DNA from: Nereocystis luetkeana
Taxonomy: Eukaryota; Sar; Phaeophyceae; Laminariales; Laminariaceae
Reading direction: 5' to 3'
Assembly: GCA_031213475.1 (NCBI GenBank)
Contig: JARUPZ010000037.1
Coordinates: 1,800,222-1,864,221, forward strand
Length of the DNA stretch: 64,000 nucleotides
Shown in pieces: positions 1 through 64,000 of this stretch. The position numbers and the translations under genes were made by a program. Position 1 is the stretch's first letter; each line of letters begins with the position of its first letter. The notes beneath the pieces are model-generated. The model was not told the DNA's origin, searched no databases, and saw only the letters and a program-made list of their open reading frames with translations.

Positions 1-1384
1 ATTTTTTCATCACACATACCTGGTATACATTTTTCACGCCTCGAAGTGGTTTCCGGCGGCGTCGGTGGTTGCGAATCCAAAGGGCGAATCCCGGTAACAA
101 CGAGCATGTCTTTACTCGAGCTGTGTCATACGTGTTTGTCCCCGAGGATGGATTCTCGTTGGGGGGGGGGTGAAATCAACACACAGGTAGCCGGGACCCG
201 GTACCCCCACCCCTTGCATATTGCGGGGGTACACGAATCCTTGTCGGGACATTGAACTAAAAATATAGCACCACCCCATTAATTAGGCGTACTCCTTACA
301 ACTTGAGAGGTTGTTGACACCTTGCTCCGCTTGCTACAGCAGTGTTCGATATCGCCACTACCTGTTTTGTACGCCAACGTTATCTGTGCAGCAGGGGGGG
401 GGGGGGGGGGGCGGCCATATGTGATACCTGGTATTATATAAAGGGCAAAAGCCAAAATCAGGTACACCTGTTCTATTTGAGCCAAAAACAGTTACGTACT
501 GAAACGAAGTAAAAAACACACGCCACCAGCGGTGTTTCAGGTCATAATAAGGAGTCGCAAACATTTTTTTTTTCGCGCCCTGAACAATGGGCGGCTGGCC
601 TCCACAATCAGAGGTGTTTTGCTTTCTTTAGGGTAATTGCAGGCAGCACGGGCTCCACTTAAGACCTGAAGAGGGTCGCCGGGCTTCGTTAGTTTCGTCA
701 CGACCGCGCGAAATGTATTCGTTCTGGCGCCTCCCCCCCTCTGCCATCTTTGAAGCCTCTCGACGATCCTCGCGGAACCGCCTGTTCAGTGCGAGGTTAT
801 TTGTCGTAGTACTAAACCTGAGACCACCTCGACGCGGGGTGAGGCAGACGGTCTGCAGGGTTGAGGTAGACGGACTGCCGTCTAGGTCCGCGATGCTGTA
901 CCACAACAACAGAGTACCGGTACACATCCATAACGATATCGTACGCCGCAAGGAACAAAAAATGAGATCAGCGTACGTATGTCTACCTACAGCAGTAGAT
1001 AGACACATACGTGCAGTAGTTAGACATAAGAATCGCAACCGAGGGACCGGATACCGCATACGCATGAAAAAACAGTGTACGTATGGTCTCTCTGATTGGC
1101 TGAAAATCAGGCAAAAAAAGCCATTAATAGACAAAGTAGACAAATTCCGATGTACCTGGCCAGTTTCAAACAAAAAAACAGGTTCTGTACGATTTGAAGC
1201 TGGCCAATGGCAGGGCTGCTCCTGAGGTGCGATGTGTACTTGTTCTCAGTACAAAGGTGACTGCTGTAGGTAAACCTGATTTTGGCTAAACCCTGACATG
1301 AATCCAGTGAAGTAATATATTATAACAAGTGTGTGAGCCCCTTGGTCCCACGACCTACCAGGCGACGGGCGACAGGGGTGGGTG

Positions 1385-1738
1385 TATTCATGACAATGTC
1401 ATGCTTGGCCGTAGTTGCACCCTCGCCTCCTTACATTGCCGGGACGCGGCACGTCGGGTTTTCACGGACTAGGTAGCATTGCTTGAATCACGCCCGAAAG
1501 CCGGCGAGGTGTTGGGCGAGTCGCGTAAGGGCGAGCTGCATCCTATTAAAAGTAAGAACCGCGTGTGAGACGGACTTTCTCGCATTTGGGCTACGAGTGC
1601 AGCGTCGAATGAATTGGTATGTTTTCCGGTGTGGCCACTTACTTGTCAGATACTACAAGGGACATACCGCGCAACTGCCTCGTGAGTGCCTGGCCATGCC
1701 TGGTAAACACTACGTAGTACGATAATTCCCTTGTATGA
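1385..1738 (+). repeat. Family D dispersed repeat, copy 1
   Basis: Shared blocks in order: CATGCTTGGCCGTAG, GCCGGGACGCGGCACGTCGG, TTTTCACGGAC, GAGCTGCATCCTA, AAGAACCGCGTGTGAG and TTTCCGGTGTGGCCACTT. Confidence 0.7.
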
Positions 1739-1799
1739 GGAGGGCGGTGACGCAGCAAGCTGGGGCATTTGACACCCCAGTTCCCACATTGGACAGATA

Positions 1800-2040
1800 A
1801 AGCACAATCTCCTACTGTCTGTAGATCGCCTAGATCATGATCTGCCGTTCTGAGGTGATGTGCAGGATCTGCATAGTTCAGACCAAACCCAGGAAACATG
1901 TCCTAGATCATGCCGACTACACGTGTCGCTCCCACCCGGCAGTGTGAGCCACGAGTATAGCTCATACCAGTACTGGTCAAAAACCTATCTGGCCTAACAG
2001 ATCTAGATCATGCAGTGGGAATCGATGATATCTCCGAGGT
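1800..2040 (+). repeat. Family E AGATCAT-rich repeat, copy 1
   Basis: Repeated TAGATCATG words around the shared core GTGCAGGATCTGCATAG ... CTCCCACCCGGCA, ending with CAGTGGGAATCGATGAT. Confidence 0.65.
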
Positions 2041-3516
2041 GCACACGGTTTCGTTTGCAATCCCAGGCAGGCCCCGGTATAAATATGAGGGGAGCAGGCA
2101 ACAAGGGGTTGATTTCAACTTGTAGAAATACTGTATTGTGTGCTTCAATTCTGCACTTCGTAGCTTCGTTCGATCTGAACGAGCTGTAGTAGGGACAAAA
2201 GTATTGCTGCTGATGGCTGGCGCGTCACGCGCGGCTTTCGGGGCTTGAGGCGCAGATGGTGTGAGAGGACGGGCGAAATATAGGCAAGCGTGGCACCTCT
2301 CGGGACTTGAGACGCGTCAGCAGGCGGTGTCGGGTCTACAGGCAGTACCGGAGCTGCACACAGAAAGACGCGTTCGTAGTCCCCGGTGCTTGGGTATGGT
2401 TATACGATATGCGCGGGTTTTGACTTTTGAGCCCTGTATTCCCCAAAAGCGCGTACGGGTGCGTAGTCCCCATCAGTACATCCATACCCGTAACACATCC
2501 ATCCTAGTATGCGAAGCTCCATAAAAGACATGAAGATACTATACCTGGTATAGTGTACAAGAAATACAAATGTCATTTCACGCGGCAGACACCGCGCAGT
2601 CATTCTTTGATTTATCAACTATTAATATTACAGGGTCACAGAGCAGGCACTCCCACTCCCCACTACGTACGGCGGTGCATGCCTAAGTTTCTACGTATCG
2701 CGAGTAAGTATAGAACAGCTAGTATTGTCTTCCCTTCCTCGACTCGCGTCGAGTTGTTCACCCGCTAGTAACATGCGCTTTTTGACCTCCATGGCAACTC
2801 CTGGTTGAAACGCCAACGAACGCAAAGCCAGTTACCAACAACCGGTGTTGCTCCGTCGAGACCAGCACTTTTACCCTAATTGCAGGCATCACATCGACGT
2901 ACTGCTGTAGTACATAGCACACAGCTTGCAAACTTGAAGTTACCTCGGAGATAATTTTGAGAAAAAGATTCGATCTCACATCTGATCTGAATCATCCGTG
3001 ATGAATATCTTTCATTGTCAAATACACTACCAGGTACTATTCAGTACCGTAAATACCAGAGACAAATGTGACCTTTTGGAGACCAGCTATAAATAACTTA
3101 CCATGGTATTAAGGTACTCCGTATACTGGTGTGTATATCATGCCCAATCGAGGTCTCAAGCGCGCAGCTAACAAATACCTGGTATGAGCTTCGACGACAA
3201 AATCCTTGTTCTCACAAACAGTCGATTGACGATTGACGTGTAACTTTTGCATTTTCAACTTTTTAAATACCGTTGGGACTTTCCGCCCCGCACTTGACGC
3301 AAACATTGATTGGTTAGTTGGAGGCTTTTTTTTCATACTCGAGAAGAAGAAAAAAATGTGTATATACATATATGCGTATATATATGCGTATATATACATA
3401 TATATAATATACATATATGCGTGATATATATACATATAATATACATACCCTGGAGACTATACTATACGGGAGCATGCACGGTTGACAACATCATCTATCT
3501 GGATCAGCCAAGACGG

Positions 3517-3622
3517 GTAACCCTGTTAGGACCGCAGTCTCGTTTTCGGGACAATTGGGGGCAAATGACTTGGAATTTGAGGGGTGTGCCCCCCAAACGG
3601 GACTGGAGTTCTAAAAGGGTTA
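3517..3622 (+). mobile_element. Family B hairpin element, copy 1
   Basis: About 105 bp with long inverted arms (TAACCCTGTTAGGACCGCAG at the left, its degenerate complement at the right). It can fold into a near-complete hairpin. Confidence 0.7.
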
Positions 3623-4436
3623 ACAACAGCAACAGTATATACCTGAAATGTATGCACTACTACTTGTACTACCCATTAAAGACGGCCCTTCCGCCCCAAT
3701 GGCGCTGAATCATAACTTGGAGCCATGTAATGTCGATTCGTGCGGTATCTATGGTAGGAGTCTCCGAAGAAAAGGTTGAAAAGTTGAAATGAAGTACCTG
3801 GTACTATATTAACGAGGACTGTGGGCCGTTGAAAAGTGCGCAGGATGGGCCGGCCAACAAGAAACAGCTGTTATTACTTGTACGTAATCTGAGAAAGGCT
3901 CGAAATATCAACGCGAGACCAACCTTGATTTCAGATAGGCAAAACGTTTCAAACCGATACACATCTCCACAACTCCTCCCCGAGGGCACAGAAAGACATC
4001 TCGTCGCCGATACGGACCTTCGTTCGTCCCATTAATAGCGAACGCTAAAATGATCGCCGACAACACTCAGTCAGGCCTATGTCGTAGACCCTGTTTGCGA
4101 TTTTCTACATCTCTCTCGCACGTGGTGCACGATTGCACACTAAATCTATAGGTAGTAAAATCTTCAAATAATCGGTCGGCATCGTAGCGTCAATAGTTTA
4201 TATGCTACCAGGTATGTCCTTTTGGCGGACAGATAACTACCTGCTACTTGGGAAGGAGTGCCGAACGTTGCCGTGGAATATTCGGTAAATACGGTTCGTG
4301 ATCACCACAAACAAGACGAAACCCGCCTGAAAGGGGAGAAGACGAGAAACAAAAAGAAGACACACCACTCCTGTAAATGGTATTCTAATTTTATAAAATT
4401 ATGAAATACGTCAGCTTTTATAATGTAAAAAAAAGT

Positions 4437-4625
4437 ATGTCGTCACAATTATTTCGAGGAGGGTGTCGCGGTTCAAGCTCCAGCTTAGGGACCGCCAAGA
4501 AAGAAGAAGGAACAGGGGGGGGGGGGGACGACAGACCCACACCGATGGCGTGGGGATGGAGCTTGGATGCAGCTTAGGATTTAAGAATAGAACGTAATGA
4601 GAAGGAAGGAGCAAGGACAGCAAAT
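4437..4625 (+). repeat. Family F dispersed repeat, copy 1
   Basis: Homologous to 42600-42830 in reverse orientation: TTTCGAGGAGGGTGTCGCG, AAGCTCCAGCTTAGG, a poly-G run, GACAGACCCACACCGATGGC and TTGGATGCAGCTTAGG. Confidence 0.65.
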
Positions 4626-5236
4626 GTAGTCGACAAGCCGAAAGTTGATACAGAAGGGAGGTAGACTTGGTGCATGGGTTTCCTTTTGTTTCCGAGGTTT
4701 TCTTCTTTCGGGAAAGTTATGAGTGATCAATGTTGAAGATCATGCTGCACATTGTCGGATGGCAAGAGAAAATAATAATCAATTAGTCTGCCTGTCGTCA
4801 CTTTCTGAAATGCGGCAAATCCTTAAAGTAATAATGCATACTACTGGCTGTATTGCGAACACGTGTCATAGATTTTGACAGATTTGTTATTCATAGTTGA
4901 CCTCAGTTCGGCGCTCCTGGCTGCACGAGCTTTCATGACACGGCAAGAGTAGGGCCGAGGCCCGCGAGTAGCGCCGTCGAACCCGGTGGGATTCACGACG
5001 AAAGAAGCGAACACGAAAGACACATCCGTATTAAATTTCACCGCGATTGGGCCTCCAAGAACGCCAAGAAGAGGACTTTATTCGAGGAGTGGACGAATCA
5101 GCGATAGATGCTACCCTCTCGGGCATGGAGCGAGGCGGGATGTTTACTGCTGTTATTGTACGTACACATCACAACTCTACTCGTATGGCTATGCTTGTAT
5201 AGCTATGATGTTAATAGTATCATTTGGGCATAGGAC

Positions 5237-5480
5237 GCATTCTACGATAGAGATAGCACATTTATTTCCGCTTTCTGTTTCTGAAGGACGGGCCTCCTTA
5301 ACCCAAAATCGTTGGAACGTCAATCTTGTTCCGAAAAAATACGTTTTGTATGGTTAGGCCATGGGATTTTTCATCGGGAAGCAATTCGATTTTTGCTGGG
5401 GTCATTATTCGGATGAGGTATGGAGCCTCCTCAAGTGAGGAGCCTCGGAAAATGTAGGGTGAACCTCTTCCGTAGAACGC
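5237..5480 (+). mobile_element. Family C inverted-repeat element, copy 1
   Basis: About 245 bp. The left end GCATTCTACGATAGAGATAG and the right end CTCTTCCGTAGAACGC are inverted repeats. The interior carries the shared block GGCCATGGGATTTTTCATCG. Confidence 0.75.
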
Positions 5481-5754
5481 CTCATAGTGCAGTATTATGG
5501 TTTAGTTTTACAGAAGCTCAGCGGTGCTCGTTGAAGTACTCTACGGGGCAAACACAAGCCGAATGCTAATACTTCATTTATTTGCGAGGGAAATACAATG
5601 GTAATGTGTGTGTAGACACCTGTAATATTCACCGTGGAAGTCAGGGCGAGCCCTGTGACAGCGGCTTATCCAGAAGGTCATTGAGGTTGAAAAACGGAAA
5701 CAGAACCACCACAATGCAAAGTATCGTGAATACTGCACAAATCGAACACGTCAC

Positions 5755-5985
5755 GATCTACTGCTGTGGATTATCTGGATTCTCGCTCGCCAATGTAAGG
5801 TATTGCGCAAGATCTGTATGGTACAGCCCAACCCTGGAAGCATGTTCAAGTAGATCATGCAGGTTACACGACTCCCACCCGGCAACATGAGGTAGATTAT
5901 ACACAGATCACGACTAGATCATACAGATCACGACTAGATATGTCTCCCCTGAATTACCAAGATGATGCAGTGGGAATCAATTGTC
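5755..5985 (+). repeat. Family E AGATCAT-rich repeat, copy 2
   Basis: Core ATTGCGCAAGATCTGTATGG ... GACTCCCACCCGGCAACATG, then runs of AGATCA and CAGTGGGAATCAATTG. It faces copy 3. Confidence 0.68.
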
Positions 5986-6159
5986 TACCCTCGAGCTGTT
6001 GACGTTCTCACACTCAAGATTATCGCCAAACATGCAGTCCGCGTGGCCACAAGACAGGCTCCAATAAGTACGAGTACGGAGTGGAAGAATATCACGAGCA
6101 TTAAAAAAAAAAAAAGCGGAGTAGTGCACGCACACCTCGGACAAATGATCGACTCCCAC

Positions 6160-6385
6160 AGTTTATGATCTAGATCTTTCGAGGCAGATAGATCATCTGC
6201 GCCCGATCTTGTATGATCTAGCTCATGTTACCGGGTGGGAGCCGTACAATCTGCATGACCTTTTAGGGCAAGTTTTCTGGTTTGGATCTGTACTCTGCAG
6301 ATCTCTGCACAACCTCTCACGACGGCAGGCGAGGAACTAGATCATCTATCTGTACGCAGATATATCATGATCTACCTGAAGTGTG
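6160..6385 (-). repeat. Family E AGATCAT-rich repeat, copy 3, inverted
   Basis: Reverse orientation of the same core (minus strand: GTTCCTCGCCTGCCGTCGTG, CTCCCACCCGGTAACATGAG). With copy 2 it forms a head-to-head inverted pair about 175 bp apart. Confidence 0.68.
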
Positions 6386-6659
6386 GCATAGTGCACACCA
6401 GGGAGTGGCTGTTGTGCTACTATCGTGCATGGAACTCCACACTAGACAGATGCCTTCAATTGGCATTGCTAAGGTTGTTAGGGTTTCGTGAAGAATCAGA
6501 GAGCGAATCTCCCCCTGCTGCTCCCTTGCATCAAACAGCCGAGAACGCGTATGACCAACCTAGCTGACTCGTCTATTATTGCTACCGGATTCTCCGTCCC
6601 CTACTGCCCTTCCCTCTGGCACACACTTCCGTTCGGTGGGGCCATCTCTGTACTTACAG

Positions 6660-9600
6660 GTTTGTGAACCTCCGCTTCACCGTCGAGGATGGGGCTTCAC
6701 TCGTGTTCGACCTCGACACCGTGCTCTTCGGTCCCAACACAGGGGTGAGCAGGAAACGGAGGCGGCGTACTGATGCCATCCATGGCGGTAGTCATGTGGC
6801 CATAGACCCTCGCACCCCTACAGTGCCGAAACGGAGCACGTCGGGTTTTCACCGACCAGGGGCAGACATTTCTTGCACCAAGTGCGAAGTGCCGTGAGAT
6901 AGTCGGCGGGTCGCATGAAGGGTGCGAGCTTCATCCTACGAAGAAACGCTCGCAAGACGGAATTTCGGCACCGTGTGTGTGTACGTTTCTTGCATAATAT
7001 TGTAGTATGGATGACACCATCGAATGCGCTGGTTTGGTTTCCGGTGTCGCCACTTGGGAGAGGGGGGGGGTCAGGTTACGACGACAGTATCATACACCCG
7101 ATGTCACACGGCTAGGTGACCAAGTGAGGGGCGCTGCGAGTGGCACCGCCACGGCAAACCGTAAAATAGCATCATCTGATGATGAGGACATTGCGCGCTG
7201 AAAATCGGAAATTCCTCCCGTGGGCTTTCAATAGTGAAAGACTGTTGAAGCTCTCTCTCCCTTACAGGCCGGTACCACCCAGTGGCCTCCCTCGACAATA
7301 AGGGATGCATGACATTGTACGTATTCCGCGTTCGTTCGCTGTATTTTTGAAACGGTCTAGAGCGAAAACACCCTTCACGGGATATTAAAGCGGTCTGTGG
7401 TGGGGGAAACGCCTGTTGAAGCCGATGGGCTCGTGGCTGCTGGTCGTGTGGAACAACGCCCCGTGACAAGCTTTGTTGCTCCAGCAGCGACTTGATTGTA
7501 CTGACTCCATTGCGAGAGAAGTAACTACCACTACGGAGGCGTTCTACGATAAAGGTTCACCCCAAATTTTCTGAGACTCCTCACTTGCGGGGTTCCACAC
7601 CTCACACGAAAACTGGTTTCAGAAAAAAACAAAGTGTATCCCGATGAACTACCACTGTGGCAACACCATCATGCCTAACTGGTACTGGATTTCCCCACAA
7701 CGGAAACGATAGATACCCACCCCCCTGTTTCAAACACCTTAACGCCTTTCCAGGTTTTGTCGGTTTTTCGTTCATCAAGTGACACTTGCACGTTGAGCCG
7801 ACGGCAGCCGACGCTCGCAATGTGCATTTCGTATGGTCATAGCAGGCATGCTTGTGCAAGCACCGCGCACACTCCCATCGACCTTTTGGCTCAGCCTCTA
7901 CTCGTTCCAGGTGGCGTGGTCTATAAGCGTGCTCATAGTTTACGTCGTCCCGATTTTCGACTGCCCTCCCAATGATCCCAGTTTGAAGAGAACGCACAGG
8001 GGTACATGATCGATGTGAAAGAAGGTGGGAGTGTCACCTTCCTCGGCGCATTTGAAGCGAACGCGGTGCGGAACGTCAAATCCACGTTCAACAACGCTGG
8101 GACCATGGAGTGAGTATATCACACACCTTACCATAGAGTGAGACGAACGTGGAAGGGATAATGTATATATACCAATGGAGTGAATTGAATGTGGGGTGTA
8201 AGTATGGTATGGGTCATGGAGTGAATACAACACGAACTGAGCATTGTACTATACAAACCATGGCGTGAGGGCCTTACTTGCCAGGGAGCTTTTGTTTCCA
8301 GACTTTTTGAAGTTCTGGAAATTGTGGGAGTTTTTATCACGATACGGAGGCGATCTGTCTCAATTTTGTGAAGTTTTTCAGAAGCAAAATTATCAGGGCT
8401 TTTAATGTCCACATACGATGTGGAAAACTAAATCAAGAACAATCTGGAAGATCAAAAGGTTGCGCGAATACAAAATCCTGGAAGCTATTGGAAATTACGG
8501 GGGGGGAAACTCTCCAGGAAGGAAGGCTCTGAGTCCGACATGGGGTGTGAGTATATCATGGAGTGAATCGAACATAGGGCGAGAGTATGGCCTACACATA
8601 CAGCATGGAGTGCGTCCAACATGGAGTGAATACGAGTATGGCATGGACTGAGTCGAACATGGAGTGAGCATGGTGCATATTCCACGAAGTGGGTCCGACC
8701 TGGAGTGGGTCTAACATAGAGTTCGAGTCCAACATGAAGACCCCTGGATGCGTGGTGCGGTGGGGGCATGATATACCAAGTAGAACGTTTTGGCTGACGG
8801 AGCCCCTCGATTGAGTATTGTTCCATGCCATTGCTGCTAGATATGTCTCGCTCCGGGTGCCTTGTAAAGCTGTGGTATTGCGGTCTGTGTCTAGGAGCGC
8901 TCCCCGCCCGCTCTCCGGTGAAGATAGAACCGATGCATCGTTGATGGTGCAAGACTGCAAGACCCGCCTGTGCCACGTGAGGCAACGCTAACAAGACCAA
9001 CTGAACGGGGAAACATCTACGCGCCTGTGATCATGTTCGCCCAAGTTTCGACTACATTTGAGCGTTTTCCGGTGCTGAGAACGCCGTCATTTTTATCGCG
9101 TGGGGTTTTCGCGTGAACACCGGCGAACGTGCAACGAGCGGTGTGATGCCGTTTTAACTCAACAGCCCGTCGCTGTGCTGCTGTACACTCTTTCTTGTGT
9201 ACCTGGTATTCCTTTTGTCCGACAGCTTCAAGGGCACTGCGCTCTTTGAAGGAAATGCCAACGTTTTCCAGTTCAACCGCGGCGTGCTAAAGTGAGTACT
9301 GTATACACCTGGTGCGGCGTACTGACTGACATGGACACGGTTGATGCCATTCACTCGGATAGGCTAAGGTTCCACACGTCAGAGCGATCACGATCTGATG
9401 TAGATCATCTACATATGGGTGATCTTCAGAGAGATCATCTTCAGATATATCATGTACCTGGTAGAGGATATAAATACCAGCCTGCCGTTCTGGGGTGTTG
9501 CTTAAGATATGTGCATGTATAGATCCGATCAAGGAAATTCGTCTTAGATGGCTCCCACACGGCCAGATGAGCTATCAATAGATGGCATAGATCAGGAATA

Positions 9601-12600
9601 ATACGCATTTCTTCTCTGAAACGTTTAGATAACACCGTGGGGATCCACACGTGTGTATGCCCTTGGCAGCAAGCGACATCACGCGGCTATGGTTGTCATT
9701 ATAGGCCTCATGTGGTGCAGTATATATAGTAGCAGGCGTACGCACACCGACGCGGTTGGGAGGCTTGTGACATTGCGTACGCCTTCCGTCACGGCAAGAT
9801 TGCACGGCTGGGGGTGAGAGGGGAGGGGGGGCATGCTCTTCCGTTTCTGAGTCGAAGCAAATATATCCTTTGGTCGGAATTACTATCCAATGCTCAGACG
9901 CGATATCTAGAGAGCATGTAAACACACACCAGTTACGTGCGATCGGCGTATCACAAATACTTCCGGCAGTATGCACACAGCTCGCAAAGATGAGTTTCGA
10001 CGAAGCCCTCGATCTCACTACAGCTGGCGGGGTGAGACGCAGGTAGATTTCTTACGCCTCCGTGTAGACGGCGAGCTTGTACAGTATAATATATACCAGG
10101 TACTTTAAAATTATGTTCAGAATTCTTCGCTACATTTCCTTGACGCCTGGTTGCTCCTATGAGAAAGCCCATACTGTGTATGCGTGGAGGTCGCGGCCCA
10201 CGGTTCTGCCTCTCAGGTCGGCCGCCATAACGGTTTCTCCACCGATGTAGGCGCCCACCTTCCCTTGCCCCCCTTTTGTCCTTTCGCAGGTTCCGCGACG
10301 TAACGACCTTCACGGACACCTGGTTCAATGCAATTTACAATCTTGACTCTGGCTTTGTCAGGTGGGTTTTGTTCGCGAAGGCCCTGCTCGCAACATAGCC
10401 GCGTTCTACGATAATAGAGGTAGCACATTTCCGCTATTAATAGAACGTTTTCTAAATGACGGGATCCCTCAACTCGAAATCGTCGGAATGTTAACCTTGT
10501 TTAGAAAAACGGGTATGTTTGTATACTTGGGCCATGGGATTTTTCATCGGAGTGCAATTTGATTTTCGCTGAAGTCAGTTTTCGGATGACTTTCTGTTAG
10601 TATAGGACTCCGTGATTGAGGAGCCTCAGAGAATTTAGAGTGAACCTCTATCGTAGAACGCCTCCATACCTGATAGCGCTTAACCCTCTTAGGGTAAACT
10701 GCTGACCAGTTTCAAAGACAAATCAATCCAATCCTACTCTGTAAGTATTTTGTCTTCGAAACGGGAGCGCAGTCCGAAAAGGATTAAGCCAATCGGTTGT
10801 GTCCTAGGGTCTCCTGTTGGTCATTCCCGTATGATGACATGGCATTGCGTTGCCCACTGTGCTTACCGCATACGTGGCAACGTAGCACCTCTGTGGCGTA
10901 GCTTTATGACCACATAACTTGTTATCTCTTCTAGGATTGAAGAATAGGCACGGACACTGGTTGTGCTGTGGATGTCGACGGGTAGAAAGAACGGTTTAAT
11001 GTTAAGAACACACAGAGAGACCAGGGTCCTCCTACCATATTGCTCGCTGTATGCGAAATGTCGCGGCGTGAATGTTGCGGCTCTCTCATAATGCAGACAG
11101 AACTGCTGTTGTTGGAGACCTTTCGCGCAGACACGCTACCCTTTTTACTGAACTGTGAAAAGAAGACGGCAGGTACCGTACAGTAGTATATATTGTACAC
11201 GTTTTGGACCCCCGAGATGGGGATATTAAAGGTTGTTTTTGTGTACCTCCGGAGTGGTGCATCTTCTGTGTCCGTTTTCGTGAGGGATTTGGTGCCGGCG
11301 TTATCAGTTATATTGGAGGGTTATATTCAACCTTATCCCTGGTGTATAATGTGTGTATAAGCCAAAGTGGCATACATACATCGGTTTTGCTGCGATATTT
11401 GATACCGGCTTTTTTTCTTCTTTTTTTATCCGGATTGGTAAAGATCGAGTTCAAGCTCACCACACTTCCACGTTCAAAACTCGTGTCGTGTGTCTATTTA
11501 ATCTATAGCTCCTGGTGTAACATCAGAACACGCTGCTGTTACCCCTGCCGCGTGGGCACGTTGATCCGACCTGACCCCCGAGAGGGGCAGGTGCGGTGTA
11601 GATAGCCACCCGGGGGAGTCATCTCCCCCGGGTAGACAGTGGGACTCGCGCGAGCTCATCCACCAACCAAAACCTAGGCTATGAGGCCTTCCCGCCGGAC
11701 TTGGTTCAATTACGGTCGACCCTACCCGTTGGGGCGTTGTTCCTCAGTGACTTCATCAACTATACCGGAGAGTCATACTCAAACCTTGTGCCTGGTGTAA
11801 TGCATGCGTATAGGCCAGGGTGGCATATGCGGAATGTCATGATATATTTGTGAAGGCCCAGGTAGTATCCGCGAGATGTCATCTATATATGCTGTTGAAT
11901 ATTTCAGTGGAGATTACGATGCATACTACGGTATATAGGGGCAGGCCTACGACCAGTACGTTTTTTTGGGGCTCCTGACCTGAGGAGCTCTACACCACTA
12001 GCGAGTCAATATTACTAGTACGTCGCCAAGAAACTGGCTTTCGAAAACTCGAAAACGCAACACCCGATATTCCCTTCTATGTAATGTTGTACGGCATACA
12101 ACTAACATCAAGGCAAACACGCAAATGGTGTGCCGACGATAAGGCATGCCGTATTGGGTAGTTCCGACAAAAGGCAGTCATTAAAGCATGCCTTATTGGG
12201 TAATTCGGACGATGGGGCATATGCCTTATAGACCTAAATATTGAATACAAGGCGCTTCGCTCCGCGGGCGGCCTACGCCGCCCGCTACGCTCGCTCAGGA
12301 AGGAAAAAAGTACATCAAATTATGCGAAGCGAACAGAGAGAGGTCCGCGATTGAGTTTAGTTTTTTCAAGGACCGTAATTGCAAACCGGCGACTTGATAA
12401 TGCCAAGAGTCCCGCCGCCATGCTTCAGGAAAAAACAGCTCCGACGTCAGCTTGGATGCCATGTATACGCTTCGCGTCGCGGATGTCGTACGTACGTACA
12501 TACACCCCAGGTAGGGTACTACTGTCTGTACATTTTTTCTTCTTTCGATATGCTCTATGTCTGTACTGTATGTACGACGAAGAAAGCGAAAGCACAGCAC

Positions 12601-15600
12601 GGCACAGCAGCGAAAACAATGAAAATGAAACCGAAAACTCGGAAAGGAAAAAAAATCCCCGTCTCCTCTCGTGTAATATTTTTCTGCCTGATTGGAACAC
12701 CAAGCACCCGGCCGAAAAGAAGAAAAGAAACAAATCGCACAGAAGAGCTTCTCTCTCAGCCTCGTACGCCGCCCGCCCCTCTCGCGACCACCTCGCTACC
12801 GATTCGGTCCGGGTAAAGCTTTTATCACTCTCTGCCACAACCAGCCCCGTAGCCCGCCGCGCGTGAAGCCCGGTGCTCACCGTGGTAGTCGTTCGCCAGC
12901 TCGATAACGTCGATGCTCAAACTGCACACCTCCCTCTTTCAACTTCAGCGTGGTCGCAAAAATAAGCACTGCTTGAATATTATCTTGCCCTCCCGAACGT
13001 CCTTTATAAACTCGTACATACTCTATCAACAATCATAAATCGAAGCCAGACAAAGCCCGTTCATGCATCCCTCGTGTCTCGAGGCACACGCGACGCCTAG
13101 GCACGAAAGCGGCGACCGCGCTCCTTGCAACCCCCCCTCTACCCGCCAGCACCCGCTGGCACCCGCGACGGTGCCGGGTCCTCCCGCGATGCCGTGCTCG
13201 GAGAACACGCACGCACACGAAACGAAAGAAGAAAAAAGGAAGGAAGGACCGAGAAAACAAAGAACTGCTGGAAAGGTCCGGCAAGTAATGAAAGGAGGCG
13301 GTTTGGAAGTGGGAGCTCTGAGAGGCCAGGGATGCACCAACCGAGCACGCTCAGGGGTTGTGGTTCTATATATACATCCCTGTCATAGCACGCGTTTTTT
13401 TTGTTTATCAGACACACTGGACCTTCGGCTTGTTGGTTCATGTACCACCGGTTCCCGCTTTCGAACGTCGAACGCCGGGCATGTGGCGTTGCCCATTGCT
13501 CACACGGCAACACAGGCGTACAATCGTCGTATGCAACGCCTGCCTCTGCTGCTACCATTACTGCTTCGGACGGTGACACTGATATTGTTGGTATTGTTGG
13601 TATCACCGCCAATATGCTGCTATTGAAAGTAATACATTCATTTCATTCTGTTAACATGAATCGTGCTTTCACACTGCTGTTGCTGTTCCTGCTATTGCTG
13701 TTATTTCTGTTCTTACTGCTGCTGTTTGACAGGTTTTCCAAGGAGGCGATATTTACGAGGAACAACAGGTTTTTCGTGGGGTCCAGCGCCTGCGCCATCC
13801 ACAACCCCTCGCTAGACGGAAGGATAATGTACGTGGTTATTACAGCCTCCATCCGTCGCGTATCGCTCCCCCTTCCTGCCCATCATCGGACACTTCGTCT
13901 CCTCCTTCCTGTTGATCATTAGTCGTCGCTTTATCTCTGAAGTGAAGGGGCTGCACTCCTTCCGACGCATGCTAAGATGGAGGCGCACCTACAGGTTGCT
14001 GAGGCTCCTCGCTTGAGAAGCTCTATACGAACCCCCAACCCAAAACGTGCCCTCGAGGGCAAAGAAAGTGCAACCTGATGAGCAGTTCCGTGGCTTAGGC
14101 GTGTAGCGATTAATACCATTATACCAGTACTTGGTGCGGAGTAAAAAGCACAGATGATGATCTAGCAATATTGGGCATTCATTACTGTGCCTCCTCGGTT
14201 GAAGAATGCGTTAGCCACTAATATTTTCCTTGCAAGGCAAAATGGGATGCCCCCTATGCATCGCATATAGCACGCGTCTTTTTAAGCCAAAACATTTATC
14301 GCTGACAGGCAGGCTCCGAAGCCATTGCAACAGAAGAGCAATATACCCAATATATATACAACATATATATAGTATGTGTATTATGTACCGGTATATATTA
14401 TTCACGTCCGGTGTAAGTTTTTGTTTCTTTCTGGCTGGTCATCCATTGTCCTCGCCAACCTTTCCTATCTCCCTCCTATTATTAATAGCAACAGAGGCGA
14501 TACTCAGACCCGGGGTCACATGCCACTTTTTCCCGAAATATAAGCACCGTATGTTTTAACAATCAGTCTAAAAACGGTTCTTATATTATGAGAAAAAGTG
14601 GAGCATGATAGGCTCTCCTTCCCTCTCCCCACTATTTCGGGGGACCATAGTTAATAGGACCTATTATATACACAAAAACCAATATGTTTACCTATTTTTA
14701 CTCACAATATTTGATTCTATTTACTATGGCCCCCCGTAGTACGGTGTATAGGTAGGTACACCTCGCACTTTTATCAGGGCCGGAGCACTTTATGCCCTCG
14801 TCCTACTAAGCCTATCATATATGATTTGAACCTCCAGCCTCCAAGGCTTGTGGTATCCGAGGTCAATAACTGAATACATAAATACCTGGTACATGTTTTT
14901 GCAAAGCCCATTGTATTATTGTGTATCCCAGGTAGCTAACAGCATTGATCAAACGTCAGCTTTGACTGACTAGTAGTGTAGAGCTCCTTCGGGGAGGGAG
15001 GACCCTAGAAAACTTAGGAGCTATACCACAGGCATTTCATCCCCCAATACCTCTGCCATATCACACGTTTGGTCACCACACGCTAAGCACTTCGTGCCCC
15101 TTCCTGTTGTCATCAGACGTTTTTTCCCCCTTCCTATTAATATCGGTTCTTGTTGCCATAATGATACGATGATGATGTCCTGCGGTCATCGGGGCCTGTG
15201 AACGTTATTTTGTATTTCGTATTTCGTACCAGGTATTGCTGTGAGTATATATCAGGTTTCAACATTGCTCACCAGACGCTTCGTCCCCATTACTGCTCTC
15301 ACCAGACGCATGTTCCTATCATAACCCGAGAAAATGGTAGGAGGGGAGAGGGGGTAATTTTGTTTCGGCGGGGAGGGGGGGGGGGGGGGGGGGGGGGGGG
15401 TTAAGCTGCTCGGAGCAATTCGCGCGAGTGCCCGCCGCTGTGGAGCTACCCTGCTTCTTTGGGTAAAGTCTCAGAAAACGGAAAGAAACGTACTGTTTTT
15501 GGCGATGTGTACGTCTATGTAGCGGGATCATTTGTTACGCTTCGTCGACAAAAAATAGTTTCAAATAATTTCAAGCTCGTTTTTGACCAGTGAGTGCCAG

Positions 15601-16049
15601 TGTCGAACACAGAATCATTCCCGCGAAAGTGGGGCCTATAGACCCGGGAGTTGAAGGGGGATATCGCCTCCTACCGTAGCCGCCGCATCGTACAGAAGCA
15701 AGGTGGCCGTTTTTGCCCGGGTTGGGTGAGTTGTTTTCCTCCCCTTCTACCCAAAAACCGTGAGGCTTTCCTTACGCGTGAAGCCAGCCACGCCGTCGTA
15801 AGTAGTTGGTCCCCCTTGCTGTGGTCATCAGCACGGTAGGTTACGGGACTCGGTTGCTTCTTACGCTTGAAAGGTGGTCCTCGAGAGCGTACGGGTGTCG
15901 GACACTCCTGTGAGGCGAGTTGCGCCAGCAGTCCCCGCCTATGTGACAAACAAGGCGGCCGTTCCAAGCAAGAACCACCCTAGTACCCGATAATTTCGTA
16001 TTGTCCGTTCGCGCATTTTGAGTACTCGTTTGTCCCATCCCCGCGGTCG

Positions 16050-16081
<32 letters not shown>

Positions 16082-19000
16082 CCGCCGCCCCTGCTGATAT
16101 GTTCCTGTGGCAATAGCTTCCGTGGCGATGCAACCTTCACCCGGCACAGCTGCGATGGTCCTGGGGCGATAAGCTCTTCTGGGACAGTCAAGTGAGCCCC
16201 ACTTCCATGTCCCTCGGGTATCGTATCGTACTTGCTCCGTACCTGCTTCTTATATACCGGTATGCATGTATGAGCCTCCACGTGAGGTGCATCAGTGTTA
16301 TTTCGTTCAGAGAGAGCGCCTCCTCATAAGCGATCAACCATTGCCGTGGGTTGGCTGTCTTCCCCTCACTTCAGCATGCGTTCTTCGCGAAGTCCCTATA
16401 CCGATACTTCGCCCCCCCCCGCCCCCCCCCGGAAAATTTTGTTTCCATGTGGATTCGCTTTATTCTGCCATGGCCTAAGCATGGCCTGTTGATAGGTTAC
16501 ATAGCACCAAATTGTGTTCACGTGTCGATTAAGTCTTGCCTCTCGAGACCTCCGAGAGGGACGTCGACGGCAAAAACTGGCGACTGCAGCAACGAACGCC
16601 CACTGCGTGTTCAGGTGGCAACACAGTGGTTGGGTGGCCGAGCTACAATGGTTGAATTCAAGTAGTCGCACCGTCCAACATGACCCCACTCGTAGCTCCA
16701 GGCGCTGATGCTGCTCCCAATAATTCACAGTTGGTTGATGACACTAAAAATTCACCAACCATTTGTTTTTTTGTCGCTGTCTCCGGGACGCATGCTACAG
16801 ACAGCAGAGGTCGCACCGTTTTCTTTCTGGAGCTGCTGCTCACTTGAGGAGCTCCATCCATACTATTACAGTAGTAATTCACCCGCGAGCCGACTTCAGC
16901 AAAAATTAGGATGCATCCCGACGAATAATCCCATGGCCCAAGTATATAAAAAAAAAATAACATTTTTCGAAACATGATTGGCATTCCGACGACTTGTGGT
17001 TAAGGAGCCCTGTCATCCAGAAAATATTTGAGCGGAAATGTGCTCCCTCTATCGTGGCAGGCGTCTCTCGAGGTCCCGGGTGGAGTAGTGGGTGCTGCTG
17101 CCACAGTTTGCCTATTTGCTGATCGATTGACGCTTCTTGCCATGGCCTATTGACAGGCACTACAATACCGCCTAGTTGGGTTTGTCTGTAGATTCCCTCT
17201 TCCCGCGGCCTGTTAAAAGGGTTCTGCCGCACTTCCTTCTATATACTTCGCACGTATCGATCCACTCTTGCCGTGGCCTGTACACAAGATTTTGTTTTCT
17301 TATCGATTCACTCTTATCATGGCCTATTACTAGGTTCTGCTGTGCGTACACACACACCACATTTTGTTTGCGTGTCGATTGACTCTTCGCGCCATGCATT
17401 TCATTGCCCACCACTAGGTTCTACGGGAAGGCGTTCTTCATCGATAACGAGAGCAACAGCAACGGCGGAGCCGTGCGGAATCTCGTGGGATCCATGACGT
17501 GAGCGGGCGATGCTCGGTCGCTTGCTCTGGCGCCGGGCAGTGGGGTTGTGCCTTTGTGGTGTTGTTGTGTGTATGCGTATTTGCGATGCAGACGAAAGTG
17601 CGATGGGTGCCGTCCACCGCATCTCGCAAGCCCTGCACACCGCCGCAGCCGTCATAGTATGGTTGAAACAAGAATATTCCGCAGAACAGTTGCAATCTCA
17701 GCATCGGTCACTACGTATCGGTTGTGGTTTCTGTCGGATATTTAATTGTTCTACATTTATTATTTTACTTCCTTCAAGAGTATTTTGTTTTTTCCAGAAG
17801 CCCTTAGCTGGAAATTCGGAAATATATATGGGAATTTGGCAGAAAAAACAAACATTGAACAAGTTCAACATTTTTGTACTTGACATATATTCTATACGTG
17901 TAGCTTACCAGGATATTTCACTCGGTGTCAGGCAACCCCTACCTCGCTGTGAACGCGGATATTGTTGGGATGCTGGGGGGGCATTGTAGGGCATGCTCAC
18001 GCTGTCATGTTTAAATGTTGTTTGTTCCAGATGTGTATGTGTGCGGATCACGATCTCACAGACGACCTCTTGCTGTGATCTCTTCCTTTATTTCGGTGCT
18101 TCAGCTTCCGGGCAGCCGCGCAATTCGTCGGCAACACGGCGAACTCTGGTGGCGGCCTCTCGGTGGAAGGCGGCGACGTGACGTGAGCTAACAACACAAG
18201 CGAGAAAATGTGACAGTTTACGATAGAGGGCGGGCGTGATAGCTCCAAAATTGTGTAAGTTTTCCCCACCCTCGAGGAGCTATCTCTACCTCACCTACAA
18301 AAAGTGGCGGATGAAGATGATAACAATATCAGTCATGCCGTAGGTATTCAACGAATATACTTGGTATGTAAATACATGAACGGGGGTCCAACAGTGTTGC
18401 TAAGTTCCTCGATTCCGAAGCCTCGTCAGTTTCGCCGAGATGTGCTACCTCGATACCTGCCATGAGCACGCGTCCGCACAGGGAGGGGAAAGAAACGAAA
18501 ACGAAGTACCAAAAAAGCAAAATATACTTACCAGCACACAAGCACGGGACTGCTGCACACGCCATTCAGGCCATTCAGACCCGCAAAAACGGTGTCCTCG
18601 CTAGTTGCGTCGGGACCCGTAACACCCCCGTCGGATGAATCCCTGCGTCCGAATGCAACGCCGACGCTCGGGCGGTGGATCTCGAAGCCTGCATTTCGTA
18701 GACCGCCCACGTACGTGTGTATCGATACGGGCGGGTTTGTATATCGTTCGTAGTATGTTCCGGCGAGCACGACCACACTGTATGTACAGCATTTACATTG
18801 AGCAAGTTTCTCCCGGCTGGCAGGTTGCTGACATTGCAGACCTCGAGGTGGAAATCACGAGCTATATGTTTGCTTTGCTCAACCATCGCACTTGATATTG
18901 CTGCTGCTAGGCTCTCAGTTTCATCCAAGCCTTGGAGTTCTCAATCATGGCCGACCTGTTGCTCTCGTCGCTTGTGGACCACACCGTACTCTGCGGGGAA

Positions 19001-22000
19001 GGCGACCTGTTGCCTGGAGTTCGCCTCTGTTCACCACTACAAAATTATCGCAGTCTTCTTGGTGTGAACAATGTAGCTGCGCCATGCACGCGTGCAACTC
19101 CCTTCCACCCCTCCGTCATTTTGACATGTTGCATGTTTCCTTTTTTTCGATACGAATCTCAGGTTCAACAAGGCCGTGCTGTTTGATGGAAACGAGGCAA
19201 GAGAAACGGGGGGCGCTTTCATCGTCACGTCTGGCAGCGTATTCGACAGGTGGCCACACACGGGACGTTTCTACAGTACGCTGTGTATACGTACATACAG
19301 ACACAATAGCATGCTGCCGACATGTTGTACATAGGCAGCCGTTACTTCGCTCTTCGACTGTGGACGAACCGTAAAATCTTGCAACGAGCCACGGTAGGGA
19401 TGATATACACTTCGGACAGACAATCACGATATATATATATATATATATATATATATCTACAATAATAGACCATCTACATCATCTATCTGCCGGTATGAGC
19501 TGCGGTGAGGGATCTGTTCCAAGTACAGATTTTCATCCACCCGGGAAAACCGCGTCCAATAGTAGATCATGCAACTAATGCGACTTCCACCCGGTTTTAT
19601 GAGCCAGATCATACAGATCAGGAAGGCATCTACCTTGAAAGATCTAATGTCTGTAGCTCACCCAGTACGAGTATCGTATAGGAATCGAGTATATATCCGA
19701 GCTGCGGAATATTCGGTATGCTTTCACATATAACCCATTTGAAGGCCTGGCGCACCGGCCAAAACTACAGCAGGTGCGGCCTCGCCAGCCATCGAGTGGG
19801 AGCGTGCCGTGGCAGCACGAGTAGCTACAGTAGTGTATTCCGGTGTAGCTCGGGTGCATCCCCTGTCCCATCCCTCAGAAATCCGGGCTGCTTGCTTGGT
19901 GTGACCGATGCTGGAGTGGTCACTTTTGTTCCAACCCATATTCCCCTTTTAAGACATGCCTCCACGCCATATCCCGCACGGGTTAAGTGTAATCGTCACT
20001 TTTCGTTTCGACATGGTTCCCCCCTTGAGACATGCCTCCACCATAAAGGGGTTAACCCTTTTAGAACCGCAGTCCCATATGTGGGGACAAACCAGTCAAA
20101 ATTCAAGTAGTTTTGTCCCCAAACGGGACTGCGGTTCTAAAGGGGTTAAGTATACCGTCGTACCTGGTAGGTTACTCCGGTCGATAATACAAGCTCCAAT
20201 TAGACCCCGACGTGAATAAAAAATGGGGAATTTATTTCCGGCCGAAGTGGAAAGCGCTGCCTTGATGCCTACGTAACCCCTTTCTCCTTTGTTCTCGTTC
20301 CCGCGTATGTCGTCGTCGTCACCCTCAAGCGGAGAAGCGATCGCCACCGGTGACGGATTGTTGACGTTCGAGAAGTCTACCGTCGTGAGGACCAGGAACA
20401 ACTCTATCGCTCCTGAAGAAATCATGGACGAGGTGAGCTCAACTACCATTGCCAAATGCCTACACCAACACCATTTCCTATACCATTACCAATATGAGTG
20501 TCAGCAGCAATCCATATACCAATAACAATATCCTTACTCTTATAATACCCTTACCAACCCCGATATCACAACAGAAGTATCAATGCCATTACCAGTACCA
20601 ATATGGTTACCAGTGTCAATACCAACTCCAATACCATTGCCGATACCAACAGCAATACCGATATCGCGCATCGCTTAGTGCCCACGAGCTGGCGAGCCCT
20701 CTCGTGGGCTCCGGCAGACTTTAGCTCTTGGGCGATTGCCTCGAGCGATACACGACCGCACTGCTGCAGCGACTGTCCTCGGGCTGCATGCACTATATGT
20801 GCCATCTTGAAGAACGTCACGCGACAACGCCGATAAACGTACCGTATTATCCGTTCGATGTTGAAGTGGTGACTCGGGGATGATAAAATCCGTTGAATCT
20901 TGAAGTGGTGACTCGGGAATGATAAAATCCGTTGAATCTTGGAAGTGGTGACTCGGGAATGATAATATCTGCTGAATCTTGGAAGTGGTGACTTGGGAAT
21001 GATAATATCTGCTGAATCTTAGAAGTGTCGACTCCGGGAATGATCGCTGCGAGGAGCCGTGTCCTAATCGCGAAGCATGTACTGAAGTTTCAGTAGCGGA
21101 GGCATTCTCCCTACTTAAGTTGTCGAGGTAACGCCCGCCACGATCGTAGCTATTTGCGAAACCAGGCACATTGCAAGGGCTGGTTCTGCTTGTGTGGCCA
21201 GCTGGACAAGTTGACTAGACCACAAGGAGAATATTCCCGATAATTCGGTAAAGATTTTGCATGCACACTCTGCTAGAGAGGGTGTGATGGCGGACATACC
21301 GCTGGAAATTACATGCCCAAGGCGAGCGGGCGGGTTAGCTGGCCAAGTTTGGTGTGCGATATTCTCTGGCTCTTATTGACGCACAATCAAGCTAGCCCTC
21401 CTATATTGACCGCCTACCTAGACTATTTCACAACTGCTGGTACAGCAGTAGCACCTGGGCAACGATCCCAAAGGTTTTATTTAGCTGGGGCATCAAACGC
21501 CGAGGGCCCGAGTGCCCCCCGATTCTGAGCCGCTCGCCGAGTTTCAGCTCCGCCCCCCCCCCCTTCCCCATACATCAACGTTAGCCGCAAACCCCGCTGT
21601 AACACGAGTGCATGCCAATACGCTAGTACTGGGTGGGCTAATGTTGTAATCAGAACCCACGACGGACCCGAAAATCATGTATTCCCCATGTGTACACGTC
21701 CTGTAAGGCTCTGATTACTACTTCATATTCCCCCGAAATAGGAAACCGCGGTTTGACCTCTTGACGGGCCGTCCTCTACACTTGAAACGGTACAATATGG
21801 CCGAAGGAGACGGCCTTGACGCGCACAAAACTACCGGGTTGCATGTGCTGTTACATGAGACCGCTGCTGTAACTACAACCTGCCCTGTTCTCTTCGTCCG
21901 GCGATATCCGACTCGTGCTTTCTGCTGATGCGACCACTGCCTCGTATATCCACAGGTGCTTGTGCCCGTGTGCACGATTGGCTACGTGGAAGATGGCTCG

Positions 22001-22048
22001 ACCGTGGCCGGCTACCCCGAAGATGATATCTGCGTCGAAGTCCAATAA
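6660..22048 (+). CDS. Polymorphic outer membrane protein-type beta-helix repeat protein (3' part, 11 exons)
   Basis: Exons: 6660-6744, 7982-8109, 9226-9291, 10290-10361, 13733-13828, 16117-16191, 17418-17498, 18105-18182, 19163-19249, 20330-20432 and 21956-22048 (TAA stop). All have AG acceptors and GT donors, and the phases agree throughout, giving about 320 residues. Most exons encode one coil of the form F-x-x-x-A-x-F-x-x-N followed in the best copies by GGA/GGG, for example FRAAAQFVGNTANSGGG and FNKAVLFDGNEARETGGA. This is the Pmp/right-handed parallel beta-helix repeat (pectin-lyase fold), common in stramenopile surface or secreted proteins. The last exon is Cys-containing and acidic and does not show the repeat. 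The first exon found starts in phase (one leading base), so the start codon and any signal peptide lie further left. More repeat exons could hide in the long introns, especially 10.4-13.7 kb. Function beyond a structural or adhesive repeat is unknown. Confidence 0.75.
6774..7050 (+). repeat. Family D dispersed repeat, copy 2
   Basis: Starts 30 bp after the donor of the first beta-helix exon (6744). It carries CATAGACCCTCGCACCCC, CGTCGGGTTTTCACCGACCA and TTTCCGGTGTCGCCACTT. Confidence 0.7.
7539..7620 (-). mobile_element. Family C right-end fragment
   Basis: GCGTTCTACGATAAAGGTTC followed by the complement of the family's right-hand block (CTGAGACTCCTCACTTG). Only the terminal 80 bp are recognisable. 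Confidence 0.55.
8102..8745 (+). repeat. Degenerate CATGGAGTGAGT repeats in intron 2 of the beta-helix gene
   Basis: The exon end and donor read ACCATGGA|GTGAGTAT. The words CATGGAGTGAAT, CATAGAGTGAGA and CATGGAGTGCGT then recur at about 8130-8230 and densely at 8530-8745, usually followed by CGAACAT or TATGG. Confidence 0.6.
8288..8480 (+). repeat. Family G dispersed repeat, copy 1
   Basis: Shares with 36262-36445 the blocks CGATACGGAGGCGATCTGTC, AATTTTGTGAAGTTTTTCAG, AATTATCAGG and GTGGAAAACTAAATCAAG. Confidence 0.6.
9372..9600 (+). repeat. Family E AGATCAT-rich repeat, copy 4
   Basis: GTAGATCATCTACATATGGG, AGATCATCTTCAG, CCTGCCGTTCTGGGGTG and GGCTCCCACACGG. It begins 80 bp after the donor of beta-helix exon 9226-9291 and includes a TACCTGGTA. 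Confidence 0.62.
10401..10661 (+). mobile_element. Family C inverted-repeat element, copy 2
   Basis: About 260 bp with ends GCGTTCTACGATAATAGAGG and CTCTATCGTAGAACGC and the same interior as copy 1. It begins 40 bp after the donor of exon 10290-10361. Confidence 0.8.
10680..10787 (+). mobile_element. Family B hairpin element, copy 2 (degenerate)
   Basis: The ends TTAACCCTCTTAGG and AGGATTAAG are preserved and the arms are eroded. It lies just right of a family C element in a beta-helix gene intron. Confidence 0.5.
11400..11665 (-). repeat. Family H dispersed sequence, copy 1 (possible coding origin)
   Basis: About 260 bp matching 26745-27010 in opposite orientation: CGTTGATCCGACCTGACCCC, TCACCACACTTCCACGTTC and GATTGGTAAAGATCGAG. 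In copy 2 the plus strand has a long open frame ending NPPEYNKKEAQ; here the corresponding minus-strand frame has stops. The product is not recognised. Confidence 0.6.
12140..12240 (+). repeat. Family J AAGGCATGCCTT palindrome repeats
   Basis: Two units of AAGGCATGCCGTATTGGGTA and AAAGCATGCCTTATTGGGTA with TTCCGAC or TTCGGAC between. Related pieces lie at about 55600-55675, 56272-56315 and 62375-62425, the last containing GGCGTGCCTTGTCGACAAGG. Confidence 0.5.
14635..14739 (+). mobile_element. Family A 105-bp MITE, copy 1
   Basis: Inverted-repeat element of exactly 105 bp flanked by TA on both sides (14633-14634 and 14740-14741). The ends are TTTCGGGGGACCATAG and its near reverse complement, and the centre is AT-rich. 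It lies in the intron after exon 13733-13828 of the beta-helix gene. The TA target duplication suggests Tc1/mariner-type mobilisation. Confidence 0.85.
15375..15400 (+). repeat. Poly-G tract of 26 bases
   Basis: Unbroken G26 in the beta-helix gene intron between exons 13733-13828 and 16117-16191. It pairs in principle with the C31 tract of the same intron. Confidence 0.9.
16050..16080 (+). repeat. Poly-C tract of 31 bases
   Basis: Unbroken C31 only 36 bases upstream of the AG acceptor of exon 16117-16191, so it may act as an extreme pyrimidine tract. Confidence 0.9.
16822..17063 (-). mobile_element. Family C element, degenerate inverted copy
   Basis: Read on the minus strand it shows the family's order: CTCTATCG end, GGAAATGTG, CCGACGATT-like segment, GGCCATGGGATTATTCGTCG, then GAGCTCCTCAAGTGAG. 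It lies in the intron before exon 17418-17498. Confidence 0.6.
19470..19712 (+). repeat. Family E AGATCAT-rich repeat, copy 5
   Basis: CATCTACATCATCTATCTGC, CGACTTCCACCCGGTTTTAT, CAGATCATACAGATCA. It lies in the intron after exon 19163-19249, right of a (TA)n run at about 19430-19454. Confidence 0.62.
20052..20149 (+). mobile_element. Family B hairpin element, copy 3 (best preserved)
   Basis: Arms TTTTAGAACCGCAGTCCC and GGGACTGCGGTTCTAAA are near-perfect inverted repeats around a short centre with AAATTCAAGTAG. It lies in the intron before exon 20330-20432. Confidence 0.8.
20440..20670 (+). repeat. Degenerate CCAATA/TACCAA microsatellite
   Basis: Runs of CCAATACC, CATTACC and CAACAGC words immediately after the donor of exon 20330-20432. 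Confidence 0.7.
20841..21041 (+). repeat. 40-bp tandem repeat, about five units
   Basis: Units start near 20842, 20882, 20921, 20961 and 21001 with the consensus GATAATATCTGCTGAATCTT then GGAAGTGGTGACTCGGGAAT. It lies in the last intron of the beta-helix gene. It is open on the minus strand but no gene is evident. Confidence 0.8.
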
Positions 22049-22153
22049 CCAGGACGCTTCACCCTTCACACAACGCCGACCAAGAAGCATCCGTCATAAT
22101 TCATCGCCAAGACCCCCGTAGCGTTCGCCCAAAATATCCTAGCGATCGTTGCC

Positions 22154-22155
<2 letters not shown>

Positions 22156-22194
<39 letters not shown>
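22156..22194. repeat. (TA)n microsatellite
   Basis: Pure AT alternation just past the beta-helix gene's stop codon. A similar run is at 19430-19454. Confidence 0.85.
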
Positions 22195-22504
22195 TGTATG
22201 CATATGTGCATGCATACGGAGTATATGCTGTATGGACTACACAGGTGGCCGAGACCCCCCCCCCTTGCATATTGTGGGCGATTAAAAAATGTAGCGTACC
22301 GTTGGGCATACCGAATCGTGAGGTTGCCGACACCTTCTGGGGTTCACTACATTGTTCAAGGTCTCCACAGGGAATTTTTCGCGCCCACAGTGAGCGGGGG
22401 GGGGGGGGGTTCGAGCCACATGTGTAGTGGCTCAAGGGACGCTGACGTCATCGTCGGGCACGGGGGTTTGCGAGAAGAAAATGGGAGTGGGGGAGGGATT
22501 GCAC

Positions 22505-22835
22505 TTGTGTCATGCATGGCCGTAGCCGTTTGAATCATAGATTCCTGCCATCCCTACAACGCCGGGACGGAGCACGTCGGGTTTTCACCGCCCAGGCAGA
22601 CATTTCTTGCACCAAGCGCGAGGTGCCATGAGGTTGCTCGGCGAGTTGCAAGAAGGGTGAACTGCATCCGGCTAAGAACCGTTTGTGAGGCGGACTTTGT
22701 GTGTGTGAGTGTGAACAGCAGGGTCGAATGTATTGATTGTTTCTAGTGTGATCACTTTCGGAGACAACAATGAGAATACTCTTAATGTAACTTTCTCTTC
22801 GGTGCCTTACTACGTGCACACTGCAGTACGTCATA
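22505..22835 (+). repeat. Family D dispersed repeat, copy 3
   Basis: CATGCATGGCCGTAGCC, ACGCCGGGACGGAGCACGTC, TTGCACCAAGCGCGAGGTGC, AGAACCGTTTGTGAGGCGGA. Confidence 0.75.
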
Positions 22836-23017
22836 CCATATTTTTTCCCCTGCGCGGGGTGAAGGGTTTCATTCTCCGCACAAATAACGAATTATCTACT
22901 GAAACTCGTATGGGGGAGGGGTATAAATAATAAGCATGCACCACAGTGCCAATGACTCGACAGTCTCTCAGTGTGTTTCATGTTGTTCGTTTCGGGCCTG
23001 GGCTTACATAGAACGTT

Positions 23018-23526
23018 GAGACGACGGTACGCAGGCGTAGGCTATTGTTTGCGGGCTTCGTGACACGCATGGGAGAGGAGCTTCTGCCGAAGAGGGTGAT
23101 GTTTGGGAAAATGGTCGGGGGTAAGGGCTACACTCCGGAGGATAGGAGTGGGACTGGATGAAGTACCTTCAGGAGGACCTCAGGGAGTTTGGGATCAAGC
23201 TCAAAGGGTGGCGCAAGGCAGCACAGAAAGCCGGCAGATGGTTCCGACGGATCGAGGAATGGGCGGAGGTCTCCGTGCGGAAATGGCATAAATATGAGAT
23301 TGGGGCATCGGCAGAACAGCACAGGATGGATGCCACCGCGACTACAACCGTTGACGCCAATGCACGCGCGCAGGATGGGAAGGGAGAGAAAGGGGGCGAA
23401 AGGGGGACGAGGGGGAGTGGGGAAGGGGGGGCGGGGGGGGGGGGGAGCCTTCAGCCCAACATACTGACGCCTGGGTATGGCCATGATCGTCATGATGCGC
23501 TCCCTTCTTCGGAACCAAGTAACTAG
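23018..23526 (+). pseudogene. Degenerate C-terminal tail of a LINE-like reverse transcriptase
   Basis: One frame from about 23018 reads RRRRLLFAGFVTRMGEELLP and then VMFGKMVGGKGY before a stop near 23158. The next frame carries on with MKYLQEDLREFGI and then AAQKAGRWFRRIEEWAE, ending at 23526. The two halves belong to one tail interrupted by a frameshift around 23155. The pattern is that of the C-terminus following reverse transcriptase in non-LTR elements, recalled from brown algal genomes. No upstream polymerase domain (the YADD box) is visible, so this is a 5'-truncated dead copy, as is usual for LINEs. A family C element follows at 23707. Confidence 0.55.
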
Positions 23527-23706
23527 CAGGGTGCCACCCGGGCGCCTTTGTGTGCCTGTATCCACCAGTTCCTGCCTGACGTCTGAACTATCCCCCCCGC
23601 CCCTTTTCGTCCCTTTTTTAGTTATTTTTGTCCCTTTTTTTTCTTTTTCTTGTTTTTGTTCCTCTTTTCCCCTTTTTTCCCGTTTTCCCCTCGTTGTGTC
23701 TCTGAC

Positions 23707-23950
23707 GCGTTCTACGATAGAGGTATCACATTTCCGCTAAAACGTTTTCTGGATGACGGGGTTCCTTAACCCTAAATCGCCGGAATGCCAATCCTGTTTC
23801 GAAACATGACGTTTTTTTATACTTGGGCCATGGGACCATTCATCGGGAAGCAATTTGATTTTTGCTGGAGTCAGTTTTCGGGTGAGGTATGGAGCTCCTC
23901 AAGTGAGGGGCCTCAGAAAAAAAATAGGGTGAACCTCTATCGTAGAACGC
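23707..23950 (+). mobile_element. Family C inverted-repeat element, copy 3 (best ends)
   Basis: Ends GCGTTCTACGATAGAGGT and ACCTCTATCGTAGAACGC are perfect 18-bp inverted repeats around about 208 bp. Confidence 0.85.
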
Positions 23951-24370
23951 TTCCTCTGTATTTCCCTTTATGCTTTTATGGCTGTCTGCTTTTTCTTTTT
24001 GGTTTGCTTCGTCGCCTTCCTTTTCGTTTTTTGTTCATTTGGTTTATTTCTCGCTTCTCTGGTGTTATTGGTGGCGGAATGGTAGCGGGTTAAGAACGTT
24101 TGCTGTTGTGTTCTTATCTCCGTTCTACACACCTCGCGTAGCTTGGGAGCTTGCAATCTGCGAAAAATTGCGCATTTTCTAGCTTGTTCCTTTCTTGCTT
24201 CCTTTAGCTTTTGATCTTCTTTAGGGGTGTTTATGACTTGAAAAATTGCGCAGCGCGGTCTGCACTACTTCGGAATCGTCGGCCGCAAATGAGAAAAATC
24301 CTGGCTAGATGCTAGCGCGGCGCAGCCGCGTTTATGGCCAGTTTTGGCCCGTGTTGGCTGCGGTTTGGAG

Positions 24371-24399
24371 TCAGGGTTAGGATTAGGGTTAGGGTTGGG
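24371..24399 (+). repeat. Interstitial TTAGGG-like telomeric repeat
   Basis: TCAGGGTTAGGATTAGGGTTAGGGTTGGG: about four TTAGGG units with two variants. A weaker relative (TTAGGGTCAGGGTTAAGG) lies at about 60874-60891. Confidence 0.7.
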
Positions 24400-26744
24400 T
24401 CTTCGCCCGTACTTTGATCCCAACAGGAACCAAAATACCTGAACCACCTACCATCCTGAAGATCCGAGCTCACAAATTGTAGTGGGATCTCGCTCGCCTG
24501 CACGATATTTTCAACAGGCGCCTGCAAATATAATATGTTTGTGGAAGTTTCCACAGCTTCCACGGAAGCTTCCACAACTTCCGCGGAAACTTCCACCGCT
24601 TCCATGGACAGTTCTTTGTCTTCTACGAAGAAATACGAAAGTGCGCCAGACCCCCTGGGGTGCTAAAATGGCACGTATTCGTATAACTTTTTTTTAACCA
24701 TGCGAGGAAGCTGTGATGCCTGGTATATGCTACCAGGTATATAATTAGATGGGCGGTTGAAGGCACTTTGCGGGCGGTCCCGGTGGCTTGGTACGGCGTA
24801 CCTGGTAGGTGGTCCGCGTCCCTACTACAATCAATTCATGGGTTCAGGCCCCACCGAGCGCACCTACTCGTCGGCACTCTTTCTTGCATAAAAAGTGATG
24901 GGTGAAAAGCGTAAGAGAGTGAGCTACTTGTTAAGATCAAGGTCGGGACACTTTGTATCCCTGAAACCATCTAAGATACGCCTCCCAAGTACTACAATAC
25001 GATCCCAATACCTACAGCATATTATCCGTATCTTACATGCAAAAATAATCAGATATTTAACTCTTCCCTCTCGGTTCCAAAGATTTGATCGTTTGAATAT
25101 TTTGGCTCAATTCCCCACGACCACATGCATGGACCCACCCGTCTCTTGCCCGCCTGCCCACAGCACAACGCAGCATGACACAGCAGCATAACACAACCAA
25201 TACTCTGCTGTGCCTCCTCTTTGCCGCGACGCAACCAACTCGCCTGCTGACGCACGCATAACTTTCTTCGACACGCGTACTCTCCCACTACTACTGCTCT
25301 ACTGCTGCTGCTGTGCGACCTACCTTACTGTACATCGGTCGGACGATCACCTAAAATACGGGTTTGGGCTTACCCGCGGCGATCAGTAAACGAACGTATA
25401 TCGAGGACAGGAGAGCTGGTTCGGACAACAAAACAGCCGTATTACAGGCAGTACTGTGCTACTCTACTATCTTGAGAACAGGGAGCCTAGGATGTGCGTG
25501 TATGATCTTCTTCCGAGACGCGGTGGGGCGGTGAAGGTCACCGATCTCGTACAGGTAAGTAAGTGACCGTGACCGCCCGTGATACGCTATTTCGCGCGGT
25601 ACGAGTAGGAGTCACCGTGTAGACATGTTCCGTGACTGCAGTTCCGTCTGCTACAACAGCAGTATAATAAAGACTATGCACGCACGTAGCACCGTGTTTT
25701 TTTGCGGGGACAGGAGCACGCATAATTCATCCAGCATGTGTGAAAGGGTGCTCCTCACGGCGTTGTGGGCAGGCGCAATTCGTCAGAGACTCGGCTCAGG
25801 TAGCCACAGCCACAGCCACAGCCATGGCAGCAGTCTCGTGGTGTATCTGGTCACGTAATGGCTACTGCATGTAGAATTGTTTAACGATAGGCGACGCCTG
25901 GCAAAGATGCAGCATCATGGAAGATTACCAGGTACTGGTATGCTCTGCTCGAAACGATAGTATTTTTAACTGATACCAGGTGGAGGTACGTATTTTTACC
26001 TTTCAAGTACAGACTGGGATGTCGCTGTATCTTCAACCAGGTCTACTACTGACTGCAATGCAGTGGTTGTAGACTCGAAGTTTTGCAAGCTACAGCAGTA
26101 CGGCTGTAGCTGTATAATCATATGTGATGAGTCGGCCGCGCGCGTTCGCTACATTTTATTAACTACAATACTTCGAAGTATGTGGGCAAGTCGATGACTC
26201 CCTTCTGCATGGTGCCAGAGTTACAGAGCAGTGCGCATGCTCCAGGTACCAGAAGCAGGAAGAGCTACGTATGTCGGTTCAAACTACATAAAATTCCCCG
26301 CCAGGAAACTACTCTACTACTACTGTACGAAGTACAACTCGCAGTGATCAAGAGGGACAGATCTGACGTAAGTTAACGACTTTTTGTCATGAAAGTTACC
26401 AGATATGATTCATGTATACGCGCGCTGTCCCTTCCCGCACGCAGAAGAAAGTACCCATGTGACAGTACTTAATCAAGCACATGTATATGCATACACCAGA
26501 ACGAGACGTGCTGGCTTATTGCGTGCGTGTAGTTGCTCAGGTTGTGAATGGTACTACACTGTTCGCACTGTGGTTCGTATGGGCCTACCCTACCCTACCG
26601 TGCATGTATACGAACAACGTGCAAGAAATGTCTCGCATTCGAACACATACAAGTATATACCCGAATCGTTGGGATACGGTCCAATAACCGGACCGTTGGG
26701 ATACGAACGTCCCCGCCGCATACCAATAAATTCAGCTGCCCAAT

Positions 26745-27010
26745 GAAGTGGTTGAGCTCGCGCAAGTCCCACACGACCCGGGGGAGATTACTGTCCCGGG
26801 CGGCTATCTCCACGGCACCTACCCTTCTCGGCGGTCAGGTCGGGCCAACGTGCCCGAGCGCCAGTGGCAACAGCACCCCTGTGCTGATGTTACAGGAGAA
26901 GCTATGGGTTAAATTGACTCACGACATGAAACTGGAACGTGGAAGTGTGGTGAGCTTCAGCTTTATTTTTACCAATCCGCCGGAGTACAACAAAAAAGAA
27001 GCCCAATGAC
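26745..27010 (+). repeat. Family H dispersed sequence, copy 2 (possible coding origin)
   Basis: Counterpart of 11400-11665. One frame reads EVVELAQVPHDPGEITVPGG, then GRANVPERQWQQHPCADVTG, before a stop. A second frame has MKLERGSVVSFSFIFTNPPE. It probably derives from a retroelement or transposase gene, but I cannot name it. Confidence 0.5.
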
Positions 27011-27399
27011 CGTGTACCTTCACCATATAGCGTTGGATATCGTATCGAAATGCTGGATGATGTGTCAAAAAACGAACTTTGGGTCCACCGCGCCGTGTCC
27101 AAGAGTCGAACACGTGTTTTGCCCTCCTCCCCCAGGCAGCCCCAAACCCCCGCCGCGTGCTTTTATGCAGATACTAAATGTAGGTACGGAACGAAAGTTT
27201 CTGTGTACCATCAAGTATCGAAATTGTATCGGTTGCCTGGTAGTTTTTTTGGTTGTCAGTATCGCGTGGACCTCCGATCGGTCCTTGTTCGATATTGAGC
27301 GCTGCGGTACAGAGTACGTACGTATGCCGTAGCACCATGCCTGGTACTACTTTTGTTCGAGTTTTTCTTCCAACGGGACGCGCGTTTCGATGGTCATCA

Positions 27400-28690
27400 T
27401 TGTTTGGTAAACGTGTGGAAGCTTCCGCTACTGCTACACTTTCATTAGGCTTCCAATTTTTCTGTTCGACTGCCATTAGAATTCCAAAACTTCCATTCAG
27501 ATTTCAAAACAGAGGTGAAGTTATGGAGGCCAAATGGAAGTTTGGAAGCCAAATGGAAGTCGAATATAAGTTTTGGCCGAATGGAAGTTTTGCAAGCCAA
27601 AGGGAAGTCGACTAGAAGTTTTGGAAGCCAAATGGATGTTTCCGCTTTGGAAGATAGTGCAAGCCAATGGAACTTTCAAAAGTAGAAGCAAGGTGGAAGC
27701 AAAGTGGAAGCTTCCACGGCCATACCCGGTGGAAGCCTCATCCAGCTTCCGCGAAACTTCCATAAACCTTGATACCTGGTATACAGTAGTTCCACCTATT
27801 TCCATCAATTTCCACTCTTCTTCCACCAACTTTCACCTACTGGCACCCACTTCCAACCACTTTCATTCAACTTCCAAAACTTCCTTAATATTTCCAGAAC
27901 TTCGACTTGACTTCTAGAACTTCCATTGATTGGACTTCTACCTTCAAGGAAACTTCCATCGGCGTCCGCAGAAGCTTCTGTCCACTCCCATACTCCACCC
28001 GGACCTGATCCCACCCGCCTGTGACCTCATTTTGCACCCTGTTCCCATCCACAAGGTGGTGCAGAAATATAGTTAGCCCTCCGCAAGAGCCAACGGAGGC
28101 CGTGGGCGCGAAGAGCGCGAACCGTAAACGGTCAGAAATCGTCGAACGATCAACAATCGTCGGATGAGAGTGAATGGAAGTTTTTGCGGACGTAGATGGA
28201 AGTTTCCGTAAAAATAAAAACGTACTGAAGGGTACTGGAAGGATACTGGAAAGAAATGGAGGGGAGTGGAAGTAGTGTAAAGGGAGTGCGTTGGAGCGCA
28301 TGAGAGTGAACAGGAGTTTCTGCGGACGTAAATGGAAGATCCCGTAAAAGCAGATGAGAAATGGAAGCACTGGAAGCTCATTGGAACAAACGAAAGTAAG
28401 GGAAAGTAGGTGAAAACAATGCTTGCGTAAAGGGATGGATGGAAGGTGCTACGGACGTAGATGGAGGCTACCGCAGGGATGCATGGAAAAGTTGATATTT
28501 CTTTAACTTTTGTTGTACTTACGTGGACGCTTCCGTTTGGAAGCTTCCACTCGACTTCAGTTCCACTTCCATTCAACTTCCAAAACTCCCATTTTGGAGG
28601 TCGAATGGAAGTTTTGAAAGTCAAATGGAAGTCGAAAAGAAGTTTTCGAAGTTGAATGGAAGTAGGAAGCTTTCGCCCATTTACCAAATA
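27400..28690. repeat. GGAAG/CTTCC-rich satellite
   Basis: Irregular units based on TGGAAGTTTTGGAAGCCAAA (plus) that switch to CTTCCA-rich units around 27730-27980 and back again, ending near 28680. A short outlier of the same kind is at 24540-24605. No gene is assigned. Confidence 0.7.
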
Positions 28691-28787
28691 ATGAGGTGGA
28701 CCCCGCGTTTATCTAGTCTGCTTTCGTGACCACGGGCTATATATGATTTCACCGAACTAGGCTACATGTACTACTGGTTCAATGTGC

Positions 28788-28898
28788 TCACACCATCATC
28801 ATCACTATTCTTATCATCATCACTATTGTCATCATCGCAGTCGTCGCCATCTTCATCATCATCGTCATCATCATCACCACCATCATCACCATTATCAC

Positions 28899-28936
<38 letters not shown>

Positions 28937-28986
28937 CCATCATCACCATCATCACCATTATCACCATCATCATCATCATCATCACC

Positions 28987-29017
<31 letters not shown>

Positions 29018-29098
29018 TCATCACCATCATCACCATCATCACCATCATCACCATCATCACCATCATCATCACCATCATCACCATCATCACTATTATTA
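28788..29098. repeat. (CAT)n trinucleotide tract, about 310 bp
   Basis: CATCATCAC and CATCATTATC units with rare interruptions. It is open in all three frames as poly-His, poly-Ser/Pro or poly-Ile-like runs, so its open frames mean nothing. Confidence 0.9.
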
Positions 29099-31267
29099 TC
29101 GCCAGCCAACCGTCTGTCACAACCGGTGCCAATAAGCAGGGTGGGATAGATAGACAGAAAGGCAAGAGGGACACGCTGTTGCGTTTTCCTATTTTCCCGG
29201 TGTGTCGATCAATCAACCGGCCACCCGTTTCGCTTGCCCGGTTGCATTGCTTGCTCTGTTTGCTCCGTCGGTCTGCGTATCTGTCTGTCGGTCTACGTGT
29301 GTATCTCTCCGTCGGCGTACGTATCTCTCCGTCCGACTCCATCTCTCACCCCCCCCCCCGCCTTACAGGAGCCAGAATCTGACGTTGACCGTAAGACGTA
29401 TGGCGTGTGCATAAGCGTGGTGGCATGTGTCCTTGGCGGGCAAGACACCCATCATTGCAAGGGCAAGGGCCCAAAAGCCACGAGAGTGACGACGAGAACT
29501 CCGGACTGGCACTCCACATGGACCGCATTAGGCCTTTTCTCCCCCGGGTGGGGGCAAAGCTGCTGGTCCACACACCACAGGACTAGCTGCACCACCTGCG
29601 TTGCGCCCGCTGCGGGGTGGTCATTGGGCTACTTCGCTCCCGGAGTGGGGGACTCGGTAGACTGGTGGTCGGCACTCAGCGACAGCAGCAGTCTTTCGAC
29701 CGCGACGGGGTGGCGTGGGGGGGGCGGACCGGGCAAGAGCAGGAGGCCCTGGAGTAGACTGCCTGGATGGGTCAGTATCAAGCGTTAAAACACTGCTGGT
29801 GATGATGATGATGATGATGATACATGATTGGCGCCCCCTAGTCACAAACTCTAGGTGCATGTACAGTGCAGGCGGCGCGCGGCATAGTCTATATATATAT
29901 ATACCCTATGTCCCACTGTGCTTAGTCTTTACATCACTGTAGTCTGTCCACAGAACGCGCATGCGTGGACGGGTGTGCCCTGCTTATTTTCAGCCTCGGG
30001 CACACCATGTTCCTGTATTGTTTACGACCGAAATTCAGTCTGAAACACACAGGGGTCCTTGGTTTGCCTGGTACGCCACCGAAGCTGTTTGCAGTGCACG
30101 TCAATGAATACTATACTGTAGTAGTACACCGGCCGCCCACCGAAAGCGGCGACGTATGTCACGACATAGCGGTATCACAATGCCAACAACTCAACCAATC
30201 GGGCTTGGGGGCGATTCTCGATGCCCATGGCCCGTTTGCAGAAGAAAAGAAACGGTACGCCTGTGTGAAGACTGAGGTTCGCCTGCAGCGTCGTTAGACA
30301 ACGAGCGGAACGCGCCTTGGAATGGCCCATGGGAGCACGAAATCACAATAGGTGTAGCAAAGTCTACATACAGGTGCCAAAATCGACGAATGCTAGAAGG
30401 GCAGAACCTGGTACACGGTAGATGGCTCGGGCACGAAAGAGGTGAGGGCGGGGGGGGGGGGACCGGGGGGGGCTATGCTATGCCCCACTGGTCAAATTGC
30501 TGGCTAGCATATATCGACACATGGAGTTGGCGGTATGTGGGGGGGGCATGGCTTGGGATCATCCACGAGGTTCACGATGAGCGGCGTGCGCAGGCTGAAT
30601 ACAGTTATAACCCGTGTGAGAGCGTGGCAGGTGTATTTGTCTGTCTTGCGCGTGAGTGTTGAGCGATCGATTTGTCGCTCGAGTTGCACGCGCTTGGTTA
30701 ACCCGTACCGCCTAGTCGGTCCGTGTAAGCGCACGCGTGTAAACAGCCCCTGGAAGTGTAAGAAGAGCCCCACGTGTGTATGTGTGGGCGACTCATTTTC
30801 CTCGCGAGAACAACATAGTGGGAATACAACAGGGCCTTGTGGCGTTGGTTACTGTGTACTAGATTTGCGGGGTGTAAAGAGCAATCATATGTATGTGTGG
30901 TGTGAGGGCGGGGGGTCGACACCGTAGGCAGGGGGCAGGTAGGCCGCTCACATCGTGCCATTTGGCAATATAAGTTTAGTGTTCAATGGGACTGCATGTT
31001 GCCGGAATTTGGTGTTAATTTGGACAGAAGGTTCGGTGTCAATTCTGTATTTAGTCCGGATGCGTGTTGTTTAAGTTCGGTGTATATATTGTGCGTGTTT
31101 GTATTCAAACGCGTTGTGCATACTCGTACAACTTTGGTCATTCGGACTGACTGCAAGTTGTAAAGGATTCGCGTGAATTGTTTATTATTCGCGTGTAAGA
31201 TCCATGTCTGCTTGGATTGAAGGCACGCACTATTCTTGCGCGAGGTTGCCGATTAGTGATTAATAAT

Positions 31268-31620
31268 GTCAATTGAATGGAACACCTACACGAGATGCAG
31301 TCGATGATCTTCATGGTGCCATTTTGAAGGAACATGCATGTGATGCAGCGAACTCGATCATACTAACGCCAATGGAATGGAACACCTGCACGATGCGCAT
31401 TTTCTCTATACTCTTCACCATGCCAATTGAACGTACACCTGTACGCGATGCAACCAGATCGATCGTAAGGACGCCAATGGAATGGAACACCAACACGAAA
31501 GGCAGTCCCTGATCTTCATAACGCCAACTGAACGGGACACCCGCACAAGATGCAACCAAATCGATCACAGTCACACCAATGGAATGGAACACCTGCTCGA
31601 GACGCGACGATTAATCTTGA
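31268..31620. repeat. 51-bp minisatellite, seven units
   Basis: Units start near 31268, 31318, 31368, 31422, 31473, 31523 and 31575, each beginning GCCAATGGAATGGAACACC or a variant. On the minus strand the array is open for 94 codons with a 17-residue period (VFHSIGV...IDLVAS). Confidence 0.85.
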
Positions 31621-31889
31621 TAGCTGTAAAGTCCCCTGTGACATGTACTACTTAATTATACCATAGCTAAAACGATAGGGGCATGATAGGGGTATGCATG
31701 ATACGTAGCACCTACCTGTGCCTGGGGCTCTTCGCTCGAGCTCCGAAAGTTGTTTCCAAATAAAGCGTAAGCGATGCCTGATACCCAATGTAAGCGTGTG
31801 GGTTGGATATCGAACGGATTGATGCGAAACATGTGTAATAATGCCTTTGCGCGACCCCGAGACAGCGAACGAAGCAGTGGTAACGTTGA

Positions 31890-32040
31890 TGTCGTCAACG
31901 GTTGCCTAATTAAGAGCAGCGTGAGCGCCTAGAAGCAGTACGGGTAGCATTATGTTGCGGCCGTGCCATGCTGTACGACCCCTTGCGTTGTAACTCGGGC
32001 ACAAATTTGTATCGCCCCCCCCCCCCCCCCTCAAATCATG
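31890..32040 (+). repeat. Family I dispersed repeat, copy 1
   Basis: Shares AGCGTGAGCGCC, GCAGTACGGGTA, GTGCCATGCTGTACGACCC, ACAAATTTGTATCG and a poly-C run with 55890-56030, and more weakly with 62875-63020. A 291-codon open frame at 31968-32843 starts inside it; its Pro-, Arg- and Ser-rich translation matches nothing I know. Confidence 0.5.
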
Positions 32041-34207
32041 CAGGTGGTGTTGCTGCAATCGTCACATACTACGGTCAATTTTTCCCACTGGCGTTCCAAG
32101 AGGGTGTTACTGGCAGTACATCGGATCCGACGATATCGGGTAGTTTGTTATTGATAGTTGGGGAGCCCCGTCAGTGTTTTGCATTGAAAAAGAGCACCCC
32201 CCCCCCCCCCAGCCGTACCATGGGTCTTCGCCTGCCCCGTCGAGGTCACGGGCGGTGTCGCTGCTTTCTGAAATACTATGATGAGCTCACTCGTTTTCCC
32301 CGACTACTGCCTCGGCGAGAGGCCGAATCATACACCACACGACGGAAGCAGCAGCTTGTACGGCCCACTCTCATCGCATATACGTTACACCTGACAGTTG
32401 TACTCGGCAGCGGTGGCACCTCTGACAACACGGCACGCATACATCCTCGCGTACGTGCTGTGCATCATTGTTGGGGTACGCTCGCGCTGCGCTCCCCCAT
32501 AGCCCGGATTCGATCGGTGTGTTTATTACTGTACTCTCAGTCGCGACGTACGTTGCCCGTTTACGTGGAGTCATTGATCGCTACTACTGTGAATATCCGG
32601 CGATGTTCATTCGCTCACGGGTCTTCGTCGCCAAGCGAATCCTGCGGTAAACCTGAACCAACACTCCCATCCTGTCCTTTTTCGCTTTTCACCCCCCACC
32701 AACATGATCGTATGTCTCGTGGCCATCCCCCCTTGGCGGAAGCGAGTACTCCTTTCGAAACGTACCGCAATGGAGCAAACGTACCACCCGTTCCGTGGAG
32801 AAAGCTGACACCGTTGCTCGGTAGACTCGCCACACGAAGATGATTCCAATGGTTCGTACTAGAGAGGTCAGTCCGACGCGCTCTTCGCTGGTCCGGGTAA
32901 CAAGCGCAACCAGAGCGCTCGGAGCGTTCCCTTCACGTCGATGAGGGGCATGGTGCATACCTACTTCGTACCAGAAACCAGCTCTCCTACTACAGCTAAT
33001 GGTATGTTGTCTTCGGATATTGTCGCACACAAGAGAGAGAGAGAGAGAGAGAAAAAAACTCGCCATAAATCATAGGCCGGCACTTGGTGATTTCTTGAAA
33101 AGCTTCGGGCGTGCCGTACTCTGGTTTTGGGCTGAAACGGTTCCTTGGGGCTCTTGACCCGATACAGAGCAAAACATATATGCGGGTACGTGTGTCTCCA
33201 CTTGCTACGCACAGCTGTTGTGATTTCAGTTCACTGCGGTATTTCCTACCAGCTATGCAGTCAATATCCGCGCTACGTAACCCTCCCTTACTTACTCGAA
33301 GCAGCCTTAAAAAGTCAATGGCTCCACGATCGGCACTATCAATACTACCCTTGTGGCCAGCAAAACTTTTGGCATGTGCTCGCCCTGTACTTACGGGCCT
33401 CATTGTCTTGAAATCGGTTGCTCAAAGCAAAACCCAGGGCATGCTGCTACAAGACAACCTCGTCAGAAACTGAATTCTCAATAGTTTCCCCTGCAAGAAT
33501 AGCGCGGGTCATGGCAGCACTCGATTACAGCTCTCGCTACTGCCCCCACCCTGTCTACGCCCAATAGCCGGTGCTGCTGCTGGTGCTGCTTGTGTGGGCG
33601 CGATCCACGTTGTTCGCCAGTCGACTAGTATCCGCTTTATCCTGTATTAGACCATAAACTGTCTGAATCAACCCACGATCGTAAGCTAACGTAGCGACGG
33701 CAGATATTATGCTAGTGTCGGGGTTTGTGATTGTGATTGGGATTGGGATTGCGGTTGTGATTGCGATTGTGATTGTAGCTGTGATATGTTTGATTAATAT
33801 ACTGTACAGCGCGGGGGGTACACATCGTGTGACCTTACTCCCGGCGCGCCCGGCTGACATCGTATGGTGTACACGCCAGGGCTTTATCGGATGTACTCCC
33901 GAGCGGCCAACGTCGCACAAAGTCGGCGACTACTAAATACCCCTCCTCCGTCCTACCCGACGTGGGGTATATGTTGTGATAGTTATAGAATACATACTGG
34001 AGAACGTCTACTAAACACAGGCCAAGAACAAATAGAACCGTGGTCGCGGTGTACTTCGAAGCATAGTATGCACTACAAACGCTAGTCGCGATGTATGCAG
34101 ACTATACGGTACAGTAGGAGTCCCTCTAAAGTGTTCGTTGCCCGCTTTAGTGCCGGTGGCATCGCTTGGCGCAGATGGGATTAACCAAGTGTGATAGTGT
34201 GCTATTA

Positions 34208-34312
34208 TTACGGGGGACCATAGTTAACAGGACCTATGGTATACATAAAAACCTATATGTTTAACCATTTTTACTAACAATATTTGGTCCTGTTAACTAT
34301 GGCCCCCCGTAA
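34208..34312 (+). mobile_element. Family A 105-bp MITE, copy 2
   Basis: Same 105-bp length as copy 1, flanked by TA (34206-34207 and 34313-34314). Termini are TTACGGGGGACCATAG and CTATGGCCCCCCGTAA. It lies about 460 bp left of the oxidase gene's stop codon. Confidence 0.85.
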
Positions 34313-34774
34313 TAGTAGATAGTGCCGGTTGCCGCTATAGTGCTGGTATTGCTGGCTGACGCATACCGGCACTATAGAGGGACCGGCATTACCACTACTA
34401 CTACTACTACTACTATTACTACATGTACCACCGTAAACGCTCACGAAGAGAAAACAGGGCGGTCTTGCCACACACCGTGACAGAAACATGACAGGGATAA
34501 AACATCAACATATCTCTACACTACTCATACAGTATATATTACACTCCAGGTCTCGATCGTTTGGGGTGCGATCACATGAACCGGCACACGTACAGGTCAG
34601 GGAGACATACTTGGCCTTAACACCCTCAACAATGAAAAACGCATCCCACTAGTACTTTTTTGTACAAGAAACGTTAGTGAGTTTGTTTCCAAAAGGCGCT
34701 GCGATGCAATGCGACATGCACCAGGCACATTATATCATGGCGCAGTCTACGGGTCTGTAGTGGTAGCGGAGGCC

Positions 34775-37700
34775 TTAATCGCCTCTCTTGGGCGAAACGG
34801 TGTAGAACGCCTGCATTCCCGCCAGGATGTGGTCGTTGACATGGCTGCAATGAATGGAGGCCAAAAACAGGCGGCAGTAGCAGCATCAGCATCGCCATAG
34901 GAGGCCAACAAAGGGGGAACAGAAAAACAGGCGTGAAGAGCAACGGGGTCGGCAGGGGCGAGGGGGGGGGGTGCTCATTATTATGCATGGGCGTAGTCGT
35001 GGGGGGGGGGGGGGGGGGTTGTACTCGATAGGAGAGACGTACTCGATCTCATGCATGGCCGTGGGAGGGGGTGGGGGGGGGTGGGGTACTCGATAGGAGA
35101 TATGTACTCGATATCATGCATGGCCGTAGTCGTATGACCATAGACCCTCGCATCCCTACAATGCCGGGACGGAGCATGTCGGGTTTTCACCGACCAGGCA
35201 GACATTGCTTGCACCAAGCGCGAAGCGCCGTGAGGGGTCCGGCGAGTCGCATGAAGGGTGAGCTGCATCCTACTAAGAACCGCTTGTAAGGCAGACTTGC
35301 ATATGGATGACAGCTTCTGTGAGTTGATTTAATTTCCGGTGTAGGCATTTCCAGAGACATCAGTGGGAGTACTATGTAACTGCCTCTTGGGTGCCTTACC
35401 TTGAACACTACGTGATTCGACCATTCCCACTTGTGCGGAGTAAAGGTTCTTCACCTGGCACAAATGATCTAACTCGACAACCAGCTGTGGGCGGCCGCCA
35501 AAAAAAACAAAAAAAAAACGGTACCCTGGTTGTCTAGCACACGTAGTGAGCGGCATGTTTTACAGTGTCGCTGCCAACCGACGCCAACCCAGCCTATGTA
35601 AAATAGGGGGGGGGGGGGGGGGAGCAAGAACCTGGGAGTGAACAGTCAAGAAAAAAAAGAAAGTAACAAAGTCGTGGGCTACCGCGATATTTGTATCACG
35701 ATGGGCGTTGTGAAATTTCACTCCCGGGATCAACGCCAGGCACTAGCTTTTGGGCGTGGAATAAGCACCGTGCAAGGGCGGCACAGCAGGCGCGACCAAA
35801 AGCGCGACGACACCAACGACAGCGTCGTCAAATAAAAGCATGACAGTGCATTCTGGAATCAACGTGAGAAGCATTGTATGCAACGACGCGGGACAATCGA
35901 TAAACTTCTTCAAACGAAAGTTAAATCGCGGTTAAAATATATATGGAAACTCTTTCGTGTGACGAAACTACAAAAAAAACGTCTGCGCCCTCCCAGAGGC
36001 CCCCGGAAACTCCGTGTGTGAAACAAATGTCTTGATTTCTCCATAAGGGTAACGCCTGAACTTTATGAAACTCCCTCCTCCTGCGAGAAGCTCTATCCTA
36101 TTTGTATGTCACCCAACAACAGCCGATCTTGATAAAAACTGTAAGCTGTGGTTACTTTTCAAATTATATTGTCATTTTACAAGACAAAACTTATTTACAG
36201 TAAGCTTCCGATGACATTGGTTAGTGTTGTCAGTTTGGCAGCTCCCTTAAGACCGTTGTTGTTATCGAAGAGCTTTTTTTCGAGAAATTCCTAGTTTGGA
36301 AAATTGGAACCATGTATCGATACTTGGAGGCGTTCTGTCACAATCTGTGAAATTCTTCAGAAGGAAAAATATCAGGAAAGTTAAATTTCACATATTTGGA
36401 AAAAACGAAATCAAGGAAGACAAATATTGTGCGAAAAACAAAGCTCTCCGATCGCAACGGCCCTTATGATACGAGTAGTGTCTCAAGCAATAAAAATCGT
36501 TGTAAAAAAAGGTGCTACGAACCCCATCGAAGAACTCGTCGTCATATCATTGCTGGCAAAACGCTCGAAAGACAGCAGAGCACGTCACGAGCCAGGGAAA
36601 AAAATGTATTTACTCGTAGTTGAAACACGAACTTACCAATGGAACCTGTCGGGCGAGGCCGTGGCAGTAGTCGGAAGGCGTAGTTGTCGTGCAAGGACCA
36701 GCGCCAGCGGTTAAAGCGCGCAACGGGGAAAGTTTCCAACCGAACGGGCCGCGGAGCAAAAGCGCACAGCAACGGGAAGGCTCGATAAGGACAGACAGGT
36801 TACAACGATTCCCCACTGTCTGGGCGCGTGCTATATACCTGGTATGCGATAGGGGTAGCACTCTTAGGCTCAAATGTTTGTGACTGACTGTTAGGATACT
36901 CCTCCACTGAGGATTTACCGAATGTCACTGGGATATCATTCGCGTTCTACAACTAGTTTTTCGTGTGTTCCTTGGGCCATGGAATTGCTCATCGGATGTG
37001 CAAATCCCTTTTCTAATAAGGCCAGTTTTTGGGTGGGAGTTCGTATAGAACCCAAGCGATGAGCCTCAGAGAATATTAGGTGCACCCTTACCCCTGAAAA
37101 AATATTATTAAAGTAGCCTTTTACAGCCAAAGTTAGTGGACTAGACTAGTTTCAGGCTGGTTGGTGTCAATTCAACATGGAATCGCTATGTATGTAGTCG
37201 ATACGTCCCGAAGGCTCCAACGAGACGCATGGCCACTGCTATGACTTCGTCGTACAAATAAATGTACAATATCTCACAGCCAAGTGCCGACGGAGTCTGG
37301 GGTCATGATTGCCGTCAGGAAGGTCGAGGGCAACAGCTCGAGCGTGTCCACATTCCTATCCTCGAACTTGACGTTGTTTCCATGCCAGTGTGCGGTGTGA
37401 AGGTCCACCTGATACGGTATAAACGTGGGGGGGGATGTCGTAAGACCCGAGGAACTCATCAAACCATCCAAACACAGGCGGGGGGGGGGGGGGGGGGGGC
37501 TTGATGTGGAAGGTTGAGGTGTGTATATTACGTCGAAGGTGAATTTCCAGGGTGTCGCAGGTTTCAAGTGTAACTTCCCTTGTGGGCGTTATGATATACT
37601 TGGTTTAGGGGGGATGGGGCTGGTGAGGGTCTCAACCCTTACATGTGCTGTGGAAGGGGGGGAGGGGTGAATGGCGCACTCATGTGTTTCTTGACTTAAT

Positions 37701-40700
37701 TACTTGACCATCATTGACCACGAATCCCTTTCGAAGCGGAGCACAGCGTAAAATTCAACTTCGAAACTAGTGCAGTGAGTGAGTTAATCGCGTTCTTTAT
37801 CGTCAAGGCATCATCTTCTGTAAGACCATAATCCATCGCGCGAAAGTTGGCGGATTGCCGCGTCTCGTCCGTCAGGCTTCCCTGTTTCGGTCAAAGTGGT
37901 CAAAGACCCCAGACCGAGCAATCTACGCCGATACAGAGCAGCGATTAGCCCGTCTCCCAAAATAACGAAACAGGTGGGCACAATGGAGTACAAGCGAGAG
38001 GGCGACAGGACCGTTGCCGCGTGTAGACGTACACCACAGTACGACAACCAAACGTCTATCAGTAGGAAGGGTGTAGATCACCTCCGTGCCGTATGCTGCA
38101 ACGTGCCAGCGCACGGTGTCTCCTTCCTTCATATTCAAGCCGGGAAGATTGCCGTACACGAAACCGTTCATCGAGTGCATCAGGTTAGACTCTTCGAAAT
38201 CCTGCAAAGCATGGGCCGAACGAGGAGGGCAATTGATTAAGATGTGTCTGTAATAATTTGTTGAATTCGTTCATCGGGTGCATCAGGCTAGACTCTTCTT
38301 CGAGAACCTGCAAAGCGAAAAATACATATATATGTGTCCTGTATTGTTTGTTAATTTCGTGATTCACGCGCGACAAACCTCCACAGACGAAGCAGGCGAC
38401 AGCGATCCGCCTCTTATTCGTCTCGTCAAAGCCGAGCATGACGTCAGCGACGATGAAGTGTTTGTTGATAGTTCTTGCACCACAGAGCTTCTGCTCTTTT
38501 TTCTACACTAATGGAATATAAATAAATGCTGTTGTTGGGTACAGGCGCATGTCGCCAAAACAGGCATTTTCTGATACCGAGTCAGGCACAGCACACCTAC
38601 TACATGGAACCTGCAGAACGAACCCCAAGAAGAGAAAAAAACTACCATAGGTACGATATGTGATATCGACTGCCAATTGACAACTGTTACAGCTGGTAAT
38701 TCACCCGGAACGTCAGCCATCTCTCCCCAGCGGCTCCTTTACAGCCACAACCGACGGCCACCAAGCAACAGCTGGTCATTGCCATTCGCCGAGACGAACG
38801 CCGACCACCCCCAACATATTTCTGGCAACCAACAAAAGATCACAAAACCAGCGGTGGCTGTCGAGGGTGAGGCGTAGCACCGAGAGTTAAAACTAAACTG
38901 TGTGACGTGTTTGGCGTGCGATGGGTGACACACTTGTAGGCGACGGTCGCGTGCGCGTCGGCGGCCAGCTCACCGCGTCATCGGGATCGCCACCGAAAAT
39001 GTCGATGTTGGTCTGCAAGTAGTGGGATTGGTTCTCGTCAGACACTATGAACAGGATCACAAACTCCTCGTCGACGTCCTGCGAAAACGCACAAGATGGG
39101 GCAGGGCAAGGTTAATTTCGCCCACTCATACGTAGAGTGTATAGATAGGTGCAGCAACAGTCGAGGTTGGTGGCTGAGGGCTGAAGGGCGGCAGACTCTA
39201 GAGAGAGGGGTGGTACAGAAAGTGCAACAAAAATGGATGGCTTACAGCTTGACGCTCACTGCTTGTCTGTCGTGGGTATGACATATATATTGAGTTTGGT
39301 CTGCCGCCCACGTTTACGAGATGCTACACCTCCCTTTATTTAGTCGACAGCGGGGGTAGCGGAATCGGCGTCAACCAAGAAGGTGTTGTGGTGGAGTTCT
39401 AGCTACTAAGTATGCAAAAGACCTTCAGGAACCTCCATACAGTACAGAGGTGTGATGCATGTCACGGTACCGGTGCACCTGAGAACAGTGCTTACGCAGC
39501 CCCTCGCTTGAGCATGCACCCCCATACCTCGCCGAAACAGCTAACTTTAGGTGGGCCTCGTGCGACAGACCCATGGCGTGTTGGCTTGCTAGGCTTGTAG
39601 CCAATATTACTGAAAAAACGAAAACGGTAGTTCCAACGATATTGGGCATATATATGTAAGAGTAGTACCTAACCTTATTTGGAAGGATTTTTCCATCATC
39701 AGTCAAAAACAATACTGTAAGACCGAAAATCTCTACCTCGATTGTAGCACGTATCTTTTTTTTCTCTATACTGGCTTCCCCTGTCAAGTATACCCGATAC
39801 GCGGGCGCCCGCTGGATTCCGTAAAAATATATATATATCAACGCTACGAGCCTATCTATACAAAACCGTTCAATGCGTCTCGAAGGAATGCAAATACACT
39901 GGTGGGGAGATATACAAGGCTCTCCAGATCGTGCCGAAAGGTCTCTACGTCGACTAAAAGAAATGGGGCATTCGGCGAAGGCTCCTGCAAGTCATCTGTT
40001 GGGCTTCACCGCTCCAGGTCAAAATTGGGCGAAATTTCGATATCACGGTCCCGAAATGCCTCCTTGGCAGTAGTAGCGGTACTCGTGCCGGGAGAGCCAG
40101 TTTCAGGCGTTTAGGTAAGATCGTTAGAGGGAATTATAGAGCATGCGAAAGCTCCCTTCAGGGGGGTATCGTATCGACGCAGAAAAATACTACCAATACA
40201 GCGTCGTATACATGCCATACTGTAATTTTAGTGGTACTGCGTGGAACGATATACTTGCCTTGGGAAGCCCACGGCTATTGAGAACCCCTTTTTTGTAGAT
40301 GATGAGCGGTCCCATTTGCCCCGCGTAAATGTCTCGGACCGAATCTACGTGTCCGTGGTAAAACCTGTGAAGCACACCAGGTATGACAACAGCATGTGTG
40401 TGGCGTCGTAGGGAGGAGAGGTTGATCGACTCCCACATCCTCCCACATCCATCACAACGACCAAAATCGATCGGTCTCGAGCGACTCACGCGCCGACAAA
40501 AACCCAGGTGCCCTGAGAGAGAGCAAGCGAAGTATTCGAGTAACGGTCGGGCGGCCGGCCGGCCCATCCCGGAGTACAAGTGCATCAACCGAACTCGCGC
40601 ACTGCAGATACCATGTACACTCTGCACCGGCCACCACAAAACGACCCCTTTCCCTTCTGGCCTTGCCTACACGACCCAATCTCACAACTACATGCATGTC

Positions 40701-43700
40701 TCGCGATGACGATCATCGTGGCATCCTCTTTCCCACCAGAGATTGCTCTTGTCGTCCCCGGTTGGGCCAGAGGCCTCTCGCGCAGTCCACTCGTAAACAA
40801 AGCTGTCGCCGGGAGCAACAGACGATCCTGGGAATGTGTTGAGCCTCCAGAAGGCCCCATCGTTCTCGGGGGTGTATTGCACTCCATGGGGGTGCATGGA
40901 AGCAGGGAGGCTGCCGGGATCGGAGAAACAAAAGACGGGGGTGGTTGGGGGTGGGATTGAGAGTGGGCGTGGAAGAACCGCGGTATATACAACCTATAGA
41001 TATCGCGCTCAGTCTGCACACTTTGTGATACCTCTACTGGTAGGAAAGTTACGTGATTTGCCTGTTGTACGTAGCACGCATTTGTCTCGATCATGTATTG
41101 ATGTCGTGTAGTGATCGTAAAAAACTCACTCAGGGAGCATGTTCTTGAAGTGGACCATGATTGTGTCGCCGACCTCGGCCCGTATGATGGGTCCGAGGTT
41201 CCCCGCCCACTCCGGCGCTTCCTTCTCCGTCGTGTACGTGTCATCCGTGTACTCTTTGTACAGGGACTGCGCGGCAGTAGTACAGTAGGGAGCAGAACGA
41301 AAGTACAGCAATTTCCCGCGGTGCACATACGAAGTACTATTAACTGATACCGCGAGGGCGAAAGAGAAATATAGGCTAGCCGTCGCTACAAACTCGCGCA
41401 TCAGGATATTTGTAACTGACGTCAACGTTTGTGTGCGAATCGCGGACGGTGTACGTCGGACATTTCTGGAAACTCGAATGAGGTCTCTGTTTTTAGACGT
41501 CAAAACTAGAAACTCGCATATTCGCCGGTACACATACACATGGAAAGGATATTTGTCACTTTTTTTCGGCGGCACTGTAGCTTTCGTGCTTTGCCTATTC
41601 ATATTAATGTATTGCTTGTAGGTATATACGTACTACTCCTGCTACAGTTCAGGCAGTAGGTAGGTGGTGGGGAGAGCAAACGTTTGAGTGGCGGCAGGGT
41701 TATTGTGCACTTCAACTCGTCAAGTCGCACGCGATTCCATCGGACGAAACGCAGCAGTACCATTACGGAAAGTATTGATGAGCCAGTAGAAGAGCTGAAC
41801 ATCGAGTAAATGGTTGGCACGCACTGCACGCGGTACGTAGAGGGCTAACTAGCTCTAAGCTACGGTTGATTGGGCTTGGGTTTGGTTTATAGTTTAGAGT
41901 TGAAGCAGTAAAATAGTTGTACTGGTATAGCACAACCGTGTTGTCCACCATTTTATTGGAAAAGTGGTACGACGTCTAAGCTATGGTTGATTGGGTTTGG
42001 GTTTGGTTTATAGTTTTAGAGTTGAAGCAGTAAAATAGTTGTACTGGTATAGCACAACCGTGTTGTCAACCATTTTATTGGAAAAGTGGTACGACGTACC
42101 GGTACAGCAGTGTAGTATTAATAGTATAATATACCCAGGGTATGATACAAGTCATCCTCCGGCGAACAACGAACGGGCGGGCATGATCAAGCGATGCAGG
42201 TCAATCCAGAAGGAATGCGGACGACTCGACCTGCTGTAGTTACTCTCTGGCATACAGCGCGTCTTGCACAAGCATGCTCACTCACAAAATATCGCTTCTC
42301 TGTATATAAGACATAAGGTCAGCATCACCAGCATCATTGATTCACCAGCAGCAGCAGCATACTCGTTGGTCATTTTTATGTTTTTACTTTCATACGAATT
42401 ACCCCGAGTTGTCGGCGTGTGGGGCCTCGAGCGACTGGAGGCCTCTATTTTATGGCATGCACTATAGAATAAACATATTAGTATTGTGCTTTCCATCCGG
42501 CAATGTGCGGCATGAGCTTCAACGCTGATCACTCAAAACATTCCTGAAACAAGAAATCCCCGGAAACAAAGGAAACCTACCTTTTATTTCTACTCCCCTC
42601 TATGTTTCATGCACGATACTTTATGTGTTGTCTGAGCTCCCCCTCCTACATCTCAATAATATGTGTTTGTCCCTCTCTATTCTTAGTCCCTAAGCCGCAT
42701 CCAAACTTCGTCCCCACGCCATCGGTGTGGGTCTGTCATCCCCGCCCCCCCCTGCTCCTTCTCGATTCCTGACGACCCCTAAGCTGGAGTCTGAAGCGCG
42801 ACACCCTCCTCGAAATAAATATGTAATCGTTGGCTGGCGAGTTTTTATGCCCCGTTCAGGGATTCGGAATTAATTCTGTGATATATATCTGGTAACAACT
42901 TCGTAATGATGTTGATATTAATAATTTAATAACAATAAAAAGATGACAAAATTGGCGGCGTGCGGCCCTCTGAAAAATTATGGGAGACGTGCAGAATATT
43001 TCCCACTATTAATACTGTCGAAAAGAACAGCAGTATTTCAGTTCGTCCAGCAGCAGCTGGATATAAAACCGGAATGTACTGCTGTAGTTGGGCCATCTTG
43101 TCTATCATACTATGGTTCGGTTGTTGTGCCAGCGTGAAAACTCCTAATTATACACACCTACGTACCATTATTATTACGGACTCGATATTGTGGCCATGAG
43201 CTACGCAATGACATTGATTGTGAGGACAAACAGCAGCAACATGCGACAAGTGGTTCTACATTCTTCCCGGGCATAACAACACTCGAGATAATATGATATG
43301 TATTACCATATAATATATATATATATATGTGTGTTGCCTTTACATTAAACCGTTATTTCTACCCAACTTCTCCAGTACACCCAGTCAGTGCCCGTTCTGA
43401 TTCCTTATCCTATGATAGAGAGATACTATTAATATTTTGTGTACCGGCCGATTTCGCGATCATTATAGTAGACGTGAAAATACAATACCTGGTACATCAG
43501 TACCACATGAAAATATGACCCGGGGTGTTTAATCGAGATATGGAGATCCACAAAACGGACATAGAATACCTGGTATGATATTCGTGATTCAGTACAGCAG
43601 TACAGTGCTCGTAGTATAATAGTGGCGAAGTTTGAAACTATGCTTCCGAGTATATAATTATTAATTATTGTAGTATGTACTGCTGATGAAGTCTACAGAC

Positions 43701-45010
43701 AGTGGTAGAAATAGTATATCGTCATTGCGCACCTTCATGTATTTCTGTCCTATGAGCGACGGAGTGTCCTCGATGAAGACGACGGCATCCTCGTTGTCCT
43801 CCAGAGGGACGCCATCGATAAGGTCCTCGCCGGTCGGCGCGTAGTCCCACTCAACCTGCAACAAAGCACGACGAGTGTGTGCGTACGCGAAGAACGGCGA
43901 AGAAGGGTGTTGTGAAGAGAATAGACATGAGCATACCCAGCCAGAGCTCTACAGCAGCATCGTGGGGGCTCGTAGCATTAATAGGGTCTAGCGCTCTAGA
44001 GGCATGCGCCATGACGAGTAAAACACCAATAATAGCACTATTAATATTATTAATAATGTATCTGCACTTTTTGTAGCAACACACTATTATTATTATCAAT
44101 AATACCTGCATGGATGGTGGTAGAAATTGAGGTAACACTTTCGTCCGCGATGGAACGTGTAATCTGAACATGCCACGTTCCTTTTGCCGGCTTCGGGTAT
44201 AACCATTCACTTGACAAAAGCACGCAGAGTACGCGACACCATTAACACAACTTTTGGGCGAGGCTCACGTTCTTATTGTTGTTTTATTATCGTGTGCGGC
44301 AGAGTGTTTTCCTCACTAATTCGCTATATATAGAAAGGTTTTCTTATATTTCGTGCTAAAGCCCCGCCAAAATCAACTCCCAAATTAGTGATGGCTGTCG
44401 CGGACTCTGTAATATCCCCTGCCGTCAATGACCAATCATTATCATATATAGTGCCTGTAGTAGTCTGTTATTTACATATCAGGTACCTGGTTTACTGGGT
44501 ACAGCATATTTTGTAGGGTAATACCATTGAAGTCTACCGGATACTGTTCGAAATGTATGTGTACAATAATACGTATTGTATGTGTGTACTACTGTTTTTT
44601 CTCATTTGATTTATTATGTATGTGTAGAGAGAGGCGTTTCTACGGCTCACCACATCATGCGTCCATACTTTTATTTCTTCGCACACACCGTAAGCAACCT
44701 AATACGGCATCAAGATTATAGCAGCCGCACAACTCACGAGTTCGGTGGTGATGTAGAAGTTCCTGACGGTGCTGACCGATGGCTTCTTGCGTCGGTCCGA
44801 GTTGCGGTTTGAGTCTTTCGCGTAGGTCCTCCTCCCCGAGGTAGCAGATACCTCCCGAGACAAGACTGCCAAGAGAAGAAGAACATAACTCCCGGCAGCC
44901 AAGGTCGAGGTGAGAGAAACCCGGCGGTTGAGGTTAGACCTCCGGCCACATGACGACCTGGGCGCGTTTTGCTCCCTGTCGGCGCTGCGGCGGCGGCAGT
45001 AGTCAGCCAT
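34775..45010 (-). CDS. Two-domain multicopper oxidase, ceruloplasmin/hephaestin-like (putative ferroxidase)
   Basis: Ten exons in transcription order: 45010-44738, 43855-43733, 41266-41130, 40910-40737, 40364-40259, 39078-38974, 38201-38082, 37408-37278, 36645-36637 (9-nt microexon) and 34844-34775 (TAA). The phases agree and the CDS is 1248 nt (415 residues). The first exon carries a basic N-terminus and a hydrophobic stretch ([10 protein letters not shown]), a signal peptide or anchor. Domain 1 begins near VEWDYAP and includes [19 protein letters not shown], then the copper motifs MHPHG and YHGHVD. Domain 2 begins at [10 protein letters not shown], then LHTAHWHG and [12 protein letters not shown]. 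These are the four canonical multicopper oxidase motifs: ten His, one Cys and the axial Met. Domain 1 lacks a type-1 Cys, so the type-1 site is only in domain 2, as in small two-domain laccases. Sequence similarity is to ceruloplasmin, which has six domains; here there are two. Iron oxidation for uptake is inferred. Exon 5 ends with a GC donor (AAG|GCAAGT). The ATG at 45010 was chosen as the first in-frame Met. Confidence 0.88.
35052..35605 (+). repeat. Family D dispersed repeat, copy 4 (long form)
   Basis: Runs through all shared blocks and adds a 3' part also seen in copy 6: GCGGAGTAAAGGTTCT, an A-rich stretch, GGTTGTCTAGC, GAGCGGCATGTTTTACAGTG and CCGACGCCAACCCA. The head (CATGCATGGCCGTGG/GATAGGAGA) is tandemly repeated at 34980-35110. 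It is antisense to and just right of the last oxidase exon, inside an oxidase intron. Confidence 0.75.
36262..36445 (+). repeat. Family G dispersed repeat, copy 2
   Basis: Counterpart of 8288-8480: CGATACTTGGAGGCGTTCTG, AATCTGTGAAATTCTTCAG, AAATATCAGG, GGAAAAAACGAAATCAAGG. It lies in the oxidase intron left of the microexon. Confidence 0.6.
36890..37100 (+). mobile_element. Family C element, strongly degenerate copy
   Basis: Retains TTGGGCCATGGAATTGCTC, a CAGTTTTTGGGTG segment and GAGCCTCAGAGAATATTAGG in family order. It lies in the oxidase intron between the 131-nt exon and the microexon. Confidence 0.5.
41854..42097. repeat. 122-bp tandem duplication in an oxidase intron
   Basis: The segment from CTAAGCTACGGTTGATTGGG to GAAAAGTGGTACGACG occurs twice in direct succession with few differences. 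It lies in the intron between oxidase exons 2 and 3. Confidence 0.9.
42600..42830 (-). repeat. Family F dispersed repeat, copy 2
   Basis: Minus-strand counterpart of 4437-4625, in the oxidase intron between exons 2 and 3. Confidence 0.65.
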
Positions 45011-46865
45011 CTGAATGATCAACTATCCAGTTATTATTGTAGCTCGCGTGCTCTAGGTTCCGCGTTCTATCAATAACGACGATGAAGGATGGAGAGCGGA
45101 AGTGATGTGAGCCAGGTTGGTTCCGAGAGAGCTTGGTTGGGTCTATACCCGCAAGGAAAAGCGTGTTGAATCTTTAACATTATTCCAATCCTTAGACTAT
45201 GACCGACACGGCGGAATAAGGAACTCCTTTCGTCTCGTTAGGAAATTTCATGGAATGTTTGGATTGTAGGTCGGCAGGGCGGCAGGCACAACACCCAAAA
45301 GGCAGAGGGTATGAATATATGATCACGGTTCGTGCGGCACTCGTAGCAACGCCGCGTATAATAGAGGGGGGGGGGGGGGGGTCGCCATCCTGCGCCATCA
45401 GTGCTGCTGCGGTGGTGACAGCAGAACGCAGCAGAGAAGATAGGCTGGCGATATGGCCGTTATATCTGTGGCCGGATGTAATGTATGTGAGGAACAGGAG
45501 TAGAGCCTATGCCACTGCAGCTATTATTAATAGTTGTTATTAATAGTAAATCTTACAGCCAGACGAAGTACGAAGTACATACAAGCAATAACATTAATAC
45601 CTGGTAACAATTATTACCGGTAGCTACAGGCATCAGTAGCAGTACCGTCACATACGGTATGTATGTGTAATATGCAGGTGGTTGTGATAAACCCCGCGCC
45701 AGATGTGTCTTACAAGCAACGATATGTTTTGTAGTACTGTGGTAGCTAGCAGTATACTACATGCAGTAGCAGCACCGTCGCATACAACCTTTGTAATATT
45801 CGTACCATGCGTGGGTGGTTGTGATAAACCCCAGATGTGGCCTCCCGCTCGATACGGTGTCCTAGCTGCTGTCGTTCGACCTCAGCAGCAGTCAAAATAA
45901 TTTTGCGGAATTCGCGTTTAAAGAATCCGGCCCGATACTTCTGAGGCCTGCATGTATGTATGACAAGAAGAGCAGTGGTTAACATACCAGACCAGGTACG
46001 GCTGCAGCAGTGAGTGCCAGGTGCATAATAATCTCGGCGCACTGCTGGCTGCGGGGTTCCGGTAGTTACTATAATACCCGGCGTGTATATGCCCAGATGT
46101 GCCCGCCTCTCGGTACCCACACCTTTCGACGCAGCCTAGTGGCAATAAGTTTATACTGCTGCTATATACGATCGGGCGCCACACCTTCCAACGCAGTCTA
46201 TTCTGGGCTGCGCCTTTGAGATTGGAGACTGGGGTTATACCAGGTGCCAGGGTTTTTCCCACCCCATCTATTTCTCCAGCTCCCTCTCTTTCGTAAATCA
46301 GATCCGGGGTCATATAGCTAGCACTCCTCCCCCCTACGTGTGCCTCCATAATTATCGTGAGTGTTCAACACATACATGAATGGCTGACTGTCTGCTTCCA
46401 GGTATTATACAATGAATACACTGCACACTGCAGTACCTGGTACAGAGTATTATTGAGGTTCTCGGCCCTCGAGAAACGCGAGGTGTATATCCTGTACCAT
46501 CCGTGCGACAGGTAGCTCGCCTCGTTTCGACGGTGTCCCCATCAGCGCAAGACCTTCCTTCCTCGAGCCTGGCGTTTGATGCCCTATCGCCCTGGCGTGT
46601 GTCCACAGATATGTCGTACGGATTCGGTACGGGCGCCTGCATCGATTGTCGCTCCCACAGCGCGGAGGTTCAAAAATTCAAAATTCAAATTTCAAAAGCG
46701 GGGTCATGCAAGGACCATCCCCGCTTTGGCACCATTTTGTGTTATTGGTGGAAACCCCAAGCATGCAAGCAAACAGCACCCCAGGATCAAGACAGGGTTT
46801 ACTTGTGTTGTGTACGCACGTTGTACAGGCTCACGAGAAGGCTGCACCTGTCACCAGTCGTGCTC
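45011..46865. promoter_or_regulatory. Divergent intergenic region between oxidase and methyltransferase
   Basis: The two genes start head to head about 1.85 kb apart, so both 5' regions and any shared promoter lie here. Visible contents are a poly-G run near 45366-45380, two TACCTGGTA motifs (about 45599 and 46434) and a partial duplication with GTTGTGATAAACCCC at about 45680 and 45820. No TATA box can be assigned with confidence. Confidence 0.4.
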
Positions 46866-49800
46866 ATGTGCATCACGTGCATCAAGAGGGTCGACAAGCC
46901 GCTCTTCCTTACGCTCAGGACGGTGGCAACCGTGGCCACGTCCCTCGCGGTTCTAGCGCAGGAAGGCCACGCGTTTCACGTCAACACCATGCTCTCTACG
47001 GGCACTCGTACCGCCTTACGGCGCGCGTCTACAGCAGTGCCGCTGCAGCTGCTGCCCTTTGCCAGAAGAAGAGGAGCGCCAGCAGCAGCAGCATTAGCAG
47101 CGTTGAACTCTCGCCCTCCCATTACGGTTCGGCAATCCTACGCCCTCTCCATGCTGGCGTGGCAGGAAGGAGAAGAGCCTCGCGAGCGGCGGGAGGTCGA
47201 CCGAGGATTCAGCAGCAGCCGGGGAGGTGGCGGTGTGACTGATACGACTGACAGGAGCTTTAGCGGCGGCGCTCGCAATAACCGAAGCCCATCAGAAGGT
47301 AGAGGTGGCGGTAGGAGAGGAGGGGGCGAGTGGGGTGGCGACAGCTATGGCGATAGAGGCGGCGGCGGCGAGAGGCAGCAGAGGTTTTCTGGCGAGCGAG
47401 GCGGGCGCGGCAGGGGAGGAGGAAGTGGGGGCAGGTTTAGAGGAGGTGGTGGCAGCCGAGCGAACGATAGGTACGAGCAGAGAGGCAGGGGGGAGAGGGG
47501 TGGGGGCGGGGACTGGGACCAGGCAACAGACAGCAGAGGAGGCGGGCGGGGAGACGGGAGGGCGGGAGGGCGCAGCGGCTATAATTCCGACTTCGGAGAC
47601 AGGAGAAGCGGCGGCAGAAGCAGCAGCGAGTGGGACGACAGGGGAGGACGGGGAGGGCCCAGGGAGGGAGGTCGCGGTCGCTCCTTCGGCAGCCGTGGTC
47701 CTCCTCGCGGAGGGGAGATGAGGCGGGGAGCGGGACGCGTCTCCAGGAGCAGCGACGGACCGTCCCGCGCGTGGACTCCGGAGCTCGGCGGTGATGACGC
47801 CGATGTTGTGGCGTATGGAGGCCAGAGGGGGGGGGGGCGGCGGCGCGAGGGCACTGATCGATATGTCGACCGGGATGACGCAGGGTACGGTGGTGACTAC
47901 GGGGAGGAAAACAAGGGGGACTTGGAGGAGCAGGCGGGGGGGCGGAGGGTGGAAGGGTCGACCCCTGCTTCGGAGTGGATGAGGGGAGAACTATGTGAGA
48001 ACGTTGGGAGAGTGGTGTTTTATTTGTCGTGCTTTTTTGCAGTAGGAACGGTACGAGTGGGAAGGGACGGTCATGGGTAATGGGTGGGTCATCGGTCATG
48101 ATTCGAAACATGCACGTAACGGTCATGATTCGCCACAATGTGTCGCGATTCGTGAGTCACTGAAGAAAGTGGCTCTTACTGCGTACAACATTCAAGGAAG
48201 GGCTGGCTAGGGTGTACCGGTACCCGAGGTATTTTTGGTTGGCGTACCGAAGTTACCGAAGTGTCGGGTACAGGTATGAGTTCATACCGAACCTTACCGG
48301 AGTGTTCGGTAGGATGTTGAAGCCGTACCGAACCTTGCGGCAGACCTCGGTAGGTATTTACCGAGAAAATCTCCCCGGTGTACTTACCAGGTAGGTACGT
48401 ACCCTACCGATCACATCCTTGGAAGGATATATTTTCAACCTTCGACGCCAAACGTTCCAAGCATTGTAAATCGACCTAGTAAAACGGCAGCCAACAATGC
48501 GGTGCCGCGTTTCGCCCTGATTGCATGATTGGACCAAGACCTTGTGGAGCTGCCGCCGAGCATTCGTTGCTCGTTGGAGCCCAAGCACCAAAGTGGTCCT
48601 CTGTGTTCCCTGCTGCACCAACACTGCCTCGAGGTTTGTATACAACCGCGCCATCCTGAATTGTTCATAGCAGCGGCTTGCTGTCTAAAATCCACGCCTT
48701 GCACACCTCAACAACCTCCAACAACTCGATGAGTCAAATATTTCTTGATTTGAGAAACCAGGAGATAGTGTCACTGGTTGCTCGAAACTGAAAAATTGGC
48801 CTTGGATAACCCTGAGCACCCATGCTTCCTGTTGGAATGTCAACGCCTTGAACTGACTCCATGGACGGAATACGACGGTACGTCAGCAGCGGGGTATTGT
48901 ATCGTCGGGGAGACGATTCTGGACTAACAAGTAACGAGTGCACAGCATTCCACGAGCTCAGCAAATACATAAGTTGGGTTCAGCAGGCGAGTAGGCACAT
49001 TCGCGTCTCATATCGTAGCACCACCGTGGCAGGCTGAGTTATATCCAGCCTCCAGTCGCACTCGAGACTACAGTACTGTAAAAGTGAAATTTCCCGAGAT
49101 TCTTCCAAAGATGAGAAGAAAAAAAAAAACGACCTGCGTACCAGGTACCAGTAGGTGTTATTTTATTACCAGGATATACAGAAATATGTATTGTCTGCCA
49201 GTATGAAAATCCTGTATATAGATGCGTCAATACGCGGTAACCACTATTGATACTACGGGCGTACCGTTAAACCCCTCGCTGTGGTTTCGGTTACCCGTTT
49301 TCTGATCACCAAGCATCGCCTATTCCGCCGCTCTTTCTCACCCTCAGCCAACTACCAGTCGGAGCTCACTCCGGGCCAGAACATAGACGAGGACACGAAC
49401 TTCGACATGGTGTACGGCATTGCCCCCGTGCTCAACGCGCTACGTAACGACAGACGCGAGAAGCTCGGGCTGTACTGCCAAGATGGAGTGGCGCCGGCGA
49501 ATAAGAAAGATCGCGCCGCTGCCAACACCATCTACGACCTCGCGAGGGAGTCCGACGTCATGTGAGGCGTTCCTACCGTGGAGCCTGTCGCTGTTGCGCG
49601 ATGCGTTTTACTGACTTGATTTCGTCTTTTTTTTTTGGAAGACGGCTGATCGTAAATTATATTTGTGTGGGCTGATGCCGATACCTGCTTGCTTTGCGTG
49701 GAAGACGTCATGTCTGCGATGGGGGCCATGAGCACGAGCGAGGGTTTTCGATTCAGCGAGGGGAACGTATCCCTGTACCGTGTGCTACGAAGTTAAACTC

Positions 49801-51008
49801 TCCTCCGCCGCCTTCAGAAACAGCGAATCCACCGAACCGGACAGTAGCGTACCAGGTACCGCGTATGTCCCACATTACCCCCCACCTCTGTATGAGCCGT
49901 GATGGCAATGGAGAAGCGAGGGTTGGCGTATTGTATATTTTGCGACCGGGGTTCCCTCTCGTCCTATCCTTGGCTGCCAACTTGGAAACAAAAATGCGAG
50001 TAAATGATGCGTCGCCTCCTTCATGGGAGGGATGCCGTTGTGTTGCTCCGACGCCTGGCGCGTGCATGCCTTTGACAACCCGATGGCGCCAACCTCTCTA
50101 GTCGAAGCCCGAAAAACGAAAACAACGCAATGCTCGTGGTTCCCTGTTTCATCATATTAGTATTAATAATATTCGCCTGCTGCACGCTACGATACGCCTC
50201 GCGCAGGATGACCACGACGGACAAGGGCTACCTAAACACGCTCTGCGGGAACCGCCCCCACCAGGGCTTCATCCTGAAGGCGCGCCCGCTAGACTTCGAG
50301 CCGATCCTCTTCCTGCCGCGCGTCGAGGACAACTCCACCCCCCCTTCCAAGGTGACCAACGCCGACATCGAATCTGCCCCCTCTACGGCAGAGGCAACGG
50401 ATAACGGCGACGACCAAGAAGACGGTGACGAAGAGGGGGCCGCGAAGGTCGCGCGAGCACCAGCCGCGCCCCTGGGCGCGGCAAACGGGCAAGTCTGGCT
50501 AGCCCTAGACGAGGTCACGGACCCGCAAAACTTCGGTGCGCTCCTCCGGTCGGCCCACTTTTTCGGCGCCAGTGGAGTCGTGGCCTGCGCCAAGAACTCG
50601 GCGTCTCTGACGGCCACGGTGAGCAAGTCGAGCGCCGGCGCGGTGGAGGTGATGCGGGTCCACTCGACGGCGAACATGATGCGCTTCCTCAAGCGGAGCC
50701 GGGAGAACGGCTGGCGCGTGGTGGGCACCGCGGTAACCGAGAGTTCGGCCCCTCTGTACGACCTGCCGGCGGGCCCGGACGCGCCTCCAACCATCGTGGT
50801 GCTGGGGAACGAGGGCTACGGAGTGCGCACCAACGTGCTGAGAGAGTGCGAGTTTCTGGTGGAGGTGACGGGGGCGGGCGGGGGCGCCGAAGCGGAGGGC
50901 GCGGCGGCGTCTACAGTGGACTCGCTTAACGTTAGCGTCACGGGAGGGGTCATGCTGTTCCACTTGCTCGCCGCGACGAAGGCAGCGGTGGCGCCGACCA
51001 CGGCGTAG
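46866..51008 (+). CDS. SpoU/TrmH-family rRNA 2'-O-ribose methyltransferase (MRM1/RlmB-like), organellar
   Basis: Three exons: 46866-47994, 49348-49561 and 50207-51008 (TAG), phases agreeing, 714 residues. It probably methylates the 2'-OH of a guanosine in organellar large-subunit rRNA using S-adenosylmethionine, as RlmB and MRM1 do. Residues about 396-480 (MVYGIAPVLNALRNDRR, then NRPHQG) match the substrate-binding domain. The SpoU domain follows, with motif 1 LDEVTDPQNFGALLRSA near residue 547, motif 2 LGNEGYGV near 647 and motif 3 LNVSVTGGVMLFHL near 688; this is the trefoil-knot SAM site. Residues roughly 110-370 are Gly/Arg/Ser-rich with RGG-like repeats, far longer than in bacterial relatives. 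The first 40 residues have a hydrophobic run and an A-F junction (GHAFHVN) resembling the heterokont plastid signal. In-frame ATGs at 46611 and 46989 are alternative starts; the latter would give a mitochondrial-type leader. The exon 1 donor (CTAT|GTGAGA) was chosen by phase and is the least certain boundary. Confidence 0.85.
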
Positions 51009-53410
51009 GAGAAATGGAAGCCACGGCGGGCAGTGGTATTTGGAAGAAAGGGAGGGGGGGTCGTCGTTGAAGGTTACAGTCCAGCATAGACTTGAAGGAG
51101 GGGGGGCGGGTACTCGCGTCATGCATGGCCGTAGTCGTATGGCGATACTCGTAGAAGGGGGGGGGGTTGTTGATGCGAGAATTCAACATGGACTTGGTTT
51201 TATTCCACGAGCTCGGCAATATGTGGAGGCCCGGGTATTGAGCTGTTACAATGATAACGGGTTTAGGAATTGCTACCCGCAGGTGCCTTTCGCCGAAATT
51301 ATGGAGTCACTACGTACTGGGTGGTCGATGGATAGTGTTGTGGACAGATACCGGCGACCCGGCAGGCTTGCTGGCAACTGTGACTTTTCGGGGGGAAAGC
51401 TGGAAAAAAAAAGGAAAATTTAACCCACACGCCTCAACGCGCTCTGGACGGGGGAGGCATCACGGCATCATGGTTTCCAAATGATCATGGACGTTTTCCC
51501 TAATTTGAACGCACGCTCCCTTTGTGTTTTTTTGCAAACCTGTTCAAGACCGCGCCGTTGTTCTCGGAGACACTGCTTGGAAATTGTGTCGAATTTAAAA
51601 AAAAACGGTGGTGGAACGTTTTAAGATAAGGCTGTTTTCTATGTGGTTCGATTTTTGAGCTTCAGAATTTGACCCGATCGCATTTTCAAAAATGTGAACT
51701 TGGCAAATCGAAACGATGTTTCTATGCGGAAAAAAAGCGGATTTATTGTGCGTGCAGAGATTCGAGCAAGCGGCGAGACCAACTGCTGTTGTTGTGGTCT
51801 GGCGCTGCGAAGAGACGCGCTGGGTGCGCCGCACTGCGCGTAGGACCCAAACGCCCAAGCCAACGCTGGCTGCCTTTGGTCTGGCGGCGAAGAGACGTGC
51901 CGAGTGCGATAGTTTCAACATGTCTTTGGTATGTTGTATTTCACAAAGTGACTGGCTGCTGCTGCTGCTGCTGCTGTACGAGTCTACGAGTACGTTTCCA
52001 CGGGAGGTGCGCGCCGGGTGTGCTTCTCTTGGTCTCTAGGCCCACGCCAACCGAATGTAGTCTGGCCACGGAGAGGCGCGCCGCCAGCCGACCGCTCGTC
52101 GGGCGCGAAGCAACGTCGCTATACAGCTGTGTCACCATCCAACTAATCGATAGTTCTGCTGCTGCTGCTGCTTGTTGTCTTGAATTTAGAGACCATGCCA
52201 TTTTTTTATTTGAAAATCTGATGATCCAAGTCGCCGGATTTTGGGCCATAACCCGACGACTTGGGGTATCGGATTCTCAATCGGATTTTTCGGAGTGCAT
52301 AAGCAGGTGCTTTCGTTTGTGAGATCGAAAAATAAAACTCTGACGCTCGAAATCGAACCGCATAGGAAACAGCCTAAGAGACGAAGATCGTGACTGTTTG
52401 GGGCTTTATTTCACGAATCGAGCTGCGTGCTGATCACGGTGTTAAACGCGAAGCAACAACCACGATTCGTGTGTTTTATGTAAGCCATGGCTATTGAATA
52501 TAAAACAGAGTGCTTTATCAGGGAACAGCGTAGAAACCAACGCGGCAATTAAATGGGCGCTGCGCTCCGCCGTCAAACTCCGAGTGAGTGTTCCGAAGCG
52601 CGTGGGTGGACTTGAGCTGACGCCCAATCTCCTAATGCATCTCAGCGCCATCCTCCCAGCGTCATTCTACAACCGCGTTATGAAAAAAAACGTCAAACAA
52701 GCCCTGTTACATCTGCAACTCCCTCGCGGAAGGAACTACTGTAGGTCAAACTCGTAGGTCAAACTCCGACCAACAGCAGCACACACCCGTAACAACACAC
52801 ACCACAATGGGAGTTCCTAGTACACACTATGCATGTCTTCAAGCAGCAGCGAGGGCACACACGCGGCAAAACTGTCAATCCTGTCAAGCCACTAACGCAA
52901 CTACGTCCCGAAGCAGGTATCCGCTGGCCCGAGCGAGAGGTGTACGCAGTAAGTCCTTGGGCTAACTATACCCACGCTTCCGTGATGCTATAGCTCATCA
53001 GCAGCTCCTTGTTCACGTGAAAACACTGGTGGTGAAAGCGAGGCATGCACACGGGGGGGGGGGCGGGGATGGGGGGCGTAATCAATTCGTTGCTTGTCTT
53101 GGTAGTTTGACCATTGACCACGCAGGCCATCCGAGATGTCGCGGGGGCGGTTGAACTAGGACAGGTGCAGCAGACGAACGGGTACACTAGGTGGTGCAAA
53201 TGGGGCTTGAGAATGAAGGGGCCAGTGAAAAAAATAGCCCTTCATCCGACGAGAAAGAAAACGGCTACGGGACGGTTAAAGCAGGACAGGCGCCGCTCCA
53301 TCATCGCCCGTGGGTGCCGCTGCTGCCTTCGAGGGCAACCAACATCAGGTTTAAAAAAAGCAAATAATAAGTCCTGATCTATGTACGACGCTTCAGCTAC
53401 ATACATATAT

Positions 53411-53484
53411 CGCCCCGTGGTTCAAGTGGTTAACCTCGAATTCTACTTGTGTTTGAGTCCTGGGTTCGAGCCCCAGGTGGGTCG
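53411..53484 (+). tRNA. tRNA-like sequence, probably a tRNA pseudogene or SINE head
   Basis: The 74-base stretch has tRNA proportions. An A-box-like TGGTTCAAGTGGTTAA is followed by a perfect T-arm, CTGGG-TTCGAGC-CCCAG, which is the B box. The variable loop is five bases and the anticodon loop seven (CTACTTG). A T-run at 53488-53491 could end Pol III transcription. The D stem does not pair, the acceptor stem pairs poorly and the anticodon stem is weak, so it is probably not a working tRNA. Confidence 0.4.
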
Positions 53485-54057
53485 GACTTTTGACTTTATT
53501 TGCAAAAATAAAAATAAAAAGGATTCAATTGTTGAGAGCGCCTTGCAGCGTGGGTAGGCACAATTCGATGCGAGTCGACGAGGGAAGAGAAGGCTGAAAT
53601 CTTCTCGCGATAAAAATGAAGGCACGTACCGTAGCGGGAAGGGGGGAGAAGAGCCTGCTATGTGACCCCGGATCTGAGTTACGAGTTGGAAGGAGAGAGA
53701 GAAGAAGATGTGCGAAGACAATAAATGGGATGAGCAAAAAAAAACAAAAAAAAATGTATAAGAGCTAATATGATCAGCTGTGAGATCTGGTGAGATCGAG
53801 GACTTCTTCCAGACTCACCTTTGTAAGCGGTGCGTGGTACTTCGATCACGTACTACGGGATTTGCGCGTACAACCTCATGCAGAGTGGACACCGGGCACC
53901 ACTGTGGCCGGGAACGCAAGCTCCGTTTTACAGCGATATCAGATTTGAAACGAGTACTATACTCGCGGTTAGAGTGGTATCCCTTCTGGAGGGGAACAAA
54001 GCCTGAAGCTGCGGAACTCAGGGACAGGAGGGAGGTACTCGACAGGAGAGATGTGCT

Positions 54058-54282
54058 CGATCTACTGCATGGCCGTAGTCGTATGACCGTACACCCTCGC
54101 TTCCCTACGATGCCGGGACGGAGCACGCCGGGTTCTTACCGACCTGAGAGGCATTGCTCGCATCAAGCGCAAAGCGCCGGGAGGTGTCCGGCGAGTCGTA
54201 TGAGGAGTGAGCTGCATCCTCTGCTAAGAACCGCTTGTGAGGCGGACTTGCATATTGATTACAGCTTCAACGAGTTGATGGG
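54058..54282 (+). repeat. Family D dispersed repeat, copy 5
   Basis: GCATGGCCGTAGTCGTATGA through AAGAACCGCTTGTGAGGCGG. It is followed directly by copy 6 in the same orientation. Confidence 0.78.
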
Positions 54283-54297
54283 GGGAAGGTACTCCAT

Positions 54298-54785
54298 ATC
54301 ATGCATGGCCGTAGTGGTACGATCATAGACCCATCCCTACAACGCCGGGACGGAGCACGCCAGGCTTTCACCGACCATGCAGACATTGCTTGCACCAAGC
54401 GCGAAGCGCCGTGAGGTTGTTCGGCGGGTGGCACGGAGGGTGAGCTGCATCCTACTAAGAACCGCTTGTGAGGCGGACTTGCATATGGGCAACAACTTCA
54501 ATGAGTTATTTCACTTTCCGGTGCGGCCGCTTCCACAGATAGCAATGGGATTACTACTCTGTATGTAACTGCCTCGTAGGTGCCTTACCATAAACACTAC
54601 GTGATGCAACCGTTCTCCTTGTGCGGAGTAAAGGTTCTCCACCCCGCAAAAAGGATCTACTAAGTATTGATATAACTCGATTGCCAAAAACAAAAACAAA
54701 AAAGGTAGCCTGGTTGTCTAGCTCACGCAGCGAGCGGCATGTTTTACAGTGCCGTTGACAACCGACGCCAACCCAACCTACTGTG
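54298..54785 (+). repeat. Family D dispersed repeat, copy 6 (long form)
   Basis: Same order as the 35 kb copy, including the 3' GAGCGGCATGTTTTACAGTG block. Together the two long copies define an element of about 490-550 bp. Confidence 0.78.
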
Positions 54786-55239
54786 TACGAGGTATATAAT
54801 GGGGGAAGGGATGGTGGGGTATATATGTTACGTGTGCCAAACCTAGTAGATGCGCGCTACGATCGACGGAGCTGCAGACCAAACGTACTTACGAGCAAGT
54901 CGGTCACACTGAAACCTGCCGATTCGGTCCAACTCAACACCTCCACAAACATACCGACATACCACGGCCTCCATGCATCTTCCAACGGCCACAGCATAAA
55001 CCTCAGCTGAGCCATTCAACGCGCGCGCAGATTGTTGAAAATGAAACCCGGCAGAATGGCCGCGCCCATGCGAAAAGTCGGGGTGTATCATCCCCCACGT
55101 TCTGGGTAGCTCATATTAGCGCGGTCGCAAAAATACGCGCTGGTTATTTTGTCTCTTACCCCCCCTCGCCGTTCCCGCCTCGCCTCAAGCCCCTCTCACC
55201 AGCGGGAAAGACACACCAAGACGGAGTTGGGATTCTCTC

Positions 55240-55440
55240 AACCCTATTAGGACTGCAGTCCCGTTGTGGGGGCAAACCAGTCAAATCATAAGTAGTTTAT
55301 CCCCCAAACGGGGCTGCAGTCCTATTACGGGGGACCATAGTTAGTAGGACCTATGGTATATATAAAAACCTATATATTTAACCATTTTTACTAACAATAT
55401 TTGGTCCTATTAACTATGGTCCCCCGTAATAAAAGGGTTG
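55240..55440 (+). mobile_element. Family B hairpin element, copy 4, split by a family A insertion
   Basis: Left arm and centre are at 55240-55324. The right end AAAGGGTT resumes at 55432 after the family A copy at 55325-55429. Confidence 0.8.
55325..55429 (+). mobile_element. Family A 105-bp MITE, copy 3, nested in a family B hairpin
   Basis: Flanked by TA (55323-55324 and 55430-55431) and inserted into the right arm of the family B element at 55240-55440. Removing 105 bp plus one TA restores the B arm, so the B element was there first. Confidence 0.88.
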
Positions 55441-55676
55441 ATAACGTGTGCTACGGTACGGGTTATATAAATATACCCAATGTTTAGGGTCCTCACAAAA
55501 GGAGCTTGACTTATAATACTTCGAAGTATATGTATATCATTGTACGTCTTCCAAGAACAAAAAATAATTCGAGAAAAAATGGAAGGGTAAATCTCTGCCT
55601 ATCCGTAGGGCATTATTCGGATTGTATTGCGCAATAATATGGCACGCCCTATTCAACAAGGAGGCGTGCCTTACTA

Positions 55677-55781
55677 TTACGGGGGACCATAGTTAATAGG
55701 ACCGAATATTGTTGGTAAAAATGGTTAAATGTATAGGTTTTTATGTATACCATAGGTCCTATTAACTATGGTCCCCCGTAA
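55677..55781 (-). mobile_element. Family A 105-bp MITE, copy 4
   Basis: Reverse-oriented copy, 105 bp, flanked by TA (55675-55676 and 55782-55783), only 247 bp from copy 3. The arms are TTACGGGGGACCATAG and its exact complement. Confidence 0.86.
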
Positions 55782-55889
55782 TAGGTAGTTTAGTCCCGTA
55801 GTTCCCTAGTGCCCTTCAGGAGTATATTAACCTCTCTGGGACCCCAACACAGCGACCAAAAACAACAACTGCAGTTCGGTGTTATCAAA

Positions 55890-56030
55890 CCGTCTACGAG
55901 CATAGCGTGAGCGCCGAGCAGTACGGGTATATAGGTAGGTGCAGTAGGATCATGTTGCTTGCGCCCGTGCGGTGCGACTCCTCGGCAGACACTGCACCGA
56001 TTTGTATCACCCCCCACAAACGCAGTGAGT
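55890..56030 (+). repeat. Family I dispersed repeat, copy 2
   Basis: GTCTACGAGCATAGCGTGAG, GAGCAGTACGGG, GCCCGTGCGGTGCGAC, CCGATTTGTATCACCCCC, then GTGGCCGTTGCTG. Confidence 0.5.
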
Positions 56031-56089
56031 GGCCGTTGCTGTGATCATCAACTCTTCTGATCGTCAGTTTTTTTTCTCTCTTAAGTCTC

Positions 56090-56186
56090 TTACACCTTTT
56101 AGAACCGCAGTCCCGTTTTGGGGATAAATCACTCAAATTAGAAGTAATTTGTCCCAAAAACGGGACTGCGGTCCTAAATGGGTTAA
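56090..56186 (+). mobile_element. Family B hairpin element, copy 5
   Basis: TTTTAGAACCGCAGTCCCG on the left, CGGGACTGCGGTCCTAAA on the right, with a short AT-rich centre. Confidence 0.78.
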
Positions 56187-57052
56187 GTGTCCCAAAAGGG
56201 TTCATAAACAGTCGCACTTATTTTGCCGAAAAAATAAATATTTCGTACGAAGGCGTTGCTTAGATTATATTGTCCAACAACAAGGCAAGTCTTAATGGGT
56301 AGTTCCCTCAGCGCCATTAAGGAGCCTAATAATAATCAGTTCCAGTGAAAGTTTGGGCAACATGTGCTGTATGTTTACCCCTATCGCGTCATGCTTGCTT
56401 GGACAAGGTTGCATGCAGCACACGATGCGCGCTCAGATTTAACGTACTCTTGAATTGCGCGGTAGGCTGGCCCCACCTTTTGCCTTATGAGGCAATATTC
56501 TCAGACCGGTGAAGCTCAAGTGAGCGACCATTCGTATACCGGCCAGCACGATACTCTTACTATTCATAGTGTATTCGTTTTGGGACTACGTAGTGCACAT
56601 AAATGCTGGTCGGGAGTTGCACGAACAAATTATTCGAAGTAGTGTTTCGGATGAGATATTGATTGTGAGGCACTACCCCTATAAGGCACCACCCTTGTAA
56701 GGCACCACCCTTGTAAGGCACCACCCTTGTAAGGCACGCCACCCATGTAAGGCACCACCCTTGCCCTGGCGTTTCTCTCGTTGGCGCGCAATATTGAAGA
56801 CCGGGCGTGGCCAGGGCGTTGAGCTGCTGCACTGCACACGTGTCTTCTGATGTTCTGATTTCGAGGGTAAAACACCGTTACAAAATGAGAACAAAACACA
56901 TGGTTTCTTGAGCCATCATGGGCGTCGATCACGACGGCCCTCCCGCAATATCTGTAAAGAACTATATCGAAGCGCATGCCCTGGCAGCGACTGAGCACGT
57001 TGAGTGGACCTCTGTGATAGCAGGGACCCCGCTCAGCGCATTGCGCGCTCAC

Positions 57053-60000
57053 CTTGTACAGGTCGGAGAGGCTCTGGTCCTGGCTCGGCTCGAACGCGCT
57101 GTTGCAGTACAGAAACTGCGACATCCAGAGGAGGGGTTGGACAAAGGGGGATGGAGGGGTAGTCATGTCGTGAATGGCCGTAATCGTATGACCATAGACC
57201 CTTGCATCCCTCCGTATACAACGCCGGGGCGAAGCACGTCGAGTTTTGACCCACCGGGCAGACATAGCTTGCACCAAGCGCGAAGCACTGTGGGGTGTTC
57301 GGCGTTTCCCCAACTGCTCGACTATTCATGAACTGCTGGCCAGATGTACGGCGCACTGCTGTGCGCCTTTCAGCGGGCTCCTGCAGTACCGCTGCACACA
57401 TGCGGCTGGTTGGACTTTGCCCTCGCGGCCCGCGCGCGTGTAGGGAAACGCGAAGCGTGGACCAGGGGTAGTTACGTTACAGAATATGTTTGCTGCAGCA
57501 AGCGGCCGAGCATTCATTAGCATGACGGTGTAACAGCACCAACACGTGCTAAATAAATACCGGGTCAGAGGAGTGGCCTTAACCTTTCCTCCACTGCCAA
57601 AATCATTCTGCCCATTTTTTCCCCAAAAACGCGGATAAAGTTAGATCTATAAAGGTTGATCTCGACTGCCATCCAACCGGGGTGGGGTGGGGGGGGGGCG
57701 TCTGACAGCGGTATGCACAACAGGCGAGGCGAGGCGAGGCGAAACCACGCATCACCGACACACGATCGGTCACCTAGCTTGTGGAAATGACGAGTGCGAT
57801 AATTTAATCAACCGCAAATAAAAGACTTGAGTGCATCCACAGACTTCGAGTAGTCCATGCTACATTCTTGTCGCGCAAAGCCATGCGTTGTTGGGCGGAA
57901 AGTGCCGTAGGGTACCCCAGCACAGCCCCGGCTGCTTCATCACTCTTCCCTTCTCAAAATCCTAAAAGGGTTCGATTGGTTCCAGCGGCTGTCAATACAA
58001 TTGCGAGCAAAGAGGGTTGCAAAGAATACACGGCCGCCTCAAGTATAGACCATGGGTGGTGAATCAAGCCGGAGACCTGAAGCTAGATCCCCGCACCGTC
58101 CGACAGCAACTCTCCGGTTTTGCTTCGACCAATCACGACAAACCAAGTGCATTCCACCAGCACACGCAGTTGACGGCAATGGTTGACGACAGTTTCAAAT
58201 AGCCACCATTCGGGCGTTCCTATCACTTGCGAGAGCAGCCCTACATTGCAAAAACGACGAGAGGCAAGCGGCCCTTCCCGACGCAAGGCGGGGCCGCAGC
58301 CAAAGCCTCCTCGTCCCGAAAGCCGAGCGTGAGTGAGAGCGCGGGCGCGGGGGGGGGGGGCACGGGGCTTGAAGCACTCTCGAGACTCGAGGTTAGCAAA
58401 AACCGAAAACGCCTCCTTGGTAACATTGGCGTGATGTGTTGCTCTGAAACAAGTGTTGCGGTCGGGTCAGGGGTATACCTATGAATAGTGTAGCACATAT
58501 TGTTCCTGACGCTCGTCACACCTGAGGAGGCCTATGTATACCTCACCCCGACAACTGACTATTCTCAGAAAAAGGGCTACCACTCTGGTCGGAAATATAA
58601 GGACCGATTATACACTAATAAACAATACCAAGCAGTCCTTACGTTTACGCCCAGAGTGCTATATATACCTCACCCAATAATCCATTTTTCAGAAAAAGTG
58701 CTATAAATACCATTGTGGGCGGAAATATGAGGACCGCTTACACACCAATAACAATACCCAGCAGTTCTAATATTTACTCCCAGCGTTGTGAGCTATGCAA
58801 GCCCGAAATTCAACCTCATGGGCTGGGTTTACCCGATGAAATATATACTGTGCTATATTTATACATATACGCATCGGAACCAAAAATGTTGGGTGGCTCT
58901 TTCGCTGAGAGGCTCCGTCGGAGAGAAGTTTGGGCTTAATCTCGCACACCTCAGATAGATCATCAGATCATCTACGAATAGATCATCTGCAGACCATCTA
59001 CTGCAGCTCCTCGCCTGCCATAGTGAGAAATGCTGTGCAGGACCTATCTACTGTAGTACAGGTCCATACCCCAGGAAATGTGTGTTAATCCATGCAGATG
59101 TATACGACTCCCACCCGGCAACATGACTAGATCATACAGATCATACAGACCATCTGCCCTGAACGATCTAGACCGTGAACTGTGGGAATAGATGATTTAG
59201 ATCATTCGTCGACGCCTACGGTGGCAACGGGTGGTGTGTCATTGACGTCACTGCAAACACACCGCCCGTGCGTGCTACACTTACAAGGGGAGTGGCGTCC
59301 GAAATTTGCAGCATGTTTCGGAGAGATGCTTGCAGCTAAGGGCTCCCCCGAGGTAGGGGCGGGAAGGGGATTGAGAAGCAGTAGCCATCACCGGTGACCG
59401 GAACATGTCGAGGGGTTTCCACACGGATGGGCCAAGAGGGGGGAGGGGGGGGGGCAGGGGACAGAGTTGCAGGGCAGGGGGGAGGCGGGTAAAACTCGCA
59501 AAATTGACTTTCAACGCTTCGTGCTTGTATACCTTCGCAAGGAGAATACCACGCTAAACACAGCTGCTGCTGCTGCTGCTGCTGTAGACAGATGTGCTAA
59601 ATTCTAGAGCAAGGGGGCGAAAAGGTGGCATACGTGCCCCAACTACCACTCAAGTACCGGACTAAGACCCTTGCGGGTCATGTTTGTTTCCGCGAGCCAC
59701 GATCGTCGCGTTACGCCCCGCACGGCTATATAGCACGCACATCATGGCATGTGAAAGGGGGGGAGGGAGGGGGGGAGGGCGAGAAAACTTGGCGTGTCAG
59801 GTGATGCGAGTGTGCGCCGACCGGACTGGTGGTTTTTGCTCCCGACGTACGATGAACCGCAGGGATGCTGTATGTCCCAACGAAATGGAAAAAAAAAATG
59901 CTAGAAAATTCAAAATTCCGAGAAGTTTCCGAGAAAAAACATTTCGATCAAACAACAGTGCCGTATTGTCGCGCTCTCGCCGCGAACGGTTCTTCCCAAC

Positions 60001-60564
60001 CACGTTATTCCCGCAAGATCTTGGCGTATGATACGGTGCGATGGCCTCATCACATCCCTCCCCACACAAAGCGCCCCGAGACAAAACAAAAACGATGGGG
60101 AGAACCCAACCCATTTCGCTCGCAATTCATACAAAAACGCCCCAGCCGGGGTCTGGGCGCCATCGCACAATCCACTCGATGCATGCGTTCTGTTATACTC
60201 CGGAGTAAAGGATACTCCTGTGCCAGGCATCGGGTACATGCGACGGGCCATCGTTACAGGGTGTTTAGTCGTGGCGGCTTCGCTCTCTCTGTGTGCGCTT
60301 CTCTCTCTGCCTTTCTCTCTCAGCATATCGCTCCCTCTCTCTCACTCTATCTACCTACTTATGTCGTTGTCTCTCTCTATATCTCTACCTCTCTGCCTCT
60401 TCCCCCCTGCCTTTTCTCTCTCTCTTCATGTATCTCTACATTCAACGTTTCTCTCTCTAACGGTTCTGTCACACACACCTCCAAGCACGTCCAAGATGCG
60501 TTGACCTGGAACTTGCCCTTCCGCAAGATGGGAGCGTTCGCAATAGGTTGGAAGTGCACCTTCA
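57053..60564 (-). CDS. ATG12: Autophagy ubiquitin-like protein ATG12 (partial exon set)
   Basis: Two exons are recognised. Exon 60564-60479 encodes KVHFQPIANAPILRKGKF plus ten residues and ends with a GTGTGT donor. Exon 57115-57053 encodes 21 residues including NSAFEPSQDQSLSDLY, flanked by a CAG acceptor and GTGAGC donor. These match the first beta strands and the following core of ATG12, where human has APxxDQEVGTLYE at the second site. ATG12 is conjugated to ATG5 and helps lipidate ATG8 during autophagosome formation. Not found: the 5' exon, the helix segment between the two exons, and the last exon with the C-terminal Gly needed for conjugation, which must lie left of 57053. A 21-nt candidate for part of the helix is 59553-59533, which would read VVFSLR in the right phase if the first exon extends two bases to a GTGTGA donor. 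The intron holds a (CTG)n tract. Confidence 0.72.
57160..57305 (+). repeat. Family D dispersed repeat, copy 7 (5' part)
   Basis: TCATGTCGTGAATGGCCGTA to GCGCGAAGCACTGTGGGGTG. It sits 45 bp outside the acceptor of the ATG12 exon at 57115. Confidence 0.65.
58536..58790. repeat. About 125-bp tandem duplication in the ATG12 intron
   Basis: TATACCTCACCC, CAGAAAAAGGGCTA, GGAAATATAAGGACCG, ACAATACC and CCAGAGTGCTATA recur in order about 124-130 bp later. Confidence 0.75.
58950..59215 (+). repeat. Family E AGATCAT-rich repeat, copy 6
   Basis: AGATAGATCATCAGATCATC, CTCCTCGCCTGCCATAGTGA, GACTCCCACCCGGCAACATG, CTGTGGGAATAGATGAT. It lies in the ATG12 intron. Confidence 0.68.
59559..59585. repeat. (CTG)n microsatellite
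   Basis: About eight CTG units, six bases outside the candidate ATG12 mini-exon. A second CTG-rich run lies at about 63910-63950. Confidence 0.8.
60280..60470. repeat. TC/CTCT-rich microsatellite
   Basis: Irregular CTCTCTCT runs at the 5' end of the ATG12 intron, starting about ten bases past the donor at 60478. Confidence 0.75.
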
Positions 60565-61990
60565 CTGCGCGTTATGAACGGCCACGTCAGAAGCGAGGCG
60601 GGGAGGGCGGGGGGGGGTGGGGCTTTCAGAGGAGATACTGCCTGGAACATCCCACAACGCCCCTGCGCAACAACTCCGCAAGACGAAACCGTCGTAGTTA
60701 GGAGTGGACAAGGCACAACGTCCGATGAAGCGTTCCCCGCGCGATGTATGCCTCAGTTGAGTTCACCACTCATTCGACACTATGGTTGATCGTAGTCGAC
60801 ACTACGGTCAGCACACACCGTGAACGAGACAAAGGGACTAAAGCTCCGCAATGGTTGACCGAGTGGGATTGGCTTAGGGTCAGGGTTAAGGTCAGTCCTA
60901 TCGTTTTATTCGTACCGTCCACAGTAGTGACCCTCAGACATGGTGCGGTCAAATCAAGTAAGTGGTGAACTCTCTGCAGTGCGCCTACTGCCCCTAAGCC
61001 CCAAGAGGCATTACACATCCCAGCTCCTCGAATTTTCCAAGCGCTACATCCACGCGGTCTTATGAACACGCGAAAATGACGAATGGGCGCTATCGGCCGT
61101 GAATCAAGCCGATGCCCACGTTCTCTAAAATTTCGCCCGGCATTCAACCCTTTGGGCACACAATATACTGCTGTATGTTCGACATCAGAATATCCGTCTT
61201 GTCTGCAAAAGGCGCCCAATACCATGTACCTTTTTCTGGTGTCGGTGGCGGGGGTTGCCGGCCCGTGTCCCCTGGCTTGGACGACGCCTCCATGCAACCC
61301 CTGGGGACCAAGAGCGAGACCAAGCGGTGCTACACCGTGAGACAAAAACGGGGTACACATGTCACAGCATTGACGATTCGCCGAACCGCCATCACCGACT
61401 GCACGCGCGACCGGGTGACCATCGCCGCGTACCCTCCCAAATCGGAGGGATCACCTTCGGAAAAATGAAAATAAAAGCACCCCCTGGATGGGCTGATCGT
61501 TCGACCGCCATGCGGCGGTCGCTCCGTCACCCCGACTGCCGGTTTATTCCAGACCACAACATCATCGAAAACCAAACACTTGCAACACATTTTTGTTTAT
61601 AAAAGAGTACAAAAGGTGCCCGAACGAACCCCCCCCCCCAAAAAAAAACAAGTGATCACCGCCGCGGTCGCAGTCTCGAGCAAGATAAAGCAAAGCCAAC
61701 ACTCCTGCCTTTCATGCGCTGCCGCAACCGATACAAGCTGACCGTATCGAGAGCTGTCACCGCTCCCTGTGGATTCAAAAAGATGAAACCCCTCTACCCC
61801 CTCTCACCCCCGGGCCTCAGCGTGCAGAAAAAGCAGCCCAACTAGGCCGAAATATTGGAACGGAACACACGATCCCTCGCCTGGCCGAATTGATGTGCGC
61901 TCCCCCGGCTCCCCACGCTTTTGGTGGCGGCGCGCGTCTCCCGCGGATGGGTCAGTTATCTTCCCCCCCCCCCCCCCCCCCCTTTATTTT

Positions 61991-63430
61991 TTACCGTGGC
62001 GGCGGCAGCTCCTGCGGCGATGGTTGGTAGGCTGGGTCGGCGAGAAATTTCCTGCGCACCTCAAGCGCCTTCTCGAATAGGTGCGTGTCCAGGCCGTCGA
62101 CGTTCCGGCAAACCCGTGCTTTCACTCTCTTTTCTCCGGAGGCGTTCTTCAGTTGGTTTTGAAGGCGGGGGGGGGGCGGGGGGGGGGGGGGGTCAACGAA
62201 CACAAATTGTTGGCAGTATCACGTGAGGGCACGAACTAGAGCTTACTAAACTAGAAACATCGAAGAAGACAGAAGAACAACAGGACAACCAAGCCTCTAT
62301 AAACCTCAGTAGGCTACGATAGGGGGTAGTACATTTTGCCTTGCAAGGCAAATATTTGTGACTCACGAGGAACAATCCCACAATAAGGCGTGCCTTGTCG
62401 ACAAGGCATGCCTTATCGCTGGAGTACGTATAGTGTCTACTTGGTGATATAACTACTGTAGCATATACTGGTGCTATGTAGGCGACGGGACTGTTCGCCG
62501 GGTTACGTTATTTGTTCTATCTCAAAAATGAGTGTTTGGGTGATGAGGTACCAAGCTCCTAAAGTGAGGACCCTCAGAAAATAATAGGTCTGCGTGATGG
62601 GTGAAAACACGGCGTGCTCCGTCCCGGCATTATACGGATGCGGGGGTCTACGGTCATCCGACTACGACCATGCATGACACGAGTACACACTACACACTAC
62701 CCCTCACCCCCCAAAGGAACCCGGGGAGTCATTTTATTTCCTTCTTCTACGGATTCGATTTTTCAATAAAACTGTCACCCAGGACAAGAGTATCTCGTTC
62801 CAACCAGGCAAGCTAATACCCTTGGAACTCCCCCAGACAGCGCCCAAAACAATGGTTGGTATATTTCGTGTCATCTACCGTCTACGGGCAGCGTGAGGGC
62901 CCAGAAGTAAGGGAAGGACAATGCCGCCTGCGCCCCGTGCCCTCGTACGACGTTCTTGCGAATAAATCGAAGGCCGACTTGTATCAACCTCCAATCACAA
63001 TCACGCAGCAGCGGCCGTTGCTGAATTTTTTTTTCTTTGCTTCATCTTATCCTCCGGCAGATCGGTAAAAAAATCGTCGCTCCTTATCTTCTATTTTCCT
63101 CTCAGAAGTCTCCAGGAGGATTAACCCTGTCAGTATTGCAATCCTTTTTTTTGGGGACACACCACTCGATTTCCAAGTGTTTTGTCGCCAAAACGGGACT
63201 GCGGTCCCCAACGGGTAATTAAGTAGCCGGTCGACAACAGCGGACGCCGATCCTCCCCATCCCCCACACCACCACACGCCTCCAAGGTGCTTGCCTGAAC
63301 CTCGCCGATAAACTCGTAGAGCGAGCCCGTTTGGAACTGAAACCCGGGCAAGAGGGAAGCGTCGATCGAAAGCTGCTCCTCCTTGTACTCGATCACGGCC
63401 ACGTCTGCCGCCGCGTCGTAGCTCTTGATG
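61991..63430 (-). CDS. TEN1: CST complex subunit TEN1 (3' two exons; 5' end outside the window or unfound)
   Basis: Exon 63430-63295 encodes IKSYDAAADVAVIEYK and, near its end, TGSLYEFIGEVQ. Exon 62146-61991 encodes NASGEKRVKARVCRNVDGLD and ends at a TAA after PPPR. The GSLYxxxGExQ strand and the (K/R)ARVxRNVDGLD...RRKFLA end are the signature of TEN1, the small OB-fold partner of STN1 in the CST telomere capping and fill-in complex. Phase agrees across the join. The intron starts with GC (CAG|GCAAGC), and the acceptor CTGAAG has a weak pyrimidine tract. The exon found starts with one leading base, so at least one N-terminal exon is missing, probably right of 64000. The intron carries a poly-G tract, a family I repeat and a family B hairpin. 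Confidence 0.82.
62588..62682 (-). repeat. Family D dispersed repeat, 5' fragment, inverted
   Basis: Minus-strand CATGCATGGTCGTAGTCG through GCCGGGACGGAGCACGCCG. It abuts a family C right-end fragment at about 62545-62590. A similar 30-bp scrap lies at 51117-51147 on the plus strand. Confidence 0.65.
62875..63020 (+). repeat. Family I dispersed repeat, copy 3
   Basis: CGTCTACGGGCAGCGTGAGG, GCGCCCCGTGCCCTCGTACG, GACTTGTATCAACCTCCAA, GCGGCCGTTGCTG. It lies in the TEN1 intron. Confidence 0.5.
63121..63224 (+). mobile_element. Family B hairpin element, copy 6
   Basis: TTAACCCTGTCAG at the left; AAACGGGACTGCGGTCCCC and GGTAATTAA at the right. It lies in the TEN1 intron, 71 bp downstream of the GC donor side of exon 63295-63430. 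Confidence 0.65.
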
Positions 63431-63919
63431 CTGCCGAAGTACGGTCGGTGGAAGACACTATTAATAGGTCGCGTTGATTGTTATTTGCCATGCGCGCCTT
63501 GCCGATGTGTTCGGCGCCAAAGACGACCGAAATATCGCCATGGAGCCGCCACGAGCAGTTTATAGTAACTAGGATGTGCATCTGTATTTACCCGTGGATT
63601 ACAGATGCTACTACGCGTTGCACAGCTCATTTGGCAGAGCTGCTTGAAGCTACTGCTGCCGTACCTGTTGTGCGCACTGCTATGTACTGCTGTAATTTGT
63701 ACAGCTGCAGTACGTACGTATACGCATAGTTGGCAGCTTTCGATAGTGTTTGTAGGCGTATGGTATCGCAGGCTCTATTAAGACACGCCCCGCAGGAATT
63801 TATTGTTCCCGGTGGTTCTTGCTCAGGGGCACTAGCCGGTGGTGCCTTGTCTCCTGTCAAGGGGGCTTAGTTTCAATACCGAGGGAGTACCGCTGCCTCC
63901 AGCAGACTCTGTCTGCTGC

Positions 63920-63950
<31 letters not shown>

Positions 63951-64000
63951 CCAATGATGTGTAGTAAAAAAAATTGCAATCGTGGAGTCGCGAATCAATC
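63431..64000. other. Right edge, upstream side of TEN1
   Basis: No TEN1 N-terminal exon was identified here. The region holds a CTG-rich run near the end and otherwise nothing I can name. Confidence 0.4.

Follow-up and report, generated by a model that had tools for sequence, protein, structure and literature searches.

A nine-base microexon very probably encodes part of the copper site in a two-domain multicopper oxidase gene of the brown alga Nereocystis luetkeana

In a multicopper oxidase gene of the brown alga Nereocystis luetkeana, two coding exons join in frame without the Phe-His-Cys of the copper-binding HCH motif, which raises the question of whether these residues come from a very short exon lying between them. 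The stretch of DNA analysed, referred to here as the window, comprises 64,000 nt of the forward strand of contig JARUPZ010000037.1 (positions 1,800,222-1,864,221; assembly GCA_031213475.1), and genome-wide searches covered 465,085,209 bases, window included. An earlier note on this DNA had placed nine bases between GACAG and GTAAGT on the minus strand and read them as a microexon, flanked by an exon ending TGG CT at 37278 and another starting C CAT GTC AAC at 34844. All of these placements agree with the sequence, and the cassette AG/GTTCCATTG/GTAAGT is present exactly at 36645-36637 (-). We conclude with high confidence that the nine bases form a genuine coding microexon, one most likely included constitutively, in the gene of a ceruloplasmin-type two-domain multicopper oxidase that is probably secreted or membrane-anchored.

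The oxidase gene is intact, with ten exons on the minus strand from 45010 to 34775 encoding 415 amino acids; the exons around the microexon were correctly drawn in the earlier note, and the start lies further upstream than it had indicated, at 45010. Acceptors are AG in all nine introns and donors are GT, save for a GC at intron 5. Exon 1 (44738..45010) opens with ATG and a hydrophobic N-terminal segment, by inspection a putative signal or anchor, and closes with RNFYITTEL, which runs into VEWDYAP; a motif scan for this exon gave no match, and it was later recognised by eye on reading upstream of exon 2 and then translated, with a counterpart in the paralogue described below. Exon 2 (43733..43855), ending IGQKYMK, was found by using prokaryotic N-termini as tblastn queries (best E 4e-10), and the translations in the gene model give exon 3 (41130..41266, ending FKNMLP), exon 4 (40737..40910, with MHPHGV and copper ligands), exon 5 (40259..40364, with further copper ligands and the GC donor), exon 6 (38974..39078) and exon 7 (38082..38201). 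Exon 8 (37278..37408) carries the HWHG motif and the strand leading to the type-1 loop, and ends GGC ACT TGG CT before gtgaga. It is followed by intron 8 (36646..37277, 632 nt), the microexon as exon 9 (36637..36645, phase 2 at both ends), intron 9 (34845..36636, 1,792 nt) and exon 10 (34775..34844), which includes the C-terminus. Elsewhere in the window, a long open frame at 50076-51008 (+) is reminiscent, on visual inspection, of a SpoU-type RNA methyltransferase.

The predicted protein is one cupredoxin pair, matched by Pfam Cu-oxidase_3 (62.8 bits) and then Cu-oxidase_2 (49.2 bits), both above cut-off, and among solved structures it is best matched by ceruloplasmins, which align to it with each of their three two-domain units. 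Copper-ligand motifs begin at residues 184 (HPHG), 239 (HGH), 350 (HTAHWHG) and 392 (the HCH-containing motif); domain 1 has FYHGHV without a Cys, and domain 2 has HCH...H...M once the microexon is included. We take the residues of these motifs to be the type-1, type-2 and type-3 copper ligands, as is established for multicopper oxidases. With 25 prokaryotic homologues as tblastn queries, the window returned this single unit, plus three lone matches at E 0.25-0.72, and no second or third two-domain unit was found in the window, the start and stop codons enclosing one unit of 415 residues. Five NCBIfam families matched, none of them near its curated cut-off, the viral contigs searched gave no match, and a tree with 77 prokaryotic rows gave the gene no settled place.

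At the junction of exons 6 and 7 (38974/38201), prokaryotic relatives often have extra residues, mostly about five (36 alignments, two neighbouring points). A second microexon in intron 6 is improbable, as no identical cassette of 8-30 nt is common to it and the paralogue; both copies have the reduced exon 6-7 spacing, so that a shorter loop is the probable explanation. Intron 6 also holds, at 38317-38268 (-), an incomplete tandem copy of the first part of exon 7 and of its acceptor, GCTTTGCAG/GTTCTCGAAGAAGAGTCTAGCCTGATGCACCCGATGAACG, which is a degenerate exon duplicate.

Around the microexon the minus strand reads cccgacag, then GTTCCATTG, then gtaagttc. The nine bases contribute the third base of Leu390, the codons of Phe391 and His392, and the first two bases of Cys393, so that exons 8, 9 and 10 joined encode the HCH-containing stretch. 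The claim that they restore both the frame and the type-1 site thus stands in part: the Cys is supplied, whereas the frame needs no rescue, since nine is divisible by three and the direct join of exons 8 and 10 is already in frame. The claim was also incomplete with regard to the site, as His392 comes from the same nine bases; from textbook knowledge of the HCH motif, Cys393 is presumably the type-1 ligand and His392 a type-3 ligand. The cassette is internal and within the 15 nt usual for a coding microexon, with AG and GT flanks, an intron on each side, phases that fit and a motif that is restored. Furthermore, the 18-mer CAGGTTCCATTGGTAAGT, which joins the microexon to its splice sites, occurs once in the window, and the 20-mer GACAGGTTCCATTGGTAAGT, the same word with a GA prefix, has one match in the 465,085,209-base genome. 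A spliced retrocopy of the junction was sought genome-wide and none was found (one match with two mismatches and 19 with three; 26 in the reversed-pattern control).

With respect to the splice signals, the donor GTAAGT (36631..36636) alone, out of 146 scored GTs between exons 8 and 10 (an interval of 2,433 nt), matches GTRAGT. On a 9-base donor consensus it scores 7/9, as do two other GTs of the interval, with one further GT scoring 8. The pyrimidine tract of the acceptor is not strong (10/16) and equals those of exons 3, 5 and 8. RNA folding around the cassette is not unusual (z +1.4 and +1.3).

A second copy of the gene allows a comparison within the genome. A genome search with AGNTTYCAYTGGTRAGT returned three places, namely the window gene, contig C24 and C37:2597507 (reversed-pattern control 0). 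The match on C24 has no recognisable oxidase exons in the stretches around it and was taken as chance. At C37:2597507, about 0.75 Mb away on the window's own contig, lies a second intact gene of ten exons and 436 amino acids, with identical phases at every junction and with exons 2-9 equal in length to those of the window gene. The two cores are identical at 280 of 324 residues, with dS 0.525 and dN 0.080 (Nei-Gojobori), and the resulting dN/dS of about 0.15 points to purifying selection on the two copies. Of the 16 matches from a whole-genome protein search, the window gene and the paralogue account for seven each; of the other two, one is on contig C1296 and one is weak (E 2.46). In contig C1296 (21,775 long), the 3,000 bases compared match the paralogue region at 100% identity, and the protein match there is probably a redundant assembly of one locus. 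The two copies differ in where they use GC donors, the window gene having GC at intron 5 (40258) and GT at intron 2, and the paralogue GT at intron 5 and GC at intron 2 (L091 at 3659).

We observe that an 18-nt stretch made up of the microexon and its splice sites recurs unchanged in the paralogue, at the same place, within introns that have otherwise diverged. Copy against copy, intron 8 aligns at 47% and intron 9 at 44%, with eight shuffles of intron 8 giving 42-46%, and introns 2-7 align at 42-54%. The longest word common to the two intron 8-9 intervals is CAGGTTCCATTGGTAAGT itself, at 18 nt, compared with a longest chance word of 13 in 200 single-base shuffles and 14 in 100 further shuffles. 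Among eight intron intervals, identical AG/n/GT cassettes with n of 8-30 are found only in that of introns 8-9; the two listed there (n 9 and n 13) both begin at the microexon acceptor. An unguided blastn of gene against gene likewise recovers 36678-36631 as a 48-nt block (89.6%, E 3e-9) alongside the exon blocks, the other non-exon blocks being outside the gene or out of order and dispersed-repeat-like, save for the partial exon 7 copy. An element of about 80 nt is found at 35183-35104, 6845-6758, 54132-54053 and 22581-22510, as well as in intron 7 of the paralogue, and is probably a dispersed repeat. Gene conversion between copies on the same contig could in principle preserve a short tract, but it would have to have kept the exons and the block of 66 nt described next and left the remainder of introns 8 and 9 to diverge.

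The likeness between the copies extends 66 nt upstream of the microexon (36646..36711), scoring 43 where no more than 21 was reached in 200 single-base shuffles, and ends at the donor, the bases past GTAAGT being different. This block, which ends in the acceptor cccgacag, is the best of the nine intron 3' ends; conservation near an acceptor is nevertheless not unique to the microexon, since intron 2 comes next with 36, its shuffles reaching 26 at most. It contains an exact 14-mer common to both copies, ACCGCTGGCGCTGG (36711-36698), which taken alone is no longer than the longest chance word in 100 shuffles. We regard the 66-nt block as a candidate branch-point or enhancer region that may aid an exon too short for exon definition.

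On the reading that we prefer, a constitutive microexon, the spliceosome would routinely remove introns of 632 nt and 1,792 nt on either side of the nine bases, and exons 8-10 joined in the transcript would give HCH and, as predicted, a most likely active enzyme. Because Cys393 and His392 both come from the microexon, electron transfer between the type-1 copper and the trinuclear cluster would depend on it. Retention of either flanking intron would bring a stop at codon 2, and skipping of the microexon would keep the frame, remove the type-1 Cys and one type-3 His and, as predicted, leave the oxidase dead. Skipping is thus the only one of the failures considered that leaves the frame open, and nine is divisible by three, both of which fit a regulated switch in which inclusion gives an active enzyme and skipping an in-frame, ligand-less form. 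Type B two-domain oxidases are homotrimers according to PMC13151041, so a ligand-less form could inhibit, or poison, the trimer expected here, and the conserved upstream block could hold the regulatory element. However, the GTAAGT donor favours steady inclusion, a conserved phase is by itself no proof of skipping, and plant microexons show retention more than skipping (PMC8831610). Such an on/off control strikes us as improbable, if less so than the alternatives that follow, and steady inclusion remains the reading adopted.

A different possibility is that the cassette is there by chance and that exon 8 simply joins exon 10, leaving an HCH-less product that would be a decayed oxidase or would have a non-redox role. 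The direct join is in frame, and the shortened protein still passes the Pfam threshold: Cu-oxidase_2 scores 26.1 bits without the microexon and 49.2 bits with it, so that family recognition alone does not require it, the cut-off being 20.4 bits. In addition, two of the three ceruloplasmin units do without His around the Cys (SCQ and ECL for HCH), with the Cys kept. Chance can also produce such a cassette, as we observed when the 2,433-nt interval was dinucleotide-shuffled 40,000 times: an AG/N4CAYTG/GT cassette, which encodes His-Cys, turned up in 656 shuffles. A Phe before His-Cys was present in 39 and a GTRAGT donor in six, and both together, as in the real cassette, in one. In a separate set of 5,000 shuffles, 1,356 offered a segment of at most 90 nt able to restore HC, which makes the restoration of HC alone weak evidence; the segment was exactly 9 nt in 141, of which 72 had a GT donor, 19 also had a hydrophobic residue and none had GTAAGT. 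The weight lies with the Phe, the strong donor and the paralogue. Against a chance origin, the other copper-ligand motifs are retained, the dN/dS of about 0.15 between the copies indicates purifying selection, and the cassette and its splice sites are identical in the paralogue within diverged introns, which together make a spurious cassette very unlikely.

Comparison with related proteins also bears on the microexon reading. Without the microexon, phmmer places a 3-residue gap after W or WL in all three units of the one ceruloplasmin alignment listed. The HCH motif is present in 77 of the 77 covered prokaryotic loci, out of 80 (L066, L075 and L078 were excluded from the count, the site not being covered in one frame), but this count is near-circular and carries little weight, because FHCHVNDH, itself present in 77/80, was the search seed. 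Free of the seed are a Methylocystis plasmid gene that reads FHCHVTDH, found with a query truncated ahead of the loop (the one examined among 17 records, the other 16 having 24-34% identity), and one prokaryotic locus among the 80 that reads FHCHVSDH.

Enumeration of the possible splice patterns leaves little room for another source of the motif. In the window gene, two of the 105,124 combinations of exon-8 donor, segment and exon-10 acceptor give HCHVxDH, both by means of the same 9-mer, and in the paralogue only the same 9-mer does so among 55,119 combinations, again with two exon-8 donors. None of the direct exon 8-10 joins enumerated in either copy yields HCH. A longer exon 8 as the source of HC was ruled out, because read-through meets a stop at the second codon of the intron. 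A longer exon 10 was rejected as well, the bases preceding it reading, by eye, I-H-C-S-H-V, with a Ser intruding into HCH; the nearest other AG acceptor in the enumeration list lies 129 nt upstream of exon 10. The earlier reading of the nine bases as a microexon gains support on four counts, namely the Pfam score, the phmmer gap, the enumeration in two copies and a cassette kept amid diverged introns. The second solution, found in both copies, ends exon 8 at 37281, three bases before the GT donor that follows 37278, at a GC that would drop the Leu to give TWFHCHV, and we consider it scarcely credible, as it requires TTG/GCTGTG though GCT/GTGAGA (GTGAGT in the paralogue) adjoins it, and as W-x-F-H-C-H is read in all 77 covered loci of 80, the residue before FHCH lying outside the seed.

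If the nine bases act as the microexon we propose, the active site is spread over three exons and the Cys-His step of electron transfer hangs on nine bases, which would place a strong demand on splicing fidelity. A copper enzyme with such an unseen microexon could be misannotated as dead or absent. That most gene finders would miss exons of this size, as the earlier note had expected, fits the plant literature, which describes 9-nt microexons that code for a portion of the AP2 domain and for the invertase D-P-N motif and that are often absent from annotation, intron retention being a commoner event among plant microexons than skipping (PMC8831610). The brown algal case suggests that microexons for core catalytic motifs are not confined to land plants and animals, and the accessible open-access literature, judged by titles and the opening of abstracts, yielded no description of 9-nt microexons with enzyme motifs in brown algae or stramenopiles, Ectocarpus and diatoms included. 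Furthermore, the upstream block offers a concrete candidate for how a very short exon might be recognised, and a single-unit ceruloplasmin-type oxidase in a eukaryote bears on the origin of the six-domain ferroxidases. As to function, a multicopper oxidase coupled to a permease has been proposed for iron uptake in Ectocarpus (PMC3904714), and permease-coupled iron uptake is one possible role of the Nereocystis oxidase.

In relation to known systems, the closest parallel to the microexon itself is the 9-nt microexon of the plant GH32 invertases, which encodes D-P-N/D-G/A of the beta-fructosidase motif (PMC8831610): both are internal and both carry part of a signature motif. The invertase microexon is in phase 1 and that of the Nereocystis oxidase in phase 2, and the latter belongs to a different enzyme family and to a gene from outside the land plants. 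Unlike the invertase one, it would supply ligands of two copper sites.

With respect to the enzyme, the Nereocystis oxidase resembles the bacterial and archaeal type B two-domain oxidases, having the same one cupredoxin pair whose C-terminal domain holds the type-1 site (for type B enzymes, so described in PMC13151041) and 43-50% identity in the eight matches listed. It also matches the type B order of ligands, with HxH, HxH, HxxHxH and HCHxxxHxxxxM and the Cys in domain 2. Unlike its prokaryotic counterparts, the Nereocystis gene is interrupted by nine spliceosomal introns. For eukaryotes, a 2013 survey of copper proteins with six domains describes three- or six-domain forms only (PMC3600357), and compared with the six-domain ferroxidases, namely ceruloplasmin, hephaestin and algal Fox, which have three two-domain units, the Nereocystis oxidase has one.
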